Assembly: GCA_903921785.1 (NCBI GenBank)
Contig: CAIXRH010000014.1
Span: forward strand, 1 to 64,000
Direction of reading: 5' to 3'
Length of the DNA: 64,000 nt
DNA from: an uncultured Pseudomonadota bacterium
Lineage (GTDB): Bacteria; Myxococcota_A; UBA796; SXON01
This document shows, one piece after another, positions 1-64,000 of this stretch; positions within the stretch are counted from its first letter, which is position 1, and each line of letters starts with the position of its first letter. The notes below the pieces were generated by a model that did not search any database, was not told the DNA's origin, and saw only the letters and a program-made list of their open reading frames with translations. Position numbers and translations under genes: made by a program.

Positions 1-139
1 ACGCCAGGAACGTCGCGCCACCCGTCTCCGCCAGCACCTTGGTGATCGCCGCCGTCAGCGACGTCTTGCCGTGGTCGACGTGACCGATCGTGCCGATGTT
101 CACGTGCGGCTTGTTGCGCTCGAACTTTGCCTTGGACAT
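1..139 (-). CDS. tuf: Elongation factor Tu, N-terminal part (runs off the window edge)
   Basis: Reverse complement translates to [46 protein letters not shown], with the GHVDHGKT P-loop. Confidence 0.97.
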
Positions 140-175
140 GTGCGCCTCGATGCGGAGGGTGAGGTAGTGAAGTGG

Positions 176-247
176 AGCCCATGACCAGGATTGAACTGGT
201 GACCTCTTCCTTACCAAGGAAGTGCTCTGCCACTGAGCTACATGGGC
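176..247 (-). tRNA. tRNA-Thr (anticodon GGT)
   Basis: Cloverleaf readable on minus strand: GCCCATG...CTTCC TTGGTAA GGAAG...GGTTCAATCC-like T arm...CATGGGC. Confidence 0.95.
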
Positions 248-260
248 CGGTTATTTCTGG

Positions 261-333
261 AGCGGGAGACGGGACTCGAACCCGCGACCCTCAGCTTGGA
301 AGGCTGATGCTCTACCAACTGAGCTACTCCCGC
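261..333 (-). tRNA. tRNA-Gly (anticodon TCC)
   Basis: GCGGGAG acceptor stem, anticodon loop CTTCCAA, GGTTCGAGTCC T arm. Confidence 0.95.
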
Positions 334-341
334 AGGGGAAA

Positions 342-428
342 TGGTGGGCAGGGATGGATTCGAACCATCGAAGGCGTGAAGCCGACGGGTTTACAGCCCG
401 TTCCCTTTGGCCGCTCGGGCACCTGCCC
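342..428 (-). tRNA. tRNA-Tyr (anticodon GTA), encoded CCA end
   Basis: GGGCAGGTGCCCGAGCGGCC... long variable arm, CTGTAAA anticodon loop, GGTTCGAATCC T arm, CCTGCCCACCA end. Confidence 0.95.
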
Positions 429-447
429 AAAAACACTGAGATGAGAA

Positions 448-520
448 AGCTGGCGGCGGGACTTGAACCCGCAACCTGCAGTTTACAAAACTGCTGCTCT
501 GCCGATTGAGCCACGCCAGC
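448..520 (-). tRNA. tRNA-Thr (anticodon TGT)
   Basis: GCTGGCG acceptor stem, TTTGTAA anticodon loop, GGTTCAAGTCC T arm. Confidence 0.95.
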
Positions 521-568
521 GACGGGGCGACTCGGCCGCGCGGCGTTTTATTCTCGCCGCGGACGCTG

Positions 569-1594
569 TCAAGGGGCTCCCGCATCGTTCTGTGGCGCCG
601 AGAAGGTCCCCGATGGGGCGCCATCCGCGAGCTCCAGGCGCTGGACGCGGATCACTTCCATTCGACCGTCCGCCCGCTCGACCGCGAGCGAGCCGGGCGC
701 GGCGAGGCCGGGAGCGATGACCCGCCAGTCCCCCAGCACGAAGCTCACGGGGCCGCCCTCCGTGACGTAGCGAACCCGCAGGAGGTAGCCCGTCGTTGGA
801 TCAACGTCGGCGAACGCCAATCCTGGCTCCGTTGGGTCTTCCCCACGCCCGACTCGTACACCCGACTCCGCGCCCTCCAGCAGCAAAAGCGGCAGGGCGT
901 CGCCGGTGGCGAAGAGCGCGTCGACGTCGAGGGCCACCCCGAGCACCGTCTCGGGGGCGAAGGCGTCCGCCTGGGTGATGAGCACGCCGATGTCGCGGCT
1001 CTCCACCTTGCCCCCGACCTTGATCCAGGCGCCGCCCGCCGTGGCGACCGACGTGCTGTCGGTGCCGGCCCCATGGGTTTCCACCTTCAACCGCCGCGAG
1101 GTGGCGTCACGCCAGTAGTCGTGCGCGATCGTGACCCGCTTGCCGTCGAGCTCGAACTCACGCTCGAACACGAAGTGCACCGCCGCGGCGCGCGCCAGCG
1201 CGGAGACGCCGCCCGTCGGCCCCCCGTTCACGGCCCGAGCGGCCGCCAGCACGGCGGAGCTGTCCGTCGCGGAGACCGCGGTTGGCGGGGCCGCGACGGC
1301 GACGCGGGTAGCGCCCCCCTTCGCGGGATCGTGCACCAGGGTGAGCTTCAACCCATCTTTCGTGAGCTTTTTGGCGGCGGCTGTGGCCGCCGCCTCATCT
1401 CCGAACCCCTCGATCAGCGTCACGAACTCCCAGCCTTCGCCGAGATGAAAACGCTTGACCACCCGGGCATGGTAACCCACATGCTCGGCGTTGGACTGGA
1501 GCGCCACCGCGTCGGCGCGCTCCGCCATCTCCGGCCCCTCAAGCCACCAACCCCCGCCCGCCGCGAGTGCGGTGGACAGCAGAATCCAGATCAT
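569..1594 (-). CDS. Exported hypothetical protein (341 aa)
   Basis: ORF with N-terminal hydrophobic signal MIWILLSTALAAGGG; coding frame consistent with high GC3. Confidence 0.75.
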   Translation of the reverse strand: MIWILLSTALAAGGGWWLEGPEMAERADAVALQSNAEHVGYHARVVKRFHLGEGWEFVTLIEGFGDEAAATAAAKKLTKDGLKLTLVHDPAKGGATRVAVAAPPTAVSATDSSAVLAAARAVNGGPTGGVSALARAAAVHFVFEREFELDGKRVTIAHDYWRDATSRRLKVETHGAGTDSTSVATAGGAWIKVGGKVESRDIGVLITQADAFAPETVLGVALDVDALFATGDALPLLLLEGAESGVRVGRGEDPTEPGLAFADVDPTTGYLLRVRYVTEGGPVSFVLGDWRVIAPGLAAPGSLAVERADGRMEVIRVQRLELADGAPSGTFSAPQNDAGAP

Positions 1595-1603
1595 GGGTAC
1601 AGG

Positions 1604-4309
1604 CTACTTCGTGATCTGCCGCGCGGACAGCTCATACAGCCCGGTATCGCCGGGGGAGCCGACCACGATGATGTACTGCTCGCCGCCGGTGAGCGCCACC
1701 GTGACGTAGCCTTCTTCCCCCTTCGTGCCCGAGATCCCGCCGATGTTGAACTCGCGGTCATAGGAGAAGTCGTCGTCTTCGTCGATCTCGTCCTGGTCGA
1801 GCCACTTCGTGGAGTAGGGCTCCTCGCCGGGGAGGAGAGCACCGCCGTCCGCGGTGCACTGCTGCACCAGCACCTGGTCGTAGAAGGTCTCAGGCATGGG
1901 CTCGCCGGAGTCGAGCACGCCGTCGCGGTCGAAGTCGACATCGCAGGTGGTGGGGTCCGTCTCCGGCACGCCGCACGCGTCCGTCACGGTCTGCTCGCTG
2001 CCCATGGTACCCGAAAGGAAGACCTGGGCGTACAGGTAGTCGAGCACCGAGTCGGGGTAGCTGAACGTCGGGGCCCCGGTGCACAACGCGCTCGATGAGG
2101 TACCGGTCGTGGTCGGAACGGGGAGGAACGCGGCGGGAACCACTGCGATCCACGGATCGGAGGGGTAGCTGTCGCCCCCGTCATCGAACCGCCGGTCGAG
2201 CCATACGGCGACGTAGACCTCCTCGCCGGGGGTTCGATCCGTGAGGTCGAGGAGCCAGCGGTCAGTGTCGACCACCTCGCTGGACGTCGCGGCTCCGTCC
2301 GCGTCGATCGCGCTGACGTCCTCTGGCTCACGGAGCTCGCCGAGCCCGATGATCGTCGTGCCGTCGGACGGCAGCGCGGGAAGCGTGACGGAGTCGACGG
2401 CGCGCGGGGAGAAGATGTTCTCCACGGCGTAGTCCTTCGTGGTCGGGTCATTCCAGCGCACGACCTCGGCCAGGAAGCCTGCGCCTTCGAACTGGAGCTC
2501 CAGGCCGGCGGCGTCGTAGGGGATGCCATCGAGGCGCACCACCTGCGCGCCGTAGTCCCCGTCGATCCAGCCGTTGAACGAGAAGGCCGGATCGTAGTGG
2601 TAGTAGTCGGTGCCCTCGAGGAGCACCGTCGAGCCGTCCTCGAGCTCCGGCGCGTCGCTGTCGCCGCCGGTGTAGGCGTAGTTCTTCCCGCGGAGGTTGA
2701 CCCCGCGCTGGTAACCGTTGGCGCCGTACAGGTTGTCGAGGGCCGCAGGAGGCGACGAGAGCGTCTCCGCGTCGGGGTAGGCGACGAAGCTCGCGTCGGT
2801 GATGAGCGCGCTCCCGGCGCCGTCCGTCACCCCCGTGCCCAGCAGCGAGAGCTGCCAGCGGATCACGAGGTCGTCGAAGGTGATCCCGGTCTCGGTGGCG
2901 TGGGTGGTGAGCGAGGCTTCAACGCCGTCGGTCCCCACCTCGGACTGCGCGAGGATGTCCTGGAAGAACGTGTCCGGATCGTCGGTGTTCGTCTGCGCCC
3001 ACTGGTAGAGCCAGAGGCCGAAGAGGTACTGCGCGCCCTTGGGCGTGGTGTCGAGGCTGCCCTTGGTGCCCGAAGCGAGCAACGGGTAGTTGTAAGGCGC
3101 GTCGAGGTAGTCCCAGGCGTCGGCGTGGAAGGGCGCGCCGAAGCCGCAGCGATCCGCGGCGAGGGTGCCGAGCACATCGTTGAGCCAGTCCTCCTCGACG
3201 CTCGTCCCCTCCGACACGATGATGTGCTGGTTGTAGCTCACCAACGACACCAGCGACCGCGCCACCTCAGCGAGCAGCGAGTAGTTGGTGTACTCGGGGA
3301 TCGAGACCTCCTGCCCGTGGTGCAGGTAGCCCTGGGGGTCCGGCGCGTAGGCGTAGATCACCTCACGCTCGTCGCTCCCGGGGTTGGTCTTGATGTCGTA
3401 GTCGTCCAGGTCCACCGCCGGTTCGGCGTAGGAGTGCAGCACCGCGTCCTGGTTGGTTTCGGACGTGAAGGTGATGTGGTTGAGCTCGGGGGTGATGAAC
3501 AGGTCGACCCGGCCGTCTCCGTCGATGTCGGAGGGCTCGCCGAACAGCGTGGTGACGTTGGGGTAGATGTTGAGGTCGATGACGTCGGCGACCGTGTTCA
3601 GATCACAGTTGTCGAAGCCGTATGCGTCGTAAGGCGCGGGGACATCGACCGTGCCGTCGCAGTCGGTGTCCCAGTCGATCGCGACCTCGTTGTCCACCCA
3701 GATCGCCACGTGGTCGCCGAGGGCCCAGAGCGTTGCGTCCTTGCTGGCCCACTCCTGGTCGACCATGTTGGTGCGTACCCAGAACTCGTCCTGCGTCACG
3801 CCGACGTCGTCGGTGCTCAACGCGTCGCGGTGGAACACCGGGGGCGTGGGGAAGCTGACGTGGCCGGGCGCGCTGACCGACGCCGCGCTCGCCGCGGCGC
3901 GAGCGCCATGGCCGGCCTTCTTCCGGGCGCTCGCCTCGGCATCCGAGACGTACCGGAGCCCGTAGGTCTGGTCCGAGGAGTCGTTGTTGACGAGGAGCAG
4001 GTAGAACTCCTGGTCCTGGTTGAACTCTCCGGATTCGTCGGCCAGCGACAGGGACGCGGGGGACTCCACCGCCTCCACCGGCGCGAGGTCGCCCGGGTCA
4101 TCGAAGTTGTAGTCCTTGCCGCCCGAATCACCGCCCGTCTCGGTCGAGTCGTTGGTGTCGCTGGTGTCGTCGGAATCGCCGGTGTCCGGACCGCCGGTGT
4201 CGTCCGTGTCGATTGAGGACGAAGAACCATCGCCCACGCCGAAGTCGGGGTCCTTCACCCGGCAGCCAGCGAGCAGGAGCAGGGTCAAGGGCACGAGATA
4301 CCGATGCAT
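1604..4309 (-). CDS. Large Asp/Thr-rich lipoprotein, peptidase/adhesin-like, function unknown
   Basis: Start chosen at MHRYLVPLTLLLLAGC (lipobox LLAGC) followed by a DTDDTGGPDTGDSDDTSDTND linker; the longer ORF start at 4375 precedes the signal peptide. Confidence 0.8.
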   Translation of the reverse strand: MHRYLVPLTLLLLAGCRVKDPDFGVGDGSSSSIDTDDTGGPDTGDSDDTSDTNDSTETGGDSGGKDYNFDDPGDLAPVEAVESPASLSLADESGEFNQDQEFYLLLVNNDSSDQTYGLRYVSDAEASARKKAGHGARAAASAASVSAPGHVSFPTPPVFHRDALSTDDVGVTQDEFWVRTNMVDQEWASKDATLWALGDHVAIWVDNEVAIDWDTDCDGTVDVPAPYDAYGFDNCDLNTVADVIDLNIYPNVTTLFGEPSDIDGDGRVDLFITPELNHITFTSETNQDAVLHSYAEPAVDLDDYDIKTNPGSDEREVIYAYAPDPQGYLHHGQEVSIPEYTNYSLLAEVARSLVSLVSYNQHIIVSEGTSVEEDWLNDVLGTLAADRCGFGAPFHADAWDYLDAPYNYPLLASGTKGSLDTTPKGAQYLFGLWLYQWAQTNTDDPDTFFQDILAQSEVGTDGVEASLTTHATETGITFDDLVIRWQLSLLGTGVTDGAGSALITDASFVAYPDAETLSSPPAALDNLYGANGYQRGVNLRGKNYAYTGGDSDAPELEDGSTVLLEGTDYYHYDPAFSFNGWIDGDYGAQVVRLDGIPYDAAGLELQFEGAGFLAEVVRWNDPTTKDYAVENIFSPRAVDSVTLPALPSDGTTIIGLGELREPEDVSAIDADGAATSSEVVDTDRWLLDLTDRTPGEEVYVAVWLDRRFDDGGDSYPSDPWIAVVPAAFLPVPTTTGTSSSALCTGAPTFSYPDSVLDYLYAQVFLSGTMGSEQTVTDACGVPETDPTTCDVDFDRDGVLDSGEPMPETFYDQVLVQQCTADGGALLPGEEPYSTKWLDQDEIDEDDDFSYDREFNIGGISGTKGEEGYVTVALTGGEQYIIVVGSPGDTGLYELSARQITK

Positions 4310-4433
4310 GGGCGTCCTCCGAGCGCGGGCGGCTCGATGCCGGCACGCTACCACATCGGCTCCGCCCGCGTCCATTCCCTTGACTCACGCGGGGCCGCTC
4401 TGTATAAGCCGCGCTACCCCCGCGAGGCCCGAG

Positions 4434-5345
4434 ATGTCCTTTCGCTACAGCTTCCTCCTGCTCTTCGCCGCCGCCTGCGCCACGAGCGGCTCGGGCGACA
4501 CCGACACCAGCTCGAGCACCGTCGAGCCGCGGGAGTTCTCCGACTTCGTGAACACCACCGAGGCGCCCACGGGCGACCTCACGTGCAAGGACGCCGCGCT
4601 CGGCACGGTCGACCCGGCGAAGCAGGTGGACGTGACCTTCAACGGCGAGGTCCATGACTTCCAGCTGAAGGACGTCGTCGCGGAGGCCACGGTGAACTTC
4701 TGGTTCGACGACGACGTGAGCGCCACCATGTCCACGACCGTCCAGGCGGACACCAAGGGCGCCTTCACGGTCGACCTTCCGGCGTGTACGCCGCTCGCCT
4801 ACGAGAGCACGACCCCCGTCGACTGGCAGCAGACCGTCGACACGTACGAGGTTCACCAGATCTACGGCTACGAGGAGGACGGATCGGTCGACGGCGAGTA
4901 CGTCAACTCCGTCAGCCAGCAGACCAGCACTCTCATCCCAGCGCTCATCGGGCTGGAGTGGGATCCCACGACGGGCATCATCGCCGGCACGGCCTATGAC
5001 TGCACCGAGACGGGGATCGGCAACGCCCAGGTCTTCATCCACGACGAGGCGGGGAACGCGCCGCCCACCGGCGAGATCTTCTACTTCAACAGCAGCGATC
5101 TGCCGACCGCCCGCGACCCCGAAGACGCCGCCACCGCGCGCACCAACCCCGACAACGGCCTCTGGGTCGCCATCAACGTCCCGGTCGGTGTCTGGATCGC
5201 CGAGATGTACATCTGGGACGGCAGCACCTACGTGATGCTCGGGAGCACCCAGCTTGAGATCAAGGCCGGCTCGGTGAACATCTCGAACATCTACACCGGT
5301 CACACCGACGGCATCGCCTACCCCCCCTCGTGCCTGGTGCAGTGA
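4434..5345 (+). CDS. Lipoprotein, carboxypeptidase-regulatory-like, hypothetical
   Basis: MSFRYSFLLLFAAACATSGSGDTDTSSS lipobox; internal start within ORF 4116..5345. Confidence 0.75.
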   Translation: MSFRYSFLLLFAAACATSGSGDTDTSSSTVEPREFSDFVNTTEAPTGDLTCKDAALGTVDPAKQVDVTFNGEVHDFQLKDVVAEATVNFWFDDDVSATMSTTVQADTKGAFTVDLPACTPLAYESTTPVDWQQTVDTYEVHQIYGYEEDGSVDGEYVNSVSQQTSTLIPALIGLEWDPTTGIIAGTAYDCTETGIGNAQVFIHDEAGNAPPTGEIFYFNSSDLPTARDPEDAATARTNPDNGLWVAINVPVGVWIAEMYIWDGSTYVMLGSTQLEIKAGSVNISNIYTGHTDGIAYPPSCLVQ

Positions 5346-6958
5346 TGCTCGCTGCGCTCTGGCTCGCGCTCGCGGCCACCCCCGCGCATGCCGATGCGCC
5401 GGACAACTGGAAGTTCAGCCTCGACGGCTACTACCGGGTGCGGGGCCACGCCTTCTGGGACCTCTACGAGGGCCAGGCCGCGGCCGGCACGTACATGACG
5501 CACCGGGTGCGCCTCCAGCCGCAGTTGAACTTCGAGGACCGCGCGAAGTTCTTCATGCAGGTGGATGCGCTGGACGGGGCGGTGTTCGGGGACAACATGT
5601 CCCAGGCATCCACAGCGTTGTTCGCCGGTGATCCGTCGAACACCGGGATTGACGGCATCGAGGGCAGCGCCATCACCGTCCGCCGCGCGTGGACCGAGTT
5701 CAAGGTCCCGGTGGGCCTGTTCCGAGTCGGCCGCCAGGCGAGCTCCTGGGGCATGGGCCTGCTCGCCAACGACGGCAACGGGTTCGACGACACCTTCGGC
5801 GAGAACAAGTACGGGTCAACCTACGACCGGGTGCTCTTCGCCACCCGACCCATCACGGTCGGCACCACCGTCGCGAACATGATCAACCCCAAGAACAAGG
5901 TGCAGGACATCCCGCTCATCGCGGCCTTCGGGGTGGATCGACTGGTGGAGGACCCCCTCATCCAGTACTACGGCTACACCTGTGATCCGACCGAGACGAC
6001 CGACGATCCCCGCTGCGGCGCGTCCGACGACCACGGCTACACCCTCGAGCGGGATCCGACCCGTCGTAACGACACCTGGTGGGTCGACACCCAGGACGAC
6101 GTCTACGAGATGGTCTACGTGCTGGTGTACCGCGGTGAAGGCCTGAAGTTCTCTGAGTCCATCACCGGCGACCTCACCGCAGGCGTCTACGTGGTGAACC
6201 GGAAGCAGGCCGAGACCCAGAGCGACGTGCTGATCGTCGATGGCTACGTCAAAGAGGCCATCGCGAACACCTACGCCGAGGCCGAGGTGCTCACCATCCA
6301 GGGCGATACGCACGCGATCACCCTGGCGAGCTCCGACCCGGAGGACCCGCTGGCCAAGAAGGCGGCCATCTGGGGCTACGTGGTGCGCGCCGGCTATCAG
6401 GACCCGCAGCTCAGCCTCATCATGGAGCACGGCTACGCGTCAGGCGACGACAAGCCCACCGACGAGAACTTCACCGGTCGGCCGCTGCACCCGGACCACA
6501 ACGTCGGCCTCCTCTTCTACGAGGAGATCATGTCCCGCGTCACGGCGAACAGCTGGGGCGACGGGGCAAAGGGCCTGTGGAGCAACGGCGGCGTGTACAA
6601 CAGCCGGTACATCTTTCCGAACGTACGCTTTCGCCCGATCCCCAACCTCGAGGTGCTCGGCGGGTTCATGATGGCGTGGCCCGACAAGCCCGACGGAAGC
6701 CGCATCCTCTGCAAGGAGGGAGACGATGTCGAGTGCGTCACCTACTCCGCCACCAGCGACTACCTCGCCTGGGAGGGAGACCTCGCGGTGAAGCACAAGT
6801 GGGCCGACCACATCAACGTCACCGTAGAGGGTGGGTTCGCCCACGTCACGGACCGCATCCCGCTGCGTACGACCGGCCTGCAGTTCGAGACCGACGCCGA
6901 CGGCCACGACTTCGGCGACTTCTGGACCGTCCAGTCGCGCGTCGCGTACGAGTTCTGA
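5345..6958 (+). CDS. Outer-membrane porin/beta-barrel-like protein
   Basis: Signal peptide MLAALWLALAATPAHA; alternating aromatic strands, C-terminal ...VQSRVAYEF; start overlaps upstream stop (TGATG). Confidence 0.7.
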   Translation: MLAALWLALAATPAHADAPDNWKFSLDGYYRVRGHAFWDLYEGQAAAGTYMTHRVRLQPQLNFEDRAKFFMQVDALDGAVFGDNMSQASTALFAGDPSNTGIDGIEGSAITVRRAWTEFKVPVGLFRVGRQASSWGMGLLANDGNGFDDTFGENKYGSTYDRVLFATRPITVGTTVANMINPKNKVQDIPLIAAFGVDRLVEDPLIQYYGYTCDPTETTDDPRCGASDDHGYTLERDPTRRNDTWWVDTQDDVYEMVYVLVYRGEGLKFSESITGDLTAGVYVVNRKQAETQSDVLIVDGYVKEAIANTYAEAEVLTIQGDTHAITLASSDPEDPLAKKAAIWGYVVRAGYQDPQLSLIMEHGYASGDDKPTDENFTGRPLHPDHNVGLLFYEEIMSRVTANSWGDGAKGLWSNGGVYNSRYIFPNVRFRPIPNLEVLGGFMMAWPDKPDGSRILCKEGDDVECVTYSATSDYLAWEGDLAVKHKWADHINVTVEGGFAHVTDRIPLRTTGLQFETDADGHDFGDFWTVQSRVAYEF

Positions 6959-6959
6959 G

Positions 6960-7643
6960 GTGCTGAGCCTCCTCTGGGCCAGCTGGGCGCTCGCGGGCGT
7001 GCCGGAGGATGTAGAGTTCGCGGCCGACGCCGACAAGCCCCTGGAGCTCCGCCAGGACGCCTTCTCCCGCCTGCACGACGAATCGGCGGTCGCCACCCTC
7101 CTGAAGATCGCCAAGGACAAGGACACGTCTCCGCCGCGGCGCTGGGTCGCCGTGCGAGCGCTGGGGCTCAACCCCTCCGGCGAGGCCCGCTCCGCGCTCA
7201 TCGCGTTCCTCGCCTCGGACAACGCCCCCACGCGCATCGCCGCCCTCGCCGCCCTCGGTGAGCGCAAGGACAGGTCCACCTCTGGACACGTCGCGGCGCG
7301 ACTGGAGGACAAGGCGCTCCTCGTCCGGCAGGCCGCCGCCGACGCCCTCGCCCTCCTCGGCGACCCTGCCACCCTCCCCGACCTCGGTCGCGCGCTCGCC
7401 GATCCCTCCGGCACCTACCGGGGCACGTCGATGTGGGTGCGCCGCCACTACGTCGAGGCGATGGGCGCGATCGGCAGCAACGACGCCATTCCCTTCCTGG
7501 CGAAGGCGCTCGTCGATCCCGACGCCGACGTGGTGAACGCCGCGGTGAAGGGCCTGGAGAAGGTCGCTGGCTTCAGCTACGCCGCCGGCCGCACCCACGC
7601 CGAGGAGATCGAGGCGTGGACCCGTTGGAGCAAGGGCCGCTGA
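6960..7643 (+). CDS. HEAT-repeat protein
   Basis: GTG start just after the porin stop; repeated ALGLNPSGEARSALIAFLASDNAPTRIAALAALGERK-type HEAT units. Confidence 0.75.
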   Translation: MLSLLWASWALAGVPEDVEFAADADKPLELRQDAFSRLHDESAVATLLKIAKDKDTSPPRRWVAVRALGLNPSGEARSALIAFLASDNAPTRIAALAALGERKDRSTSGHVAARLEDKALLVRQAAADALALLGDPATLPDLGRALADPSGTYRGTSMWVRRHYVEAMGAIGSNDAIPFLAKALVDPDADVVNAAVKGLEKVAGFSYAAGRTHAEEIEAWTRWSKGR

Positions 7644-7689
7644 CCGGACGCGGCGGTCCCGCCGTTTCGGAGCTACCCTGTCGCGCGCG

Positions 7690-9234
7690 ATGCCCTACGA
7701 CTGGACCAGCCCCCCCCGCGGCGACGCCGTCGCGCTGATCTCGGTGTACGACATCGAGAACAACGCGGTGCGACAGCTCGCGGCCGGGCTGCGGGCGAGA
7801 GGGCGCCGCGTCGTCGAGGTCTACTTCAAGGACTGGCGGAACAACCGGTTCGAAGAGCCGATCGACGCCGAGCTCAAGAGCCTCCTCCACGTCCTGCAAC
7901 GGGAGCGGGTCGGCCTGGCCGCCTTCAGCCTCCGGGCGAGCGCCTACGAGGCCGTGGTCCGGCAGCTCGCGGGGTACGTGCGGGGGCACACCGGCCTCCC
8001 GATCGTCGTCGGCGGCTGGCACCCCACGGTGCGGCCGGAAGCGGTCATCCCGTTCGCCGACGCGATCGTCCGCGGCGAGGCCGACACCACGTTCCCGACC
8101 TTCATCGAACGGTTTTTCGCCAACGACCCGGCCCTTCCCGAGAGCCTCGGCACCTGGGTGAACGCCGGTGGCGCCGTCCACAAGAACGCCCCCGCCCCGC
8201 TGGTCTCCCCGCTCGACGCCCTCCCCTGGCGCGACTATACCAGCGTCGACAAGTGGGTCATCGACCGGCATTCGGTGCGGCAGGGCGATCCCATGGCTGC
8301 CGACCCGCTGTTCCAGGTCCTCTGCAGCCTCGGCTGCATCCAGGAATGCAGCTTCTGCCACAACAGCTTCGACGACGGGGCGCCCGGCGCGCGCCTGCGT
8401 TTTCGAAGCGTGTCCTCCGTCCTCGACGAGCTGGCCGCCCGCCGCAAGGCCAACCCCACGATCCGCCGCGTCCGCTTCGACGACGAGATCTTCGGCATCG
8501 ACCGCCGCTGGCTCCGCGAGTTCGCCGAGCGGTATCCCAAGGAGGTCGGTCTGCCGTTCGACTTCCTCACGGAGCCCACCGTGGTCAGCGAAGAGTACGC
8601 GGAGCTCCTCGCGAAGGCCGGCGCCGCGTGGGTGCACATGGGCATCCAGAGCACCGAGGAGGTGAACCGGGACAAGCTCGCGCGTCGCGCGAACCGGGAC
8701 ACCACGCGAGCGGCCGTGGAGCGACTCAGCAAGCACGGAATCCGCATCCGCTACCTCACGATGGTGGACATCCCGGGCGTGAACGAAGCGCAGAAGCGCG
8801 AGCTCTTCGAGTTCTTCCAGGCGCTCCCCCGCCCCTGGGACCTCTACCTGTTCTCCCTGACCCACTTCCCCGGCAGCCGCATGGTGGAGGACCTCCTCCA
8901 CGACGGCGTGCTGGACCCGAGCGAAGTGGAGGGCGCCGCGCACAAGACCTTCTCGCAGTACCGCGTGGAGCTGAGCTGGCCGCGCGACCCTGAGGACACC
9001 TGGTGGATCGCGCTCTACGTGATGCAGGCGAGCGGCGTGGTTCCCCGACGCCTCCTCGGTGCACTGGCGAAGTCGGGGTTCGCGAAGGACGCGCCACGTC
9101 CCGTGGTCCTCGCCGCCCATGGCGCCACGCTGGCGAAGACCGCCCGGGTGGCGGCGCGAATGGTCCGCAACGGGGAGCTCACCCCGACGTTGGTCAAACG
9201 CTGGTGGAACCCCCTCGCCATGGTCACGATGTAG
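7690..9234 (+). CDS. B12-binding-domain radical SAM protein
   Basis: N-terminal Rossmann-like region with GGWHPTVRPE, then CSLGCIQECSFCHNSF (CX3CX2C) radical SAM cluster motif. Confidence 0.88.
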   Translation: MPYDWTSPPRGDAVALISVYDIENNAVRQLAAGLRARGRRVVEVYFKDWRNNRFEEPIDAELKSLLHVLQRERVGLAAFSLRASAYEAVVRQLAGYVRGHTGLPIVVGGWHPTVRPEAVIPFADAIVRGEADTTFPTFIERFFANDPALPESLGTWVNAGGAVHKNAPAPLVSPLDALPWRDYTSVDKWVIDRHSVRQGDPMAADPLFQVLCSLGCIQECSFCHNSFDDGAPGARLRFRSVSSVLDELAARRKANPTIRRVRFDDEIFGIDRRWLREFAERYPKEVGLPFDFLTEPTVVSEEYAELLAKAGAAWVHMGIQSTEEVNRDKLARRANRDTTRAAVERLSKHGIRIRYLTMVDIPGVNEAQKRELFEFFQALPRPWDLYLFSLTHFPGSRMVEDLLHDGVLDPSEVEGAAHKTFSQYRVELSWPRDPEDTWWIALYVMQASGVVPRRLLGALAKSGFAKDAPRPVVLAAHGATLAKTARVAARMVRNGELTPTLVKRWWNPLAMVTM

Positions 9235-9318
9235 TGGCTGCGGCTCCGCCGATTCGGATCGTTGGCCGAAGATCGTTGCCAGGCCTCAAGCAATCCTCCC
9301 GCTGACCGATGGGAGGAC

Positions 9319-10818
9319 ATGCTGCTCCTCGCCTCGATCGCGCTCGCCAGTTCTTCGTCGGCCTCCTTTGCCGTCGATTCCGGTGCTTGGAGCGGCGGTA
9401 CGGTGAGCGACGGCGTCTTGGAGATCGCCGATGGCAGCGCCACGCTGGACCTCGGCGTGGTCTCGTCCTTCACCTTTGCGGCGCGGATGCGCCTCGCCTC
9501 CGGCGACCAGTTCAGCGTCGGCACCGGCTCCATCTGCACCTTCACCGCCGACTACACCGGCGCCCAGGCGCTGAGCCTCGACAGCGCGAGCGTCCCCTTC
9601 AACGTGGACGAGCTGGCGTTCACGGCCAGCTCCCAGGCCGTCGTCGAGCCCGACGACCTCTCCGAAGCGGCCGGCGTCGGCGATCCGGACGTGGTCAGCT
9701 TCGGCGGCCAATGGTGGATGTTCTACACGGCCACCGACCTCGGCAGCCTCCCTGCCGTCCACGCAGCCACCTCGTCCGACCTCACCACCTGGACGCGCCT
9801 GGACACGCTGGAGCTGGACGGCGGCGCGGAGCCCACCGCCCTCGACGACGGCGGCACGCTCGTCGTCTACTACGCCGCCGGCGGCACGATCTACCGCACC
9901 ACCACCACCGACGGCACGAGCTTCTCCTTCCCCACCGTCGCCCTCTCCCCGGGTCCGGACTTCGACAGCTCCGGCCTCGGCAACCCGAGCATCCTCCGCG
10001 GCGACGACGGCACGTGGCACCTGTGGTACTCGGTCACCGACTCCGGCGCGACCGGCCACGCGGTGAGCAACGACGGCCTCGGCTTCACCCGGAGCGGCGA
10101 GCTCTCCGCTGACGGCAGCCGTCTCGCCGCCCTCGACGTCACCGACGGGGCCTTCGGCTTCGAAGGCGTCTACACGATGCTCGACAGCGTGGGGTTCTCG
10201 CCGGGCGGGGACGACCCGGAGTTCATCGACGCCACCGCCGACGTCCGCCCCGCCCTGGCGATGAACGACACCTCCTGGAGCGAGGGTGGGTTCGGCTCAG
10301 CCGCGGCGGTCCGCGACAGCGCCGGCCTCACCCTCTTCGTCGACGGGGTCGACGCCGGACAGCGGGTCATCGGCCGGGTCGACACCGCCCCGGCCCCTGG
10401 CGGATGGGGCAGCCTGGTCCTCCGCTGGGACGGCACCACGCTCACAGCGTCCTGGAATGACGGGCCTGACCTCACCTGCGCGCTCAGCAACGTCGGTCCA
10501 TTCGTGGTGACGGCGACGGGCACCGCGGAGCTGGACGAGGTCCGTGTCGACTACTCCGGCACCGCCACCACCGACACGGCGGACACCGGCACCCCGAACG
10601 ACTCGGGCGCCGACACCGCCACAGCCGACACCGGCGACAGCGCCCTGGACTCCGCCGACACCGGCGCCCTCGGCTTCAACGCCGGTGAGTGGCTCGGGGA
10701 GCCCGGCGGCTGCGGCTGCCAGTCCACCTCCCCTCCCCGCGCCACCCCGGTGCTCACCGTCTTCGCCTCTCTCCTGCTGATCCGGGCCGCGCTCGTCCGC
10801 CCGGCGAGGACCGCATGA
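9319..10818 (+). CDS. Secreted protein with C-terminal MYXO-CTERM-like sorting tail
   Basis: Signal MLLLASIALASSSSASFA; Asp/Thr linker DTADTGTPNDSGADTATADTGDSA; C-terminus PGGCGCQSTSPPRATPVLTVFASLLLIRAALVRPARTA. Confidence 0.75.
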   Translation: MLLLASIALASSSSASFAVDSGAWSGGTVSDGVLEIADGSATLDLGVVSSFTFAARMRLASGDQFSVGTGSICTFTADYTGAQALSLDSASVPFNVDELAFTASSQAVVEPDDLSEAAGVGDPDVVSFGGQWWMFYTATDLGSLPAVHAATSSDLTTWTRLDTLELDGGAEPTALDDGGTLVVYYAAGGTIYRTTTTDGTSFSFPTVALSPGPDFDSSGLGNPSILRGDDGTWHLWYSVTDSGATGHAVSNDGLGFTRSGELSADGSRLAALDVTDGAFGFEGVYTMLDSVGFSPGGDDPEFIDATADVRPALAMNDTSWSEGGFGSAAAVRDSAGLTLFVDGVDAGQRVIGRVDTAPAPGGWGSLVLRWDGTTLTASWNDGPDLTCALSNVGPFVVTATGTAELDEVRVDYSGTATTDTADTGTPNDSGADTATADTGDSALDSADTGALGFNAGEWLGEPGGCGCQSTSPPRATPVLTVFASLLLIRAALVRPARTA

Positions 10819-13800
10819 CCTTCCTGCTCCTCTGCAGCGCCGCCGCCGGGGCCACCCTCGAGGTCGGCTCCAGCTACGCGACGATCCAGGAGGCGATCGA
10901 CGCGGCCGTGGACGGCGACACGGTGCACATCCCCTCCGGCACCTGGACCGAGGCGGTCAATCTCGGAAACAAGGCGCTGACCCTCCGTGGAGATGGCACG
11001 GGCTCCTCCGGCACCGTGCTCTCCCCGGGCACGGCGACCGACGTCGTGACCATGAACAGCGGCAAGGTCGCCCACCTCGAAGACCTCTCCATCGAGCCCT
11101 ACGGCGCCACCGGCGTGCACCTCGAGCGCGGCGAGCTGCACGTCGCCAACGTCAACATCGTCTCTGCGGGCGACGGTGTCGCGCGGGGCGGCGCCATCTA
11201 TGTGGACGGCGGTGAGCTGGAGCTCACCACGGTGAACATCACCGGCTCGACCGCCGCGTATGGCGGCGCCATCTACGCCACAGGCGGCGCGGTCGTCACC
11301 GGCGCCGGCGTGGACATCCAGGACGGCACTGCGACCTACGGCGGCGGAATCTACGCGGAGGACGCCAGCTCCCTCGACTTCACGCTCCTCACCGTGGACG
11401 GTCCCACCGCCACCTCCAACGGCGGCTTCGCCTACCTGGACGGCGCCGACTTCACCGCCACCGACCTCACCCTGAGCAACCCGGTCGGGCGGAACACCTC
11501 CGGCGTCGGCTTCTACGTGGTCGGCCACGGCTCGCTACAGCTGACCGCCGCGACCCTCTCTGGCGCCGCCGCCACGGGGCGTGCGAGCGGCTACGGCGGC
11601 GGCGCGCTCTACCTGGGGGATGGTTCTTCCGCGACCATCGACGACACCGTGTTCAGCGACAACGTGGCCTGGGACGGTGGGGCGGTGCTCCTCGCCGACG
11701 CCGCGACCGCCACGTTCGACAACGTCCGCTTCGACAGCAACACGGCGGACACCGACGGCGGCGCCCTCCACCTCACCGACGGCGCCACGGCGGAGTGTTC
11801 GGCCTGCGTCTTCGTGGACAACGCCGCGACGGACGGGGGCGCGGTCCTCCTCGCCACGGGCACCCGCCTCACCGACGACGGCGGCGCGTGGACCGACAAC
11901 GAAGCCGCCGGCTCCGGCGGCGCGGTGGCGATGGCCGGGAACGCCCAGCTTGAGCTGAGCAGCTCCACGTTCTCCGGCAACGGCGCGGATGGGGACGGCG
12001 GCGCGATCTTCACCGCCGGCGACGTGCAGCTCGACGACGCGAGCTTCAGCGGCAACCTCGCCCGCAGCGGCGACGGCGGCGCGCTGAGCGGCACCGGCGA
12101 CCTGGTCGCCAACACCACCACCTTCGCGAGCAACGAAGCCCGGGCCGGCAGCGGCGGCGCGGTGTCGATCGGCGGCTCCGGCCGCCTGTCGAGCTGCCGC
12201 TTCACCGACAATTCGGCCCACGACTCCGGCGGGGCCCTCTGGGCGAACGGCGCGGACGAGCTCACCGTCTGGGAAGGAACGTTCTTCCGCAATACCGCGC
12301 GGACGGCCGGCGGCGCCATCGGGACCTCCGCCACCGCCGACGTGGCGATCACCCGCTCGTACCTCCACGGCAACTCCGCCAAGAACGGCGGCGGCGCCTG
12401 GCTCTGGGACGTCTCGTCCAGCGGCACCCTCAGCAACCTCCGCGTCACCGACAACGCCGCCACCAGCGACGGCGGCGGCCTCTGGCTCGACGGCACGGTC
12501 GAGCTCAGCGTCGTCAACAACACCTTCGCCGGCAACGACGCCGCGCGGGACGGCGGCCACCTCTACGCCGACTCCGCGCTCTCCCTCGTCAACAACCTCC
12601 TTCTCTCCGCGGTCGATGGCGGCGGCGCCTACGGCACCAGCGCCACCACCGACCGGTACTACAACCTCGCCTGGGACAACGCCGGCGGCGACTGGAACGG
12701 CTGGAGTGATCCCACAGGAACCAGCGGAAACCTCGCGGTCGACCCCGAGGTGGAGGCGTACACCGCGGACGGCGACGAGACCAACGACGCCCTCTTCCTC
12801 TCCGCCGGCAGCCCCGCGATCGACGCGGGCAGCCCCTCCATCTTCGACTTCGACGGCACCCAGTCCGACATCGGCGCGTTCGGCGGCCCCGACGCCGACG
12901 TGGCCGACGACGACGGCGACGGCTTCTACGACAACGTCGACTGCGACGACGACAACCCGCTGATGAACCCGCGGCAGACCGACGTTCCCTACGACGGCCT
13001 CGACCAGGACTGCGACGGCGCCGACCTCACCGACGTCGACGGCGACGGGTTCGACGCCGCCGTCACTGGCGGCGCGGACTGCCACGACAGCGATCCGGCG
13101 ATCCACCCTGGCGCCACGGAGACCTGGTACGACGGCGTCGACCAGGACTGCTCGGGCGGCAGCGACTACGACCAGGACGGCGACCTCCACGACGCCGCGT
13201 TCCAGCTCGGCGGCGACGACTGCAACGACCTCGACCTCACGATCCACGGCGGCGCGATCGAGATCTGGTACGACGGTGTCGACCAGGACTGCGACGGCCG
13301 CAACGACTTCGACCGCGACAAGGACGGGTTCATCGCGTGGGATCACGGCGGGTCCGACTGCGACGACTTCAACGCGGCCCGCCACCCCGGCAACGTCGAG
13401 ATCCCCTACGACGACCTCGACGAAGACTGCGACGGCGCCGACCTGATCGACGTGGACGGCGACGGGTGGGTGGCCGAGGAAGCCGGCGGCACCGACTGCA
13501 ACGACGCGCAGGCCAGCGTGTACCCCGGCGCCACCGAGGACCCCACCGACGGCTTCGACACCGACTGCGACGGCTTCTCCGAGTGGGATCGCGACGGCGA
13601 CGGCTGGGACGGCACCGACTTCGGCGGCGGCGACTGCAACGACTTCGACGCCGACGTGCACCCCGAGGCCGCGGAGACCTGGTACGACGGCGTCGATCAG
13701 GACTGCGACGGCCGCGACGACGACCAGGACGGCGACGGCTTCCGCCTCGGCGAAGACTGCGACGACGTCGACGCCGCGACCTACCCGGGCGCCCGCGAGC

Positions 13801-14321
13801 GCTGGGACGGCAAGGACAACGACTGCGACGGCTACACCGAGCTCGACGATCGGGACAACGACGGCCTGTCGGACCTCCAGGAGTGGATGCTCGGCACCGA
13901 CCCTGACGACCCCGACACCGACGGCGACACCATGGCCGATGGCGCCGAGTTCGCGGCCGGGCCCGACTTCGACGGCGACCACGTCCCCGACCCGATCGAC
14001 ACCGACGACGACAACGACGGCATCGCCTCGCGCCTGGAGCTGACGGTCGACGTCGACCACGACGGCACCTTCGACCTCGACGTGGACGGCGACGGGATCG
14101 ACAACGCCCGCGACCTCGACGCCGACGCCGACGGCGCCTCCGACGCCGACGAGGGCCAGACCGACTCCGACTTCGACGGGGTCGGCGACTGGGTGGACTT
14201 CCAGGGTGAGCTGGTCGGCGGCGGCTGCGGCTCTCCGTGGGCCACCGGCGCGTTCGCACCCGGCTTCGTACTTGCGCTCTGGCGCCGCCGCGCCGCCCGC
14301 TCCACCCGGAAGGGGGCCTGA
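10815..14321 (+). CDS. Right-handed beta-helix (pectate lyase/Pmp-like) protein with seven MopE-like metal-binding modules, TSP3-type repeats and MYXO-CTERM-like tail
   Basis: ATGA overlap with upstream gene; GGA(I/V)...F..N.A..DGGA repeats, DCDD..P..HPGA.E..YDGVDQDCDG repeats, C-term GGGCGSPWATGAFAPGFVLALWRRRAARS. Confidence 0.85.
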   Translation: MTFLLLCSAAAGATLEVGSSYATIQEAIDAAVDGDTVHIPSGTWTEAVNLGNKALTLRGDGTGSSGTVLSPGTATDVVTMNSGKVAHLEDLSIEPYGATGVHLERGELHVANVNIVSAGDGVARGGAIYVDGGELELTTVNITGSTAAYGGAIYATGGAVVTGAGVDIQDGTATYGGGIYAEDASSLDFTLLTVDGPTATSNGGFAYLDGADFTATDLTLSNPVGRNTSGVGFYVVGHGSLQLTAATLSGAAATGRASGYGGGALYLGDGSSATIDDTVFSDNVAWDGGAVLLADAATATFDNVRFDSNTADTDGGALHLTDGATAECSACVFVDNAATDGGAVLLATGTRLTDDGGAWTDNEAAGSGGAVAMAGNAQLELSSSTFSGNGADGDGGAIFTAGDVQLDDASFSGNLARSGDGGALSGTGDLVANTTTFASNEARAGSGGAVSIGGSGRLSSCRFTDNSAHDSGGALWANGADELTVWEGTFFRNTARTAGGAIGTSATADVAITRSYLHGNSAKNGGGAWLWDVSSSGTLSNLRVTDNAATSDGGGLWLDGTVELSVVNNTFAGNDAARDGGHLYADSALSLVNNLLLSAVDGGGAYGTSATTDRYYNLAWDNAGGDWNGWSDPTGTSGNLAVDPEVEAYTADGDETNDALFLSAGSPAIDAGSPSIFDFDGTQSDIGAFGGPDADVADDDGDGFYDNVDCDDDNPLMNPRQTDVPYDGLDQDCDGADLTDVDGDGFDAAVTGGADCHDSDPAIHPGATETWYDGVDQDCSGGSDYDQDGDLHDAAFQLGGDDCNDLDLTIHGGAIEIWYDGVDQDCDGRNDFDRDKDGFIAWDHGGSDCDDFNAARHPGNVEIPYDDLDEDCDGADLIDVDGDGWVAEEAGGTDCNDAQASVYPGATEDPTDGFDTDCDGFSEWDRDGDGWDGTDFGGGDCNDFDADVHPEAAETWYDGVDQDCDGRDDDQDGDGFRLGEDCDDVDAATYPGARERWDGKDNDCDGYTELDDRDNDGLSDLQEWMLGTDPDDPDTDGDTMADGAEFAAGPDFDGDHVPDPIDTDDDNDGIASRLELTVDVDHDGTFDLDVDGDGIDNARDLDADADGASDADEGQTDSDFDGVGDWVDFQGELVGGGCGSPWATGAFAPGFVLALWRRRAARSTRKGA

Positions 14322-14323
14322 AC

Positions 14324-15790
14324 ATGCTGCTCCTCGCCCTCTCCACCGCCTTCGCCCTCGACGCCTCCGGCTTCGAGCTCCTCGGCACCTCCGGCGACCC
14401 CGACAGCTTCGCCCGCATCGGCTCGGCACGCGCCAGCCGGTCCGGCTCCTGGGACGCGCTCCTCGGCTTCGGCTACGCGAACGCCCCGCTCGCCGAGTCG
14501 TTCCCCTGGGGCCGCGAGACCGTCCTCGACTCCGTGGGCACCGTCTACGTCGGCGGCTCCTACAGCTTCGGCGGCCTCCGCCTCGACGGCGCCCTCCCCG
14601 TCCACGCGCTGGGCGCGGACCAGACCGGCAGCTTCACCACCACCGGGGACGCCCGCGTCGGCGTGATGGTCCCCGCCTTCGGCGAGTCCGGGCTCCGTCC
14701 CGCGCTCGGGGTCCAGACCAACCTCTGGCTCCCGACCGGCGACGAGACGCACCACCTCGGGAGCATCGGCCCCCGCGCGAGCCTCAGCGCCCTCGCCGAG
14801 AAAGAAGCCGGCCCGTTCACCCTGGTCGCCAGCCTGGGTGCCGAGGTCGGCTACCCGGAGACCGAGCGCAACGTCGTCGCCGAGATCGGCCCGATGTTGG
14901 CGTTGGGCGCCAACTACCGGATCACCGACGCCGCGAGCGCCGGGCTGGAGCTCACCTCCCAGTCGGACATGGGGCTCACCACGTGGCCCGTCGAGGCCAC
15001 AGCCAGCGCCCGCTATCGCCTGCCCACCGGCGCGTGGGCCGCGGTCGGCGGCAGCGCCGGCCTCACCGAGGGCGTCGGCGCCGCCTCCTGGCGCGCCTTC
15101 GTCACGGTCGGGTGGACCTACACTCGGCCCGCCCCGCCCGCGCCGCCGCCCGCCATCGACCCCAACCTCGACACCGACGGCGACGGCATCCCGGACGTGA
15201 CCGACCAGTGCGACGATATGGCCGAGACCTTCGACGGCTTCGACGACGAGGACGGCTGCCCCGAGTTCGACGGCGACGCCGACGGCGTGCCCTTCGAGCG
15301 CGACGTCTGCCCCCGCGACCCCATCCGCCCCGAGCAGGACCCCCGCTACAGCGACGGCTGCCCGAAGGTGGCGGAATTCGCCGGCGATCGGATCGTCATC
15401 ACCCAGGCGATCTTCTTCGCCGAAGGCAGGGCCGAGCTGATGCCCAGCGCCGCGCCGGTCCTGGAGGCCGTGCTCGGCGTCATCGAGCAGCACCCGGAGA
15501 TCCCGTACTTCCTCGTCGAGGGTCACACCAACAGCAACGGCTCCGACGCCTACAACCTCCGCCTCTCCGACGCCCGCGCCTTCGCCGTCATGACCTGGCT
15601 CGGCGACCACGGCGTCCCGAGCACCCGACTGTTGAGCAAGGGCTTCGGCGAGTCGAGGCCCCTGGTGGAGGACGGCTCCCCCGACGCGGAGGCGGTCAAC
15701 CGCCGCGTGGAGTTCCGGGTGGTGAAGATCGAGGACATCCCTCGGGATGCGCGCCGGCTCGACATCCCCGGCGATGTGCGCCAGCGCTGA
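14324..15790 (+). CDS. OmpA-family protein with TSP3 repeat and C-terminal OmpA domain
   Basis: Signal MLLLALSTAFA; DTDGDGIPDVTDQCDD repeats; VEGHTNSNGSDAYNLRLSDARAFAVMTWL...GFGESRP...NRRVEFRV OmpA core. Confidence 0.92.
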   Translation: MLLLALSTAFALDASGFELLGTSGDPDSFARIGSARASRSGSWDALLGFGYANAPLAESFPWGRETVLDSVGTVYVGGSYSFGGLRLDGALPVHALGADQTGSFTTTGDARVGVMVPAFGESGLRPALGVQTNLWLPTGDETHHLGSIGPRASLSALAEKEAGPFTLVASLGAEVGYPETERNVVAEIGPMLALGANYRITDAASAGLELTSQSDMGLTTWPVEATASARYRLPTGAWAAVGGSAGLTEGVGAASWRAFVTVGWTYTRPAPPAPPPAIDPNLDTDGDGIPDVTDQCDDMAETFDGFDDEDGCPEFDGDADGVPFERDVCPRDPIRPEQDPRYSDGCPKVAEFAGDRIVITQAIFFAEGRAELMPSAAPVLEAVLGVIEQHPEIPYFLVEGHTNSNGSDAYNLRLSDARAFAVMTWLGDHGVPSTRLLSKGFGESRPLVEDGSPDAEAVNRRVEFRVVKIEDIPRDARRLDIPGDVRQR

Positions 15791-15796
15791 CCGGCC

Positions 15797-16522
15797 TCAA
15801 GCCCGCCACCGCCAGCCGAACCGCGGCTTTCGGTAGGGAGAGAGTACGCTCTCGACCTGCCCGAGCGCCTCGACCGCGATCCCCGCCTCGCGGAACAACT
15901 GCGCCTGAACCTCGGCCTCCGCAGCCCCCTGGTTCACCACCAGCGCCTCTCCGCCCGGCGCGAGCAGCCGCCGGACCGCGTCGAGGGCGCCAGCGGGGTC
16001 GAACAACGCTGCGGGCAGGCCCCACGCCGCGTGCGGCTCGGGCACGACGAACGGGAGGAACCAGGTGATCCGGGCGTAGCTCCCCTCCCGATCCCGCACA
16101 TCCCCGGCGAAGAAGCGGCAACCCGGGAACCGCGCCGCGATCGTTTCCCCCACGGCCCGGCGGGTGTGCCCGGTGACGTACCGCCGGTGCGCATCGCGCT
16201 CCACGCCGTCCCAGGCGCCCCCGAACGTGGCAAGTCCGGGGAGATAGGCGCCATATTTGCTGCCGACGTCGAGCCCCCGATCGCCCGCGGTCATCGGCCG
16301 GACGAACCGGTCGAGGAGATCGAGCGTGTAGAGCGACTCGTCGCGCTCGACGGGGCCCGTCGCGGCGAGGAGCGGCCCGAGATCGTACCGTTTCCCCAAG
16401 GCGTCCACCCGCAGCCGCGCCTCGCTGGACAGGTCGTCGAGCGTGCTCGGCCCCGGACAGCGCGCCCGCGGCGACCACGTCACCGTCTCCCGGAGCCGGA
16501 ACGCGAGGTCCCCCAGGCTCAC
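15797..16522 (-). CDS. SAM-dependent methyltransferase-like protein
   Basis: GTG start (VSLGDLAFRLRETV); GLDVGSKYGAYL motif I and LLAPGGEALVV. Confidence 0.65.
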   Translation of the reverse strand: MSLGDLAFRLRETVTWSPRARCPGPSTLDDLSSEARLRVDALGKRYDLGPLLAATGPVERDESLYTLDLLDRFVRPMTAGDRGLDVGSKYGAYLPGLATFGGAWDGVERDAHRRYVTGHTRRAVGETIAARFPGCRFFAGDVRDREGSYARITWFLPFVVPEPHAAWGLPAALFDPAGALDAVRRLLAPGGEALVVNQGAAEAEVQAQLFREAGIAVEALGQVESVLSPYRKPRFGWRWRA

Positions 16523-16549
16523 CGGTGACTCGCCGCGATAGACCGGCGC

Positions 16550-16936
16550 ATGTCGTCCAAGCTGCCCACCGTCCGGGTGTGGTTCCTCTCCGCGATCGCC
16601 ATCGTGATCGTCCTCGTGGTGGGCATGACGATGTCCTACTTCGACCCCAGCGACGCCGTCGACTCGTTGGAGGTCGGAGTCTACCCCGACGGCGCGAAGG
16701 TCTCGGTGGAAGGCGCCACACTCACGGTGCACGTCGGGCAGAAGCAGATGGGCCCCGGCTGGTTCGGGGTGGGCACCTGGCCCTACGACGCCACGTTCCC
16801 CGACGGCACGGCGCTCGAGAACCAGGGTCCGCTGGTGATCCTGGACAAGCACGATCTGCTCGTGCGTTGTGACGCCGCTGCCCACACGTGCGCCGTCGTC
16901 CCCGCACCGAAGCCTGGGGCGGGGTCCGCTCCGTAG
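16550..16936 (+). CDS. Membrane-anchored hypothetical protein (128 aa)
   Basis: N-terminal TM segment VWFLSAIAIVIVLVVGMTM. Confidence 0.6.
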   Translation: MSSKLPTVRVWFLSAIAIVIVLVVGMTMSYFDPSDAVDSLEVGVYPDGAKVSVEGATLTVHVGQKQMGPGWFGVGTWPYDATFPDGTALENQGPLVILDKHDLLVRCDAAAHTCAVVPAPKPGAGSAP

Positions 16937-16961
16937 GCCGGCCCCGCGACGGAGGCGGATG

Positions 16962-17025
16962 GGGCGCATCCCCACCCTCGGCGCTTCAAGAGACCGACAA
17001 CGAGCGCACGGTCTCACTTCAACCC
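16962..17025 (+). repeat. Dispersed intergenic repeat, copy A
   Basis: GCGCATCCCCACCCTCGGCGCT-N8-CCGACAACGAGCGC-N-CGGT...; shared with the reverse complement of 28298..28362. Confidence 0.75.
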
Positions 17026-17062
17026 ACCCTCCGCGCTTCTTTTGCCGGCGGCCGCCGCGGCG

Positions 17063-17791
17063 CTACCGGCGAGGGTTCGCGTCCACCCACTCCACGAAGC
17101 GGCGGATGATCGTCTGCGCGACCTCCGTGTCCGGCGACTCGGCCATCACCCGGTCGATCCGCGCGGCCTCCTCGGGGTCGCCGGAGTAGTGCTCGCGGTA
17201 GTAGTTCCAGCGCTCTGTCGTCGTCGCCTTGCGCAGCTCGGGGTGGAACTGCGCCGCCCAGAACGGAGCTCCTTCCACCTTGAACGCCTGATGGTAGGAC
17301 ACGCGACCGGTGGCGAGCAGCGTGACGCCCTTCGGGAGCCGGTCCACGTGGTCGTGGTGGCCGAGCTGGACGTCGAGCGTCGACGGGAGGTGATCGAAGA
17401 GCGGGTCGAGGGCCGCGGCCGCCGTGAGGTCCACCGGGAAGGCGCCGAGCTCCTGCCGGGCGTCGTCGCGGTTCACCTCGCCGCCGAGCGCGAGGGCGAG
17501 GCCCTGGAACCCGAAGCAGCTCGCCCAGGCCGGAATCTTACGATCCACGGTCTGAACCAGGCGATCCAGCATGTTGCGCACCCAGGGGTGGGTGTCGAGC
17601 ACGGAGTACGCGCCGCTGCCCCCGAAGAAGAGCAGGCCCGCCTCGTCGAGGAGGCGGTCATCGAGCTGGCCTTCGCTGGCGAAGGCGATCTCGAGGTCCG
17701 GGATCCCCGAAGACTCGACGAAGCACCTGTGCTCCTGAAAGGCCATGGGGTCATGGGGGTCCCGCAAGGAGACGAGCACGCGTCGGGTCAT
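17063..17791 (-). CDS. Class I glutamine amidotransferase (GATase1-like)
   Basis: LLFFGGSGAYSV, PAWASCFGFQGLALALGGEV (nucleophile Cys), FWAAQFHPE (His-Pro-Glu). Confidence 0.9.
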   Translation of the reverse strand: MTRRVLVSLRDPHDPMAFQEHRCFVESSGIPDLEIAFASEGQLDDRLLDEAGLLFFGGSGAYSVLDTHPWVRNMLDRLVQTVDRKIPAWASCFGFQGLALALGGEVNRDDARQELGAFPVDLTAAAALDPLFDHLPSTLDVQLGHHDHVDRLPKGVTLLATGRVSYHQAFKVEGAPFWAAQFHPELRKATTTERWNYYREHYSGDPEEAARIDRVMAESPDTEVAQTIIRRFVEWVDANPRR

Positions 17792-17885
17792 GGGCCCCGC
17801 GCCTAATTTCTTCAAGGCGTTTCGTCCCGAGGTGTAAGCGCGTGCAACGGGGCTCGTTGTCGCCGCGAATCCCCCCGGAGTCGTG

Positions 17886-20180
17886 ATGCTGTTCTCCCTG
17901 ATCCTCTGGTCCTGCGCCGCTCGTTCCGTCCCCACCGACGTCGCCCCCCCGGATGTCGACGCGAAGAACGGCACGATGGTCCCCGAAGCGGCCCCCGTGG
18001 CGAAGCCCGAGGTCCGGCTCCCCTCCGGCCAGCCGGTGGTCCGGGAGTGTTTCGCCGAGTCGCGCCGGGAGCGCGGCAGCGTGGGCAGCCGCTCGGGAAG
18101 TGGCGGCAAGGGTGGCGGCGGCTACGGCTCCGGCCCCGGTAGCAGCTCCTCCACCCGGTCGAAGTCGCCGGCCCCGATGACCGCCTCCGCGCCGCCCCCG
18201 CCCCCCGCCCCGAAGCCCACCGCCGCCCCCGCCAAGTCGGCGCCGAGCGCCTACGCCGCCGACGAGTCCGCCGCGGCGAGCGGCGCCGGCGGCTTGAGCT
18301 CGTACGAAACGCTCGGCAACGCCGGCCCCAGCGGCGGTGCGACGATGGGCGCCAACGCGGCCGGCGAGGGCAAGGGCGACAGTGGCGGCGGTCTCGCGAA
18401 GCAGAAGACCGCCCGCGCCACCAGCTCTCCCGCCGCCGACGCCGCCCCTGCCGCCGAGTACGCCCCCGCCGAGCCGGCGATGAGCCAGGGCCAGGCCGCG
18501 AGCACCGACAAGGACATGAAGTCCGGCGCGAAAAAGGAGACCGAAGACGCCAAGCCGCGCTCGATGACCCCGACCCCCGTGGTCGTCGCCGACCGCGAGG
18601 AAGCCGACCAGCCCGACGCCCGCTGGGACTGGGGCGGCGTGACCTACCTCAGCAACGACGACTCGATGTCGCTCGCGTCCGCCCAGCGCCTCCTCTGGGC
18701 CGTGCAGAACAAGGGCCCGGTCAAGACCAGCGAGATCCGCCCCCACGAGCTCCTCAACTACTTCAGCTTCGACACCAGCCCGGTCCCCGCCGGCGACACC
18801 TTCAGCGTGCTGGCCTCCGCCGAGCAGACCGACGCGCAGACGCTCTCCCTGGCCTTCGCGGTCAAGGGCGTCACCCCCGAGCGGAAGCCCCTCGACCTCA
18901 CGCTCGTCCTCGACCGTTCCGGCTCGATGGATGCCGAAGGTCGCATGGAGTACCTCAAGCGTGGCCTGACCAAGATGACCGACCAGCTCGAGCGCGGCGA
19001 TCGGGTCGACATCGTGCTCTTCGACGATGAAATCTGCTCCCCCCTGGAGAACTACGTCGTCGGCCGGGACGATCCGGCGCTGCTCGCCGGCGTCATCTCC
19101 GACCTCGCCCCCCGCGGCTCCACCGACCTCGATTCCGGCCTGCGTGAAGGCTACCGCGTCGCGAAGAGCCACGGTGAGGTCGAGGGCCGCAACCGCCGGA
19201 TGCTGCTCATCTCCGACGCGCTGCTCAACACCGGCGAGGTCAACCAGGACGTCGTCAGCGAGATCGGCAAGTCCTACGAGAGTTCGGGCATCCGCCTCTC
19301 CGCGATCGGCGTCGGCCGCGACTTCAACGACAAGGTCCTCGACATGCTCTCGGAGAAGGGCAAGGGCGCCTACGTGTACCTCGGGTCCGAAGCCGTCGTG
19401 GACCGCGTGTTCGGCGCCGGCTTCGGCTCGCTGACCCAGACCGTCGCCCACGACGTGCACTTCTCCCTCGACCTGCCCCCGTCGCTCGCCATGGAGAAGT
19501 TCTACGGCGAGGAGTCGAGCACCCACAAGGAGGACATCCAGCCGATCGACTACTACGCCGGGACCACCCAGCTCTTCGTGCAAGACCTCCACATGAAGGG
19601 CGGTCGCCCCGCGCGTAGCGAGTCGGTGAAGCTCACCGCCGAGTGGACCGACGTGGACACGGGGGAAGCCCGTACCCAGGTCTTCACCGCCTCGGTGGGC
19701 GACATCCTCGCCGCCGACCCGCACAACCTCCACAAGGGCCGCGCGCTCCTCGCCTGGACGGACATGATCACCGCCCGCAGCCTCGGCAACGACCCCTGCG
19801 GCGCCCCGTACCGCACCTGGGACGAGCGCATCGGCGACCTCGGCGACGACGCCGAGGTGGCCTGGCTCGACGGGCTGACCGCCCCCCTCTGCGGCCAGTC
19901 CCCGAGCACCCCCAAGCGCGTCGCGACCGTGCCCGGCGTCCCGTACAAGGTCAAGGTCGACGCGGACCAGGTGATCGCCGAGGTCGGCATCCAGTGCGCC
20001 GGCAAGACGCTCAGCGAGTCCCTCGCCGCGGGCAGCAACGTCGTCCGCTTCGACGCCCGCCCGGGCACCTGCCAGCTCGTGCTCTACGGAAACGTCCCGA
20101 TGTACGCCCAGGTCGACGTGCCCTCCACCGGCGGCGACATCCGTTGCGTTGTTCGGGGTGGCCGCTTGAGCTGCGGGTAG
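17886..20180 (+). CDS. von Willebrand factor type A domain lipoprotein (YfbK-like)
   Basis: LFSLILWSCAARS lipobox; PHELLNYFSFD..., DLTLVLDRSGSMDAEGRMEY (MIDAS DxSxS). Confidence 0.88.
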   Translation: MLFSLILWSCAARSVPTDVAPPDVDAKNGTMVPEAAPVAKPEVRLPSGQPVVRECFAESRRERGSVGSRSGSGGKGGGGYGSGPGSSSSTRSKSPAPMTASAPPPPPAPKPTAAPAKSAPSAYAADESAAASGAGGLSSYETLGNAGPSGGATMGANAAGEGKGDSGGGLAKQKTARATSSPAADAAPAAEYAPAEPAMSQGQAASTDKDMKSGAKKETEDAKPRSMTPTPVVVADREEADQPDARWDWGGVTYLSNDDSMSLASAQRLLWAVQNKGPVKTSEIRPHELLNYFSFDTSPVPAGDTFSVLASAEQTDAQTLSLAFAVKGVTPERKPLDLTLVLDRSGSMDAEGRMEYLKRGLTKMTDQLERGDRVDIVLFDDEICSPLENYVVGRDDPALLAGVISDLAPRGSTDLDSGLREGYRVAKSHGEVEGRNRRMLLISDALLNTGEVNQDVVSEIGKSYESSGIRLSAIGVGRDFNDKVLDMLSEKGKGAYVYLGSEAVVDRVFGAGFGSLTQTVAHDVHFSLDLPPSLAMEKFYGEESSTHKEDIQPIDYYAGTTQLFVQDLHMKGGRPARSESVKLTAEWTDVDTGEARTQVFTASVGDILAADPHNLHKGRALLAWTDMITARSLGNDPCGAPYRTWDERIGDLGDDAEVAWLDGLTAPLCGQSPSTPKRVATVPGVPYKVKVDADQVIAEVGIQCAGKTLSESLAAGSNVVRFDARPGTCQLVLYGNVPMYAQVDVPSTGGDIRCVVRGGRLSCG

Positions 20181-20200
20181 TCGGCGGCCTCCGCGTCGCG

Positions 20201-20226
20201 GGCCCCGGGGGTTGCCCCCCGGGGTC
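20201..20226 (+). terminator. GC-rich hairpin after the VWA gene, candidate terminator without U tract
   Basis: GGCCCCGGGGG TT GCCCCCCGGGGTCC inverted repeat downstream of stop at 20180. Confidence 0.4.
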
Positions 20227-20272
20227 CGCTCGCGACTCGGTTCGTGGTATCCTCCGCCGCGCGGAGGTTCGG

Positions 20273-20962
20273 ATGTCGATCGTGTTTCTCGTTGTTTCCA
20301 TGGCCCACGCCGAGAACTGGGACGGGGTGTACAGCGTCATCTCGAAGGAGGGCGCCTGGACGAATCAGGCCATCCTCCTCAGCCACGGCGCCACCGGCGG
20401 GGGCGGGATCCCCGGTGTCGCGCTCACCGAGGCGTACTGCACGCCCGACACCTTCCGGTGGCCCCAGGTGATCGCCGCGGGGAGCACGGCAAGCTGGATT
20501 GTCTTCCCCCTCAAGGACGCCGATCCGGGGACGAGCATCACCTGCACGGATCACGTGGACTCGTCCACCAAGCGGACCTTCACGATCACCCCGTGCAGCG
20601 GCGGCGGGTGCCCGGCGGTCAGCGGCGCAGGTCCATGGATCGCGCCGGCCTCCAGCACGCCGATCGTGAGCCTGAAGCCCGGCCTCTACCACGTGACCTC
20701 CCACCGGGAGGACACCTCCGGCACCCGCACGAGCGCCACCGCGGACATGTTCGTCCGGCCCACCGCCAACGCAAACGAGCACCTGGAGACCTGGTGTGTC
20801 GGCAGCGGGTTCCTCTGGCCGCAGATGAGCCAGAGCACCGGCGGCGTCACCTACAAGCGCACGTGGTTGGAGTACACGGTTGACGCGACGAACGGCGCCC
20901 CCGCGACCGTCACCTGCCCGGGCGGCACCACCCGCGCCGACTTCAAGTACACGATCGACTGA
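20273..20962 (+). CDS. Exported hypothetical protein (229 aa)
   Basis: MSIVFLVVSMAHAENWDG signal peptide; in-frame within ORF 19643..20962. Confidence 0.65.
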   Translation: MSIVFLVVSMAHAENWDGVYSVISKEGAWTNQAILLSHGATGGGGIPGVALTEAYCTPDTFRWPQVIAAGSTASWIVFPLKDADPGTSITCTDHVDSSTKRTFTITPCSGGGCPAVSGAGPWIAPASSTPIVSLKPGLYHVTSHREDTSGTRTSATADMFVRPTANANEHLETWCVGSGFLWPQMSQSTGGVTYKRTWLEYTVDATNGAPATVTCPGGTTRADFKYTID

Positions 20963-20968
20963 GCGCGA

Positions 20969-23900
20969 TCAGGCGGGTGGCGTTCGGCCACCCGCTGCGT
21001 CCCCCGAGGGCGCAGCGGCGAGGTACCGGAGGATCTCGCCGCGGTCGAGGACCTCGAGGCGCACCCCGCCGGGCACGGGCTCGAGGCTGGGGCGGTCCAC
21101 GCTGGCCACCAGGGCAGGTTGGGTGATCGCGACCAACGCCAGGACCTGGAGGTGGATCCGCGGGTGCGAGGTCGTGGCCTCGCGGATGAGCTCGACGGGG
21201 TCCACGGAGGGGCCGCCGCAGGCCACGACCAGCGCCCCGGCCAGCAGCGCGGCCCCCGGCCGGTTCACCGCCCGCGCGGCAGCCGCCGACTCCGTGGCCC
21301 GGAGGATGCAAAGGGCGGCGTCGCCCTTCCGCCACGCCACGGCGGCGGCGGACAGGCAGAGGTTGGCGTGCACCAGGTCCTCGCCCACCAGGGCCGAGGC
21401 CGCGACCGTCTCGTCGTCGATGGCCTGCGTGAGCCGACCCAGGCGGTACTCGGCGCAGACCTGGAGGACGAAGCCCCACCGTTCGAACATCGGCAGCCGG
21501 AGATGGCGCGCCGCGAGGGTGAGGCGCTCGGCGACCTCCTGGGCCTCCGCGGACCGGAAGCTGTCCAGGAGCGCCACGGCGAGGTTGGTGTTCGCGACGA
21601 TCCGGCGGAGCGGCGTCGGCGCGAGGGCGAGGGACTCGGCGTGCCAGTGCGCTGCGGCCGGGAAGTCTCCAGCGGCGTAGGCCGCGAGGCCGCGCCAGCT
21701 CGCGAAGCGGGATCGACCGGCGGCGCTCATCGCGGCGCCCCCGTCCAGCTCGTCGAGAAGGGCGGAGATGGGCCGGGTCTGGCCCAGGTTGGCGCAGCGC
21801 ACGAGCACCGCCTGCCGCGTTCCCTCCAGGGTTTCGTGCTCGAACGGGCCCAGCGCCTCCGCGGCCGCGGCGGCCTCCGCCCAGCGGCCGCGCGTCGCAT
21901 CCGCGACCGCCCGGGCGAGGCGCGCGAGGGAGAGGGCGAGCGGGTCGCCGCGCCGCTCGGCGTACCGCGCGGTGTCCTCCGCCGCCGCGAAGCTGAAGTC
22001 CGAGAGCGCCACCCCGACGTGGCCGACGAGCGCCTGGCTCTCGAGGTCCTCCCGGTTCGCGCCGCGCGCGGCGCGGATGGCGGCCGCGTACAGCCCCTTC
22101 GCGCGCCCGAGGCGGGCAATGTCGGCGAACGACTCCGCGGCCTCCAACGCGGCCGCCACCGCGGGCTCGACCTCGGCGCAGGCGAGCCAGTGGCGCATCC
22201 GCGACTCGGGTTCGTCGGCCCGGGCCGCCGCCAACTGCCGGTGCATCCCGGCGATGCGCTCCTCGGGGAGGTCGTCGAGGTGCGCGGGGATCACGCTGGC
22301 CTCGACCCGGCCGTCCGCACGACGGTGCGCGTGCCCGAGGGCCTCGAGCTCCTGAAGCTCGAGCTCCAGCTCCCACACCGGAATCCCCATGGCGGCGCCG
22401 AGCGTCTCCATCCGCACCGGGCCGGCGAGCACCATCCAGGCGAGCACCTCGAGCAGCGGCGCCTCCAGCTTCAGAGGAACCGCGCCGCCGAGGCCGTGGA
22501 TCGCGATGCCCGGCCAGGCCTCCAGCTCGTCGAGTTGGGTCCGGCTCAGCGTGAGGCGCGGGGGGGCGCCCGCCGTGTCCCACGCCGCCCGACCGACCGC
22601 CAACCAGGTGCGGAGCTCGCGCTCGATCCGCACGGGAAGCCCCTGGGTGCGCAGGTAGAGGAGGCGGGCGCCGTCCTCGGCGAGGTGCAGGAAGGGATCC
22701 GGCCCGACGAAGAGGACGCGCAGGGCGTCCGCCGAGAGCGGCTCAAGCACCTCGGCGCCCGGCCGCCGGGCCACGATCGCGAGACCGCCGGCGGCGAAGC
22801 AGCGGTCCACCACTCGCCGCGTCCAACTGTCGTGCGCGTCGAGGTCGTCCACCAGCACGCGGAGCCCTCCGCGCAGCAGGGCGTCGAGCCGCTCGGCGGC
22901 GGCCGCGAGCCCACCCATGCCCTCGGGGAGCGCGCCGATGACCGGGAAGAGCCCCGAGAACGGACGATCGCCCGGCGTGAGCGCGACCACCGTGTGGCCC
23001 GCCGCCTCCAGCCGGGCCCGGAGCTGCGCCAGCAGCCGCGTCTTGCCCGTGCCCGCGCCGCCCGTCACCGCGAAGCTCCCGCCCTCCACCAGGGCATTGA
23101 ACGCCCGCTCCACGCACGCCTCGCGCCCGATGAACGGGATGGGGATCGGCGGCGCCAACGGCGCCCCGAGGACCTCCGCCAGACGCTCCGCGACCGCGCG
23201 CGCCGACACGGGCCGCCGCTCGGGTTGCCGCTCCAACAGCGCCGCGACCACCTGGTTGAGCTCGTCCGGCACCCCCTCGATCGGCGCACGCGGAAGCTCA
23301 ACATCCTCGCCGCGGAGGAGCGCGCGGAGGCCTTCCCCGGAGGGGCGACGCCAATGCCCGCCGAGCGCCTCGTACAGCATGACCCCCAGGGAGTAGAGAT
23401 CGGCGCGTAGATCCGGCAGACAGCCCCGAAGCTGCTCCGGCGCGAGATAGCCGACGGTCCCGACGATGCCCCCGGCCTCCGTCACGGGCTCCGCGAGGGG
23501 CTCTCCGCGAGCGAGCCCGAAGTCGAGGAGCACCACCCGCCCGTCGGGCTCCACGATCACGTTGGCGGGCTTGAGGTCGCGGTGGACCACACCCAGCGTG
23601 TGCACGCGGTCGAGGGTCTCGCACAGCGCGAGGGTGCGCCGAACCACCAGGGGCCAGTCCCCCTGCTCCATCGCCCCTGGGAACGCCGCCCCCGTGAGCA
23701 GCTCCATCGCGAGGTAGGGTTCGCCGTCCACCTCCCCGACATCGAAGAGTCTCACCACCCCCGGGAGCTGGAGCATGCGGAGCGCCGCCACCTCGCGCCG
23801 CACCCGAGCGCGGTGCGAGGTGGAGTAGACGAAAACCCGCTTGAGCGCCACGGGCGCGTCGGTGTCCACGTCGTGAGCCCGCCACACGACCCCGCTGCCG

Positions 23901-23977
23901 CCGCTGCCGATGGTGTGAAGGAGCCGGTAGCGGGCGTCGAACAGCGTCCGGCGCGCTTCGGCCGTCAGGTCCGCCAT
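20969..23977 (-). CDS. Serine/threonine protein kinase with C-terminal ATPase and TPR-like region
   Basis: IGSGGSGVVWRAHD, HRDLKPANVIVEPDGRVVLLDFGLA, GGAGTGKTRLLAQL Walker A. Confidence 0.93.
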   Translation of the reverse strand: MADLTAEARRTLFDARYRLLHTIGSGGSGVVWRAHDVDTDAPVALKRVFVYSTSHRARVRREVAALRMLQLPGVVRLFDVGEVDGEPYLAMELLTGAAFPGAMEQGDWPLVVRRTLALCETLDRVHTLGVVHRDLKPANVIVEPDGRVVLLDFGLARGEPLAEPVTEAGGIVGTVGYLAPEQLRGCLPDLRADLYSLGVMLYEALGGHWRRPSGEGLRALLRGEDVELPRAPIEGVPDELNQVVAALLERQPERRPVSARAVAERLAEVLGAPLAPPIPIPFIGREACVERAFNALVEGGSFAVTGGAGTGKTRLLAQLRARLEAAGHTVVALTPGDRPFSGLFPVIGALPEGMGGLAAAAERLDALLRGGLRVLVDDLDAHDSWTRRVVDRCFAAGGLAIVARRPGAEVLEPLSADALRVLFVGPDPFLHLAEDGARLLYLRTQGLPVRIERELRTWLAVGRAAWDTAGAPPRLTLSRTQLDELEAWPGIAIHGLGGAVPLKLEAPLLEVLAWMVLAGPVRMETLGAAMGIPVWELELELQELEALGHAHRRADGRVEASVIPAHLDDLPEERIAGMHRQLAAARADEPESRMRHWLACAEVEPAVAAALEAAESFADIARLGRAKGLYAAAIRAARGANREDLESQALVGHVGVALSDFSFAAAEDTARYAERRGDPLALSLARLARAVADATRGRWAEAAAAAEALGPFEHETLEGTRQAVLVRCANLGQTRPISALLDELDGGAAMSAAGRSRFASWRGLAAYAAGDFPAAAHWHAESLALAPTPLRRIVANTNLAVALLDSFRSAEAQEVAERLTLAARHLRLPMFERWGFVLQVCAEYRLGRLTQAIDDETVAASALVGEDLVHANLCLSAAAVAWRKGDAALCILRATESAAAARAVNRPGAALLAGALVVACGGPSVDPVELIREATTSHPRIHLQVLALVAITQPALVASVDRPSLEPVPGGVRLEVLDRGEILRYLAAAPSGDAAGGRTPPA

Positions 23978-23986
23978 GCCGTCCGG

Positions 23987-24526
23987 TTAACGCCGCGACC
24001 GCCAGCGTGCGCATTCATCGCTGAGAACCTCCGTCCACACGGCGCCAGCTTCCCGATCACGCCCGCACTCGGTGAACGTGACGTAGCCCGGGTACGCGGA
24101 GGTGCGATCCCAGTCCTCGGCAGGGTCGGCCGGAGGCGGTAGCAGATGATCCGCGTTTTCACGAAGGGGGTGGAGCCAGCAGGCTCGAGGTTTGTACGCC
24201 CAACGATCGAGCCCGTCGGCCTCGGCGAGCACCTGGAGCGCACATCGGGCATCCGGGAGACAGAACACACAACGCGTGCGCGGAAAGTGCGCAGGGAAAT
24301 CGGGGGATCGATACGCGTGGGGGCGCGTCGCCGTCTTGTGCGCGCCGTCCGCGGACTCCAGGAATCGGTCTGGGAGACCCGGAAAATCGCCGCGACGGCG
24401 GAAGACGAGCCGGCGTAGGGCGCGAGCCTCCTCCGGCTCAAGCCACGCACCGTCGTGGCAGCACATCCCCTCACACACCGCGAGGTCGCAGGCTTTGAGC
24501 TTCGCGGGCGTCACGGGCGCCGCCAA
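23987..24526 (-). CDS. YkgJ-like Cys-rich (putative Zn/Fe-chelating) protein
   Basis: CDLAVCEGMCCHDGAWL near N-terminus, later RCVFCLPDARCALQ; small conserved-type architecture. Confidence 0.55.
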   Translation of the reverse strand: MAAPVTPAKLKACDLAVCEGMCCHDGAWLEPEEARALRRLVFRRRGDFPGLPDRFLESADGAHKTATRPHAYRSPDFPAHFPRTRCVFCLPDARCALQVLAEADGLDRWAYKPRACWLHPLRENADHLLPPPADPAEDWDRTSAYPGYVTFTECGRDREAGAVWTEVLSDECARWRSRR

Positions 24527-25023
24527 TCTGTGAAACCCAGGGCCAGCTCCAAGGAGTCACGCCACTCGCCGCGGAGCTCGAGCGTACGCGGGACGTGGCG
24601 AAGCACCCGGAACCCGAGCCCGGTGAGCAGCCGCAGGCACCGCCGGTTCTCCGGGTCCACCTCGGCGTGGAGCTCGGTGAAGGCCCGAGGTCCGAAGCCG
24701 TGAGCCACGAGCGCCTGGAGCGCCTCGCGCGCGATGCCCTGCCCGTGCTGGTCACGACGGAGCAAGAACCCGAGCTCCGACGCCCGCCAGAAGCCGGCCT
24801 TGCCGACCACCACGCCATCACGCTCCACCACAAAGTCGTCTGGGCCGGACCCGTCGACGTAGCCGTGCATCATCCGGCGCACGAAGCTGGCCGTATCTTC
24901 CACCGACGGATGAGGCTCCGTGGACCAGTAGCGCATGACCTCGGGGTCCGACATCGCCAGGAACAAGGACGGAGCATCGTCGACCGTCGCATGGCGGAGA
25001 CGGAGGCGCTCGGTGAGGATCAC
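24511..25023 (-). CDS. GNAT N-acetyltransferase
   Basis: MILTERLRLRHATVDDAPSLFLAMSDPEVMRYW...RRDQHGQGIAREALQALVAHGF...ENRRCLRLLTGLGF. Confidence 0.92.
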   Translation of the reverse strand: MILTERLRLRHATVDDAPSLFLAMSDPEVMRYWSTEPHPSVEDTASFVRRMMHGYVDGSGPDDFVVERDGVVVGKAGFWRASELGFLLRRDQHGQGIAREALQALVAHGFGPRAFTELHAEVDPENRRCLRLLTGLGFRVLRHVPRTLELRGEWRDSLELALGFTDWRRP

Positions 25024-25595
25024 CGGCCTTCCGCCCGGGCAAGCGCCATCGACCCCGCGTCGCGGGCGAGGAGGCGCCAGCGGTCAAAGGGCCGTCCCCA
25101 GGCGGGCGAGCGCACCGCCCACGCGACCGCCTCCGGGAAGCCCACCCGCCGCGCCAGGAGCAGCGCCCGGGCCACGTGGAACGGCTCCGTGACCAGGATC
25201 ACCCGCCGCGCGTCGGGGAGCAGTCCGCGGGCGAAGAGTAGGTTTCCATGGGTGTTCCGACTCTTCTCCTCCAGGAGGATCACCGAGTCGGGAACCCCCG
25301 CCGCCAAGAGGATCTCCCGAGCCACCACGGCCTCCCCCGGCGGACCCGCGTGGTGTGCGCCCGTCGTGACCACCCACGGCGCCCGACCCGCGTGATAGAG
25401 TTCGGCCGCGCCCTCCGCCCGAGATCGAAGCGAACCGCTCGCGACGCCCCCGGGCAGGACCCTGGCGCCGAGGACGATGATCGCGTCCGCCGTCCCCTCC
25501 GCCGGTGCGAGCTTCGTCCCCGCCCACACCGCCGATACCGCGGCGGGCAGCTCCGTCACCGCGCGCAGGGGCAGGGCCGGGTCCCAGCGCCGCAT
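25020..25595 (-). CDS. YdcF/SanA/ElyC family protein (DUF218)
   Basis: ADAIIVLGARVLPGG, LRSRAEGAAELYHAGRAPWVVTTG, LEEKSRNTHGNLLFAR, ILVTEPFHVARA. Confidence 0.88.
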   Translation of the reverse strand: MRRWDPALPLRAVTELPAAVSAVWAGTKLAPAEGTADAIIVLGARVLPGGVASGSLRSRAEGAAELYHAGRAPWVVTTGAHHAGPPGEAVVAREILLAAGVPDSVILLEEKSRNTHGNLLFARGLLPDARRVILVTEPFHVARALLLARRVGFPEAVAWAVRSPAWGRPFDRWRLLARDAGSMALARAEGR

Positions 25596-26197
25596 CAGGT
25601 CTTCGGACGCCGCAGATACCAGGCAGCGCCGCCGATACCGAGGAGCACGAGCACCGCGGGGATGAGCTTCTCCAACGCGCCTTCGCCGAGGAGCCCGTCG
25701 ATCCGGGCGGTCAGCGATTCATCGGGGGGGACGGTCGCGTCCACCACCACGGAGGTGGGGCGCGGCTTCTCCATCAGCGCGATCTGCTCCTTGTCCCCCG
25801 GCTTCAGCCGCCCGTCGGTGTAGGTGGCGACCGGGGTGTACCAGGCGAACTGCTTGAACACCGCCGCGTGCTCGGGGACGGGGCTCGGCCGGCCACGACG
25901 CGCCCGAACGCCGTCCGCGATGAGGCGCCGGTCGGCGGGCGAGAGCTTCTCCACGTAGACCGGGTTGAACGGGGTGTCCGCGCGCTGGAGCATCCACATC
26001 GCCAGCGCCCGACTCAGCCGTGGGTCGCTCGGGTACTCGAGGAGCTCGGTGACGATGCTGGTCGCCGCCTCGTCCGTCTCGATGAGGCACTTGTAGGCCA
26101 TCGGCGAACCGTGTTCGCGGACGTCCACCAGCGCGGTGGGGACGGAGCACGGCTCGTCGGCCAGGGCGAACGAAGCGCCGAGGAGGAGGGCGATCAT
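25595..26197 (-). CDS. Exported/membrane-anchored hypothetical protein
   Basis: [18 protein letters not shown] signal; C-terminal [29 protein letters not shown] overlap with glpK. Confidence 0.7.
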
Positions 26198-27660
26198 GCT
26201 TTCGCCACCGCGGCCGCCCAGGCCGCCCGCCGGATGTCGCGGTCCGCGACCGAGAGCGTGGGCTCGAACACGCGGTCCCGCGCCCACGCCGCCGTGACGG
26301 CGTCCGGGGACGCCCAGAAGCCGACGCCGAGGCCCGCGAGGTACGCCGCGCCCATGGCGGTGGTCTCCAGGTTGGTGGGGCGCACACAGCGCACACCGAG
26401 GACATCTGCCTGGAACTGCATCATCAGGTCGTTACGGGCGGCGCCGCCGTCGACGCGGAGCTCGCCCAGGGCGCGACCGGCGTCGTGGGCCATCGCGTCG
26501 AGGAGGTCGGTGATCTGGAGGGCCACGCCCTCAAGGACGGCACGGGCGAGGTGCCCCCGGGTGACGCCGCGAGTGATCCCGACGATGACGCCCCGCGCGT
26601 CGGGACGCCAGTGCGGGGCGCCGAGCCCCGCGAGCGCCGGCACGAACATGACGCCCGCGCTGTCGGGAACACTCGCGGCGAGCGCCTCGACCTCCGCGCT
26701 GGTCTGGATGATCCCCAGCCCGTCCCGCAGCCACTGGACCGCCGCACCGGCGATGAACGCCGAGCCCTCGAGGGCGTAGGTGGTCTTGCCGCCCAGACGC
26801 CAGCCGACGGTGGTCAGCATCCCCGTCGTGCTCGGCACGGGACGATCCCCCGTGTTCCAGAGGAGAAACGCGCCGGTGCCGTAGGTGCACTTCGCCATGC
26901 CAGGCGTGAAGCACGCCTGACCGAAGAGCGCCGACTGCTGGTCGCCGGCGATGCCCGCCACCGGGATGCCATCCGGGAGGAAGCCGACCCCGCGCGTGAC
27001 GCCGATGATCCCGGCGTTGTCCACCACCCGTGGGAGGCAGGCGGCCGGCACGCCGAACAGCGCGCAGAGCTCCTCGTCCCACGCGAGGCGGTGGAGGTCG
27101 AACAGGAGCGTACGGGAGGCGTTGCTCGGATCGGTGACGTGTTCACCGGTGAGCTTCCACACGACGAAGCTGTCGATCGTGCCGTAGCGGAGCCGCCCGC
27201 TCGCCGCGCCTTCGGCGACCCCGGCTCGGTTCTGCACCATCCACTCGGCCTTGGTTCCGGAGAAGTACGGATCCAAGACCAGGCCCGTACGCGCACGCAC
27301 CTCCGCTTCCTTGCCGGCCGCCTTCAGCGCCTCACACCGCGGCGCGGTGCGCCGGTCCTGCCAGACCAGCGCCCGGCCGGCCGGCTCGCCCGTCGTGCCG
27401 TCCCAGAACAGGCTCGTCTCCCGCTGGTTGGTGATGCCGATCGCCGCGATCCGCCCCGGGTCCACGCCCTGCAAGACCGCCGTGACGGCCTGGCGGATGC
27501 TGCCCCAGATCTCGTCGGCGTCGTGCTCCACGAGGCCAGGCGCGGGGAAGTAGTTGGGGAACTCCACGTTCTTGGACGCGAGCACCCGGCTCTGATGGTC
27601 CACGAGAACGGCGGTTGAGCCGGTCGTGCCCTGGTCGATGGCGAGGACGAGGTCGGACAT
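26194..27660 (-). CDS. glpK: Glycerol kinase
   Basis: [86 protein letters not shown]. Confidence 0.97.
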
Positions 27661-27714
27661 GTGGGGCTGGACTATCAAGGAATCCCCGACCGAGCCGACC
27701 GGCCGTGCGGGCCG

Positions 27715-28131
27715 TCAGTCTCCCAGCGCCGCCGTCGCCTCCAGCGTCGGCTCGCTCCTCCCGCTCTGGTTGTCGCCCCGGGTCCAGACCTCCACGCGGT
27801 CGGTGACGGACGGGAGGGTCATGGTGAGGTCGTAGAGACAGTCGCAGCCGGCGACCGCGGCCGGGTTCATGTCGATTGGCTGCACCAGGACGCTCAACCC
27901 GTCGTTCGCCTCGATCCAGAAGCCCTGCACGTCCTGGGCGCACCGGAACCCGACCGGGCCGACAGCAACGCTGGACTCCGAGTCGTTCTGGGCGAGCGTG
28001 GCGACGGGCTCCCCGACGCCGGTGTCGTAGGCGCTCTCGGAGCACTCCGCCTGGTGGAAGTCGGGGATGAGGTGCGCACCTTCGAAGTCGGGGGGGAGGT
28101 CGAAGCAGCCGAAGGCGAGGACGAGCAGCAT
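27715..28131 (-). CDS. Small lipoprotein, hypothetical
   Basis: MLLVLAFGCFDLPPDFEGAH lipobox-like N-terminus; 138 aa. Confidence 0.6.
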   Translation of the reverse strand: MLLVLAFGCFDLPPDFEGAHLIPDFHQAECSESAYDTGVGEPVATLAQNDSESSVAVGPVGFRCAQDVQGFWIEANDGLSVLVQPIDMNPAAVAGCDCLYDLTMTLPSVTDRVEVWTRGDNQSGRSEPTLEATAALGD

Positions 28132-28297
28132 GGTGACTCCAGGTGCCGAGGAACATGCACACGCCGTGCCGGGGGAGGCCCCCCGCGCCAGGTTCGGCGC
28201 CCGGGCCGCATCGCCCGCCGGGCGGAGCGTCGACGGGCGGCCCAACCGCGACACCAGGATCGCGCCTGGACTCCAGCCGCCACCGGAGCGCCGACGC

Positions 28298-28362
28298 GGG
28301 CTCGAAGCGCAACCGCGCGCTCGTTGTCGGTGGGTCGGAGCGCCGAGGGTGGGGATGCGCAC
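28298..28362 (-). repeat. Dispersed intergenic repeat, copy B (inverted relative to copy A)
   Basis: Reverse complement contains GCGCATCCCCACCCTCGGCGCT-N8-CCGACAACGAGCGC as at 16962..17025. Confidence 0.75.
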
Positions 28363-28441
28363 CCGCGCCGTCGCCACCCGCCGCCCCCTCCCCCCCGGGA
28401 TGAGCCTCACCGGCCTGCGAGGGGTCCGCCGCGATCGGAGC

Positions 28442-29500
28442 TCAGCCCTGGCTTCGCCGCACCCGGATGCGCGGGCCGTCGTCGAGCGGGCGGAGCTGGC
28501 CGATCGGCGCCGCGGCCAACGCCCCTCGCTCCTTCAGCCGGGCCACCACCGCGTCGACCTGCGCTTCCGGCACCGCGAGCACCATGCCGCCCGAGGTCTG
28601 GGGATCGGCGAGGATCAGCTTCGCGAGGGGATCGAGGTCGTCGTCCCACGCCGCCGAGGGCCCGTAGTAGGCGAGGTTTCGCCCGGTGGCCCCGGGGACC
28701 ACCCCCGCCGCGATGCTCGCGTGCGCCCCGGCCATGAGCGGCACTCGGTCGAACCACAGGTCGAGCCCCAGGTTCGAGCCGGCGGCCACCTCATGGGTGT
28801 GCCCGAGCACGCCGAAGCCGGTGACGTCCGTGGCACACCGTAGCCCCGCCTCCACCGCGACCTCACTGGGGATCCGGTTGAGAAAGGTTGCCACCCGCAC
28901 CAGCTCTGCGTAGTCCGCCTCGGAGATGGAGCCGCGCTTCACCGCGCTGGCGAGCGAGCCGCTGCCCACCGGCTTGGTGAGGATCAGCACGTCGCCCGCC
29001 GCCCCCCGGTCATTCCGCAGGATCCGATCGGGGTGCACGACGCCCGTGACCGAGAGCCCGAACTTCATCTCTTCGTCGTCGATGCTGTGGCCGCCAGCGA
29101 TCGGGATCCCCGCCTCCGTACAGATCTCCGCCCCGCCCGCCAGCACCTCGCCCATCACCTCCGGCGCGATCTTCTTGAGCGGGAGCCCCACGATGGCGAG
29201 GGCCAGGATGGGTCGGCCGCCCATGGCGTACACGTCCGAGATGGAGTTCGCCGCCGCAATCCTTCCGTAGTCCCGCGGGTCGTCGACCACGGGCATGAAA
29301 AAGTCCAGCGTCTGCACGACGGCAAGGTCGTCGCGCAGCCGGTAGACAGCCGCGTCGTCGCTGGAGGCGATCCCCACGAGGAGCTCGGGGGGCACCATCC
29401 GCGGCAATTTGGCGAGCATACGTTCCAGGTCCGCCGGACCCAGCTTGCACCCTCACCCACCGCCGTGGCTGTACTGGGTGAGGCGGATGCGATCCGGCAT
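28442..29500 (-). CDS. selD: Selenide, water dikinase, selenocysteine-containing form (in-frame TGA at 29453..29455)
   Basis: Reading through TGA from ATG at 29500 gives MPDRIRLTQYSHGGG-U-GCKLGPADLERMLAKLPRMVPPELLVGIASSDDAAVYRL..., the SelD catalytic GGGU/C-GCK motif. The ORF track starts only at 29419. Confidence 0.93.
29425..29443 (-). promoter_or_regulatory. Candidate bacterial SECIS hairpin downstream of the selD UGA
   Basis: RNA CUGGGUCC-GGC-GGACCUGG forms an 8-bp stem (two G-U pairs) starting 10 nt after UGA, GG-containing apical loop. Confidence 0.6.
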
Positions 29501-29528
29501 GGGTGACCCCGAGGAAAGAGACGAGAAC

Positions 29529-30866
29529 CTAACCGGAAGCGGCCTCGGCCCGCGCGCCGTCTGCGCCGAGCACTTCGCTGACCGCCGCGGCCACCGCCGC
29601 GACCAGCTGGTCGAGGGCCGCGTCGTCGATCACCAGGGGCGGCATCACCACCACCGTGTCGCCGAGGTTGCGGATGATCGCGCCGTGGCGCCGGGCCGCG
29701 AGCGAGACCCGGTGCCCGAACCGGCCGACGGCTGGCAACGGACGACCACCGGGAGCCGTCAACAGGATCGCGCCCATCATCCCCACCCGGCGCACCTCGG
29801 TGACACATGGGTGATGTATCGCCCGAAGCGCGGCGTCGAGGCGGAGTCCGGCGCGTTGAGCGCGCTCGAGGATCGCCTCGTCCCGATACACGTCGAGCGT
29901 GGCGTTGGCCACCGCCACCGCGAGCGGATTCCCGGTATAGGTATGCCCGTGGTAGAACGTACGGTGCGCCGAGTACGGTCCTCGGAAACATCCGTATACT
30001 GTTTCACTCGTCAGGGTGGCGGCGAGCGGTAGATAGCCGCCCGTGATCGCCTTGGCGAGGCAGAGGAAGTCAGGACGGATCCCCGCCGCCTCACAGGCGA
30101 ACATCGGCCCGCTGCGGCCGAAGCCGGTGGCCACCTCGTCCACGACCAGCCAAGCCCCGGCTGCGCGGGCCAGGCGGGCCAATTCGCGCAAGAAGCCCAC
30201 GCTGTGGGTCCGCATGCCCGCGGCACCCTGAACGAGCGGTTCCACGACCAGCGCAGCGATCTCCTCCCCGTGTTCGGCGAACAGCGCACGCGCCTGGGCG
30301 AGGCACCGGGCTTCCTCCGCAGGGTCCGACCGCTCGGGGCTCTCCACGCGCAGGGCAGAGAACAACAACGGGCGGTAGATCCCATGGAACAGGTCAATGC
30401 CCCCCAGTGATACACTGCCGACTGTATCACCGTGATACGCCTCAGAGAGCGCGGCGAACCGGGTGCGTCGCGTCTCGCCCAGCTGCTGCTTTCCCTGGAA
30501 GGCCATCTTCAACGCCACCTCCACCGCGGTGGAGCCCGAATCGCTGTAGAACACCCGGTCGAGGCCGGTGAGCGCGCAGAGCCGCTCCGCGTGCTCGATC
30601 GCGCCCGGGTGGGTGAGCCCGAGCATCGTGGTGTGGGCGATCCGCCCCGCCTGCTCGGCCAGGGCGGCGTCCAACCGAGGGTGCCGGTGCCCGAGCACGT
30701 TGCACCACAACGAGGAGGTGCCGTCGACGTAGCGCCGCCCCGCCGTGTCGATGAGCCAGACGCCCTCGCCCCGCTCGATGACCAGGTTTTCCTCCTGCTT
30801 CTCCCACTCGTCCGCCTGGGTGAAGGGGTGCCAGAGGGAAGCGTAGTCGCGCCGAAGCCAGTCCAT
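29529..30866 (-). CDS. bioA: Adenosylmethionine-8-amino-7-oxononanoate aminotransferase
   Basis: WHPFTQADEW, DGTSSLWCNVLGHRHPRLD, SEAYHGDTVGSVSLGGIDLFH, VDEVATGFGRSGPMFACE, CLAKAITGGYLPLAATL. Confidence 0.95.
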   Translation of the reverse strand: MDWLRRDYASLWHPFTQADEWEKQEENLVIERGEGVWLIDTAGRRYVDGTSSLWCNVLGHRHPRLDAALAEQAGRIAHTTMLGLTHPGAIEHAERLCALTGLDRVFYSDSGSTAVEVALKMAFQGKQQLGETRRTRFAALSEAYHGDTVGSVSLGGIDLFHGIYRPLLFSALRVESPERSDPAEEARCLAQARALFAEHGEEIAALVVEPLVQGAAGMRTHSVGFLRELARLARAAGAWLVVDEVATGFGRSGPMFACEAAGIRPDFLCLAKAITGGYLPLAATLTSETVYGCFRGPYSAHRTFYHGHTYTGNPLAVAVANATLDVYRDEAILERAQRAGLRLDAALRAIHHPCVTEVRRVGMMGAILLTAPGGRPLPAVGRFGHRVSLAARRHGAIIRNLGDTVVVMPPLVIDDAALDQLVAAVAAAVSEVLGADGARAEAASG

Positions 30867-30918
30867 CGCCGCGCGCTAACCCACGCGCCCGGACCCGCCG
30901 GGGCGATACGCTGCGACC

Positions 30919-31902
30919 ATGGTGCTGTTCTTCCTCGCTTGTGAGCCGGATGACCCCGCGCCCGCCCCGATGGACCCCACGGTGGAGGGGCCGTACGGCG
31001 TGGGACGGAAGACCGCCGCACTCGACGATGATCGGGGCGGCACCCTGACGGTTGACGTGTGGTACCCGGCGGACGTGAGCGGCGAGCCCGACCCCTACGC
31101 GCCGACCGTCTTCACCGGCCTCGCGCGCATCGGCGCGCCGCGGGTCGAGGGGGAGTTCCCCCTGGTGGTGTTCTCCCACGGCAACGGGGGCATCCGCTTC
31201 CAGAGCTTCTTCCTGACCGAGTGGCTCGCCTCCCACGGGTTCGTCGTGGTCGCGCCGGACCATCCGCACAACACCGCCTTCGACTACGACGACAGCGTGC
31301 TCGACGAGGTGATGGCGCGCCGCCCCGGCGATGTCTCGCGTGCCGCCGACTACGCGATCGAGAGCTACGGCACGGAGGAGCAGTACCTGGTCATGGGGCA
31401 CTCCTTCGGCGGATGGACCACCCTCGCCGTCGCCGGTGGCACGTTGGACTTCACGTGGATGGACCAGTGGTGTGCGGACGGCGGCGTCGGCGAGCTCTGC
31501 GGGATCGACCACCCGACGGAAACCATCGCCGACCAGCCCGACCCGCGGGCCTACGGCGGGGTCGCGATGGCCCCCTGTGGCTGGTACAGCTTCGGTGAGA
31601 GCGGCCTGGCCAACGAGACGGGGGTGGCGGTGATGGCCGGAGAGAAGGACACAACCTGCCCGCTGGAGGGCGAAGCGAAGCCTACGGTGGAGCGGCTCGG
31701 TGCCCCCACCGCCCTCTACACCGTGGCCGGCGGAGGTCACTTCGTGTTCTCCATCCTGTGCGACCTCGGCCCGATCCAGGAAGAATGTGGCGATCCCACC
31801 TACGCCAGCACCGAGGAGGCACAGCCCGGCATCGCCGCGTGGGCCACCGCCTGGGCGCTCCGCCGCTGGACCGGAGACGAAGCGTACGACGCCTGGCTCT
31901 GA
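30919..31902 (+). CDS. Alpha/beta hydrolase (dienelactone/PAF-acetylhydrolase-like), lipoprotein-like
   Basis: [49 protein letters not shown] (GxSxG), GGGHFVFS. Confidence 0.85.
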
Positions 31903-32069
31903 ACCGCGGGGATGGGCGCCGGGGGAGCCACTCCGCCCGCCTCGCCATTCTCGCCGACCAGGGCGGCTCGACCGCCGACGGGTCCGGGGGGCAAGGCGGT
32001 GGGGCGCCACCAGCCCCTCGACATGCCAACGCCAACCTGCGCAGGTTAGCCACGCCGTCCGGAGCGCCC

Positions 32070-32714
32070 ATGCCCCCCATCGTCTCCCCCAGCATCCTCA
32101 GCGCCGACTTCTCCCGCCTCGGCGCCGAGCTCGAGAGCGTGCGCTCCGCCGACTGGATCCACGTCGACGTGATGGACGGGCGCTTCGTGCCCAACCTCAC
32201 GATCGGTCCGCTGGTCGTGGAGGCCGCCCGCCGGTCCACCACGCTGCCGCTGGACGTGCACCTGATGATCGTCGAGCCCGACAAGTACATCGAGGACTTC
32301 CGCAAGGCGGGAGCGGACTGGATCACGGTGCACGCCGAAGCGTGCCCCCACCTCGACCGGAGCCTCCAGGCCATCCGCGCGACCGGCGCCAAGGCGGGCG
32401 TCGCCCTGAACCCGCACACGCCGGAGTCGGTGCTCGACTACGTGCTCGAGGTCACCGATCTCGTGCTGGTGATGAGCGTGAACCCCGGGTTTGGCGGCCA
32501 GTCGCTCATCGATCGGGTGTTCCCCAAGATCGAGCGCCTCCGCCGCCGGATCGACGGCCAGGGCCTCCGCACGCTCATCGAGGTGGACGGCGGCGTGAAA
32601 CCGTCGAACGCCCGGCGCTTCGTGGAAGCCGGCGCCCACGCCCTGGTGGCCGGCTCTGCGGTGTTCGGCGCGCCGGACCGCGCGGCTGCGATCCGGGCGA
32701 TCCGCGAGGCGTGA
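32070..32714 (+). CDS. rpe: Ribulose-phosphate 3-epimerase
   Basis: [74 protein letters not shown]. Confidence 0.97.
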
Positions 32715-32724
32715 GCCCTGGCGA

Positions 32725-33105
32725 TCAGAGGACGATCTGATCGTCCGCGAGGCCTGCCCGCACCACCGCGGCGAGCTCCCGCTCCAACGACTCCGGATCC
32801 AAGGCGTTCTGGAGCACGAGGATGTCCCCGAGCCGCGGCGTCTGGCGGCGCTGATCGATCAAGAGGTGGTCGACGTCGGCGGCGGTGAGGTAGCCCAGCG
32901 CAACGGCCACAGTGCCGAACGGCTCCTTGGACTCCGTCTGCTTCGAGAGAACCTCCAGCACCTGCCGGACGCTCATCTTGCGCTCACGCAGCGCCAATTG
33001 GCCGATTCGCGGTCGGCGCTGCTCCTGGAAATCCAGGGCGTCGATGAGCTGCTCGGGGCTGATGAGGCCCTGGCGGATGAGGTGTAGGCCAAGGGTCAAG
33101 CGCAT
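32725..33105 (-). CDS. Small GspE/PilB N-terminal-domain-like (MshEN-like) protein linked to cheA
   Basis: LGLHLIRQGLISPEQLIDALDFQEQRRPRIGQLAL... two half-repeats; overlaps the cheA stop. Confidence 0.55.
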   Translation of the reverse strand: MRLTLGLHLIRQGLISPEQLIDALDFQEQRRPRIGQLALRERKMSVRQVLEVLSKQTESKEPFGTVAVALGYLTAADVDHLLIDQRRQTPRLGDILVLQNALDPESLERELAAVVRAGLADDQIVL

Positions 33106-34799
33106 GGATACTCCGTGGAGGGGAACGTCCGGACCAGCTCGGCCAGCCCGACCGGATCGACGATTAACCCGACTCGGCCGTCTCCGAGGATCGCCGCCCC
33201 GGAGACGCCGTCCAACGGACCGAGGTCCGTGCCGATCGACTTCGCGACCACCTGTTGCTGGCCGAGGAGCTCGTCCACCTGCAGCGCATACGGTTCGCTC
33301 CCCGCGCGAAGGATGACCACAAGCCGCGCCCCCTCCGCGCTCTCCGGATTCCCAAACAAGCGAGACAGCCGATACACGGGCAGCACCCGCTCGCGAAGTC
33401 GCAGCATCTCGCCACGCCCCCAGAGCGTGAACAGGTCGCCTGCGGCGGGCTGCGCCACCGTCTCGATGCTCGAGGTGGGGATGACGTACCGCTGCTCGCC
33501 GGAGCGCACCAGCATGCCATCCAGGATCGCGAGTGTGAGCGGCAACGTGATGGTGAAGGTGGAGCCCTGTCCCACGACGGAGCGGATCTCCACCCGCCCC
33601 TTGAGCGTCTCCACGTTCCGACGGACGACGTCCATCCCGACCCCTCGCCCGCTGAGATCGGTCACGGTCTCGGCGGTGGAGAAGCCGGGGAGGAAGATGA
33701 GCTCGAGCGACTCCTTCTCGGAGAGCACCGCGTCGGCGGCGATGAGCCCCCGACTCACGGCCTTCGCGCGGATGCGCTCGGGGTCCATGCCCCGACCATC
33801 GTCGCTGAGCTCGACGATCACGGCGCCGCCCTCCTGGTAGGCCGCCAGCCGAACCGTGCCCGCCTCCGGCTTGCCCGCGGCCAGCCGCACCTCCGGCGAC
33901 TCAAGGCCGTGGTCGATCGCGTTTCGGAGCATGTGCACCAGCGGATCGCCCAGCGCCTCGACCACGTTCCGGTCGAGCTCTGTCTCTTCCCCGGAGCTGA
34001 CGAACTCCACCGGGCGGCGCACACGGTGGGCCGTGTCCCGCACCACGCGGTGTGCACGTTGGAACAGCTGCTTGAGCGGGACCATGCGCAAGGACATGGC
34101 CAGGCTCTGGAGCTGGCGCACGATGCCGATCTGCTGCTCGATGTCCCGCCCGAAGCCAGTGTCAAGCCCCGTCGAGCGCTGCATGCCCTGCATCACGATC
34201 GACGAAGCGATGACCAGCTCGCTGACCATGTCGACCATCCGGTCGAGACGGTCGGTACGGACGCGGACCCAGGCATCGGCGGCGGCGGCCGCGTTCGGAG
34301 ACGCCGCGGGGGTCCCCGGCTCGATGGCCGCCTCTTGCGTCGAGGGGCGGGCAGCCACCAATGGGGCCGCCAACGGCTGATCCTCGAGGGTGAGCACCAA
34401 CAGTCGAGTCTCGATCGCTTCCAGGTCTCCCGGCAACTCAGCCGGGCGGCCCTGCGCGGCCGCCCCGGTCGCTTCCACCAGGAGCCGGAGCCCGTCGAGC
34501 GCGGCGATGCAGGCGTTCGCTCTCTCTCCAGCGAAGGTCATCTCCCCCGCGCGGATCCTCGAGAGCAGGGACTCGGCCTTGTGGGCGAGCGAGACCAGCG
34601 CGTCCAGACCGAGGAACCCGGCGACCCCCTTGATCGTGTGAAACGCCCGGAAGACCGCACCGATCGCCGCTGCATCGTCGGGGCGCTGCTCCAAGGCGAG
34701 GAGGTTGGTCTCGGCGGTGGCCACCTGCTCCGCCGCCTCGACGAGGAACTCGGACAGGAGCTCCATGTCGGTGTCGGCGGGAAGTGTGAGGCTGGCCAT
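33096..34799 (-). CDS. cheA: Chemotaxis histidine kinase CheA (first copy)
   Basis: HPt FHTIKGVAGFLGL; DPLVHMLRNAIDHGLESPEVR; DDGRGMDPERIRAKA; GRGVGMDVVRRNVETLKGRVEI; CheW-like C-terminus. Confidence 0.96.
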   Translation of the reverse strand: MASLTLPADTDMELLSEFLVEAAEQVATAETNLLALEQRPDDAAAIGAVFRAFHTIKGVAGFLGLDALVSLAHKAESLLSRIRAGEMTFAGERANACIAALDGLRLLVEATGAAAQGRPAELPGDLEAIETRLLVLTLEDQPLAAPLVAARPSTQEAAIEPGTPAASPNAAAAADAWVRVRTDRLDRMVDMVSELVIASSIVMQGMQRSTGLDTGFGRDIEQQIGIVRQLQSLAMSLRMVPLKQLFQRAHRVVRDTAHRVRRPVEFVSSGEETELDRNVVEALGDPLVHMLRNAIDHGLESPEVRLAAGKPEAGTVRLAAYQEGGAVIVELSDDGRGMDPERIRAKAVSRGLIAADAVLSEKESLELIFLPGFSTAETVTDLSGRGVGMDVVRRNVETLKGRVEIRSVVGQGSTFTITLPLTLAILDGMLVRSGEQRYVIPTSSIETVAQPAAGDLFTLWGRGEMLRLRERVLPVYRLSRLFGNPESAEGARLVVILRAGSEPYALQVDELLGQQQVVAKSIGTDLGPLDGVSGAAILGDGRVGLIVDPVGLAELVRTFPSTEYPCA

Positions 34800-34905
34800 G
34801 GCGGTGCCTCCGCATCGGATCGCGCCCCGCGCACTTGAGGGTGTTCTCGGCGGATCTCGATCGGCCAACGCCGGGCCTCCCCTACAGTCCGGCAGGGAAT
34901 TGCCG

Positions 34906-35190
34906 ATGGGGTGGGGCACCATGGCGTCAGCCCCGCTCGCACCTGTCGGCCACCTCGGAACGGAGGCCGCCCTCGACCTCCTCGCCGAAGCACGCGCCGT
35001 GGTCCTGGAAGGGGGGGATGTCACCGTTTCCCTCGCTGCGGTCGATGACCTCGGCGGGGCCTGCGCGCAGGTCCTCGTCTCCCTCTCCCGCACGCTCGAG
35101 CGCCGCGGCAACCACCTCCACCTCGTCGACGTGCCGCCCGGGATCGCCCCGATTCTCGGCTGGTGTGGCCTCCCCGCATCTGGAGCCTGA
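34906..35190 (+). CDS. STAS-domain-like protein
   Basis: VTVSLAAVDDLGGACAQVLVSLSRTLERRGNHLHLVDVPPGIAPILGWCGL; start at 34906 or 34921. Confidence 0.65.
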   Translation: MGWGTMASAPLAPVGHLGTEAALDLLAEARAVVLEGGDVTVSLAAVDDLGGACAQVLVSLSRTLERRGNHLHLVDVPPGIAPILGWCGLPASGA

Positions 35191-35556
35191 ATGGGCAAGA
35201 CCGTCCTCGTCCTCGATGACTCTGCGAGCGTTCGCCGTCTCGTTGTCGCCACCCTCCAAGGGGCCGGCTACTCCGTCGTGGAAGGCGAGCATGGCGCCGA
35301 GGGGCTCGCCGCGCTCGACCGCTCCGCCGTAGACGCCATCGTCACCGACCTGAACATGCCGGTGATGAACGGGCTGGACTTCGTCCGCGCCGCTCGGCGC
35401 CGACCCGCCAATCGGTTCACGCCCATCCTGATGCTCACCACCGAGACCGGAGAGGCCAAGAAGCAGGAAGGCCGGGCCGCCGGATGTACCGGCTGGATCA
35501 ACAAGCCCGTGTCGCCGCCCACGCTGTTGCAGGTCCTGGCCCGGGCGGTGCCGTGA
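35191..35556 (+). CDS. cheY: Response regulator, CheY-like
   Basis: TVLVLDDSASVRRLVVATLQGAGY, DAIVTDLNMPVMNGLDFVRAAR, ILMLTTE, GWINKPVSPPTL. Confidence 0.95.
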   Translation: MGKTVLVLDDSASVRRLVVATLQGAGYSVVEGEHGAEGLAALDRSAVDAIVTDLNMPVMNGLDFVRAARRRPANRFTPILMLTTETGEAKKQEGRAAGCTGWINKPVSPPTLLQVLARAVP

Positions 35557-37562
35557 CCGAGGGGTCCCCGCTCGATCTCAGCCGCTTCCTCCCCCTGTTC
35601 TTCGAGGAGGCGGAGGAGCACCTCGAGGTGCTCGAGCGCGGCTTGATGGCGGCGGAGTCCGGCGCCGACCCGCGCCCGTTCATCGACGACTGCTTCCGGG
35701 CCGCCCACTCGCTCAAGGGCTCGGCGGGGAGCCTCGGCCTCCACATCGTCGTGGGCCACACCCACGTCCTGGAGACCGAGCTCGACGCCGTTCGCGGCGG
35801 GGCCCGCCCGCTCGACCGGGCCCTCGCCGGACACCTCCTCGTGGGGGTGGACCTGCTCCGGCGGGTCCTCGATTCGCTCACGGCCGGCGGAGACGGACAG
35901 GTGGAGGGCGCCGCCGAGTGGACTCACGGGGCCGTCTCCGGAGCCGTGAGCCCGGTGGAAGCCCGCCCCGAAGCGGCAAGGGGCGGGCTGCGCCTGCGCC
36001 TGTCGACGCACGCGGACACGTTCCGATGCGGCCTCGACCCCCTGCCCCTCCTCCGCGACCTGGACATGCTCGCGGGCGTCGTGCGCGCCGAGCTCGCCGC
36101 CATCCCGGAGCTCGACGAGCTCGATCCGACGACCTGTCACCTGACCTGGACCCTCGGCCTCGCCGAGTCTCCTCCGCCGGAGATGGTCGACGAGCTGTTT
36201 GGCTTCGCAGACCATCTGTTCACGGTGGAACATCTGCCCGACGTCGCAGACGTGCCCCAGGCCGTGGCAACGCCAGCCGTTTCTGTGGCCCCGGGGCCCG
36301 CCCACGTCGCCGCGCCGGCGCCGCGTCCCGAACGCGCAACACTCCGGATCGCGACGGAGAAGGTCGACCGATTGGTCGACCTCGTCGGCGAGCTGGTGAT
36401 CTCCCAGGCGATCCTCGGCGAGGTGCTCCACGAGCTGGGGCAAGCCGCCAGCGAGCGCGTGCAGAGCGCATTCGCAACCTTGGAGCGCAACACTCGCGAG
36501 GTTCAGGAGCGCGCGATGGGCATCCGGATGCTCCCAGTCGCCATGGCGTTCGACCGGCTGCCTCGGTTGGTCCGCGACCTCGGCGAGCGCCTCGGCAAGC
36601 GCATGGGGGTGGTGATCGAAGGGGAGGAGACGGAGCTCGACCGGAGCGTGCTCGAGCACCTCACTGACCCCCTCACCCACCTCATCCGCAACTGCGCCGA
36701 CCACGGCATCGAGCCGGCCGCCGATCGCGAAGCGGCCGGAAAACCCCCGGTCGGCACCGTGCTGGTCCGCGCGATGCACCAGGGCTCCACGGTGATCATC
36801 GAGGTTTCCGACGACGGCCGCGGGCTCGACTACGCGCGCATCCGCACCCGCGCCGTGGAGCGGGGCATCCTCGGCGCCGAAGCCGCGCTCAGCGAAGCCG
36901 AGACGATCGAATTGCTCTTCGCTCCCGGCTTCTCCACCGCGGACACGGTCTCCGACGTCAGCGGTCGTGGCGTCGGGATGGACGTCGTCCGGCACAGCAT
37001 CGAGGCTCTCGGCGGGCGCGTGGCGATGTCCAGCAAGCTCGGCGAGGGCACCCGCGTACGGATGACCTTCCCGCTCACCCTCGCCATCGTGGAGGGGCTC
37101 TGCGTGCGCGTGGCCGACACCACCTACGTGGTGCCCATGGCGGCGATCACCAGCTCGTTCCGCCCGAACCCCCGCGATCTCAAGCCAGTGCTCGGCCGCG
37201 GAGAGCTGGTGATCTCGCAAGGCGTGCAGATGCCGCTCGTCCGGCTCTCCGAAGTGCTCTCCGGGCCACCGGGCGTCGAGGACCCGTGCCGCGGGCTCCT
37301 GGTCGTGGTCCAGCACGAGGCCGACCAGGCTGCCCTGTTGGTCGATGGGGTCATCGGGTCCACCCAGGCCGTCATCAAGAACCTCGAACGGAACTTCCAA
37401 CGGGTGGAGGGGGTGATGGGCGCCACCATCCTCGGCGACGGCCGCGTCGCGCTCGTCCTCGATGTCGCCGGCGTCCTCCGCCTGGCCCGCCGGCGCACCG
37501 GTTCTTCACGCGTTCGCACTTCTATCGCTCTCGGAGCCGCATCATGCACGGTCCAACCTTGA
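35553..37562 (+). CDS. cheA: Chemotaxis histidine kinase CheA (second copy)
   Basis: GTG start overlapping the cheY stop; AAHSLKGSAGSLGL HPt; DPLTHLIRNCADHGIEP; DDGRGLDYARIR; GRGVGMDVVRHSIEALGGRV. Confidence 0.95.
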   Translation: MTEGSPLDLSRFLPLFFEEAEEHLEVLERGLMAAESGADPRPFIDDCFRAAHSLKGSAGSLGLHIVVGHTHVLETELDAVRGGARPLDRALAGHLLVGVDLLRRVLDSLTAGGDGQVEGAAEWTHGAVSGAVSPVEARPEAARGGLRLRLSTHADTFRCGLDPLPLLRDLDMLAGVVRAELAAIPELDELDPTTCHLTWTLGLAESPPPEMVDELFGFADHLFTVEHLPDVADVPQAVATPAVSVAPGPAHVAAPAPRPERATLRIATEKVDRLVDLVGELVISQAILGEVLHELGQAASERVQSAFATLERNTREVQERAMGIRMLPVAMAFDRLPRLVRDLGERLGKRMGVVIEGEETELDRSVLEHLTDPLTHLIRNCADHGIEPAADREAAGKPPVGTVLVRAMHQGSTVIIEVSDDGRGLDYARIRTRAVERGILGAEAALSEAETIELLFAPGFSTADTVSDVSGRGVGMDVVRHSIEALGGRVAMSSKLGEGTRVRMTFPLTLAIVEGLCVRVADTTYVVPMAAITSSFRPNPRDLKPVLGRGELVISQGVQMPLVRLSEVLSGPPGVEDPCRGLLVVVQHEADQAALLVDGVIGSTQAVIKNLERNFQRVEGVMGATILGDGRVALVLDVAGVLRLARRRTGSSRVRTSIALGAASCTVQP

Positions 37563-38020
37563 CCTCCAACCAGCCGGCCGTGGCCGACATCCCCCGCCAA
37601 TGCCTCACGTTCGTGCTCGCCAAGGAAGAGTACGGCGTCGACATTCTCCGCGTGCAGGAGATCAAGGGGTTCACCGCGGTCACCCCGCTGCCGAACACCC
37701 CGCCGCACATCCGGGGGGTGATGAACCTCCGCGGGACCGTGGTGCCGGTGATCGATCTCCGCAGCCGCTTCGGCATGCCCGAGCACCCGTACGACAAGTT
37801 CACCGTCATCATCGTGCTCACGGTGGGGACCCGCGTGGTCGGTCTCGTGGTGGACGCGGTGAGCGACGTGCTGGAGATGGCCGACGTGGGCGTGGACGCG
37901 ACGCCCGACCTCGGCGCGGGCGTGGACACCTCGTTCCTCCGCGGGGTGTGCCGCTCGGGCGAACGGCTCGTCATGCTCCTGGACATCGACCAGGTCGTCG
38001 GCCTGGACACCGGGCGCTGA
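37544..38020 (+). CDS. cheW: Chemotaxis coupling protein CheW
   Basis: [59 protein letters not shown]. Confidence 0.96.
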
Positions 38021-38021
38021 C

Positions 38022-39296
38022 GTGTCCCTCTCGAGGCTGAACCTCGTGCAGCAGGCGCTCGTGGTCCACGGAGCCCAGGCGGTGGCGCTGATCGGCCTGG
38101 GCGCTTGGGTGGCGTCGCGTGCCGAGTCGGGCGGGATGGTCTTCCTGATTGGCACGGTCATCCTCGCGGTCCTCGGCCTCGCCAGCGCCACGTTGGTGGC
38201 CCACGGCTGCGCCCGGGTGCTGGAGCAGGCGGCGGCGGTGCTCGACGCCGCCCGGCAGCGGGACCTCCGGGGCCGCGTGCCCACCGAACGAACGGACGAG
38301 GCCGGGCGAATCGCCCGCGCGGTCGGCCACACGCTTGACGTCCTCTCGCGGGCCTTCGGCGAGGTCCGAGGCGCGGCGCAGCACCTCGGAAGCGCGGCCG
38401 GGAGCGTCACCGAGTGGGCGCGGGAGGCCGAGGAGGCCGCCGGCCAGCAGGCGATCGCGCTCGAGGCGGCGCTGCAGGGCATCGCCGAGGCGCGCGCGGG
38501 CGTGGTGTCGAACGCCGATCAGGCGCGACAGGCGCATCAACTGGCGCTGCGAAACCGCGAGATCGCCGAAAGTGGCGGCGTCGTGCTCCGCTCCACGGTT
38601 CGGGCGGTCACCGACATCGACGAAGCCAGCGCCCGCATCCGGGAGATCGTCACCACCATCGACGACATCGCCTTCCAGACCAACCTGCTCGCGCTCAACG
38701 CGGCGGTGGAAGCGGCCCGGGCCGGGGAAAACGGCCGGGGCTTCGCGGTCGTGGCCAGCGAAGTACGCAACCTCGCCCAACGGAGCGCGACCGCCGCGAG
38801 AGAGGCGAAGACCCTCATCGGACAGTCCGTCGAGCGCGCCCAGAACGGCGCTCGCCTCGCCGCGAAGGCGGGGGCCACCTTCGAGGAGGTCATCGCCAGC
38901 AGCCGTCGGGTCGCCGACATCGTCGCCGAGCTCTCGGCGGGGCTCACCGAGGAGGGCAGCACGCTCAACCGTGCCGACGCCGCCACGGCCGACGCCCTGG
39001 GTCGGGGGCGACAGTTGGCCGAGTCCGGCGCCCAGCTCGTGCTCCATGCGGACGCGCTGCGCTCCGCGGTCACGTCCTTGACCACCCTCGCCGACGCGTT
39101 CTCCGGCGTACAAGCCGTCGCCCCGCCGCTGGTGATGCCGACGCCGGTCGAAGACACCGGGGACTTCCTCCCCGAGCCCGCGCTCGCGCCCCTCGACGCT
39201 CCCGTGCCCGCTCCGCGCCGGGTGAGCAGCGACTCGGTCGACTTCGCCGGCATGCGCCCCACCCCACCCAGCGACGACGCCTTCGACGGCAATTGA
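38022..39296 (+). CDS. Methyl-accepting chemotaxis protein
   Basis: Hairpin-tip sequence [54 protein letters not shown]. Confidence 0.95.
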
Positions 39297-39297
39297 C

Positions 39298-40842
39298 ATG
39301 TCCACCCTCGACGCAACCCAGCTGGCCAGCCTCGACACCGCGACGTTTGACGCGATCCGTCGACGGATCTACGAACTCGCGGGGATCTCGCTGGGGGAAG
39401 GGAAGCGCCTGATGGTCGAAGGGCGGCTCGGCAAGCGCGTCCGCCAACTGGGTCTGCCTTCGTACAAGGCCTACCTCGCCCGGCTCGACGAGGCGGGGCA
39501 GGAAGAAGAACGCACCTTCATCAACGCGCTCACCACCAACAAGACCGACTTCTTCCGAGAGGAGCACCACTTCGAGTACCTCGCCTCCGCCGTCTTCCCG
39601 GCCGTGCTCGCGCGCGCCGAACGCGGAGGGCCGAAGCGCTTGCGCATCTGGTGCGCCGCGTCGAGCACCGGGGAGGAGCCCTGGTCGTTGGCGATGACGG
39701 TCGCGGAGTCGTTCGGCGTACGGCCCGGGTGGGACGTGCAGATCGTCGCCAGTGACATCGACACCGACGTGCTGGAACGGGCAAAACGGGGGGTGTACGA
39801 AGAAGACCGGATGAGCGGTGTGAGCGTCGCGAGGCGCAACAAGCACTTCCAGCAGGGCCGCGGGGAAGCCGACGGATGGTTCCGGGTGAAGGACTCCCTC
39901 CGGAGCCTGGTGTCGTTCCGCCAGCTGAACCTCATCGGCGAGCGCTGGGACCTGCCCGACGCCATTGACGTCATCTTCTGCCGCAACGTGATCATCTACT
40001 TCGACCGCCCCACGCAGACGCGCCTGTTCGCGCGGATGGCGGACCGAGTGGCGCCCGGCGGGTACCTCTTCGCCGGCCACTCCGAGTCGCTCCTCGGCGT
40101 CACTGATCGCTTCGAGCCGATCGGCAACACCGTGTACCGGCTCGCCGGCTCCACAAATGTCCGCCCCGCGCCTTCGGCCCCCGCGCCCGCGAAACACGGT
40201 CACGGACATGGCCACGGACATGGCCACGGGCACGCCCAGGTCCACCCAGCGGCTTCCCCCCGGGCAACCCCGCCGCCACCCCAAGCGCCCGAAGTCAGCG
40301 CCGAGGCCAAACTTCCCCTCAAGCGGATCATCGTCGGCGAAGTCCACGCCAGCGCCGAGCCCGTCCGGATCGCCACCGTACTCGGCTCCTGCGTGGCCGC
40401 CTGCTTGTGGGACCCGGTGAGCGGCATCGGGGGGATGAACCACTTCCTCCTTCCGGACGGAGAACATGGCGGGGGCGGCGACGCCGCCCGCTACGGGATC
40501 CACGCGATGGAGCTCCTGATCAACCAGATCATGGGCCTCGGCGGCGACCGTCGGCGGTTGCAGGCGAAGGTCATGGGCGCGAGTCAGCTCTCGAACCTGC
40601 AAAGCAACGTGGCCGTGCGTAACGCCACCTTTGTCCGCGAGTTCCTCCGCGATGAGGGGATCAGCGTCGTGGCCGAGCGCCTGCTCGGCGACAAGCCGCT
40701 CGAAGTGCACTTCCTGCCTCACACCGGCGTGGTCCTGGTCCGGGAGGTCGGCCGGCAGGCCGTCACCGCCGCGGAGACCGAGGCCGCGCGCCTGGCCAAG
40801 GAGCTTGAGTCCGAAAAAGCTCCGTCCGTCACCCTGTTCTGA
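39298..40842 (+). CDS. CheR methyltransferase - CheD deamidase fusion with His/Gly linker
   Basis: N-half: TNKTDFFREEHHFEYL, IWCAASSTGEEPWSLAM, VIFCRNVIIYFDRPTQ. Linker HGHGHGHGHGHGHAQVH. C-half: VATVLGSCVAACLWDPVSGIGGMNHFLLP-like CheD core. No internal stop. Confidence 0.93.
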   Translation: MSTLDATQLASLDTATFDAIRRRIYELAGISLGEGKRLMVEGRLGKRVRQLGLPSYKAYLARLDEAGQEEERTFINALTTNKTDFFREEHHFEYLASAVFPAVLARAERGGPKRLRIWCAASSTGEEPWSLAMTVAESFGVRPGWDVQIVASDIDTDVLERAKRGVYEEDRMSGVSVARRNKHFQQGRGEADGWFRVKDSLRSLVSFRQLNLIGERWDLPDAIDVIFCRNVIIYFDRPTQTRLFARMADRVAPGGYLFAGHSESLLGVTDRFEPIGNTVYRLAGSTNVRPAPSAPAPAKHGHGHGHGHGHGHAQVHPAASPRATPPPPQAPEVSAEAKLPLKRIIVGEVHASAEPVRIATVLGSCVAACLWDPVSGIGGMNHFLLPDGEHGGGGDAARYGIHAMELLINQIMGLGGDRRRLQAKVMGASQLSNLQSNVAVRNATFVREFLRDEGISVVAERLLGDKPLEVHFLPHTGVVLVREVGRQAVTAAETEAARLAKELESEKAPSVTLF

Positions 40843-40851
40843 GTATCCCTC

Positions 40852-41991
40852 ATGGCCCGCACCCGCGTCCTGGTCGTCGATGACTCCGCGCTCATGCGCC
40901 AGTTGCTCACCGACCTCATCAATCGATCCCCGGACTTCGAGGTGGTCGGCAGCGCCCCGGACCCCTACGCGGCGTGGGACCGCATCAAGCAGCTCCGGCC
41001 CGACGTCCTCACCCTCGACGTGGAGATGCCCCGCCTCGACGGGATCAGCTTCCTCGAGCGGCTGATGCGCAATTTTCCGATGCGCGTGGTGATGGTCAGC
41101 TCGCTCACCGAGCGCGGCTGCGAAACCACGCTTCGCGCGCTGGAGATCGGCGCGATCGACTATGTCGCCAAGCCGAAGCTCGATCTCACCCGGGGAATGG
41201 AGTCCCTTGGGGAGGAGCTGCTCGACAAGCTCCGCAACGCAGCGGCCGCACGGGTGCCCACCGCCCGAACCGCCGCAGCCCCGCCCCCGGCCACGTACAC
41301 TCCGTCGCCGCCCCCCGCCACGACGGCGCCCGCTCCGACGCGCCCGGCCGCGGGGCTCTCCTTCGCCGCCACCCACAAGGTCATCGCGATCGGCGCCTCC
41401 ACCGGGGGGACCGAAGCGCTCAAGGACGTGCTGGCGGCGGTCCCCGCGGACTCGCCCGGGGTGGTGATCGTCCAACACATGCCCCCGATGTTCACCGCGC
41501 AGTTCGCTGAACGTCTCAACCGGATGAGCCGGATGACGGTGAAGGAGGCGAAGGACGGGGACCGGGTGCTCCCCGGCGTCGCGCTGCTCGCGCCCGGCGG
41601 CCAACAGATGGAGGTGGTGCGCAGCGGCGCCCAATACTCGGTCAAGGTGTACGCGGGTCCGCCGGTGAGCCGGCACTGCCCGAGCGTGGATGTGCTCTTC
41701 GACTCCTGTGCCCGGCAGGTGGGCGCCAACGCGGTGGGGGTGATCCTCACCGGGATGGGCGACGACGGCGCCAAGGGCATGCTCGCCATGCGCCAGGCCG
41801 GAGCCCGCACGATCGCCCAGGATGAACGGTCCTGTGTGGTTTTCGGGATGCCCAAGGAGGCGATCGCGCGGGGCGGCGTGGAGTCGGTGCTCCCGCTCGG
41901 CTCCATCGGCCCCTCGATGCTCGCCATGGCGAACGGAAACCTCAAGACCGACCGTGTTCGTGCCGATCAGGGTGCCGCACCTGTTTCCTGA
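40852..41991 (+). CDS. cheB: Protein-glutamate methylesterase CheB
   Basis: RVLVVDDSALMRQLLTDLI receiver; IAIGASTGGTEALKDVLAAVP; QHMPPMFTAQFAERLNRMS; LTGMGDDGAKGMLAMRQAGA. Confidence 0.97.
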   Translation: MARTRVLVVDDSALMRQLLTDLINRSPDFEVVGSAPDPYAAWDRIKQLRPDVLTLDVEMPRLDGISFLERLMRNFPMRVVMVSSLTERGCETTLRALEIGAIDYVAKPKLDLTRGMESLGEELLDKLRNAAAARVPTARTAAAPPPATYTPSPPPATTAPAPTRPAAGLSFAATHKVIAIGASTGGTEALKDVLAAVPADSPGVVIVQHMPPMFTAQFAERLNRMSRMTVKEAKDGDRVLPGVALLAPGGQQMEVVRSGAQYSVKVYAGPPVSRHCPSVDVLFDSCARQVGANAVGVILTGMGDDGAKGMLAMRQAGARTIAQDERSCVVFGMPKEAIARGGVESVLPLGSIGPSMLAMANGNLKTDRVRADQGAAPVS

Positions 41992-42001
41992 GGAGATCCC
42001 C

Positions 42002-42358
42002 ATGAACGTCCTGATCGTGGATGACAGCAAGGCGATGCGCATGATCGTGGCGCGTACGCTCCGCCAGATGGCGGTGGCCGTGACGTCGATCACCGAGGCC
42101 GCGGACGGCTCCGACGCCCTCCCGCTGGCGAAAGCCGGCAAGTACGACCTCATCATCTGCGACTGGAACATGCCCCAGATGAACGGGATCGACTTCCTCC
42201 GCGAGCTCCGCAAGGCGGGCATCCGCACCCGCTTCGGGTTCTGCACCTCGGAGGCCACCCCCGACATGCGCGTGATGGGGATGCAAGCCGGCGCCCAGTT
42301 CTTCGTCACCAAGCCGTTCACCGCTGACACCTTCCAGAACGCCATGAAGGCGGCGTAG
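42002..42358 (+). CDS. cheY: Response regulator, CheY-like (second)
   Basis: MNVLIVDDSKAMRMIVARTLRQM, DLIICDWNMPQMNGIDFLRELRK, FFVTKPFTADTF. Confidence 0.93.
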   Translation: MNVLIVDDSKAMRMIVARTLRQMAVAVTSITEAADGSDALPLAKAGKYDLIICDWNMPQMNGIDFLRELRKAGIRTRFGFCTSEATPDMRVMGMQAGAQFFVTKPFTADTFQNAMKAA

Positions 42359-42367
42359 CGAGGCCCC

Positions 42368-42859
42368 ATGGCGATCGTCCTTCCTCCTGCCGTTCCCGAC
42401 GCGGAAGAGCTCCGCGCGCTGCTCGCACAGCTCCTTGGCAAGCCCGTCGCCCTCAAGTCCCCCGTCGGGCCACCGAAGCCGAACATCGCCCCGCAGGTGC
42501 AGGCCATGTACTGCGCGGCGGACGGGACTGCGCGCGCGATGGCATCGGTCGACCTTCCGCTCGCCGCCAACCTCGGCGCCGCGCTGGCGATGATGCCCGC
42601 GGCCACCGCCGCCGAAGCCGCCCGCTCCGGCCGGATGAACGAGCTGCTGTCCGACTGTCTCCACGAGGTCCTCAACGTCTGTGCACGCCTGCTCAACCGC
42701 CCGGGCGGGATGCACGTGGTGCTCAAGAAGGTCGCCGCGGCGCCGGACTCGCTCCCGGCCGACGTACGCGCGGCCCTGTCCAAGGCGCCGCTCCAGCGGG
42801 AGTACGACCTCGAGATCGCCGGGTACGGCCGAGGGAAGATCGTGTTCCGCGCCGCCTGA
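42368..42859 (+). CDS. CheC/CheX-type CheY-P phosphatase candidate
   Basis: Contains DCLHEVLNVCARLLNRPGGMHVVLKKVAAAP, matching the CheC/CheX active-site pattern (D/S)X3EX2NX22P. Confidence 0.7.
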   Translation: MAIVLPPAVPDAEELRALLAQLLGKPVALKSPVGPPKPNIAPQVQAMYCAADGTARAMASVDLPLAANLGAALAMMPAATAAEAARSGRMNELLSDCLHEVLNVCARLLNRPGGMHVVLKKVAAAPDSLPADVRAALSKAPLQREYDLEIAGYGRGKIVFRAA

Positions 42860-42880
42860 ACCCCGTCCCGTCGCGACACC

Positions 42881-42913
42881 ACACACCCGCCCTCCGGCGG
42901 GTGTGTTCGTTTT
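42881..42913 (+). terminator. Rho-independent terminator-like hairpin
   Basis: ACACACCCGCC-CTCC-GGCGGGTGTGT perfect 11-bp stem followed by TCGTTTT. Confidence 0.85.
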
Positions 42914-42985
42914 GAGACTCCGGATCACTACCTAAAGTCGCCGGTACAACGATCCGACGTTGAACCATCGCACCACGGAGTGGGC

Positions 42986-44704
42986 ATGTCTCTGTCGATT
43001 CGGTCGCGGCTCTTCGGGCTGGTGGGGCTCGCCGGCCTGAGCATCGGCGGGTTCGCCGGTTACGTCTATGTCAACACCGAGGAGCACGTCGAGGAGTCCG
43101 ATTTCCGCCCAGTCAACGAGGTCAACGTGCTGCTCGCGGACGAGCTGCCGCCCCCGGCCTACGCGATCGAAGCCTTCCTGGTGTGTCAGCGCCTCGAGGA
43201 CACCACGGACCCGGCCGCGCGCGCCTCTTTGATCGAAGAATTCGGAAAACGTGAGGCTGAGTTCCATAGCCGGATCGCCTACTGGTCCGAACACTTGCCC
43301 GACGGTCCCCTCCGGGCGCAGATCACCGGTCCCATGGCAAAGTCGGGCGATGCGTTCTTCGGCGCGGTGCACGGCAAGTTCCTCCCGGCCATCGAATCGA
43401 ACGATCTCGCCGCAGCCAGCACGATCACCAGCAGCACCCTCACCCCGCTCTTCCTCGACCACCGCGAGGCGGTGGTGCGGGCCGTTGAGGTCACCAACCT
43501 CGAACTCGCCGCACGAACCTCCACGGTGGAGCGCCAGATCGGCACAACCAAGACCGAATTCGCCGTCCTCGGTTCGTTCCTCGCGGCGCTCGGCCTCGCC
43601 ATCGGCGCCTGGATCACCCGCGACCTGTCTTCACGCCTCACCGCCGCGGATCACACCCTCCGTTCCGTCGCCGACGGCGACTACCGGGTGCGCATGGAGG
43701 AGGGCGCGGACGACGAGCTCGGGCAGATGGCGCGGTCGCTCAACCGGGCCGTCGGCGCGGTCGAGCAGGCCATCGCCGATGTACGGGGGATTGCGGAGGG
43801 GCTGGCAGACTCGGCCCGGCGCCTGAGCAGCTCCGCGGAGGAGATCAGCGCCGGCGCCCAGTCCCAGGCCAGCGCCCTCGAAGAGACCGCAGCCAACCTG
43901 GAAGAGATCACCGCGACCATCCATGCCTCCAGCTCCCGCGCGGGCGGCGCCCGACAGCTCGCTGTGGCGTCGCGAGACGTCGCGGTGCAGGGAGGCAAGG
44001 TGGTCGAGGACGCGGTCTCCGCGATGACCGCCATCAACCAGTCGTCCACGCGGATCGCCGCGATCATCGGCACGATCGACGAGATCGCCTTCCAGACCAA
44101 CCTCCTCGCGCTCAACGCCGCGGTCGAAGCGGCCCGGGCGGGAGAGCAAGGCCGCGGGTTCGCGGTCGTGGCCGCCGAAGTGCGGAACCTGGCGCAGCGG
44201 AGCGCCACCGCGGCCCGCGAGACCAAGGAGCTCATCCAAGACAGCCAGCGGAAGGTGGGCGACGGCACCCAGCTGGTGAACCGCTCCGGCGACATCCTGC
44301 GGGAGATCGTCACCAGCGCCAAGGGCGTGGCCGAGACCGTGGACGAGATGGCCGGCGCCTTCCGGGACCAGTCCACGGGCGTGAATGAGGTGCACAAGGC
44401 GGTGAGCCAGATGGACACGGTGACGCAGACCAATTCGGCCGCCACCACCGACCTGAGCGACATGTCCGCGGGCCTTGCGGCCCAGGCCACCCAGCTCAGC
44501 CATGCGATGTCCCGGTTCCACGTCGGTGTCGCCGCCAACGTCGCCCCGGTGGCCGTCAGCACCGCCCTCCACACGCCGAAGGTGGCGATGGCCAAGCGCG
44601 CCCGTCCGGCGAGCCGGCCGCGCCCCGCCCCGGGTGTCGGAGCGCCGGCCTCCAGGGGTCCGTCCGACTTCCCGTCCGACACCGAGATGTTCGACACGCT
44701 CTGA
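42986..44704 (+). CDS. Methyl-accepting chemotaxis protein (membrane-bound)
   Basis: N-terminal TM, second TM before HAMP-like region, [54 protein letters not shown]. Confidence 0.96.
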   Translation: MSLSIRSRLFGLVGLAGLSIGGFAGYVYVNTEEHVEESDFRPVNEVNVLLADELPPPAYAIEAFLVCQRLEDTTDPAARASLIEEFGKREAEFHSRIAYWSEHLPDGPLRAQITGPMAKSGDAFFGAVHGKFLPAIESNDLAAASTITSSTLTPLFLDHREAVVRAVEVTNLELAARTSTVERQIGTTKTEFAVLGSFLAALGLAIGAWITRDLSSRLTAADHTLRSVADGDYRVRMEEGADDELGQMARSLNRAVGAVEQAIADVRGIAEGLADSARRLSSSAEEISAGAQSQASALEETAANLEEITATIHASSSRAGGARQLAVASRDVAVQGGKVVEDAVSAMTAINQSSTRIAAIIGTIDEIAFQTNLLALNAAVEAARAGEQGRGFAVVAAEVRNLAQRSATAARETKELIQDSQRKVGDGTQLVNRSGDILREIVTSAKGVAETVDEMAGAFRDQSTGVNEVHKAVSQMDTVTQTNSAATTDLSDMSAGLAAQATQLSHAMSRFHVGVAANVAPVAVSTALHTPKVAMAKRARPASRPRPAPGVGAPASRGPSDFPSDTEMFDTL

Positions 44705-44725
44705 GCCGGCCCGACCGGCGGAGCG

Positions 44726-44749
44726 CGCGGCCACCTTCGGGTGGCCGCG
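44726..44749 (+). terminator. Strong UUCG-tetraloop hairpin after the chemotaxis cluster
   Basis: CGCGGCCACC-TTCG-GGTGGCCGCG, 10-bp perfect stem downstream of the MCP stop. Confidence 0.6.
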
Positions 44750-44800
44750 GCAATTGTGGAAACCATTCCGGCGAACCGGCATCGGAGCCCCGGAGGCCCC

Positions 44801-45796
44801 ATGCCCACCCGCCGCTCCTTCCTCGGGGCGCTCGCCGCCACGGCGTGCGCTTCCGCGACCTCGCGTTCAACGCCCACCAACCCCGGCCCCCCGGCCGATC
44901 CTGGCGACGACGCCCCTCTCGATCCGATCACCTCCAACGAGGACTTCTACCGGATCTTCGTGTCTCCCACCGTCCCGGACGAAGCGGCGGTCGCGGCATG
45001 GGAGCTGACCCTCGCGACCGAGGACGGGGACGAGGAGGTGCTGACGCCCGCGGCCGTCGAGGCAATTGGCGGGGAGGAGCAGGAGCGCACGCTGAGCTGC
45101 ATCGGCGGATCATCGTCTTCCACCGTGGGCAACGCCCTCTGGACCGCCACCCGGCTCGACACGCTGCTCGACGCGGTCGGCCTCACGCCCGACGCCCGCC
45201 TCAAGTGGGTGCGCTTCACGGCGTTCGACAGGTACACCACCTGCGTGCCCCGGTCCGACCTCGACGCGGGCCTCGCGCTGGCCTGGAGGATGAACGGCGT
45301 GGCGCTGCCGGTGAGCCATGGCGCCCCGTTCCGGGCGCTCGTCCCCGGGCGCTACGGCATGAAGAACCCGAAGTGGATCCAGCGGATCGACTTCATCGAG
45401 GAGCTGGAAGCAGGCTTCTGGGAGAGCCGCGGCTGGTCCCAGGACGCGGAGTACCAGGTGGCGTCGTGGTTCGTGGCGCCGAACGCGGGCGCGGAGGTCA
45501 CGCCGGACGGCGCCTGGCTCAAGGGCATCGCGTTCGCGGGCGAGGCGGGCATCTCCCGGGTCGATCTCAGCGACGACGGCGGGCTCTCCTGGTTCGAAGC
45601 CGAGATCACCTACCCCGGCGGCCCCGGGGTTTGGACGCTGTGGCGGGTGAAGTGGGTGCCTCCCGCACCGGGCTCGTACACTCTCCTGGTGCGCGCCACC
45701 GCGGCAGATGGCCGGGTACAAGCCGATCTTGAGCCCTACGACGGCGACCTCGACGGCCTGGAGGCGCTCGACCCGCGCGGAGTGACCGCGACCTGA
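44801..45796 (+). CDS. SUOX-family molybdopterin oxidoreductase, Tat-exported
   Basis: MPTRRSFLGALAATACA Tat/lipobox-like signal; ERTLSCIGG (Mo Cys ligand), SHGAPFRALVPGRYGMKNPKWIQRIDF. Confidence 0.88.
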   Translation: MPTRRSFLGALAATACASATSRSTPTNPGPPADPGDDAPLDPITSNEDFYRIFVSPTVPDEAAVAAWELTLATEDGDEEVLTPAAVEAIGGEEQERTLSCIGGSSSSTVGNALWTATRLDTLLDAVGLTPDARLKWVRFTAFDRYTTCVPRSDLDAGLALAWRMNGVALPVSHGAPFRALVPGRYGMKNPKWIQRIDFIEELEAGFWESRGWSQDAEYQVASWFVAPNAGAEVTPDGAWLKGIAFAGEAGISRVDLSDDGGLSWFEAEITYPGGPGVWTLWRVKWVPPAPGSYTLLVRATAADGRVQADLEPYDGDLDGLEALDPRGVTAT

Positions 45797-45849
45797 CCCG
45801 TGGCGGGCGGCCGTCCGGCCGCATAGACGCGCGCCACCTCGGAGTTCCC

Positions 45850-47106
45850 ATGGCCCTCGTCCCCGTCCACGGTGGTCTCGACGCCCCGGTCGACCGCTTC
45901 CTCCCCTTCAGCAAGAAGTCGGCCCTCCTCGCCGAGTCTGCCGGCATGCCGCGCATCGCGGTCACCGACGCCGACCTCTCGGTGGTCTACCGCATCGCCG
46001 ACGGCACGCTGTCGCCGCTCACCGGCTTCATGGACGAGGCCACCTACAACCACGTCCTCGACGAGAAGAACCTCGTCCGCAACGGCGAGAAGTACGCGTG
46101 GGCCATCCCCCTCGCCCTCCCGGTCACCGAGGCCGAGGCCGCCGCGCTCAAGCCGGGCGTGGTCGCCGCCCTGGTGGACAGCACCGGCGCCGTCTTCGGG
46201 ACGATCGCCGTCAACAGCGTCTTCGGCTGGAACAAGCAGCGCTACGTCGAGAAGGTGTACCTCACCTCCCGGCTCGACCACCCCGGCGCCGCCATCGCCA
46301 CCGGCGATGATCGCACCACGCTCGTCGGCGGCGACATCTCCGTGCTCCCGGCCCGCCGCCACGTCGAGTACGGCGACCTGATGAACTCCCCGGCGCGCAC
46401 CCGGCAGATGATCGCCGAGCGGAAGTTCACCGCGGCCCTGGCTTTCCAGACGCGCAACCCGCTCCACCGCGCCCACGAGTACGCGCTGGTTTACGGCGTG
46501 GAGCAGCTCACCCGTGCCGGCCACTACGCGGGCGTGGTGCTCAACCCCCTCGTCGGGCAGCTCAAGAACGACGATGTGGACGCGTCCACCCGCGTGCGCA
46601 CCTACCGCATGCTCCGCGACCGCCGCCTCCTCGGCCAGGGCGACAGCGACCGCGCCCTCTGGGAAAAGGTCGGCTACGACCTCAACGACGTCTTCGAGCT
46701 GGTCTGCCTGGACATGAAGATGTTCTACGGCGGCCCCTCCGAAGCGATCATGCACAGCATCTACCGCCAGAACCACGGGTTCTCGCACATCGTCATCGGC
46801 CGCAAGCACGCCGACGCTCCCTACTTCGACAAGTCGGCGATCTGGGGCGACTTCGACGCGCAGGAGATCTTCGAGAAGCTCCCCGGCACGCTGCACACCC
46901 GCCCGGTGAAGGTTGGGTTCGCGGCCTACTACGAGAGCATCGGCCGGGTGGACCTCACCGAGAACCACAAGGGCGAGGAGCCCTACAGCATCTCCGGCAC
47001 CAAGATGCGCGAGCAGCTCGTGGGCGGCGAACGCCCCGACGCCCGCATCATCCGCGGCGACGTGGCGGACGTGCTGATCGAAGCCTACCGGGCGAAGGGC
47101 AACTAG
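45850..47106 (+). CDS. sat: Sulfate adenylyltransferase (ATP sulfurylase)
   Basis: LSPLTGFMDEATYNHVL, FQTRNPLHRAHEYAL, VVLNPLVGQLKNDDVD, GFSHIVIGRKHADAPYF. Confidence 0.95.
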   Translation: MALVPVHGGLDAPVDRFLPFSKKSALLAESAGMPRIAVTDADLSVVYRIADGTLSPLTGFMDEATYNHVLDEKNLVRNGEKYAWAIPLALPVTEAEAAALKPGVVAALVDSTGAVFGTIAVNSVFGWNKQRYVEKVYLTSRLDHPGAAIATGDDRTTLVGGDISVLPARRHVEYGDLMNSPARTRQMIAERKFTAALAFQTRNPLHRAHEYALVYGVEQLTRAGHYAGVVLNPLVGQLKNDDVDASTRVRTYRMLRDRRLLGQGDSDRALWEKVGYDLNDVFELVCLDMKMFYGGPSEAIMHSIYRQNHGFSHIVIGRKHADAPYFDKSAIWGDFDAQEIFEKLPGTLHTRPVKVGFAAYYESIGRVDLTENHKGEEPYSISGTKMREQLVGGERPDARIIRGDVADVLIEAYRAKGN

Positions 47107-47122
47107 TCCGAACAGGGCGGTC

Positions 47123-47143
47123 CGGCGGGCCCGAGGCCCGCCG
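47123..47143. terminator. Hairpin between convergent genes, candidate bidirectional terminator
   Basis: CGGCGGGCC-CGA-GGCCCGCCG; followed by two more hairpins (47173..47189 and 47189..47205). Confidence 0.5.
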
Positions 47144-47231
47144 TCGGGCTGCTCCAGGCTCGGCTGACGCCTCGGTCCCTGCGGGACCGGCGGCCGTTGG
47201 CCGCCGCCTTCCGCATCCCTACCGCGGCGCC

Positions 47232-48311
47232 TCAGCAGCCGCTGCTGGCCTTCCCCGGCGAGCCCTTGTCCGACGCCGCGCCCGAGATCGCCGACGTGGC
47301 CATGCACCAGCTTCGGGCCGAGTCGTTCGAGCTGGTGTCGGCCTTGCTGTCGTTGAGCTCGATGCTCGCGCCCTTGGCGAGGGGCCAGCCGGCGGTCTCG
47401 TCCCAGGTCACCGCATCGAGCGTGGTGGTGTTGCCGCCGTTCGCGCGGCCGACGTAGAGGTCGTCGCCCGAGTTGTTGAAATTCACGCCACGACCTGCAT
47501 AGTCGAAGTCAGCGGTCACCCCACCGTTGAGCGTGGAGTCGCCCTGCGCCGCGAAAACGAGGCGGTCCCCGTCCGTGGCCACCAGGGCGCTGTCCACGGT
47601 GAACAGGTCGGCCGCCCCGAAGCTCGGGTCATCCGCCACCCGGAGCCCCTCGAGGTTCACCGAGGTCTCCGTGCTGACGAGGAGCTCGAACCACTCGCCG
47701 TCCCCGTCACTGACCGCGTCGGGGTCGTACATGATCTCGGTGATGACCAGCTCGCCGGCCTTGAGGTCGGCCACGCCGTAGTCCGCGCCGTCGCAGTCCT
47801 TGTCCACGTCGTCGCCGCGGGTCTCCTTCGCGTCGGGGTGCACGCTGGCGTTCCCATCATCGCAGTCGGTGCCGTGAACGGCCTCGCTGGCGTAGCCGTC
47901 CCCGTCCGCGTCGGCCTCCGCGGTGGCGTCCTTGCCGTCGCAGTCCTGGTCGATCTTGTCGCCCGCGGGGTCCGCGGCGCCGGGGTGGATGCTCGGATCC
48001 TCGTCGTTGCAGTCCACCGCGTCGGAGTAGCCGTCTGCGTCGGCGTCCACGAAGCTCCCGGTGTCCGACCCGGTGTCGGCGCCGGTGTCATTGTTGTAGC
48101 CGTCTGCGTCGTCGCAATTGGCGTCGATCCCGTCGCCGGCGGCGTCGTTGGCGCCAGGATGCACATTCGGATCGGCGTCGTCACAATCCACGGAGGCCAG
48201 GTAGCCGTCGTGGTCCGCGTCCACGAAGTCGGTCCCGGAGGCCCCACTGTCGTTGGCGATGGACGTGGAGGTATCACAGGCAGCCAGGGCCAGCAGGAGC
48301 AGAGGGGTCAT
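47232..48311 (-). CDS. Lipoprotein with MopE-like repeats and lamin-tail-like domain
   Basis: MTPLLLLALAACDTSTS lipobox; DCDDADPNVHPGANDAAGDGIDANCDD repeats; GELVITEIMYDPDAVSDGDGEWFELLV. Confidence 0.8.
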   Translation of the reverse strand: MTPLLLLALAACDTSTSIANDSGASGTDFVDADHDGYLASVDCDDADPNVHPGANDAAGDGIDANCDDADGYNNDTGADTGSDTGSFVDADADGYSDAVDCNDEDPSIHPGAADPAGDKIDQDCDGKDATAEADADGDGYASEAVHGTDCDDGNASVHPDAKETRGDDVDKDCDGADYGVADLKAGELVITEIMYDPDAVSDGDGEWFELLVSTETSVNLEGLRVADDPSFGAADLFTVDSALVATDGDRLVFAAQGDSTLNGGVTADFDYAGRGVNFNNSGDDLYVGRANGGNTTTLDAVTWDETAGWPLAKGASIELNDSKADTSSNDSARSWCMATSAISGAASDKGSPGKASSGC

Positions 48312-48383
48312 GCATCGAGTGTACCGCCACGCCGTCACGGAAGGAGGGCAAGCCGTCACCGAACCGTACTCGGGAAGGAAACG

Positions 48384-49307
48384 TCAGCCGATGCCCAGCT
48401 CCGCCATCGCACGCGCGAGCTCAACCCGCACCAGCTTCTTCCGCCACGCGGGGGAGGCAAGGTGCGTCGTGAGCGGCTGCACCTCGGCCATGGCCGCTTC
48501 CACCAGCTCCGGCGGCGAGGTGGCCTCCAGCCGGAGCGGCGCTGGCCCCACCGCGGAGACGACACATCGCCATGTATCATGGATGTGTTGCACCGCGGTG
48601 AGCAGCTGCGGGTAGTCGATCGCGCCGCGGGCACGCAGCTTCCGGTAGGCGATGGGCGCGCCGGGCGGGGGCACCTCAAGGCGCACCAGCACCGAACCGC
48701 CAGGAACCTGCAACCACGTACGGCCATCCACCCCGTACAGCTCACGGATCGGGACGTGTCGTTCCCCGTGCGCCGTGGCGAACACCACCGATACATCGAG
48801 CAACATCATCACCGGAACAGTGTCCGCACTATGGGCTGCATAGCAGCCCTTCCCCTTCGGGGCGACGTGACACACCGGACCTTCGCACTTGAGACAGCCA
48901 CCCAACGCCACGCGCCAACCCGCCGGCTGGTTGTAGTATCGGCAGCGCGTGTCGAGCATGACGTTTCCGCCGATCGTGCCCATCGCCTGGATGGTCGGGG
49001 TCGCGACGGTCCGGGCGGCCTTCGCCAACGCCGGGTAGTCGCGCTGGACCACAGGCATCGCCGCCACCTCACGGAGCGTCACCGCCGCGCCGAGGGACAG
49101 CCCGCCCTCCGGCAGGGGCTCCACCTGGCGGAGCTCCGGCACCCGCATGGTCGAGACGAGGCGAGTGGGCGCGAACAGCCGATGTTTCATCGACGGCAGG
49201 AGGTCCGTACCTCCGGACACGAGGCGCGCGCCGGGCTCACCAGCGAGCCTGACCAGCTCCGCGAGGTCCGTGGGGTCGGCGAAATCGAATCGAGGGAGCG
49301 GAAGCAT
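48384..49307 (-). CDS. hcrB: 4-hydroxybenzoyl-CoA reductase, FAD/[4Fe-4S] subunit
   Basis: GGTDLLPSMKHRL, TIGGNVMLDTRCRYYNQ...GGCLKCEGPVCHVAPKGKGCYAAHSADTVP: the extra Cys loop characteristic of HcrB. Confidence 0.9.
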   Translation of the reverse strand: MLPLPRFDFADPTDLAELVRLAGEPGARLVSGGTDLLPSMKHRLFAPTRLVSTMRVPELRQVEPLPEGGLSLGAAVTLREVAAMPVVQRDYPALAKAARTVATPTIQAMGTIGGNVMLDTRCRYYNQPAGWRVALGGCLKCEGPVCHVAPKGKGCYAAHSADTVPVMMLLDVSVVFATAHGERHVPIRELYGVDGRTWLQVPGGSVLVRLEVPPPGAPIAYRKLRARGAIDYPQLLTAVQHIHDTWRCVVSAVGPAPLRLEATSPPELVEAAMAEVQPLTTHLASPAWRKKLVRVELARAMAELGIG

Positions 49308-51631
49308 CAGCGCCCTCCCGAACGACGGCGCCGGTCCAGCGCCCGAAGCACCTTCTCCGGCGTGAACGGCGGATCGTTGAGCCAGAGTCCCGTGGCGTCG
49401 TGAATCGCGTTTGCGATGGCCGGCACGGTGCTCAGCTGCGGCCCCTCCCCCGCCTCCTTGGCGCCGAGGGGCCCTTCCGGATCGTGGGACTCCACCGGAA
49501 AGACCACGATCTCCGGGCACTCGTGGATCGTCGGCACCTTGTACTCCAGGAGGCTCGGGGCCCGGATCAGCCCCTTGTCGTAGGCCTGTTCTTCGCTCAC
49601 CGCTTCGCCGACCCCCATGTAGACACACCCCTCGATCTGCCCCTCTACGATGGCGAGGTTGAGCACGCGGCCGCAGTCGTGCGCCACCCAGACCTTCTCC
49701 ACCCGGACCTCCCCGGTCTCCTCGTCCACGGCCACCTCGGCCACCTGCGCGGTGAACGAATAGGCCGGCGAGGGCCCCACCGACTGGCGTCGGAATCGGC
49801 TGCCGATCTTGGGCGGAGTGTAGCCTCCAGCGTGAATCAGGGGCCCGAAGCGCTCCTCTGCCAGCCACACCGCGTCCACCCAAGAGACATCGGATGTTTC
49901 CGTACCCACCCGCGGTCCGTCGCCGCGCTCGGGGTGGCCCGCGAGGCCGAAGCGCACCTCCTCCGGGGCGCAGCCGAGCTTGGCGGCCACGGCCTCCACG
50001 ATCTTGGCCCGCAACGGGCGCACGCCCGCGAGCGCGGCGTTGCCCGCCATGAAGGTGACCCGGCTGGAGTAGCTGCCGAGGTCCACCGGGGTGAGCGACG
50101 TGTCGCCCTCGATCACCCGGATGTCCTCCGGGTGCAGCCCCAGCTCCGCCGCCACGAGCCCGGCGAGCATGTGGTTGCTGCCCTGGCCGATGTCGGCAGT
50201 CCCGGCGCTCACGACCACCTCCCCGCTGCGGTCGATCTTCACTTGCACCGCGCTGTGGGGCATCTCGTTCTGATACACCGGGTGCAACGCCCCGCACATG
50301 TAGGCGCTCGCGGCGAGGCCCAGTCCCCGGCCAGGCCCCAGCGTTCCCCGCCGGGTTTCGTAGCCGCTCGCCTTCACCACGGCGTCGATACACTCGCGGA
50401 TGCCCACCGAGGTGACCCGGAGGCCGTTGCACGTCTCCGTGTTCGGCTCGATGCAGTTGCGTCGACGGAGCTCGGCGGGGTCTAGCCCCAGCCGTGCCGC
50501 CGCCTTGTCGAGGTGGGCCTCCAGCGCGAAGCGGGGCTGGATGGCCCCGTGGCCGCGTTTGGGTCCGCACGGGGGCTTGTTGGTGTAGAGCCGGTGCGAC
50601 TCGAACCGGTAGTTCTCCACCCGGTACGGCAGCGTCATGAAGACGCCGAGGTAGTAGCTGGTGACCACGCCGTAGCTGGCGTACGCGCCACCGTCCGCCC
50701 AGGCCTTGAAGTCGATCGCGGTGATGTCTCCGGCCGCCGAGAAGCCCATCTTGAGCCACAGCCGCGTGGGGTGGCGACCGCGGTGCGCGTAGAAGACCTC
50801 TTCGCGCTCCAGGACGATTCGGACCGGTCGTCCTAGCTTCCGCGCCAGGTACGCCGAACAGATGTCGGTGCAGAAGGGATCGCACTTTCCGCCGTAGCCG
50901 GCGCCGACGGCGGGCTTGATGAGCCGGACGTCCTGCTCGCGGAGCCCGAGCACCCGCGCCACATCCCGATGCACGTAGTGGGGGTTCTGCGTGCTACTCC
51001 AAAGGGTGAGCTTGCCGTCGGGCTCCACCTGGGCCAGGGCCGCGTGGCTCTCCAGCGCGGCGTGCGTCGATCCCGGGTATACGTATTCTTCCTCAATCAC
51101 CACCTCGGCGGCGGCGAAGCCGGCGTCGACGTTGCCGTACGCCTGGTGCACCCGCCGGAGCACGTTGCTCGGCTTGCGCGCGTAGTCATGGATGACGGGC
51201 TTGCTGGCGTCGAGCGCGTCCTCGATCGTGAGCACCGGCGGAAGCACCTCGTAGTCCACGCGCACGGCGGCACAGGCCCGATGTGCGGTCTCTTCGTCCA
51301 CCGCCGCGATACACACCACGGGCTCGCCGATGTATCGCACCTTCCCAAGTGCCAACGCCGTCTCATCCTGGGCGACCGGGATCACCCCGTATCGTTTGGG
51401 GAGCTCCTCGCCGATGCAGGCGCCGAAGACGCCGGGGAGGGCCAGCGCGGCGTCAAGGTGGATCGCCACGATGCGCGCGTGGGGGTGCGGCGAGCGGACG
51501 AACTTGGCGTGCGCCATCCGGGGGACCGTGAGGTCCGCTACGAACTGCGCCCGGCCGGCGATCCGCTCGCGACCGTCGATCTTCCGCGCGTAGGCGCCGA
51601 TGGGGCTCGGCACGGGCTCGGGCTGACGCAT
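49307..51631 (-). CDS. hcrA: 4-hydroxybenzoyl-CoA reductase, molybdopterin subunit
   Basis: GRAQFVADLTVPRMAHAKFVRSPHPHARI, GAGYGGKCDPFCTDICSAYLARKLGRPVRI, DIGQGSNHML, LGSYSSRVTFMAGNAA, GEGPQLSTVPAIANAI. Confidence 0.9.
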   Translation of the reverse strand: MRQPEPVPSPIGAYARKIDGRERIAGRAQFVADLTVPRMAHAKFVRSPHPHARIVAIHLDAALALPGVFGACIGEELPKRYGVIPVAQDETALALGKVRYIGEPVVCIAAVDEETAHRACAAVRVDYEVLPPVLTIEDALDASKPVIHDYARKPSNVLRRVHQAYGNVDAGFAAAEVVIEEEYVYPGSTHAALESHAALAQVEPDGKLTLWSSTQNPHYVHRDVARVLGLREQDVRLIKPAVGAGYGGKCDPFCTDICSAYLARKLGRPVRIVLEREEVFYAHRGRHPTRLWLKMGFSAAGDITAIDFKAWADGGAYASYGVVTSYYLGVFMTLPYRVENYRFESHRLYTNKPPCGPKRGHGAIQPRFALEAHLDKAAARLGLDPAELRRRNCIEPNTETCNGLRVTSVGIRECIDAVVKASGYETRRGTLGPGRGLGLAASAYMCGALHPVYQNEMPHSAVQVKIDRSGEVVVSAGTADIGQGSNHMLAGLVAAELGLHPEDIRVIEGDTSLTPVDLGSYSSRVTFMAGNAALAGVRPLRAKIVEAVAAKLGCAPEEVRFGLAGHPERGDGPRVGTETSDVSWVDAVWLAEERFGPLIHAGGYTPPKIGSRFRRQSVGPSPAYSFTAQVAEVAVDEETGEVRVEKVWVAHDCGRVLNLAIVEGQIEGCVYMGVGEAVSEEQAYDKGLIRAPSLLEYKVPTIHECPEIVVFPVESHDPEGPLGAKEAGEGPQLSTVPAIANAIHDATGLWLNDPPFTPEKVLRALDRRRRSGGR

Positions 51632-52113
51632 CAGGACTTCCCGGCGTAGATGGCCTGCGCTTCGCGGGCCGCGGTGAGGATCTTGGTGTAGCCGGTGCAC
51701 CGGCAGAGGTTGCTCCCCAGGGCCTCGCGAAGCTCCGCCTCGTTCGCCGTCGGGTTCTCGGCGAACAGGTGTCGGAGCGTCATCACAAAGCCCGGCGTGC
51801 AATAGCCACACTGCGCCGCCACGTGGTGATCGAAGGCCGCCTGGATCGGATCCGGGCCGGCGGGAGTGGCGACGCCCTCGATGGTCTCCACCCGCGCGCC
51901 CTCACAACCGACGGCGAGGGTGATGCACGAGAGCCGCGGGGCGCCGTCCACCAGGACGGTGCAGGCGCCGCAGTCGCCCACGTCGCAGCCATGTTTGGTG
52001 CCGGTGAGCCGAAGCGGCCCGCGGAGCACCTCGAGGAGCGTCTGGGCGGGCTCGACGAGCAAGCGGACGGGCTCGCCGTTGACGGTGAAGGAGAGGATGC
52101 GGTCGGTGGGCAT
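51631..52113 (-). CDS. hcrC: 4-hydroxybenzoyl-CoA reductase, [2Fe-2S] subunit
   Basis: GTKHGCDVGDCGACTVLVDG, HHVAAQCGYCTPGFVMTLRHLF, LGSNLCRCTGYTKILTA. Confidence 0.9.
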   Translation of the reverse strand: MPTDRILSFTVNGEPVRLLVEPAQTLLEVLRGPLRLTGTKHGCDVGDCGACTVLVDGAPRLSCITLAVGCEGARVETIEGVATPAGPDPIQAAFDHHVAAQCGYCTPGFVMTLRHLFAENPTANEAELREALGSNLCRCTGYTKILTAAREAQAIYAGKS

Positions 52114-52121
52114 GCGCCCGC

Positions 52122-52346
52122 TCAACCTAGCCGGCGCACCAACTTCGGCGAGGGCTCGAAGCAAGAACGCCGCGCGCCACAGGAGCCGGGCTCACAGACC
52201 CGGTCATCCGGGCCCCAGGGCTGGGCGGTGCGGTTGCACGTCCACGGCACGTCGTTGAGCGCGTAGAGGCTGGCCAGCTCGGCCTCCTCGACCACGTCGC
52301 GGCCGTAGAGCGACTTGGCCCGCATCCATCGACAGAGCTCGATCAT
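52122..52346 (-). CDS. Small Cys-containing protein (74 aa), unknown function
   Basis: MIELCRWMRAKSLYGRDVVEEAELASLYALNDVPWTCNRTAQPWGPDDRVCEPGSCGARRSCFEPSPKLVRRLG; ATGA overlap with upstream FAD subunit, 8 nt before hcrC. Confidence 0.65.
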   Translation of the reverse strand: MIELCRWMRAKSLYGRDVVEEAELASLYALNDVPWTCNRTAQPWGPDDRVCEPGSCGARRSCFEPSPKLVRRLG

Positions 52347-53335
52347 CGGCGGCCTCGGGGCGCGGGGGTGGCTGGCGCGGGTACCGCGGGCGGGGCGAAG
52401 GACGGGGCGGGGAGCGCGGCCGGGACCCCGCCGAGCCGCGCGACCACGATCTCCACGGCCCGGGCGAGCTGCGGGAACTTGGTGCGGGTGGAGGTCGATG
52501 CGTGCGGAGCCGAGGCGGCGAGCGTGGCGACCACCGGATCCAGCGGGGCCCCGGCGAGGAGCGCAGCTTCCAGCTCGGGGACGCGCGCGGGGACCGAGTG
52601 CATCCCGCCCACCGCGACCCGGGCGAACCCTGGCGCGAGATGGAGGATGACCTCGACCAGCGGCCATTCGGCGCGCCCGCGCGACGCGACCCTGAACCAC
52701 CCCGATACCGCGCCGGGGCGTGGCGGGGGGAGGATCGCGGCGACGAGCAGCTCCTCCTCGGTGACGGTGTGCTCGGCGCCCGCGGCCATGCCGTCGCCGT
52801 AGAGCGCAGCGACTTCGATCAGCCCGCGCGGCTCGATCTCCACCTTCGCGTCGAACGCGAGGAGGGCGAGGGCGAGGGTGCTCGGGTGGGGGGCGACGCA
52901 CGGGCCCGTGCTCAGCGGGGCGTGCCACGGGTGGTCCACCCCGGCAGCCGGACAGCCCGTGCCGCCGGCCTTGTAGCAGCGGAAGTCGGGGCTGCGGAAC
53001 CACGCGCAACGGGTGCGCTGGAGGAGGCTGCCCCCGAACGTCGCCACGTTGCGGATCTGGGGGTTCGCGAGGCCGCCCGCGGCGTCGGCGAGCGCGGGCC
53101 ACCCGGCCCGAACCCGCTCGTCCGCGGCGAGCTCCGCGAGTCGGACGGCAGACCCCACCCGGAGCCCGCCGCCCGGCGCGGGGCCGACGCCGTCGAGGCC
53201 GGGGACGTCACGGAGGTCCACGATCGGCGCGGCGATGCGCCCGTGGTGGAGACGGTCCATCACGTCGGTCCCGCCGGCGCGGCGTTCGCCCCAGATCGCC
53301 TGGGCGCGGAGGGTGGGGTGGCGAACGTCACTCAT
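52343..53335 (-). CDS. FAD-binding subunit of Pao/YagS-like Mo hydroxylase with extra Cys motif
   Basis: IRNVATFGGSLLQRTRCAWFRSPDFRCYKAGGTGCPAAGVDHPWHAPLSTGPCVAPHPSTLALALLAFDA resembles the [4Fe-4S] insertion of PaoB/YagS. Confidence 0.82.
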   Translation of the reverse strand: MSDVRHPTLRAQAIWGERRAGGTDVMDRLHHGRIAAPIVDLRDVPGLDGVGPAPGGGLRVGSAVRLAELAADERVRAGWPALADAAGGLANPQIRNVATFGGSLLQRTRCAWFRSPDFRCYKAGGTGCPAAGVDHPWHAPLSTGPCVAPHPSTLALALLAFDAKVEIEPRGLIEVAALYGDGMAAGAEHTVTEEELLVAAILPPPRPGAVSGWFRVASRGRAEWPLVEVILHLAPGFARVAVGGMHSVPARVPELEAALLAGAPLDPVVATLAASAPHASTSTRTKFPQLARAVEIVVARLGGVPAALPAPSFAPPAVPAPATPAPRGRR

Positions 53336-56109
53336 GCCGACACCCCCGCGAGCACCCGATCGGGCCGGAGTGGGAGCGCCCGTGGCGCCCATCCCGTCGC
53401 CGCGCGCACCGCGTTGGCGATGCTCGCCGCGACCGGCACCGCGACGAGCTCGGAGAGCCCGATACCGCCGCCGAGCACGTCTTCGTACCCCGCTTCGTCG
53501 AACTCCACGGCCATCTCCGGCGCGTCCGCGATGCCGGGCACGCGGTAGTCTTCAAGGTTTGCGGAGACCAACCCGCCGGTGACCGGGTCGACGAGGCGCG
53601 CTTCATAGAGCGCCGCCCCGACCCCCTGGATCACCCCGCCTTCCACCTGGGAGCGCGCGAGCCGAGGAACGGCGATGTGGCCCACGCCCACCCCCGTCCA
53701 CGTGCGGAGGACCCGCACGCGGCCGAGCCAGGTGTCGACCTCCACCTCGGCGACCTGCACGGCCACCCCGAGGTGGTTGCCGATCGAGAGGTTCGCGATG
53801 GCGAAGGGGAGGAAGTAGGGCGCGTGGTCGTGGCGACGATGGCCGATCCGGCTCATGCGCGGCGCCACCTTGAGGACGTCGGCCCACGGGGCGAGCCCGC
53901 CCGCGTGGGCCACGCCGCCCGGCGCCGCCTTCGCCTGCTGCAACCCGAGCGCCCGCCCGGCCCGCGACGCGAGGTCCGCGGCGAGCTGCGTGAGCGCGTC
54001 CTCCACGGCCGGGACGATCGAGGCGGTGGTGCGGCTCCCTGCGGACATGGGGCCGGTGGGAAAGCTCGACTCCCCGAGCTCCACCCGGAACAACGAGCGG
54101 TCCGCGCCGAGGACCCGGGCGGCGGTCTCGGCGATCACCGTGCGGGTGCCGTTGCCCATGTCCTGCGCGGCGGTGCGCAGCACGATGAGCCCGTCGGCCA
54201 CCTCCGCCTGCACCTCGGTGTTGCCCTGGAGGAAGTACATCCAGGCGCCGTTGGCGAGCCCCACGCCGCGGCGGAACCGGCCGGTCTGGCCGGACTGGGG
54301 CCGATCCTTCCAGAGCGGGAGGGCCTCCACGCGGTCATAGAGCCGGTTGCGCACCGGGTTGGGGTCCCAGCCGCGCCGCAGGGCGAGTGTATCCTTGCCG
54401 AGCTTCGTGGCGAGCTCGTCCATGGCGCCTTCGAGGGCGAAGAGCGCGGGGAACCCGCCGGGGCCCCGCATGGGGCGGGTGGGCGGGGTGTTCGAGGCGA
54501 TGTCCCACTCCTGGAGCCGCTTCTCGGCGAACGGGTAGAGCAGCCGGAAGAGGATGCCCATGCTGTTGCCGATGCAGGCGCCGCCGTGGCCGTACGCCTC
54601 GAGATCGAGCCCCGCCGGCGACCCGTCGGCCTTCGCGCCGACGCGGAGGTTCGCCTCCTGCCCCGCGCGGATCGCCACCGTGAGCTCGCCCGGCCGGTCG
54701 AGCACCAGTCGCACCGCCCGCCCGGTGACCTTCGCGATCTCCACGCAGGCCTTGATCTGGATGTCGAAGCTCGCCTTGGCGCCGAAGCCGCCGCCGACGT
54801 GCTCGGTGTGCACGCGCACCCGGTCCCGGGTGAGGCCGAAGACCTCGGCGAGGTCGTCCGCCATCGCGGTGACGGCCTGGGTGCTCAACCAAACGTCCAG
54901 GCCGTTGTCTTGCCACATCGCGAGCGCGGCATGAGGCTCCAGCGCGGTGTGGCAGAGCGGCTCGGTGGTCCACGTGTCCTCGACGAGCACGACCGACGCG
55001 TCCGCGAGCGCCCTGGGGACGGCGCCGGGGCGGCCGCCGATGGAGAGGTCGGTCGGACCTCGGGCGTTGCCGGACCACTTCGCGGGCGTCGTGGGCAGCT
55101 CCGCGCCGAGCGGCATCGTGGCGTGCGGCTCGAACACCACGGGGGCGCCGGGCGCCCGCGCCGCGGCGAGCGTGATGGCGGCGGGCAGGACCTCCCACTC
55201 CGCGACGATCGCGGCCAGGCCCGCCCGGGCCGCCTCCCGCGACTCCGCCGCGAGGACCGCGATCTCGTGGCCGACGAACCGCGCCCGCGCGCCGACCTCG
55301 GCCAGCGCGACGGCGCCGCGGACGCCGGGCACCTTCAGGGCCGGCGCCAGGTCGAGCCGACGCAAGATGGCGCTGGCGTGGGGGCTTCGGAACAGCACGC
55401 CTTCGAGCTGGCCTTCCAGACGAACATCCACCGTGTAGCGGGCGCGGCCGGTGACCTTCTCCACCGCCTCGACCCGCGGGGGCGCCACCGCGGAGTCCTC
55501 GTCGTACTGGCCGGCGCAGGCTGCTTGCACCGCGGCGTAGATCGCGCCATACGCCCCGCACCGGCACAGGTGCCCGGCGAGCGCCCCCGCGACCTCGTCC
55601 CGCGACGGTGCGACCCGGCCCTTCTCCGCCCGCCACCGGGCGAAGAACGCCACCGCCTCGGTGACAAAGCCCGGGGTGCAGTAGCCGCACTGGAGCGCGT
55701 CCTCTGCGGCGAACGCCCGCTGCATCGGGTGGAGCTTCGCGCCGTCGGCGAAGGTCTCCACCGTCTCGAGGTGGCGGCCGCCGAGGTGGCTCGCGGGGTG
55801 CAGGCAGCTCGCGACGCTCGCACCATCCACCAGGACCGTGCAGGCCCCGCACGCGCCGTGGCCACAGCCGTGCTTCGTCCCGGTGAGGCCGAGGCGCTCC
55901 CGCACCAACTCCAGCGTGGTCTCGGTCGGTCCGGGCGTGACCCTGACCGCCTTGCCATTGACCCAGAGGTCCAGCGAAGCGGGTGGATCGCCGGCGGGCG
56001 CCGCGGCAGCGGCACCCGCGGCAGCGGAGGCGGCTTCGGGGACGAGGGCCACCGCCGCAGTAGCGCCGAGCACACTACGGAGGAAGCCACGACGAGTCGC
56101 GTGGGGCAT
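53332..56109 (-). CDS. Tat-exported fused [2Fe-2S]/molybdopterin subunit of a xanthine/aldehyde oxidase-family enzyme
   Basis: MPHATRRGFLRSVLGATAAVALVPEAASA Tat signal; GTKHGCGHGACGACTVLVDG, CGYCTPGFV, HLCRCGAY; then VTGRARYTVDV, HVGGGFGAKASFDIQIKACVEIAKVTGRAVRLVLDR Mo subunit. Confidence 0.88.
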   Translation of the reverse strand: MPHATRRGFLRSVLGATAAVALVPEAASAAAGAAAAAPAGDPPASLDLWVNGKAVRVTPGPTETTLELVRERLGLTGTKHGCGHGACGACTVLVDGASVASCLHPASHLGGRHLETVETFADGAKLHPMQRAFAAEDALQCGYCTPGFVTEAVAFFARWRAEKGRVAPSRDEVAGALAGHLCRCGAYGAIYAAVQAACAGQYDEDSAVAPPRVEAVEKVTGRARYTVDVRLEGQLEGVLFRSPHASAILRRLDLAPALKVPGVRGAVALAEVGARARFVGHEIAVLAAESREAARAGLAAIVAEWEVLPAAITLAAARAPGAPVVFEPHATMPLGAELPTTPAKWSGNARGPTDLSIGGRPGAVPRALADASVVLVEDTWTTEPLCHTALEPHAALAMWQDNGLDVWLSTQAVTAMADDLAEVFGLTRDRVRVHTEHVGGGFGAKASFDIQIKACVEIAKVTGRAVRLVLDRPGELTVAIRAGQEANLRVGAKADGSPAGLDLEAYGHGGACIGNSMGILFRLLYPFAEKRLQEWDIASNTPPTRPMRGPGGFPALFALEGAMDELATKLGKDTLALRRGWDPNPVRNRLYDRVEALPLWKDRPQSGQTGRFRRGVGLANGAWMYFLQGNTEVQAEVADGLIVLRTAAQDMGNGTRTVIAETAARVLGADRSLFRVELGESSFPTGPMSAGSRTTASIVPAVEDALTQLAADLASRAGRALGLQQAKAAPGGVAHAGGLAPWADVLKVAPRMSRIGHRRHDHAPYFLPFAIANLSIGNHLGVAVQVAEVEVDTWLGRVRVLRTWTGVGVGHIAVPRLARSQVEGGVIQGVGAALYEARLVDPVTGGLVSANLEDYRVPGIADAPEMAVEFDEAGYEDVLGGGIGLSELVAVPVAASIANAVRAATGWAPRALPLRPDRVLAGVSA

Positions 56110-56127
56110 CGGGTTCCCGGTATCCGG

Positions 56128-56418
56128 TTACGCGCGCAGCCGCCCTCGCGCCTCCCCCGCACCGATCCGCACCCCGTCGAGCCACACCTCGTCCGCCGCG
56201 CCGTCCGCCAGCTCCACCGGGACGCCGCTTCGGACACACCACAAAAGCAGGCGACCCAGCTCGCCGTCGGCGCCCGTGCGCACCAGGCGCAAGCGGGCAC
56301 CGGGCGCGGAGACCACCGGCGTCTCCACCCGGACGCGACGCGCCGCCACCGCGATCATCCGGGGGTCGTCCCGGGGACCGAGGCCGGCGGCGCGTTCGAG
56401 GCGGGCGCGGAGGCTCAC
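56128..56418 (-). CDS. Hypothetical protein (96 aa) coupled to boxB
   Basis: GTG start overlaps the boxB stop (GTGA): VSLRARLERAAGLGPRDDPRMIAVAARRVRVETP...; in-operon position. Confidence 0.55.
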   Translation of the reverse strand: MSLRARLERAAGLGPRDDPRMIAVAARRVRVETPVVSAPGARLRLVRTGADGELGRLLLWCVRSGVPVELADGAADEVWLDGVRIGAGEARGRLRA

Positions 56419-57839
56419 GCCTGCGGCGGCTTCACGTACTCGAAGTCCATGGAATTGCCGTGGATGCCCTTCTTGGGCGCCGCGATCCAGTTCGCCATCT
56501 TCCCGGGCTCCTGCACGCGGTGCATGAGGCTCGTGACGTAGGCGCGGTCTTCGGCCGAGGGCAGCCAGTTGCCGATGTTGCGGTCGTATTCGTCCTGGGC
56601 GAGCAGCTGACCGTCCGGGCCGAACGGGAGGTTGGCGTAGATGCCCTGCCGACGGAAGAAGCGGCTGTCCGGGAGCGTGATGCGCTCCGAGGAACCTTCC
56701 TCCTCCAACGCCTGGTTCCAGCGCTTGACGACCCGCTCGGCGTCCTTGATGTAGGACTGGCGGAGCATCTCGTTCATGGCGTTGCGCAGCGGCACCTCCT
56801 TGGAGGTGAGCTTGCCGTTCTCCACGGTGGCGAGGCGGTGCCACTGGTTGAGCGCCGTGTGCTCGTCGTAGTCCTTGGCCTCGGCCCAGCGGCCCTTGAG
56901 GCCCGCAGCGAAGAAGTCCGCCGCGTTGGTGCTGATCTCGGAGCCGAACAGGTCGATGCTGTAGCAGAACCAGTAGTTGATCCACTTCTGGGTCATCGCC
57001 ACCGGCACGCCACCCTGGGCCCGCGCGTCGCCGTTGCGGTCCAGCTTCGCGAGCTGGGCGCCGCGGCGGAGGATGCGCTCGACGCCGGTCTCGCCGACGA
57101 AGAGGTGATGGGCCTCCTCGGTGAGCATGAAGCGGCAGGTGCGGGAGAGCGGGTCGAAGCCGGACTCGGCGAGGGCGCCGAGCTGGTACTTCCCATCGCG
57201 GTCGGTGAAGCAGGTGAAGCAGAAGAAGGTGAGCCAGTCCGGACAGGGCTGGTTGAACGCGTCGAGGATGCGGGGCTTGTCGGCGTCGCCGGCGCGGCGG
57301 GCGAGCAGGTCATCCGCCTCGTCGCGGCCGTCCTTGCCGAAGTAGGCGTGGAGCAGGTACACCATCGCCCAGAGGTGACGGCCCTCCTCGACGTTGACCT
57401 GGAACAGGTTGCGCATGTCGTAGAGCGAGGGGGCGGTCATGCCCAGCCAGCGCTGCTGCTCGACGCTCGCGGGCTCGGTGTCGGCCTGGGTGACGATGAT
57501 GCGGCGGAGCACGTTGCGGTACTCGCCCGGCACTTCCTGCCAGACGGGCTCGCCGGCGTGGTCGCCGCAGGGGATGCGCCGATCGGCGACCTTGTCATCG
57601 AGGAAGATGCCCCAGCGGTACTCGGGCATCTTGACGTAGCCGAACTGCGCCCAGCCGCCCGGCTCGGTGCTCACCGCGGTGCGGAGGTACACGTCGTGGA
57701 GCTGGAAGCTCTCCGGGCCCATCTGGTTCCACCAGTCCAGGTAGGCGGGCTGCCACTTCTCGAGGGCGCGCTGCAGGCGCTTGTCCGAGTCGAGGTTGAC
57801 GTTGTTCGGGATGAGGCTCTGGTAGTCGATGTCGGCCAT
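56415..57839 (-). CDS. boxB: Benzoyl-CoA 2,3-epoxidase, oxygenase component BoxB
   Basis: DIDYQSLIPNNVNLDSDKRLQRALEKWQPAYLDWWNQMGPESFQ, MRNLFQVNVEEGRHLWAMVYLLHAYFG, EEAHHLFVGETGVERIL: diiron EExxH-type ligands. Confidence 0.95.
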   Translation of the reverse strand: MADIDYQSLIPNNVNLDSDKRLQRALEKWQPAYLDWWNQMGPESFQLHDVYLRTAVSTEPGGWAQFGYVKMPEYRWGIFLDDKVADRRIPCGDHAGEPVWQEVPGEYRNVLRRIIVTQADTEPASVEQQRWLGMTAPSLYDMRNLFQVNVEEGRHLWAMVYLLHAYFGKDGRDEADDLLARRAGDADKPRILDAFNQPCPDWLTFFCFTCFTDRDGKYQLGALAESGFDPLSRTCRFMLTEEAHHLFVGETGVERILRRGAQLAKLDRNGDARAQGGVPVAMTQKWINYWFCYSIDLFGSEISTNAADFFAAGLKGRWAEAKDYDEHTALNQWHRLATVENGKLTSKEVPLRNAMNEMLRQSYIKDAERVVKRWNQALEEEGSSERITLPDSRFFRRQGIYANLPFGPDGQLLAQDEYDRNIGNWLPSAEDRAYVTSLMHRVQEPGKMANWIAAPKKGIHGNSMDFEYVKPPQA

Positions 57840-57864
57840 GGGGGACTCCGAAAGGGAAGAAGGA

Positions 57865-59493
57865 TCAGGTACGCTTGTAGTCGAAGACGGGGCGCTCGGG
57901 CGCACCGAACATCTTGAGCGCACCGCGCTCGCCGACGGCGTTGGGGCGCTGGAAGATCCAGTTCTGCCAGGCGGTGAGCCGGCCGTAGATCTTGTTGTCC
58001 ATCGTCTCGGGGCCGCCGAACCGGAGGTTCTGCTCCATGCCGGTGAGCGCGTCGGGGGAGAGGCTCGCGCGCTCCTCGATGGCGATGCGGACCTCGTCTT
58101 CGTAGTCGATCTCGTCGGGCGTCATGGTGACGAGCTCGAGCTCCTCGGCGCCCTCCGCGTCGATCGTCGCGCCGACGGCGAGCACCTTGGCCGGCTGGCC
58201 GGGCGCGCCGGGGAAGCGGGACTGAAGGCGGGTGAGGCCGGAGTGCATCGGAAAGAGCCCACCGGAGACCTTCGAGACGAAGACCTTGTTGATCCCGTCG
58301 TCGTCCGCCAGCATGTAGGAGCGGTCGGCCGCGAGCACGATCTCGAACAGCGAGCCGGAAAAGGCGTTGCCCGGCTCGACGAGGGCGAAGATCGTCTTGG
58401 CCATGTTGTCGAGGCGGCGGAGGACACGCGCTTGGAAGAGCTGCACCTCGCGGCCGAACCAGCCCTGGGTCTCCAGCGCGGCGTCGGCTTCGAGGACCTT
58501 GTGGCGATCCCCCTCGGCCTTGACCACGAGCAGCCCGATGTCGAGGTGGTTCACGCGGAGGCGGAGCAGCGCGTCGTCGAGCTCGCGCCAGGCGCGCAGC
58601 GCCCACGTGGAGCTGTCGGCGCAAGGCGCGGTGTCCGGCGCCTTGATGGTGAGGTGCGCGACACGCGCTTCGTTGTCCACCTTCACGGTGACGTAGCGGT
58701 ATTCGAGGTGGTTCCCCGCGACCTCGCTCGGGGCGAGCGGCTCGAGCACCACCGAGAAGGCCCCTTCCGGCATCGGGTTGGCGCCGGCCACGGCCTGGGC
58801 GCGCGCATCCAGGCTCGCCTGCCACTTGCTGCGGGCGAAAGAAGCATCGACGAAGCGGTACTTCACGGCGTCGCGCGCCTTGAAGCCCTCGGCCTTGGTG
58901 CAGAACACATCCGCCATGTCGCGGCGGACCTTCCGCTTGTCGGTGAGGCGGGTGAGGCCGCCGGTGCCAGGGAGCACGCCGAGCAGCGGCACCTCGGGGA
59001 GGGAGACGGCGGAGTTCCCGTCGTCGATCAGGTAGATCTCCTTGCAGCACATCGCGAGCTCGTACCCGCCGCCGGACGCGGTGCCGTTGAGCGCGGCCAC
59101 GTACACCGCGCCGCCGCTGTCGGTGGCCTCCTCGATGCCGCAGCGCGTTTCATTGGTGAACTTGCAGAAGTTCACCTTGAACGCGTGGCTCGACTGGGCG
59201 AGCATGCGGATGTTCGCGCCGGCGCAGAACACCTTGTCGTACCCGCCGGTGACGACCACGCAGCGGACCTGCGGGTGCTCAAAGCGGAGGCGCTGGACGG
59301 CGTCGGCCAGCTCCACGTCCACCCCGAGGTCGTAGCTGTTGAGCTTGAGCTCGTACTTCCCGGGCCACATCCCGCCATCTTCCTGCACGCGCATGGTGAG
59401 CGTGGCGATGGCCCCCTGCACATCCAGCTTCCAATGCCGGTAACGATCGGGGTGGGTCTCGAAGTTCACAGCGGGGTACGCGATCTCGGCCAT
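57865..59493 (-). CDS. boxC: 2,3-epoxybenzoyl-CoA dihydrolase (benzoyl-CoA-dihydrodiol lyase) BoxC
   Basis: NFETHPDRYRHWKLDVQGAIATLTMRVQEDGGMWPGKYELKLNSYDLGVDVELADAVQRLRFEHPQVRCVVVTGGYDKVFCAGANIRML; crotonase fold. Confidence 0.95.
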   Translation of the reverse strand: MAEIAYPAVNFETHPDRYRHWKLDVQGAIATLTMRVQEDGGMWPGKYELKLNSYDLGVDVELADAVQRLRFEHPQVRCVVVTGGYDKVFCAGANIRMLAQSSHAFKVNFCKFTNETRCGIEEATDSGGAVYVAALNGTASGGGYELAMCCKEIYLIDDGNSAVSLPEVPLLGVLPGTGGLTRLTDKRKVRRDMADVFCTKAEGFKARDAVKYRFVDASFARSKWQASLDARAQAVAGANPMPEGAFSVVLEPLAPSEVAGNHLEYRYVTVKVDNEARVAHLTIKAPDTAPCADSSTWALRAWRELDDALLRLRVNHLDIGLLVVKAEGDRHKVLEADAALETQGWFGREVQLFQARVLRRLDNMAKTIFALVEPGNAFSGSLFEIVLAADRSYMLADDDGINKVFVSKVSGGLFPMHSGLTRLQSRFPGAPGQPAKVLAVGATIDAEGAEELELVTMTPDEIDYEDEVRIAIEERASLSPDALTGMEQNLRFGGPETMDNKIYGRLTAWQNWIFQRPNAVGERGALKMFGAPERPVFDYKRT

Positions 59494-59512
59494 GGGGTCC
59501 GTCCGGAGCGTT

Positions 59513-59526
59513 GGCACTATACTGCA
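59513..59526. promoter_or_regulatory. Imperfect operator-like box (GGCACTATACTGCA)
   Basis: 12 of 14 positions match the perfect palindrome TGCAGTATACTGCA 43 bp away; in the boxC/boxR divergent promoter region. Confidence 0.65.
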
Positions 59527-59554
59527 CGTGCTCGGGGTAGACAAGCACACAAAC

Positions 59555-59570
59555 ATGCAGTATACTGCAT
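59555..59570. promoter_or_regulatory. Perfect 16-bp palindromic operator ATGCAGTATACTGCAT
   Basis: Self-complementary; fits the TGCA-N6-TGCA pattern reported for BzdR/BoxR-type regulators. Confidence 0.8.
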
Positions 59571-59584
59571 CCGTGAGCATTCCC

Positions 59585-60385
59585 ATGCCCGAGCTGCTCC
59601 CTCGTGTCGGCGCACGCGTACGCCAGCTCCGCGAGTCCCGGGAGCTCACCCAAGCCGAGCTCGCCCGGCGATCGGGGGTGAGCCTACGTTTTCTGGCCGA
59701 CGTGGAGGGCGGCACCGGCAACGCCAGCCTGCTGCGCCTCGCCGAGCTGGCGCTGGTCCTGGGGGTGAGCCTCGCGGAGCTGGTGGTCGACGCCGGCCCG
59801 GTGGTCGACGACCTCACCCGCTTCGGCCGCCTCGCCCCGGCGGAGCGGCGCCTCCGCCTCGGCGGCACCCGCGTGGCCATCGGCCTCGTCGGCCTTCGCG
59901 GCGCCGGCAAGTCCTCCGCCGGAGCCGGCCTCGCCGCGCGCCTCGGCGTGCCCTTCGTAGAGGTCGACGCCGCGATCGAAGCGCGTGCGGGGATGCCGTT
60001 GGCGGAGCTGTTCACCGACCACGGCGTCGCGCGCTACCGCGAGCTGGAGCGAGAAGTCCTCGACGCGACGCTCGCCACCGGACGGCCGGTTGTATTCGCC
60101 GCGGGCGGCTCCCTGGTCACCGACACCGCGGCCTGGGCCGACGTGCGGCGGCGCGCGCGCACCACCTGGCTGCGCGCCCGGCCGGAGACCCACCTGCGCC
60201 GCGTCGAATCCCAGGGCGATCATCGGCCCATGCGCGGGCGGCGCGACGCCCTGTCCGAGCTGCGGGGGCTGCTCAGCGCCCGCGAGCCGCTCTACGCGCT
60301 CGCTGACCTCACGCTGGACACCGACCGGCTCGACCTGTTGGAGACGATCTGGGCGCTGGAGGCGTGGGCGAACGAGCCGGCCTGA
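59585..60385 (+). CDS. boxR: BoxR/BzdR-type regulator: XRE-family HTH fused to shikimate-kinase-like domain
   Basis: VRQLRESRELTQAELARRSGVSLRFLADVEGGTGNASLLRLAELALVL HTH; IGLVGLRGAGKSSAGAGLAARLGVPFVEVDAAIEARAGMPLAELFTDHGVARYRELEREVL kinase-like. The upstream ATG at 59555 lies inside the operator. Confidence 0.93.
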   Translation: MPELLPRVGARVRQLRESRELTQAELARRSGVSLRFLADVEGGTGNASLLRLAELALVLGVSLAELVVDAGPVVDDLTRFGRLAPAERRLRLGGTRVAIGLVGLRGAGKSSAGAGLAARLGVPFVEVDAAIEARAGMPLAELFTDHGVARYRELEREVLDATLATGRPVVFAAGGSLVTDTAAWADVRRRARTTWLRARPETHLRRVESQGDHRPMRGRRDALSELRGLLSAREPLYALADLTLDTDRLDLLETIWALEAWANEPA

Positions 60386-60464
60386 ACGGCTCCTGCGCGG
60401 GGAGGAGCGGTGCCCCCCTCCGCTCAGCCCCTCCTCGCCCCGCTCCACGGGCCCTGGGGGCGGC

Positions 60465-61727
60465 CTAGGTCTCCGGGCGGAGCTTCTCGGGCCCGAAGGT
60501 GCCCTTGAACTCCTTGAAGGTCATGCCCTTCTTCTTCTCGCGGAGCTTCGTGAGCTCCTCGCGCACGGCATCGCCCTTCTTCTTCACCGCCGACTTCTTC
60601 TTCTCGTAGTCGTCGTTGAGCTTCTTGAGGACCAGGTTCTCCTTCTCGGAGAGCGGCCGGTTCTCGGCCTTCGCCAACTTGCGCAGCTTCACCGTCGTGG
60701 ACACGGTGAGGTCCTGCGCGTCCGTCGCCGGCTTCTCGAGCTTCTTGAGGGCGGCCTCGAGCTTCTCGATACGATCCGACGGGTCGTCCTGTGCGTCGAC
60801 GACCTCCTCCTTGCCGTCGACCAGGGTCACCGCGAGGCCGAGGTTGCCGACCACCTGCAGGTACGGGTAGCCCTTGGCGACGAGCCCGCGGTACACGGTG
60901 AAGGCGAAGTTCTGGGGCGTGGCGCCCGCCGCGGTGTAACAGCCGTCGAGGTACACCTTGCCGGCGTAGGTCTTCGGCAGCTTCAGTTTGCTGGTGAGGT
61001 AGGTGATCACCTGCGCGGGCGTCATGTCCGCGAACTCGGAGGCGTACACCTTCGAATTCGACTCCCAGGTCTTCGAGGGAGTCCCGTGACCCAGGAGCAC
61101 GACCGGGGAGTCGTCGCCGATGTCCTTGAGCTCATCCTTCGGGGCGTCCTTCTTGCGCCCGAGCATCTTGTCGAGCAGGGTCCGCTTGACCTTGGGCTTC
61201 TCCTCGTGGTGCTCCTCGGCCTCCGCGTAGTCGTCGCCCTCGCGACGGATTGGCGCGTCCATCCCCAAGGTGCGGGCCTTGGCGAGCCGCTCGGAGGACT
61301 CGCGGATGGTCTTGTCGTCGTTGTCCAGGTCGATGACGGCGCCCTTGCCGGCCTGGCGAGCGCCGAGGAACGTCGCCTTGTCTACTCCCTTGCTGAGCGC
61401 GTTGAGCCCCGGGACCGCCGCGACCGCCTTCCACGCCTTCACGAACGCGTCGGGCGCCAGCGTCTTGTTCGACGCCGCGGTGTTGATGGCGAACTGCACC
61501 TTGCCGTCCACGACGTCCACCTGCCCGATGACGATCGACTTCAGCTTGAGGATCGGGTCCTCTTTCGCCATGAGCTTGCCGAAGCCCTCCTTGCTCACCT
61601 CGGCCTTCTTCGGGCTGAGCATCAGGCTCGGAACCGGCGTACTATCCGGAGCAAGCGCGAACCAGAGCGGCGCCGTCTTGAGGTTGTTCCACTGGGTGGT
61701 GAGCTTCGCCTTGTACTCAGGGGTCAT
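60465..61727 (-). CDS. Caspase-like (clan CD) cysteine-peptidase candidate with C-terminal Lys/Glu coiled coil
   Basis: DDSPVVLLGHGTPSKTWESN (hydrophobic-HG) and GKVYLDGCYTAAGATPQNFA (hydrophobic-DxC); no signal peptide. Confidence 0.6.
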   Translation of the reverse strand: MTPEYKAKLTTQWNNLKTAPLWFALAPDSTPVPSLMLSPKKAEVSKEGFGKLMAKEDPILKLKSIVIGQVDVVDGKVQFAINTAASNKTLAPDAFVKAWKAVAAVPGLNALSKGVDKATFLGARQAGKGAVIDLDNDDKTIRESSERLAKARTLGMDAPIRREGDDYAEAEEHHEEKPKVKRTLLDKMLGRKKDAPKDELKDIGDDSPVVLLGHGTPSKTWESNSKVYASEFADMTPAQVITYLTSKLKLPKTYAGKVYLDGCYTAAGATPQNFAFTVYRGLVAKGYPYLQVVGNLGLAVTLVDGKEEVVDAQDDPSDRIEKLEAALKKLEKPATDAQDLTVSTTVKLRKLAKAENRPLSEKENLVLKKLNDDYEKKKSAVKKKGDAVREELTKLREKKKGMTFKEFKGTFGPEKLRPET

Positions 61728-61997
61728 GACTCGGGGCCGCGGGGTGACACGGGAGTGGGGTGGACGCTCCGGGCCCTCGGGCCCGGCGACGCGCTCGATT
61801 ATCGGCCCCCCGCAGGCGACGCGATCATGCCTGACATACCGTGAAGGCATCACGCGCCGCGGGCGCCCCACCCCGCGCGTCCACGGTCCCCCGAAGCGCC
61901 GACCGTTCACGGCCGGCTCCGCCGGCCGGCGCCGCCGAACGGTGGTCCGGAGCGCCGACGTCGGTCTGGCGCCCCCTTCGGAAACGTCAGGATTTCC

Positions 61998-62957
61998 CTA
62001 GGGAGCGAGGCGCGCGACCTCGCGGACCGGCTCCGCCAGCGCGGCCCCCAGCCACGCGTGACCCGCGGGCGAAGGGTGCTCCCAGTCGGTGCTCCCAGCG
62101 TTGAACCACGCTCGTTCGGGGCCGGCCCGGAGCACGGCCAAGCCGTCGACGTAGGGCAGGCCCACGGACGCCACGATCTCGGCCTCGCGTGCGGTGCGCT
62201 CGAGCGCTTCCGCGCAACGGCCCGGAGCGCCGGCCCGGGCGTCGCACCGGGAGAGGTCGGGCTCGGCGAGGACATGCGCGGCGAGCCCGACCACCACCAA
62301 CGGCACGGAGTGGAGCGCGGCTTCGTCCCGCATCGCCAAGAGCGCGGCTCGGTATCGCTCCGGGTCCTCCACCTCGGTGAACCCCCGGGCGCGGAACGCC
62401 CCCTCGGCCAGCCGCGCCAGCGACGACCGTTCCCGGAGGAGCGTCGGCAGCGTGCCCGCGTCGCCGACCCAGGCGAAGAGCGGCGGTTCACCCACGGTGA
62501 TGAGCTCGCTCGGCACGAGATCGTTGGCGTAGGTGGCGAAGAGCACGGCCGCCGGGCGGAAGCGCCACCCGAAGGTCCGGAGCGTCGCCAGCGACTGCTC
62601 CGCGTCGTAGCCGTAGTGGCTGAGGTTGATGGTCCGGATCTCGGGCCCGAGCGCCGCCTCCAACGCGCGGGGCCACGCCTGGTCGGCCGAGCCGGTGCCC
62701 CAGGTCATCGAGTCGCCGAGGACAACGACACGGCGCTCGCCGGACGGGGGCTCATCGGAGAGCTCCCGCTCGTGGAAACCCAGGAAATTGGCGCCGTGTT
62801 CGCCCGGAGCGGTGGCGAAACGCCGCCCGTCGACGGGAAAACGGAGCGTCCCATCGTGGTGGCGGGCGAGCGCCTCCGCTGCGGCCAGCGCCGCCGCGAA
62901 CCCGCACAATCCAAGCCCGAGCCGCGCGGCGACCCGGGCCGGGCGCTTCGGCGTCAG
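61998..62957 (-). CDS. SGNH/GDSL-type hydrolase with N-terminal membrane segment; start codon uncertain
   Basis: RRVVVLGDSMTWGTGSADQAWPRALEAALGPEIRTINLSHYGYDAEQ, ATYANDLVPSEL, TDWEHPSPAGHAWLGAAL. No ATG/GTG between the upstream gene stop and the TM; CTG at 62957 overlaps that stop. Confidence 0.75.
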   Translation of the reverse strand: MTPKRPARVAARLGLGLCGFAAALAAAEALARHHDGTLRFPVDGRRFATAPGEHGANFLGFHERELSDEPPSGERRVVVLGDSMTWGTGSADQAWPRALEAALGPEIRTINLSHYGYDAEQSLATLRTFGWRFRPAAVLFATYANDLVPSELITVGEPPLFAWVGDAGTLPTLLRERSSLARLAEGAFRARGFTEVEDPERYRAALLAMRDEAALHSVPLVVVGLAAHVLAEPDLSRCDARAGAPGRCAEALERTAREAEIVASVGLPYVDGLAVLRAGPERAWFNAGSTDWEHPSPAGHAWLGAALAEPVREVARLAP

Positions 62958-63634
62958 CCGGGCTTCGGAGCGGCGCCGGCTCCGCCGCCACCGCCGCCAC
63001 CCCCGCCACCGCCGTGACCGCCGTGCCCACCACCGCCACCCCCGCCCGGAGGCGGCGGGGGCGTAGCCGGGGGCCCGCTCGCGCCGTTGGGGGCGGACGT
63101 GGGATCGAACTTCTGCAGGGTGAGCGCCACGCCGGAGACGGCGTCGGTCTTCACGTCGATCCACCCGCTGGCGGCCATGGGCTCGCCGGGCGTGGGGCCG
63201 TCCCCCGTGGCGTCGATGAACACGGTGAACTGCGCGGGACCGAGGTCCTTGGGCAGCTCGACCTCAAACGGCCCGAGCCCCTTGAGCGAGGTGGAGTAGA
63301 CCAGCTCGGGCATCGTCTCGGTCTTCTTCAGTACGTCGAGCCGGAGGGTGCCCTCGACGGTTCCAGCGAACGCGGTGGTGCCCGTGACCTTCACGCCCGT
63401 GCCGGGCTCTACCTGCACCAGCGTCGGGCCGGCGCCAGGCGGCGGCGCGCCGGCGCTACCCTCGGGGGGCGGGCCGGGCGGCGTGCCCGGAGCGGCGCCG
63501 CCGTTCGGCGAGGGCGTGGCGGCGACGGCCCCCGGAGTTTCCCCGCCCGCAGGCGCGGGAGTGGCGACAGGTGCGCCCTCTTCGGGGGCCTCGGACGGGC
63601 AGCCCATGAGGGCGACGAACAGCAGCGAGATCAC
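62954..63634 (-). CDS. Pro/Gly-rich lipoprotein
   Basis: GTG start; VISLLFVALMGCPSEAPEEG lipobox; poly-Pro and Gly/His-rich tail GGGGGGGHGGHGGGGGGGGGGG. Confidence 0.65.
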   Translation of the reverse strand: MISLLFVALMGCPSEAPEEGAPVATPAPAGGETPGAVAATPSPNGGAAPGTPPGPPPEGSAGAPPPGAGPTLVQVEPGTGVKVTGTTAFAGTVEGTLRLDVLKKTETMPELVYSTSLKGLGPFEVELPKDLGPAQFTVFIDATGDGPTPGEPMAASGWIDVKTDAVSGVALTLQKFDPTSAPNGASGPPATPPPPPGGGGGGGHGGHGGGGGGGGGGGAGAAPKPG

Positions 63635-63692
63635 CAGCGACTCCAGGTTGTCCAGAGCTTGCCAACTCCGGACCGTACGCGCAAGGCCGCCG

Positions 63693-64000
63693 CTACGGAT
63701 TCCTCGGAGTCGGGGCCGAGGCGCCGACCGGGAGGGGCGGTCCCTGGGGCGCGTGCGCGGGGCCGGACGGCGGTGGCGGCGCGGCGGAACCGTCGGCGGG
63801 CGCGGTGCCCGCGGGGAGCGTGCCGTCGGACGCCGCGGCCGGCGCGAGAACGGTGGCGTCGGCCGAGGTGGCGGCGGCGCTGGCGGCCTCCGAGGCGCCC
63901 CCCGGGGCCGCAGCGCCGGAGGTCGTCCCCGAATCCGTCGCGGCGCCGGGCCTCCGCTCGACGCCAACTCCCGGCGGGAGCGCGGGGCCGCCGGGGGTAC
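63693..64000 (-). CDS. Ala/Pro-rich protein, C-terminal part (runs off the window edge)
   Basis: Open minus-strand frame to the window end: ...GTTSGAAAPGGASEAASAAATSADATVLAPAAASDGTLPAGTAPADGSAAPPPPSGPAHAPQGPPLPVGASAPTPRNP*. Confidence 0.45.
   Translation of the reverse strand, partial: TPGGPALPPGVGVERRPGAATDSGTTSGAAAPGGASEAASAAATSADATVLAPAAASDGTLPAGTAPADGSAAPPPPSGPAHAPQGPPLPVGASAPTPRNP

Follow-up and report, generated by a model that had tools for sequence, protein, structure and literature searches.

Gene organization of the boxC-boxR locus

The window, i.e., the whole stretch of 64,000 nucleotides analyzed, contains boxR on the plus strand and, divergent from it, boxC followed by boxB on the minus strand (Table 1). 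Family assignments were made by profile, and the gene names hold against the curated cut-offs. BoxR has an N-terminal XRE-type helix-turn-helix domain (HTH; PF01381) and a C-terminal shikimate-kinase-like domain (SKI; PF01202), and contains a RFLADVEGG-GN region and the Walker-A sequence GLRGAGKS, both common to betaproteobacterial BoxR proteins. With its match to NF006015, the combination of HTH and SKI domains with a Walker A, and boxC and boxB as neighbors, this protein has the features of BoxR/BzdR regulators. The canonical box divergon (boxR-boxCBA versus boxD-bclA) was not found, as boxR and boxC are divergently oriented and a boxA over the cut-off is lacking. No boxA gene (TIGR03224) reached the curated cut-off in the window's own genome or in the 84 genomes searched; boxC and boxR were present in many of these 84 genomes without a recognizable boxA.

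Two molybdenum-hydroxylase gene sets are located downstream of boxB. They resemble 4-hydroxybenzoyl-CoA reductase subunits, with scores below the equivalog cut-offs (alpha, 813 bits with a cut-off of 994.55; beta, 220.5 bits with a cut-off of 404.55), and their products could supply the box pathway with benzoyl-CoA. The open frame of about 106 aa between boxB and these genes had no NCBIfam match.

Table 1. Genes, candidate operators and putative promoter elements at the boxC-boxR locus (positions in the window)
Feature	Position	Strand	Description
Molybdenum-hydroxylase gene sets (two)	48387-56109	-	downstream of boxB
Open frame	56128-56448	-	about 106 aa
boxB	56415-57839	-	benzoyl-CoA 2,3-epoxidase oxygenase subunit, next after boxC; TIGR03225, 719 bits (cut-off 499.1)
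boxC	57865-59493	-	2,3-epoxybenzoyl-CoA dihydrolase, divergent from boxR; TIGR03222, 725 bits (cut-off 712.3)
Operator O1 (boxC-proximal)	59513-59526		GGCACTATACTGCA; 1 mismatch to TGCASTATASTGCA
Putative boxC promoter	59516-59544	-	TTGTCT-17-TATAGT; 9/12 consensus positions
-10 of boxC promoter	59521-59516	-	inside O1
-35 of boxC promoter	59539-59544	-	
-35 of boxR promoter	59538-59543	+	
Putative boxR promoter	59538-59566	+	TAGACA-17-TATACT; 10/12 consensus positions; -35/-10 columns conserved in relatives
Operator O2 (boxR-proximal)	59555-59570		perfect 16-bp palindrome ATGCAGTATACTGCAT
-10 of boxR promoter	59561-59566	+	inside O2
boxR	59573-60385	+	XRE-type HTH and shikimate-kinase-like domain; most likely start GTG 59573; NF006015, 241.9 bits (cut-off 204)

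Two candidate operators in the intergenic region

Minus-strand boxC and plus-strand boxR are separated by a gap of 91 bp, measured from the boxC start to ATG 59585, and both O1 and O2 are located within it. The sequence TGCAGTATACTGCA was found exactly at 59556-59569, inside the 16-bp palindrome of O2, and O1 had 2 mismatches to a motif of this type. A sequence-only reading of this DNA had placed two TGCA-N6-TGCA operators here at a distance of 43 bp, and a motif search of the window recovered both at these positions and this distance. When up to 3 mismatches were allowed, O1 and O2 were the only matches in the 64 kb, with no third site in the gap. Dinucleotide shuffles of the 64 kb gave a mean of 0.25 matches, and two matches, counted anywhere in the 64 kb and not required within one 91-bp gap, were obtained in 4 of 100 shuffles. 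Perfect palindromy was dropped as evidence, with 11 perfect 14-bp palindromes being present in the G+C-rich window. Since such palindromes are common here, the argument is based on the type of motif, its place and its conservation.

Suvorova and Gelfand (2019, PMC6449761) give ATGCACTATAGTGCAT as the betaproteobacterial BoxR/BzdR motif; it is almost always present in more than one copy, and the copies are separated mainly by 3-5 turns. The boxR-proximal site is identical to it in 14 of 16 bases and the boxC-proximal site in 12 of 16. The candidate operators resemble those of BoxR/BzdR in having the TGCA-N6-TGCA palindrome and in occurring as multiple sites in phase, 43 bp apart in the window and 42-43 or 31-33 bp apart in relatives. 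The earlier assignment of the sites to the BoxR/BzdR type is thus upheld by near-identity to the published motif, by phylogenetic footprinting (see below) and by the NF006015 assignment of the regulator.

Conservation across BoxR loci

Of the 92 genomes searched, the window's own genome included, 47 had a BoxR orthologue scoring over the cut-off. Scanning one locus per genome with an automatic criterion detected a box pair in 42 of these 47 loci, a count that overstates the number of independent events because relatives are non-independent samples. The boxes were 43 bp apart in 21 loci, 42 bp in 5, 31-33 bp in 15 and 29 bp in 1, and the spacing is therefore clustered at four and three helical turns. 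The four-turn spacing noticed in the window is thus conserved among the BoxR loci of relatives. A pair whose mismatch sum did not exceed 4 was present at 32 real loci versus none of 9400 Markov-shuffled copies of the same regions; some pairs spaced 31-33 bp contain weak boxes, with mismatch sums up to 8, which were reached by 0.4% of the shuffles. Matches with 3 or fewer mismatches numbered 85 within the 13.1 kb that the boxC-boxR regions cover versus 9 in 208 kb outside, and 4 of these 9 represent one 42-bp-spaced pair in each of loci L065 and L066.

The five loci without a pair in the automatic scan were L047, L052, L071, L065 and L066. In L065 and L066, boxC is about 1.9 kb from boxR; the pair stays before boxC, which it adjoins outside the scanned stretch, and a further box is found near boxR. 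Inspection of the translation showed that the open frame between boxC and boxR in L066 reads as a boxB homologue. In L062, L069, L070, L072 and L073, boxR is about 450-550 bp from boxC and the operator pair stays at boxC, with no strong second pair seen near boxR. The planctomycete BoxR-like loci L006-L008 had neither a box nor a boxC within the fetched stretch. Taken by type, place and conservation, the candidate operators are not a product of chance.

A record titled Klebsiella pneumoniae (CAMBIK010000053.1; L005 / G001:C53) contains a boxC-boxR locus whose boxes are those of L051, a relative of the window in the same genus. The two loci are on contigs of equal length. This record is most likely a mislabelled metagenome bin.

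Distribution of the motif in the genome

The genome scan proposed in the sequence-only reading was carried out with exact GCABTATAVTGC, and the only two sites found in the 7.5-Mb genome were O1 and O2, so that exact sites are confined to the boxC/boxR divergon. The stricter GCASTATASTGC was found at 14 sites in 21 genomes (own, genus, family and order), all 14 at boxC/boxR loci, with 0 for the reversed-pattern control; the exact motif therefore does not occur at random frequency genome-wide, the outcome named in the sequence-only reading as a refutation. Allowing one mismatch to GCABTATAVTGC added 5 sites in the genome, making a total of 7 versus 12 for the reversed control. A wider regulon was rejected, as one-mismatch matches elsewhere are no commoner than those of the control. 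One of them, C63:39668, is upstream of a lipoprotein-like open frame that has no obvious connection to benzoate. The best candidate for bclA (benzoate-CoA ligase), on contig C292, had no box nearby, the best match having 4 mismatches. As defined by the exact motif, the predicted regulon is the boxC/boxR divergon alone.

Putative divergent promoters

The TATA core of each candidate operator is the -10 hexamer of one of two putative divergent promoters, and the two -35 hexamers are face to face with five bases in common (Table 1). An independent consensus scan returned exactly these two putative promoters, with 0.1 expected. In the 43-bp class, the conserved columns were the two boxes and a central TTKNCAA, the CAA of which (columns 29-31) was C in 16/21, A in 21/21 and A in 17/21. 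On the minus strand, TTG opens a hexamer 17 bp from TATAVT of the boxC-proximal box; TTKNCA has the same 17-bp distance to TATAVT of the boxR-proximal box on the plus strand. The sequence-only reading had overlooked the -10 boxes in the operator cores and the common -35 boxes, as well as the restriction of the regulon to the divergon.

No common -35 match was seen in loci with 32-bp spacing, though phase was kept, indicating that this geometry is not universal. Because the 32-bp class keeps phase without the -35 match, we infer that helical phase may be important both to the repressor and to the promoters.

Start codon of boxR

The sequence-only reading had noted that ATG 59555 falls inside the operator and had proposed GTG 59573 or ATG 59585 instead. 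Transcription usually starts about 6-8 nt past the -10 hexamer. ATG 59555 is upstream of the transcript expected from this distance and was rejected as the start, its ATG being merely part of the ATGCA arm; on this point the earlier proposal is supported. In 27 of 37 loci the first in-frame start was 5-10 nt after the boxR-proximal TATAVT, with a mode of 6 nt, and over all loci 30 start codons at offsets 5-10 were in frame versus 2 in the other two frames together. With the start codon about 6 nt past the -10 in most relatives, the start in the window is most likely GTG 59573. ATG 59585 is formally possible as well, and less favored by the start-to--10 distance of the relatives. Since the start codon falls on the expected +1, the boxR mRNA is probably leaderless or nearly so.

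Alternative explanations for the sites

The two boxes might be nothing other than strong divergent -10 elements, reading TATAVT both ways, to which BoxR does not bind. In favor of this, the core would serve well as a -10 in either direction, and the -35 boxes show conservation too. Even without BoxR, selection for a -10 would preserve the TATA core, and part of the conservation may therefore reflect the promoter and not the operator. The GC and TGC arms are not so explained: in the boxC-proximal box, T10, G11 and C12 lie beyond the hexamer that is used and were invariant in 21/21 sequences, and so were the arm bases G, C and G, C in the boxR-proximal box, all at positions where a promoter needs nothing. 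In addition, BoxR/BzdR proteins bind palindromes of this type elsewhere, and the exact motif was found nowhere else in the 21 genomes. We therefore regard promoters alone as a very unlikely explanation. Use of the sites by another palindrome-binding regulator, not the adjacent BoxR, has to be considered because BoxR binding here is argued from relatives and TGCA half-sites are also present in the operators of proteins not related to it, such as XylS, BenR and CopG (PMC6678401). Against it, the sites track boxC/boxR even where the two are far apart, and they match the BoxR motif of Betaproteobacteria; involvement of such a regulator appears most improbable.

A terminator-like scan flagged 59570-59555 on the minus strand, which raises the question of whether the 16-bp palindrome functions in RNA, as a terminator or attenuator hairpin, instead of as DNA. 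The stem would have 6 pairs only, 3 of them G-C, and the T run in the tail GTTTGTGTGC is weak. Furthermore, both transcripts are predicted to start downstream of the palindrome and would therefore lack it. On these grounds the hairpin was rejected, its probability being close to nil. A different question is whether BoxR binds the boxes and responds not, or not only, to benzoyl-CoA, the inducer being, for example, hydroxybenzoyl-CoA or another aryl-CoA. The hydroxybenzoyl-CoA-reductase-like molybdenum-hydroxylase genes downstream would fit such an inducer, and other aryl-CoA regulators have other inducers, as with MbdR and 3-methylbenzoyl-CoA (PMC4424350). However, the regulator belongs to the BoxR/BzdR subfamily and is located at boxC/boxB, whose substrates derive from benzoyl-CoA, making a different inducer unlikely.

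Proposed mechanism

Benzoyl-CoA releases BzdR from DNA (PMC6678401), and the SK-like domain of BzdR binds benzoyl-CoA (PMC3602430). Given the near-identical palindrome, this precedent, and the conserved HTH and Walker A, the simplest reading is autogenous repression relieved by benzoyl-CoA. With high confidence we propose that two face-to-face promoters are controlled by BoxR operators at their -10 boxes, with benzoyl-CoA relieving repression and boxR being leaderless. The two divergent promoters would be of the sigma-70 type with overlapping -35 hexamers. By analogy to relatives, one BoxR dimer would bind each operator when benzoate is absent. Four turns apart, the two dimers would share one face of the DNA and probably touch each other, which would make binding cooperative. 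BoxR would thereby keep RNA polymerase off both -10 boxes, leaving boxR self-limited and boxCB off. Binding of benzoyl-CoA to the shikimate-kinase-like domain would cause BoxR to release the DNA, opening both promoters, and boxR would be translated from a leaderless or nearly leaderless mRNA beginning at GTG 59573.

We also lean, by a little, toward considering the locus a compact switch in which the repressor sites are the -10 boxes, the -35 boxes are common, the pair shifts in whole turns (43 to 32 bp), and a conserved leaderless mRNA locks start codon, transcription start and operator together.

Comparison with known systems and significance

The locus is similar to the betaproteobacterial BoxR/BzdR regulons (PMC6449761) in the regulator subfamily and in having multiple sites several turns apart. 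In those regulons, boxR is with the boxCBA operon and divergent from boxD/bclA, whereas in the window boxR is divergent from boxC, boxA was not detected, the best bclA candidate is elsewhere and boxless, and the motif marks the divergon only. In the boxR loci of Ramlibacter/Polaromonas (L009-L025), paired boxes of types TGCARTAAACTGCTT and GGAAGTATACTGCAA are found upstream of boxR at 30 bp; boxR and boxC are co-oriented there, and the boxes are less symmetrical and closer than those of the window.

At PN of Azoarcus sp. CIB, OR2 and OR3 of BzdR are TGCA-N6-TGCA, with OR1 overlapping both the -10 and the +1. This single promoter carries three operator regions and four dimers and has an FNR-type activator (PMC6678401). 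The boxC-boxR locus is like PN in its TGCA-N6-TGCA operators, in the overlap of operator and -10, and, by analogy, in a benzoyl-CoA-responsive repressor. The locus is different from PN in that the two operators would serve two divergent promoters. The differences from known cases are thus gene order, operator number, the common -35 and a likely leaderless boxR; the last two may already have been described somewhere. A literature search on boxB with benzoyl-CoA in Myxococcota found nothing.

The analysis corrected the boxR start, predicted that the regulator mRNA is leaderless and that the regulon consists of one divergon, and gave the exact bases to mutate. The 42 loci form a large natural set for comparing operator spacing, promoter elements and start codons. 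The finding is mainly a well-supported extension of the known BoxR control circuit to a new lineage, in which the gene order is independent. It also brings out a lineage possessing boxB and boxC without a recognizable boxA.
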